Origin: Clostridia bacterium
Lineage (GTDB): Bacteria > CBDUZB01 > JAGLHV01
Length of the DNA stretch: 8,985 nucleotides
Reading direction: 5' to 3'
Assembly (NCBI GenBank): GCA_030595925.1
Contig: JAUVLC010000099.1
Span: forward strand, 1-8,985
Below the pieces are notes generated by a model. The model worked only from the letters and a program-made list of their open reading frames with translations. It was not told the DNA's origin and ran no database searches. Each line of letters starts with the position of its first letter. The first letter of the stretch is position 1. Shown here one piece after another: positions 1 through 8,985 of the stretch. The position numbers and the translations under genes are program-made.

Positions 1-560
1 CCTACATGAAAATCCGCTTTCCCCCCGCTTACAGATACCAGATTAGGCTTAGCTAAAATACGAGCTTCCCCTTCCTGCAGTAACATATTCAAAGTAGTTG
101 TAAGTTTGTTCATCCGGGCAACAGTTCCTAAATCAAAAACACCGGGAATGGTTTCTTCTTCGAAAGAAATATTATCCGCCCATTGAATACCCATTTTTTT
201 AAGTGAACCGACCTTTACCTCTATTACCTGAACCTGAAGTTGAATTAATGGTTCAGGAAGTAAAGAGTGTGATACCTGTAAATAATATTTTTCCCTTCTC
301 CCATTATTATTCCACACCAGTAAAGAAGTGGTCCCGCTACCTGTCCCGTTAATTAATATTTCTTTTTTAGAAACCATAGCAACATCTGCCACCATGGGAT
401 TACCTATAGCTATTTTTTTTATAGAATAGGCAATGTTTATGACTCTTGATTCTCCGACCATCAGCTTTAAAACTTTGTTTTTTGCGAAAATGTAACCCGA
501 CAACAAAAACAAAAAGAAAAAAACACCTATTAATTTTCTAAATATCATTCTGGTCCGCAT
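1..560 (-). CDS. cpaC: CpaC/RcpA-type Tad pilus secretin, N-terminal part (3' end outside window)
   Basis: Outer-membrane secretin through which the Flp (Tad) pilus leaves the cell. I translated 186 codons from ATG 560; the gene runs off the window. Residues 1-26 are a signal peptide ending SGYIFA. Residues 31-97 match the pilus-assembly N-terminal domain (LMVGESRVINI, GNPMVADV, then a TTSLLVW strand). The start of the secretin domain follows at once (LIQLQVQVIEV, about 105-115; KKMGIQWAD), and LLQEGEARILAKPNLVSVSG at 160-179 is the classic secretin core motif. Known CpaC proteins often carry a BON domain between these two parts; there is no room for one here, so this is a compact form. GGGAG six bases upstream supports ATG 560; ATG 548 is a weaker alternative. 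It lies 21 bases after cpaB, surely in the same operon. Confidence 0.93.
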   Translation of the reverse strand, partial: MRTRMIFRKLIGVFFFLFLLSGYIFAKNKVLKLMVGESRVINIAYSIKKIAIGNPMVADVAMVSKKEILINGTGSGTTSLLVWNNNGRREKYYLQVSHSLLPEPLIQLQVQVIEVKVGSLKKMGIQWADNISFEEETIPGVFDLGTVARMNKLTTTLNMLLQEGEARILAKPNLVSVSGGKADFHV

Positions 561-581
561 TATTTACTCCCTGAATCTTTA

Positions 582-1424
582 TTAGTACTCGCTGGGCATC
601 ATCTCTTTAATTCCTCTAATGATAGGAGGCATATCCAATTTATTTCGGGATGAAGGAGTTATATTTTTCTCATTCAGTAAAGAAGATAAATTCGTCCCGC
701 AAACAGGGACCGTTTCTGTATTTCCCTGTGCTTTTAAATAAAGCATCAATTCGCCCTGATGAGCGGCAAAAATAATTTTTTCCGCTTCCTGAGGAGTTAC
801 ACTTAACGTTACCGTACGCAATTCTTCATTCGGAACAGCGGTTTCGTATTTTCCTTTTTTTCTTTTAGGAAGTATTGTCCCTATAAGTTGTTTATTCACG
901 GCTAAAACCAATAAATTTTGCATTAAAGTAATTGTTTTTGCTTCCAGTTGGTTCTTCTTTTCATATTCAAAAGTAGTAATTAAATTAACCCGGTCACCGG
1001 CTTTAATCAACCCCGATATACCACTAACTTTATCCACACCTAAAGAAATTGCCCCTTTTCCTTCCGGAATAACAAAAGACAATCTTGTTCCTTTTTCAAG
1101 AGAAGAAAGTTTAGTAGCAACGATTTGTTCCCCAAGCATAATGGGAACAATCGTTGAATAAATATTTCTTCCTCTTTTGCCCATAAGCTCTTCTAACGAT
1201 GTAAGAGCTCCCGGCTGTCTAAACTGTAAAGGAATTTTAGCCACCTTTACCATTTCTTTTTCAATAAAAGTAGCAGAAGGAATATAATCTTTCGCTACTA
1301 AGATTTCTACTTTTTTACCTCCGGCTAAATATGCTTCTTCCAAACTATTAAGATATCCTCCTACCAAAACTACGGTTATAAAAGCAATACCTAATGCTGC
1401 TATTAACAATTTTTTATTTTTCAC
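582..1424 (-). CDS. cpaB: CpaB/RcpC Flp pilus assembly protein
   Basis: Periplasmic, inner-membrane-anchored Tad pilus component thought to work with the CpaC secretin. The 280 residues show a signal anchor at about 5-24. A SAF domain follows at about 37-107 (VEILVAKDYIPSATFIEKEM, then the MLGEQIVATKL strand). The CpaB core comes next: GTRLSFVIPEGKGAISLGV at 112-130, GLIKAGDRVNLITTF at 138-152 (the family hallmark), and LSVTPQEAEKIIFAAHQGEL at 207-226. Length is normal for the family. The start codon is GTG, with an AGGGG about seven bases upstream and a GGAGG further back inside the end of flp. The gene begins 11 bases after the flp stop and ends 21 bases before cpaC, the usual flp-cpaB-cpaC order. 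Confidence 0.95.
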   Translation of the reverse strand: MKNKKLLIAALGIAFITVVLVGGYLNSLEEAYLAGGKKVEILVAKDYIPSATFIEKEMVKVAKIPLQFRQPGALTSLEELMGKRGRNIYSTIVPIMLGEQIVATKLSSLEKGTRLSFVIPEGKGAISLGVDKVSGISGLIKAGDRVNLITTFEYEKKNQLEAKTITLMQNLLVLAVNKQLIGTILPKRKKGKYETAVPNEELRTVTLSVTPQEAEKIIFAAHQGELMLYLKAQGNTETVPVCGTNLSSLLNEKNITPSSRNKLDMPPIIRGIKEMMPSEY

Positions 1425-1435
1425 TGTCTTTCCCC

Positions 1436-1603
1436 TTATTCCTCCTGTGCTTCCTCAATCTTTTCAGAGGCTTTTTCAAATCCATCCTTAACCTTCCCGC
1501 CAAAAATTTTTATTGCACCAAAAACGGCAATTGCTATCAAAAGCACCAGTAAAACATATTCTGTCAATCCCTGTCCCTGCCGATTTTTTCTTAAATTTAT
1601 CAT
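1436..1603 (-). CDS. flp: Flp-type major pilin candidate (55 aa)
   Basis: Short gene read from the gap upstream of cpaB: 55 residues from ATG 1603 to TAA 1436-1438. It starts MINLRKNRQGQG and has the Flp prepilin processing site G|QGLTEY, with Glu at +5 and Tyr at +6 after the cleavable glycine. A hydrophobic helix follows (VLLVLLIAIAVFGAIKIF), and then a charged tail (KVKDGFEKASEKIEEAQEE). This is the expected shape of a Flp pilin: basic leader, single helix, short polar C-terminus. A GGGGGTG Shine-Dalgarno sits seven bases before the ATG. It lies directly before cpaB, the canonical place for the structural pilin, so it is the better candidate for the main pilus subunit of the two in the window. 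Confidence 0.9.
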   Translation of the reverse strand: MINLRKNRQGQGLTEYVLLVLLIAIAVFGAIKIFGGKVKDGFEKASEKIEEAQEE

Positions 1604-1664
1604 CTTATTTCACCCCCTTTAAAAAACAAATTCTAAATTCCAAATAAAACCCCTCTGTTTCTTA

Positions 1665-1880
1665 TCATTTTTGTTCAAAATTACAACACTCTCCACATAT
1701 TTCATCAGCCTTTTTCAGCTCATCTGGTAGAGAAACTTCCGGAACTTCAATTTTTTCACCAAGGATAACATTCCTAATAATAACAGATTTCTCCAATTTC
1801 TCTTTGTTATCAAGAATCCATTTATCACAGAACTTACTCTTCCCAAAATTTCGACATTCATAATACTTTCCCATTTCCAA
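1665..1880 (-). CDS. Small cysteine-rich protein in the Tad operon, function unknown
   Basis: I do not recognise a named family. The 71 residues carry five cysteines: C9 and C18 (YYECRNFGKSKFCDKW), then C62, C65 and C66 (EICGECCNF). The spacing C-x8-C and C-x2-CC suggests a small metal (zinc) or disulfide fold. With no signal peptide or membrane segment, a cytoplasmic zinc ribbon-like protein is the simpler reading (inference). The TTG start at 1880 has an AGGAG five bases upstream; an in-frame ATG at 1874 lies 11 bases from the same site, so either may be used. An overlapping ATG in another frame right behind the AGGAG gives a protein without recognisable features. It sits between a TadE-like gene and flp with gaps of 125 and 61 bases, looser than the rest of the operon, and may be an insertion or carry its own promoter. 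Confidence 0.6.
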   Translation of the reverse strand: MEMGKYYECRNFGKSKFCDKWILDNKEKLEKSVIIRNVILGEKIEVPEVSLPDELKKADEICGECCNFEQK

Positions 1881-1923
1881 AACATCTCCTTAATCTTTCC
1901 GGTTTTGCTTTTTGCCAATTATT

Positions 1924-1939
1924 AAATTACCAAATTACC
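1924..1939. repeat. Tandem 8-bp direct repeat in intergenic gap
   Basis: AAATTACC occurs twice head to tail, in the 125-base gap upstream of the cysteine-rich gene. Direct repeats like this can be operator half-sites or slippage products; nothing here decides which. Confidence 0.45.
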
Positions 1940-1963
1940 ACCAATTGCAAATTTTTTTTATTT

Positions 1964-1988
1964 TTATCAGTTAATCTAAAATTGATAA
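1964..1988. repeat. Inverted repeat (9-bp arms, 7-bp loop) after the second TadE-like gene
   Basis: TTATCAGTT and AATTGATAA pair over nine positions (one G-T wobble) around AATCTAA. The arms are AT-only apart from a few bases. On the minus strand the stem is followed by an A-rich run, not a T-run, so it is not a normal intrinsic terminator. It could be an operator, an mRNA processing or stability hairpin, or chance in AT-rich DNA. Confidence 0.4.
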
Positions 1989-2005
1989 CATATAATTTTT
2001 AATTC

Positions 2006-2455
2006 CTACGAATGTGACAAATTACTTCCGGGAATACCAAACATCCATGTATCATTAGCACACTCACAACATCCTTTCAGCACCATCGGATCCGGAAACC
2101 CGGGAATTTTTCTCAATAATACCGGTGGCTTTAATTCATATCTTACCCTGACCCTGGCCGGTCTCCTACCGCAACTTGTATCTATATCAGAATAATTTAT
2201 CCTTATTTTACTCTCAGCCAGTTTGTTTTCCCGCAAAAAATCTTTTACCTCTTCTATCACCTGTTCTGCATTATAATTGGCATGAACAATAAGAAATACC
2301 CCGTGTCGACAAGCCATATTTAAACGTATCTGGGTAATAAAAATAGCCGCAAAAAACCATATTCCGGCTATTAAAGAGGCAATAATAGGAACAATAAAAA
2401 GTGTTTCCAATAATGCCTGCCCTTCTTTATTTTTAAACCTAATTTTCTTATACAT
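2006..2455 (-). CDS. TadE/TadF-like minor pseudopilin
   Basis: Minor pilin-like protein of the Tad system, 149 residues. After a basic leader (MYKKIRFKNKEG) comes the prepilin-type site G|QALLET, with Glu at +5, then a hydrophobic segment (LFIVPIIASLIAGIWFFAAIFI). This is the N-terminal pattern of TadE-like proteins. The extracytoplasmic part of about 110 residues has a helical stretch (NAEQVIEEVKDFLRENK) and a beta-rich end with RPARVRVRYELKPPV, the V-x-V-x-Y strand usual in TadE proteins. It has four cysteines (including a GCCEC cluster near residue 130), unusual for the family and perhaps disulfide-bonded. The Shine-Dalgarno is weak (AAGGT about 12 bases upstream). It lies 51 bases after the TadG-like gene. 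Confidence 0.82.
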   Translation of the reverse strand: MYKKIRFKNKEGQALLETLFIVPIIASLIAGIWFFAAIFITQIRLNMACRHGVFLIVHANYNAEQVIEEVKDFLRENKLAESKIRINYSDIDTSCGRRPARVRVRYELKPPVLLRKIPGFPDPMVLKGCCECANDTWMFGIPGSNLSHS

Positions 2456-2506
2456 TTATTTCATGATACCTTTTTGCAATTTAAAAATTTTTAAAAAATA
2501 TATAAT

Positions 2507-3382
2507 TTAATGTTTTATTGCTTTACCTGTAGGTATTGCAGGCAACCCCGGAATCAAAGAAATATCCCCTACCGGCACAAGATGCGCTTCCCATCCACCG
2601 GAAACAGCCTGAAGCCATTTAAAAACAACTTTCCATCCCCATTTTGTTTTCTTTTTCGGAAACATTGACCCTTTTGCATTATACGGCCGAGCTGCAGCTA
2701 TTGCCAGTATTTCCGGAATTTCCGTTATACCAAAGAAATTTTTTCCCATAGGAAAAAAATTTGATCGAGGACGCTTATATGCTATAGCAATATTTTTTCT
2801 GGGACCATACTTGTCTTTTAAATAATACCAGGTATTTATTCTTTTTGTAAAAAAAGGAGGAGCAGGAACCGGTAAACCGTAAGCCATTGCTGTACTCCAA
2901 AATCTAATTTTAACTTTATCTACTTTAAGCCCCAGGGAATACATCCCGGGAATCGGGAGACATTTTATCCCATCCGCACCTGATTTTTTAGCTACTTCAT
3001 TTGCTTTTAAATAAGCCCATCCTCCTCCGTAAGAACGAATAATCCCGCTTATCATCCGATTTAAGTTCTTAGTAAGTTGATAAGTATAATAAGGACTACA
3101 AAAAGGAATCCATGCACCTTGAGGAGGCACAATCTTAGACCCTTCATAAACGATATAACTTCCCACAATAGAATTGTAAAGGCCAGCCAAGTTCAAAGCT
3201 CTCGCGCGATAACACGCAGCTGTTTGTGCTGCACAATCAGCCGCATTTTGAACAATAATTCTATCCCTGAGCATTACTCCCATATTTACTACCAGCATCC
3301 AAAACATCACTAAAGCCAACACTGTTAAACACATAAAAGGCAATGTTTGTCCATTATTGTTTTTCAATTTCGATTTAATCAT
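2507..3382 (-). CDS. tadG: TadG-like Tad pilus protein
   Basis: Membrane-anchored Tad pilus assembly protein, 291 residues. Residues 1-55 match the TadG N-terminal region: NNNGQTLPFMCLTVLALVMF, a single transmembrane helix, then an amphipathic stretch ending RIIVQNAADCAAQTAA. The QNAADAAA-like motif is the family signature. The rest is Gly/Pro- and aromatic-rich and extracytoplasmic. I see no von Willebrand A domain, so this is a short TadG type. The GQ at the membrane edge resembles the prepilin site of its neighbours, but the +5 residue is Phe instead of Glu, so processing by the peptidase is doubtful. Its ATG lies inside the end of the upstream TadE-like gene (8-base overlap), pointing to translational coupling. 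Confidence 0.82.
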   Translation of the reverse strand: MIKSKLKNNNGQTLPFMCLTVLALVMFWMLVVNMGVMLRDRIIVQNAADCAAQTAACYRARALNLAGLYNSIVGSYIVYEGSKIVPPQGAWIPFCSPYYTYQLTKNLNRMISGIIRSYGGGWAYLKANEVAKKSGADGIKCLPIPGMYSLGLKVDKVKIRFWSTAMAYGLPVPAPPFFTKRINTWYYLKDKYGPRKNIAIAYKRPRSNFFPMGKNFFGITEIPEILAIAAARPYNAKGSMFPKKKTKWGWKVVFKWLQAVSGGWEAHLVPVGDISLIPGLPAIPTGKAIKH

Positions 3383-3926
3383 TGTCTGCCCCGGGATATG
3401 CTTTATAATAAAATTTTTCGTCCGGAGAAATAACCATTCTCGAAAAAGTAACTCTCGGGTTCATAAAGGCAGGAAGTGAACGTGTATTATATCTATCATA
3501 AAAAAATGTACCTTGCGTAGAAGAATTGACAGGACGAAAAAGAAAAGCAAAGATTAACTTTTCCAGATAAGTCAACTTGACGGTTACAATTTTTATAGGC
3601 TTATTTTCGTAATCTTTTTTGTTGTTAATTACATCTTTATAAAAAAAATTAACCAGAGGATAAAGCCCGCCCGGACCTAATAAAACAAGTTTTTTAAATT
3701 GTGTACCTAACAACACCACCCGCCCTACCCAACAAGAAACTGCCTCGGGATTTCCCCCTCCTCCATTCACTATTCTCGAACGTATTGCCTCTTGCACAGC
3801 ATCATACCCGGATATGTAGGTAGTCGCAATTAAAGACAACTGCATTAAACCAAAAATAAAAACGCATACAATTAAAACGACAACCATCGACTCTAACATT
3901 GCCTGTCCTGATTGACCCTTGCACAT
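3375..3926 (-). CDS. tadE: TadE-like minor pseudopilin
   Basis: Tad minor pseudopilin of 183 residues with a very short leader: MCKGQSG, then the cleavage site G|QAMLES with Glu at +5. The hydrophobic helix is VVVLIVCVFIFGLMQLSLIA, followed by TYISGYDAVQEAIRSRIV, which corresponds to the amphipathic segment of the TadE-like family. The C-terminal part has alternating beta segments (IKIVTVKLTYLEKLIF; RVTFSRMVISPDEKFYY). It starts 17 bases after the stop of the Flp-like gene, with only a weak Shine-Dalgarno-like GTGGGA, and overlaps tadG by 8 bases, so it is deeply embedded in the operon. Confidence 0.85.
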   Translation of the reverse strand: MCKGQSGQAMLESMVVVLIVCVFIFGLMQLSLIATTYISGYDAVQEAIRSRIVNGGGGNPEAVSCWVGRVVLLGTQFKKLVLLGPGGLYPLVNFFYKDVINNKKDYENKPIKIVTVKLTYLEKLIFAFLFRPVNSSTQGTFFYDRYNTRSLPAFMNPRVTFSRMVISPDEKFYYKAYPGADND

Positions 3927-3943
3927 TTAAAACAATCCCACTT

Positions 3944-4123
3944 TCAAGGTAACATCCCCAATCCGCCTGTTCGCAAAAAAGCTACATGGTTAAAATATTT
4001 TGCAATTGATTTTGCAAAAAGTTTATTCACCCCCATAGCAGCCACAATTAAAACCAGACTTAGTAAGATATATTCCGTTGTTGCCTGTCCCTGACGATTT
4101 AAAAAAAATGATTTTTTTTTCAT
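3944..4123 (-). CDS. Second Flp-like pilin (59 aa)
   Basis: Short gene of 59 residues found by reading the gap between its neighbours. It begins MKKKSFFLNRQGQ and has the Flp processing site G|QATTEY (Glu +5, Tyr +6). A hydrophobic helix follows (ILLSLVLIVAAMGV), then a short tail NKLFAKSIAKYFNHVAFLRT ending GGLGMLP. The leader shares the NRQGQ edge with the other Flp protein, suggesting paralogy, but the tail is basic and aromatic instead of acidic. It may be a minor pilin or an alternative subunit. Its ATG overlaps the TGA of the upstream gene (ATGA, 4 bases), so translation is probably coupled to the 182-residue anchored protein. Confidence 0.85.
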   Translation of the reverse strand: MKKKSFFLNRQGQATTEYILLSLVLIVAAMGVNKLFAKSIAKYFNHVAFLRTGGLGMLP

Positions 4124-4668
4124 TCCTGTTGTTTTTCTACATTTTGGCTTAAAAAAACAACCGTAGCAATTTTGTTTTTGTTAAACTTACCACTATTAAC
4201 CATTATCTGAACTTCTCTGTTTCCTTTGATGTAAGTAAGTACCTGCTTTTTTAGAGAAAGTTCTTTATCTTCTTTCCATCCCCCGGAACTCATTTCTTTC
4301 TTATAAAATTTCAATAATTCCGCCTTAGCCGCCTTTACCTCATAAACTACCATTCGAGATTTCTCGTCCCCTGCATAGAAAATCCTAACCATTCCTGCAT
4401 AACGAACTATTCCCGAAATATCTTCACCTGAAACATCTTTTCCCTTGGTTCGCTCCGTTTTTCCTTCCTGACTTTCAGCAAATATTAATTGTTTTTGCTC
4501 TTTCTCTTTTTCCAGATATTTTTTTATCGCCTGGCGGTTTTTTAGAAACCAAACCACTTTAAAAACAGTTATTACAAAAAAAACCGACATCAACACACAC
4601 ATAATACGAAATAATAATTTCCCTTTTCCCATTGATTTTATTCTTTCCTTTAATCGATGAAAAAACAT
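4120..4668 (-). CDS. Membrane-anchored protein with C-terminal alpha/beta domain, function unknown
   Basis: 182 residues. A basic N-terminus (about 1-18) is followed by one transmembrane helix (about 19-43, LLFRIMCVLMSVFFVITVFK). A charged, probably coiled linker comes next (QAIKKYLEKEKEQKQ), then a compact domain at about 86-176. That domain contains GIVRYAGMVRIFY, a strand MVVYEV, a helix AELLKFYKKEMSSGGWKED, and two further strands. The FYxxEMxxxGW pattern recalls an uncharacterised domain I have seen in exported proteins of the form YPGA...FY...L...GW; I cannot name it with certainty. The topology suggests the domain lies in the periplasm. It has a strong AAGGAGGGAG Shine-Dalgarno and is coupled to the Flp-like gene by ATGA, so a role in pilin handling or as a pilus-associated factor is plausible but inferred. 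Confidence 0.75.
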   Translation of the reverse strand: MFFHRLKERIKSMGKGKLLFRIMCVLMSVFFVITVFKVVWFLKNRQAIKKYLEKEKEQKQLIFAESQEGKTERTKGKDVSGEDISGIVRYAGMVRIFYAGDEKSRMVVYEVKAAKAELLKFYKKEMSSGGWKEDKELSLKKQVLTYIKGNREVQIMVNSGKFNKNKIATVVFLSQNVEKQQE

Positions 4669-4705
4669 AACTCCCTCCTTTTTTACCTAAATAAACAGAA
4701 AAGTA

Positions 4706-6250
4706 TTATTTTATTACTACTATCTTTTCCGTTTTAGTAAAATTTCCGGCTTTTATATTAACAAAATATACCCCACTGGCTACCAGTCTACCATCTTTAT
4801 TCCGGCCATCCCATACCTGGGTATAAACAACATTATTCAATTTATCATCATCTACCAGGGTTTTAATTAATTTTCCGCTAATATCGTAAATTCTAATTAC
4901 TACATGTTCATCTTTCTCTGTTATATATCGTATTTTAGTATAATCACCTTTTGCCGGATTAAACGGATTATTCCAGTCAATAGAAAGATTATTTTTAGCA
5001 GTATTAAACGGCCTGGCCTGTTTTATAGTGGAAAAACTTCCTGCCTCTATCCAATCACCCCATTCACCGTGATTATCCATTATTCTTGCGCGCCAATAAT
5101 ACGTTTGACCGGTTTGTAAAGCATCCAGTCCTGTATATTGTACGGTAGTTGCTGTTAATAACGGAGAACATGTCCAGATATTCCCATTTGCAGTTGTAGT
5201 ATCCACGTCTATTTGTATCTGAGCAGCTTTTTGAATATCCTCTGTATCAGCATCTGCAAATGTCCATGACCAGGAAAAAATAGGGCCTCGGCCTTCTACC
5301 ACAACCTCATCATTATTTTGAACATCATCTACTTCAAAAACAGGTAGGGTAATTGTCGGTGTACTGTTAGCTACCACATTTCCTACGGCATCAAATTCAA
5401 TATCAAAATATGTATCAACGATATTATCACCTACCTCCTCCCATGTTCCTGCTGTGCCGCTATGGCTAGAACCATCACTCTCCCCGGTAGTTTGAGGATG
5501 ATCAATCAGGGAAACACAATCAATAATATGGGAAAAACCCGTCTCAAAAGGCCTTACTTCGTGTGAGGATCCCCCTGTCCAGGCGGCAGAATGAAAAAAA
5601 CAAACAAGGCTAAAAGTAACTGTTTTATCTAAATAATGTGTTGAACTACCCAAACCCGGGTCAGTAAAAGGCACGCTAAATTCCATAAAATAAGGACCAG
5701 GACCACTAGTGGATGTGTATTGGCTATAATTGTCCGAACTAATCACATCCCCCCAACCCGTTGTATAGTTAAACACGGCAACACCATCCTGGTAAGCATA
5801 AACTAAATATTCCCAACCGGCATTATCACTTATTTGGGCTAAATCATTTTGTGTAGTCGATAGAGGTAACAAATTCAAACCACATGATTTATCATAATCT
5901 ATAGCTACCTGAAAAAAAGGAGAGGAAACCCCTGTTGTTCCCAAATCTAATTCTTTAAACTTTACCAGAAAATATAACGCATTCGTATCCGCAGTAATAT
6001 GCACCTCGGTAATATCACAGGAAGGAGTCACCCCGCCTGTTTCATAATAGGTGGTATTTCTTCTTTCATCGTTAGTAGTATCTCTCCAAATCCACTCTCC
6101 ATTACGTACTATTGCAGAATTTATATCTGTGTCTGTAGCTGCTATAACGCTCCAGTCACTGGCATCTCCATCAACAACAATAGCTATTGCTTGAGAACAC
6201 CCCAAAAAAATAAAGAAAACAACCACCATTGCGATTATTTTCCTGATCAT
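4706..6250 (-). CDS. Secreted protein with CBM9/DOMON-like, Fn3-like and FlgD/Por-sorting-like domains
   Basis: 514 residues, first gene of the Tad operon. A signal peptide covers about 1-23 (MIRKIIAMVVVFFIFLGC, then SQAIA); a cysteine at 18 makes a lipoprotein possible, but the -3 residue is Phe, so the lipobox is poor. Residues 24-250 begin IVVDGDASDW and run into a beta-sandwich of the CBM9/DOMON-like kind (VHITADTNALYFLVKF). Residues about 319-408 resemble a fibronectin III module (FSWSWTF, QTYYWRARIMDNHGEWGDW). Residues 428-514 are a FlgD/Por-secretion C-terminal-like domain: NNPFNPAKGDYTKIRY, VVIRIYDISGKLIKTL, VWDGRNKDGRLVASGVYFVN, ending KTEKIVVIK. In Bacteroidota such ends direct type IX secretion; in other phyla their role is unclear. 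A surface adhesin or pilus-associated protein is my inference. A Shine-Dalgarno AAAGGGGG precedes the ATG. Confidence 0.85.
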   Translation of the reverse strand: MIRKIIAMVVVFFIFLGCSQAIAIVVDGDASDWSVIAATDTDINSAIVRNGEWIWRDTTNDERRNTTYYETGGVTPSCDITEVHITADTNALYFLVKFKELDLGTTGVSSPFFQVAIDYDKSCGLNLLPLSTTQNDLAQISDNAGWEYLVYAYQDGVAVFNYTTGWGDVISSDNYSQYTSTSGPGPYFMEFSVPFTDPGLGSSTHYLDKTVTFSLVCFFHSAAWTGGSSHEVRPFETGFSHIIDCVSLIDHPQTTGESDGSSHSGTAGTWEEVGDNIVDTYFDIEFDAVGNVVANSTPTITLPVFEVDDVQNNDEVVVEGRGPIFSWSWTFADADTEDIQKAAQIQIDVDTTTANGNIWTCSPLLTATTVQYTGLDALQTGQTYYWRARIMDNHGEWGDWIEAGSFSTIKQARPFNTAKNNLSIDWNNPFNPAKGDYTKIRYITEKDEHVVIRIYDISGKLIKTLVDDDKLNNVVYTQVWDGRNKDGRLVASGVYFVNIKAGNFTKTEKIVVIK

Positions 6251-6322
6251 ATTACCCCCTTTGCTTTTTGTTAAATAGTTTCAGTCTTGCCCGATTACAA
6301 AACTTTTATTTTATCTAAGAAA

Positions 6323-6351
6323 ACTATACAAAAATATATCTATAAAGTCAA
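6323..6351 (-). promoter_or_regulatory. Sigma70-type promoter of the Tad operon
   Basis: On the minus strand the -35 box TTGACT (6351-6346) and the -10 box TATAGT (6328-6323) are separated by exactly 17 bases; each is one mismatch from consensus. Transcription would begin near 6316, giving a leader of about 66 bases before the first gene. The -35 box abuts the T-tract of the preceding terminator. Over the next ~5.7 kb I see no other equally good promoter, which supports one long operon. Confidence 0.75.
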
Positions 6352-6352
6352 T

Positions 6353-6383
6353 TAAAAAATCCGCCACAAATAATGACGGATTT
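6353..6383 (-). terminator. Intrinsic terminator after the MshEN gene
   Basis: The minus strand reads AAATCCG, a 12-13 base loop, then CGGATTTTTT. The seven-base arms pair perfectly and run straight into a T-tract. It lies about 90 bases after the MshEN stop codon and closes that transcription unit immediately before the Tad operon promoter. Confidence 0.75.
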
Positions 6384-6471
6384 AAGATTTTTATCAAAAC
6401 TTACAACTCACATTTTAACAAATGACAAAAAGCATATTTATTCTTTCAAAAAGTTTTAAAATACCGCAACT

Positions 6472-6723
6472 TTACAATTTAATCTTTTTAATTTTCAAAT
6501 ATGCTTCCAGAGAACCTGTCTTTTTAAATATTTCCCAATAAGGACTATTTTGCTGTTGATCCAAAAGACTGATAATTACTTCTTTATCAGTGTATCCACT
6601 GGAAACTAACATTTTACCTAACCGTTTACGATGTTTTTTGTGTTTTTGTTCTTCAAGCACTGCTTCTAATTGTTTTTTTGTTATTATTTTCTCTTTTCTT
6701 AACATTTCCCCTAACCTTGACAT
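6472..6723 (-). CDS. Free-standing MshEN (T2SSE_N) domain protein, likely c-di-GMP-binding
   Basis: 83 residues consisting of little but a MshEN domain, the module found at the N-terminus of type II secretion and type IV pilus ATPases such as MshE, where it binds c-di-GMP. The known 24-residue motif (RLGxxhhxxGhhxxxxLxxxLxxQ) occurs twice: residues 3-26 (RLGEMLRKEKIITKKQLEAV, then LEEQ) and 34-57 (RLGKMLVSSGYTDKEVIISL, then LDQQ). Each is exactly 24 residues and they are joined by a basic seven-residue linker. The first motif has Lys where Gly is expected (position 10) and Arg at position 7; the second keeps the Gly. There is no ATPase domain; a 26-residue tail follows. ATG 6723 has AGGAGG seven bases upstream; an ATG directly after that site is out of frame. 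The gene follows a c-di-GMP-I riboswitch. Confidence 0.82.
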   Translation of the reverse strand: MSRLGEMLRKEKIITKKQLEAVLEEQKHKKHRKRLGKMLVSSGYTDKEVIISLLDQQQNSPYWEIFKKTGSLEAYLKIKKIKL

Positions 6724-6758
6724 CTTTCATCCTCCTTTTATCACTATAAAATATCCCC

Positions 6759-6780
6759 CTTGCCAACAAACACTTGCCAA
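6759..6780 (-). repeat. Direct repeat TTGGCAAG in the leader after the riboswitch terminator
   Basis: TTGGCAAG occurs at 6780-6773 and again at 6766-6759 on the minus strand, between the terminator and the Shine-Dalgarno of the MshEN gene. Its TGGCAA core can pair with TTGCCA at the aptamer's 3' edge (6814-6809), so it could form an alternative fold in read-through transcripts. This is inference from complementarity only. Confidence 0.45.
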
Positions 6781-6781
6781 T

Positions 6782-6821
6782 AAAAAAAGCCCGATTGCCT
6801 TCATGTCCTGGCAACCCGGCT
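6782..6821 (-). terminator. Riboswitch expression platform: intrinsic terminator
   Basis: The left arm AGCCGGGTTGCC (6821-6810) pairs with GGCAATCGGGCT (6799-6788) in a 12-position stem with one G-G mismatch and one G-T wobble, and a ten-base loop. Seven T's follow (6788-6782). The left arm is itself the conserved 3' segment of the c-di-GMP-I aptamer, so the folded aptamer and the terminator cannot coexist. This predicts that ligand binding prevents termination (ON switch). Confidence 0.8.
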
Positions 6822-6880
6822 AACTCGTCAAAAACGAACCCCGTGGTTTTGCGTCGTACAATCTCTTGTACTTTGCTTTT
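6809..6880 (-). promoter_or_regulatory. c-di-GMP-I (GEMM-I) riboswitch aptamer
   Basis: The minus-strand order of conserved elements fits GEMM-I. GCAAA (6876-6872) is followed by a perfect six-pair hairpin GTACAA/TTGTAC closed by a GAGA (GNRA-type) tetraloop (6871-6856). Next comes the hallmark GACGCAAAaCC (6855-6845), then a variable second hairpin (GGTTCGT pairing ACGAGTT with wobbles, 6840-6822), then AGCCGGGTTGCC (6821-6810), the conserved 3' segment. The tetraloop would dock on the second hairpin in known structures. The outer closing helix on the 5' side is not obvious. A related class (GEMM-Ib) senses cGAMP, and I cannot exclude that ligand. The element lies about 90-150 bases upstream of the MshEN gene; no clear promoter is visible between it and the PorV-like gene, so it may act on read-through or from a weak promoter. 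Confidence 0.82.
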
Positions 6881-6940
6881 ATCAAGCAAAACAATAAAAT
6901 TCTTTCTAAAACCCCATTTTTTCTACTCAATTGAAATATA

Positions 6941-8518
6941 TCACAGGTTTCGCCATTTGTCAACCACTTTTTTATCATTTTTTATTTTTCCTTTTTTGCT
7001 AATTTTTTTCAGGTTTTTCTTTATTCTTTTATTATCCGGATCAAGATCTAATGCCCGTTTATATAAACTTTTTGCTGCTTTCTTATTTCCTAATTTATAA
7101 TAACAATACCCCATACCAGCATACAATTTAGCAGTTTTATACCCCCGTTTCAATGCTATCCTATATTCTTTAATTGCTGTTTGGTATTTTTCTTGTTTGC
7201 AATATTTTTTTCCGTTTTTATAAAATTCTATCCCTATTTCTTTTTTATTCTTATTTTTTTTACTTAGTTTTTTGTTTTTAACTTCCTGCTTTTTTACCTG
7301 TTTCGTTTTACCAACCTTTTGTTTTTTAACAATTTTTTTCTTCTTATTAATCTTTTGTTTTTTAACAACTTTTTTCTTTTTATTAATCTTTTGTTTTTTA
7401 ACAATTTTTTTCTTTTTATTAATCTTTTGTTTTTTAACAACTTTTTTCTTTTTATTAATCTTTTGTTTTTTAACCCTTCGCTTTTCTTTTCCAAACGCTA
7501 CATTGTTTTTTCCAAATTTTAATCCAAAAGATAAGCGGTGGGTATTTCCTAATTCATTAAACGGAACAAAGGCATAATCTAACTGATACACTTTCATATT
7601 TACCCCTAACCCAACAGATAACCCGGTCAAATTATCCTTATCCGAACCTGTTTTCAAATCCTTTCCTATACTTTTGTACCCCATTCGAAAAGAAACCAGC
7701 TTCTTCCAACAGTATTCTCCACCAATATTAAAATTAAAATTCCCCCCTTGTGGTTGATATAAATTCAACCCTATCTTAAGAGCATCAGCTAACAAACTAT
7801 ATCCCAAGCCAAAGTCAAACATCAAGGGTAAATCATGTTTCTCTTTAATAAAAGCTTTTGTTTGTAATCCCAAATTTTTTACTGAACAGGATAAAGTTAA
7901 ATCATTTGCCGGTAAATCATACAATGTCCCTATATCAAAAGCAATGGCATTAGCAGTATAACCCTGTATGTCCTCATGTACTCCTTTCATATTTATACCC
8001 ACATTTAACCCTCCAGCAACCTTACAACCATACGCAGCTATTACTGCCAGGTCATAGGGACGATAAGAACCCAAATTTACTCCATCAGGGTTATCCAGTG
8101 TAGTTTCCTGTATCTGCCCATAATCCAAATAGACGACACCCACACCTAAACCACCCCTGGCTAAAGGTAAGGCATAACCAAAATATCCTGAATTAATACC
8201 TGCTATGTAACTTAAATAAGAAGCGGTAATTTCCCGTTCGGTTATCTCTCCTAATCCTGCCGGATTCCAGTAAATAGCATTAATATCATCTGCTAATGCA
8301 CTATATGCTTCTCCCATACCAACAGGTCTTGCTCCCGCACCTATTTTTAAAAAGTTGAAGGCTGTTGTCCCGGCACCCTCACCGGCAAAACAAAAAATAC
8401 TTTGGAATATATAAAATACGAGGGATGCAATAAAAAAAACCTTCAGTATTAATGCCCGGTTCGTTTTTTTTGCCTGCTTTTGTTTTTTTATAATCTTTTT
8501 CATTTTTTTGCCTAGCAT
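6941..8518 (-). CDS. PorV/UPF0164-family outer-membrane barrel fused to Lys-rich repeats and TPRs
   Basis: 525 residues. A long basic n-region and hydrophobic helix (about 22-42) form a signal peptide ending FCFA at 45. Residues 46-337 are a PorV/PorQ (UPF0164) type beta-barrel: TAFNFLKIGAGARPVGMGEA, ALADDINAIYWNPAGLG, many GLGxG and Y/F-alternating strands, closing with HRLSFGLKFG. Residues about 347-427 are almost only Lys, Gln, Ile, Val and Asn, built from a 12-residue repeat (VKKQKINKKKKV). Residues about 430-497 form two TPR units (KYQTAIKEYRIALKRG; LYAGMGYCYYKLGNKKAAKS). Known PorV proteins end at the barrel, so the spacer and TPR tail, presumably periplasmic, are unusual. AAAGGA six bases before ATG 8518 supports this start over ATG 8503. 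In T9SS organisms PorV receives cargo with C-terminal sorting domains; a candidate cargo is encoded downstream at 4706-6250. Confidence 0.85.
   Translation of the reverse strand: MLGKKMKKIIKKQKQAKKTNRALILKVFFIASLVFYIFQSIFCFAGEGAGTTAFNFLKIGAGARPVGMGEAYSALADDINAIYWNPAGLGEITEREITASYLSYIAGINSGYFGYALPLARGGLGVGVVYLDYGQIQETTLDNPDGVNLGSYRPYDLAVIAAYGCKVAGGLNVGINMKGVHEDIQGYTANAIAFDIGTLYDLPANDLTLSCSVKNLGLQTKAFIKEKHDLPLMFDFGLGYSLLADALKIGLNLYQPQGGNFNFNIGGEYCWKKLVSFRMGYKSIGKDLKTGSDKDNLTGLSVGLGVNMKVYQLDYAFVPFNELGNTHRLSFGLKFGKNNVAFGKEKRRVKKQKINKKKKVVKKQKINKKKKIVKKQKINKKKKVVKKQKINKKKKIVKKQKVGKTKQVKKQEVKNKKLSKKNKNKKEIGIEFYKNGKKYCKQEKYQTAIKEYRIALKRGYKTAKLYAGMGYCYYKLGNKKAAKSLYKRALDLDPDNKRIKKNLKKISKKGKIKNDKKVVDKWRNL
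7316..7474 (-). repeat. 36-bp in-frame tandem repeat, about 4.4 copies
   Basis: On the plus strand the unit begins CTTTTGTTTTTTAACAA and recurs at 7316, 7352, 7388, 7424 and 7460 at exactly 36-base steps. It encodes the 12-residue Lys-rich repeat of the PorV-like protein. Units 1 and 3 have AACAAT where units 2 and 4 have AACAAC, giving alternating Ile and Val. This implies a 72-base unit that was itself duplicated. Confidence 0.95.
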
Positions 8519-8560
8519 TTAAATTCCTTTAAGTGCAGATTCAACCCTGCTCTCTCGAAA

Positions 8561-8811
8561 CATAACGCAAGTATTTTATTTTGTTTATGTGTTTTTGGCC
8601 ACTTCTTTGTTCTTTAACATTTTAGTGGTTTTGTAATCAAAAAAATTTTATTATTGTTACATTTCTTTTTTAAACATAACACGAATTTTCTATTTTAGGT
8701 AGGTGATTTTAGTCACTTCTCTGTTTTTCAGCATTTCAAATAATACTAAAGCCGATTATTTTTTATTGTTATTATATATCTTTTTTAAATATAACACAAG
8801 TTTTTTTAATC
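8561..8811. repeat. Degenerate ~114-bp tandem repeat filling the leader of the PorV-like gene
   Basis: The 308 bases between the PorV-like gene and the transposase contain no gene I can support. They hold a diverged tandem repeat: CATAACGCAA at 8561, CATAACACGA at 8675 and TATAACACAA at 8790, spaced 114 and 115 bases. In-register matches include CACTTCTTTGTTCTTTAACATT against CACTTCTCTGTTTTTCAGCATT, and both full units end in CTTTTTTAAA. The third copy is cut off by the IS edge. The remaining stretch 8519-8560 carries only the Shine-Dalgarno and a small GCAGG/TCTGC hairpin. The repeats are too diverged and too long to be a CRISPR array. Confidence 0.7.
8771..8799 (-). promoter_or_regulatory. 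Sigma70-type promoter upstream of the PorV-like gene
   Basis: TTGTGT (8799-8794) and TATAAT (8776-8771) are 17 bases apart on the minus strand, with a consensus -10. Transcription would start near 8764, leaving a leader of about 245 bases. The equivalent site in the next repeat unit has decayed to TCGTGT-17-TGTAAC, so the promoter belongs to the repeat. Confidence 0.6.
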
Positions 8812-8813
8812 TA

Positions 8814-8985
8814 GTGCTCTGTCTCATTAATTTCTGATAATATAATAATGCCTGCCAAGTTTTTCGCGGGCAATGTTCTTTGTAAATTGCCAGGATACAG
8901 TAGCTTTTTGCCGGTTACGTTGTTTTGCCCAAGCAAGTACTTCACGAGAGAATTTAGTCATAGTTGCTATCCGACGGTCAAGACA
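8814..8985 (-). mobile_element. IS630-family insertion sequence, one end
   Basis: The transposase 3' end lies 13 bases inside a probable element edge. The plus-strand end GTGCTCTGTCTCATTAA, preceded by TA at 8812-8813, fits IS630-type elements, which insert at TA. The other end lies outside the window, so the terminal inverted repeat cannot be confirmed. Confidence 0.6.
8827..8985 (-). CDS. IS630-family transposase, C-terminal 52 residues
   Basis: Open from the window edge to TAA at 8829-8827. The peptide CLDRRIATMTKFSREVLAWA continues with KQRNRQKATVSWQFTKNIAR and ends EKLGRHYYIIRN. This matches the C-terminal end of IS630-type DDE transposases, which typically read RRI...REV.AW...RN....V.WQFT...AR.KL.R.Y. 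The catalytic DDE residues lie upstream of the window edge. The visible part is undamaged; completeness cannot be judged. Confidence 0.85.
   Translation of the reverse strand, partial: CLDRRIATMTKFSREVLAWAKQRNRQKATVSWQFTKNIAREKLGRHYYIIRN

Follow-up and report, generated by a model that had tools for sequence, protein, structure and literature searches.

In the 8,985-nucleotide stretch of DNA analysed here (the window, one whole contig, C56, of the 2.6 Mb draft genome G000, with 97% completeness), a GEMM-I riboswitch aptamer lies before a gene for an 83-residue, stand-alone MshEN-type protein. This pairing, noticed in a first-pass annotation, was confirmed and is conserved in one sister genome (G002, locus L053, a metagenome assembly), where the aptamer, the terminator stem and the protein are all kept. 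Each part was already known; their combination is new. The aptamer, its overlapping terminator, the protein motif, the conservation and the boundaries of the unit are established at the level of sequence, and we consider it probable that together they form a self-contained, ligand-induced gene for a free MshEN_N four-helix c-di-GMP receptor, most likely acting in trans. The comparison sample included two further members of the genus (G001 and G002), the remaining genomes being related at the domain level only.

A GEMM-I aptamer overlapping an intrinsic terminator

A GEMM-I (c-di-GMP-I type) aptamer was detected by cmscan at 6886-6806 on the minus strand, scoring 70.6 bits (E = 3.8e-14) against RF03168, above the gathering threshold of 65.9, and 60.8 bits against RF01051, above the cut-off of 35; the latter was the covariance check proposed with the original aptamer claim, which it bore out. 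The aptamer of L053 is conserved (70.2 bits). Another Rfam match, to CrcZ at 6594-6679, scored below its cut-off and was set aside as a chance hit.

Folding predicted an intrinsic terminator at 6821-6782 (minus strand; -17.3 kcal/mol, then 7 T), and its 5' arm (6821-6810) doubles as the aptamer's 3' strand. This aptamer strand, AGCCGGGUUGCC, pairs with GGCAAUCGGGCU, with further T after it, and C6811 pairs with G6798. The aptamer-overlapping terminator stem is identical in L053, and its loop has diverged. When growing transcripts were folded without ligand, the core of the aptamer was present until about 136 nt, after which the terminator replaced it. Since the same strand serves as the 5' arm of the terminator and the 3' strand of the aptamer, a transcriptional ON switch is predicted. 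The pilM cGAMP riboswitch of Geobacter metallireducens is an ON switch of matching design, its terminator drawing on the 3' strand of the aptamer and sequestering C75 (PMC9262584); the ON direction in the window is thus a structural prediction, based on the folds and on this match.

Boundaries of the unit and its Tad neighbourhood

All elements of the unit are encoded on the minus strand. It begins with a sigma-70-type promoter, TTGACA-17-TATATT with a TG before the -10 (6963-6935; 11 of 12 matches), identical in L053, and continues beyond the aptamer with the Shine-Dalgarno sequence AAAGGAGG (6738-6731) and the 83-codon gene (6723-6472). A terminator hairpin followed by a T tract (6383-6357) ends the unit; it is kept in L053, where it can still be folded despite changed stem letters. 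The next gene has a promoter of its own, TTGACT-17-TATAGT (6351-6323; 10 of 12 matches), also conserved in L053. The promoter and terminator that bracket the gene, and the further promoter in front of its neighbour, indicate a self-contained unit that adjoins the Tad cluster rather than leading it, so that of the position first described, directly upstream of a Tad pilus operon, the proximity stood and a leading role did not.

The downstream Tad/Flp cluster (6250-582, minus strand), a separate transcription unit, encodes a Por_Secre_tail protein, Flp-like pilins, TadE/TadG-like proteins and RcpC/CpaB; in the Pfam scan RcpC was matched with an E of 6e-25, and the Tad/Flp matches were weak. The cluster also includes a 71-aa cysteine-containing protein with no Pfam match (1665-1880). 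Elsewhere in the window, a 525-aa protein carries lysine-rich tandem repeats (about KKQKINKKKKVV; 7294-7494), flanked by a PorV-like barrel and a TPR, and this repeat region aligned irregularly with the sister genome.

The 83-residue protein resembles the MshEN_N subdomain

Residues 3-26 of the protein, RLGEMLRKEKIITKKQLEAVLEEQ (6717-6646, minus strand), have the pattern RLG...L...L..Q of the MshEN motif (PMC5013675), and a motif search found it again at residues 34-57, RLGKMLVSSGYTDKEVIISLLDQQ (6624-6553, minus strand), with Ile for the first Leu. Both sets of R, L, G and Q are kept, the Leu to Ile change affecting one contact position, and none of 200,000 shuffles of the same residues contained two MshEN motifs. 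A phmmer search against the PDB retrieved Geobacter PilB (E = 3e-7), Vibrio cholerae MshE (5htl; E = 2.3e-5) and Thermus PilF (E = 1e-4), and homologous N-termini of pilus or secretion ATPases were found in about half of the sampled genomes.

The PF05157 search that had been suggested for verification returned no match to the protein at E<1 in the Pfam scan. In two ATPases of this genome, PilB (C83) and a GspE-like protein (C70), the PF05157 matches fall for the most part after the stretch with homology to the small protein, indicating that the latter corresponds to MshEN_N without MshEN_C and that the profile, which models the MshEN_C half, fails on it for this reason. The description of the product as almost only a MshEN domain was therefore right as to the type of motif and too broad as to its extent. 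The motif copies of the two ATPases read KLG/KLG in C83 and YLG/FIG in C70; as the motif arginines are missing from both, the motif of the free protein is the best preserved found here. An AlphaFold model built from a two-sequence alignment was helical and weak (pLDDT 65), and Foldseek found no matching fold in the PDB.

The isolated MshEN_N of V. cholerae (residues 1-62) binds c-di-GMP with a KD of 0.35 uM (PMC5013675); the MshEN_N half was also sufficient for binding in an adapted Thermus PilF construct, and in PilF Ile at two Leu positions cost only about 2.4-fold (PMC12002112). We infer from the motif that the 83-residue protein would bind c-di-GMP.

Conservation and spread

The expectation that the small reading frame would be conserved in relatives was borne out in one sister genome, as the L053 orthologue is 95% identical at the amino acid level. 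The two genes differ by 4 nonsynonymous and 10 synonymous codon changes (dN 0.025, dS 0.28, dN/dS about 0.09), with no nonsynonymous change in residues 33-83; judged by these substitutions, the gene is under purifying selection. The contig of the other sister, G001, begins inside the downstream gene, so that absence of the riboswitch-gene unit from that genome cannot be claimed.

Significant matches to the protein were obtained in 137/290 genomes. Apart from the window and its orthologue, every match listed (to E of about 8e-5) sat in an open frame of 131 aa or more, in most cases that of an ATPase of 550-650 aa; among the matches listed, the free 83-aa form thus occurs only in this genus. The pairing with a riboswitch was found in two closely related genomes only; in six other genomes with short or medium MshEN proteins, no riboswitch above the cut-off was detected nearby.

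A regulon of GEMM-I switches in the genus

The cyclic-dinucleotide network of the genome is sizeable, with 3 PilZ proteins, 9 GGDEF matches and about 19 GEMM-I switches (L001-L019); G001 and G002 have about 12 switches each (L055-L078). Other switches of the genus precede genes for a Flp-like pilin (L018), TadG-like proteins (L017, L058 and L060) and PilX-like proteins (L008, L012 and L014), all named by eye. Given this network and these appendage genes, a riboswitch-induced free receptor fits a surface-appendage regulon.

Expression platforms are mixed across the genus: about 10 switches overlap a terminator as in the window and many others have a separate one, so that ON-like and possibly OFF switches coexist in one regulon. 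Several of the separate-terminator switches allow an antiterminator with the aptamer's P3 arm to be drawn by eye, which suggests OFF switches. One GEMM-I-like element near a folD-like gene (L019, contig C32) is interrupted by an insertion, carrying its own hairpin and T run, that separates P2 from P3. On contig C78, a PF05157 protein with degenerate MshEN_N motifs (L022) has as neighbours, named by eye, a DUF4388-like protein and a small MglA-like GTPase.

Ligand of the RNA

Alignment placed the pocket nucleotides of the window aptamer at 6877 (A20), 6850 (A47) and 6811 (C92) on the minus strand. The register was set with the Geobacter aptamer sequence, and the published labels G8, A9, A11, A12, A14, C15, G40, A41, A42, C75 and C76 agree with it. 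Two of the three letters of the class I c-di-GMP pocket (G20, A47 and C92) are present and G20 is missing, whereas the A20, A47 and C92 of a cGAMP-type (GEMM-Ib) pocket are all found; the remaining pocket letters are canonical (GCAAA...GACGC). The name of RF03168, c-di-GMP-I-UAU, we take to denote the pocket letters U20 and U92, and at these consensus columns the window aptamer has A and C. The selectivity nucleotide of the cGAMP riboswitch, A14, is equivalent to A20 and lies in the pocket just before C15, where P2 starts; C75 of the same RNA, equivalent to C92, pairs with the ligand guanine (PMC6274999; PMC9262584). GEMM-I aptamers with the G20A change bind cGAMP (PMC6274999).

Because A20 shifts GEMM-I aptamers toward cGAMP, c-di-GMP may not be the best ligand of this aptamer, nor is it certain that the RNA and the protein share one messenger. 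The proposal that the mRNA and its product read the same molecule accordingly keeps its two elements, a GEMM-I aptamer and a MshEN-type c-di-GMP motif, and is weakened as regards the identity of that molecule. Among the approximately 19 aptamers of G000, only that of the window has A20, all others having G20, and its G002 orthologue also has A20. Two G001 aptamers have A20 where their G000 orthologues have G20, and position 20 switches between G and A in orthologous riboswitches of the genus (L015 versus L065; L005 and L061 versus L056); this alternation implies that the position may be loosely constrained.

At the guanine-contact position of GGDEF domains, diguanylate cyclases have Asp and Hypr enzymes have Ser. 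No Hypr GGDEF (Ser/Thr at this position) was found among the GGDEF domains of the three genomes, in which two GGDEF proteins carry Asn instead (L083 on contig C131 and L094 on C170, with orthologues L092 and L090; the sister copy of the C131 protein, L082, has Asp). A CD-NTase was also considered as a source of cGAMP and rejected: the single SMODS-type match (L126, contig C135) stands beside a gene resembling a membrane effector, a small protein with membrane segments, perhaps forming a CBASS defence pair, and a defence role is likelier. Taken with the lack of a Ser/Thr signature, the G/A alternation at position 20 makes c-di-GMP the more economical candidate ligand, while cGAMP, or binding of both, is a serious alternative.

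Proposed mechanism and alternative readings

Under the reading that we favour, transcription would start at the strong promoter and pass through the aptamer. Without ligand, the aptamer 3' strand would pair with the sequence just downstream and form the terminator; with a cyclic dinucleotide bound, it would be held in the aptamer and RNA polymerase would read through. As a free c-di-GMP receptor with the predicted four-helix MshEN_N fold, the protein would appear at high levels of the cyclic dinucleotide and bind c-di-GMP immediately. It would most likely act in trans on the machinery of pili or secretion, where it could bind, for instance, a motor ATPase in which this site is missing or has been lost. 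The partner is speculative; the protein could plausibly act on a pilus ATPase as an adaptor or competitor. The two Tad-type ATPases of the genome (C34 and C169) gave no MshEN match.

The RNA may instead sense 3',3'-cGAMP and the protein c-di-GMP, joining two signals, a possibility that we hold tentatively and to which we give a minor share of our confidence. It draws on the GEMM-Ib-type A20/A47/C92 pocket, on A20 being unique to the window aptamer within its genome and present in its orthologue, on cGAMP binding by G20A aptamers, A20 corresponding to A14 of the cGAMP riboswitch (PMC6274999), and on the two GGDEF proteins with Asn where Hypr enzymes have Ser; set against it are the missing Ser/Thr enzymes in the three genomes, the G/A alternation at orthologues (L015/L065; L005/L056) and the otherwise canonical pocket. 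A bolder version is a long shot: a riboswitch responding to cGAMP, or to both ligands, would induce the free c-di-GMP receptor, and this would dock on pilus motors that have no functional MshEN_N of their own; if true, one cyclic dinucleotide would decide whether pili listen to another.

Two further readings dispense with a partner or with a function. That the protein merely soaks up rising c-di-GMP and dampens signalling is unlikely: it contains little beyond a binding module, and its induction would track the ligand if the switch is ON, but the 26-residue tail after motif II, fully conserved in the two genomes, would be needless for a pure buffer, and nothing except a good promoter suggests high expression. 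That the gene is a decaying pilB-type fragment placed by chance behind a riboswitch was already disfavoured and is highly improbable; its homology is only to the N-terminus of larger ATPases, yet the frame is intact in two genomes, with a Shine-Dalgarno sequence, a dN/dS of about 0.09 and a conserved terminator after the stop, and its motif arginines are better kept than in the genome's own ATPases.

Comparison with known systems

The usual targets of class I c-di-GMP riboswitches are surface genes with structural or metabolic roles, and MshEN commonly forms part of an ATPase; here a protein receptor detached from any ATPase lies under the control of an RNA receptor. Should this be confirmed, cyclic-dinucleotide signalling would gain a compact feed-forward unit, the question whether MshEN_N works in trans could be put to a natural test, and the A/G alternation at position 20 within one genus would make ligand specificity traceable through recent evolution.

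The window aptamer shares the fold, GNRA loop, core letters and intrinsic-terminator platform of class I riboswitches (GEMM-I, RF01051; RF03168), and differs in having A20 instead of G20 and a stand-alone protein receptor as the downstream gene. With the pilM GEMM-Ib riboswitch of G. metallireducens it has in common the A at the selectivity position, the C at the Watson-Crick position and the ON architecture; in contrast, it has a canonical GC/GC pair beside the pocket and controls one small protein gene, in a genome where no Hypr GGDEF was found. The pilA1 class II riboswitch of Clostridioides difficile, which reads through into the pilB operon (PMC6366702), resembles the proposed switch in c-di-GMP ON control of pilus gene expression, including in that case an ATPase gene, but it is a class II RNA, its first gene encodes the major pilin and no free receptor domain is involved.

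As in the MshEN domain of the MshE, PilB and PilF ATPases (PMC5013675), the 83-residue protein has two tandem 24-residue motifs and keeps or conservatively changes all ligand-contact positions; unlike them it lacks MshEN_C and the ATPase, ends in an unrelated conserved 26-residue tail and has a 7-residue linker instead of 5 (as in Geobacter PilB). Although no riboswitch or c-di-GMP binding is described for it in the review (PMC11656802), CpiA, a trans-acting PilB inhibitor of Acinetobacter baylyi, offers a precedent for such a protein acting in trans, since it binds and controls an extension ATPase as a protein in its own right.
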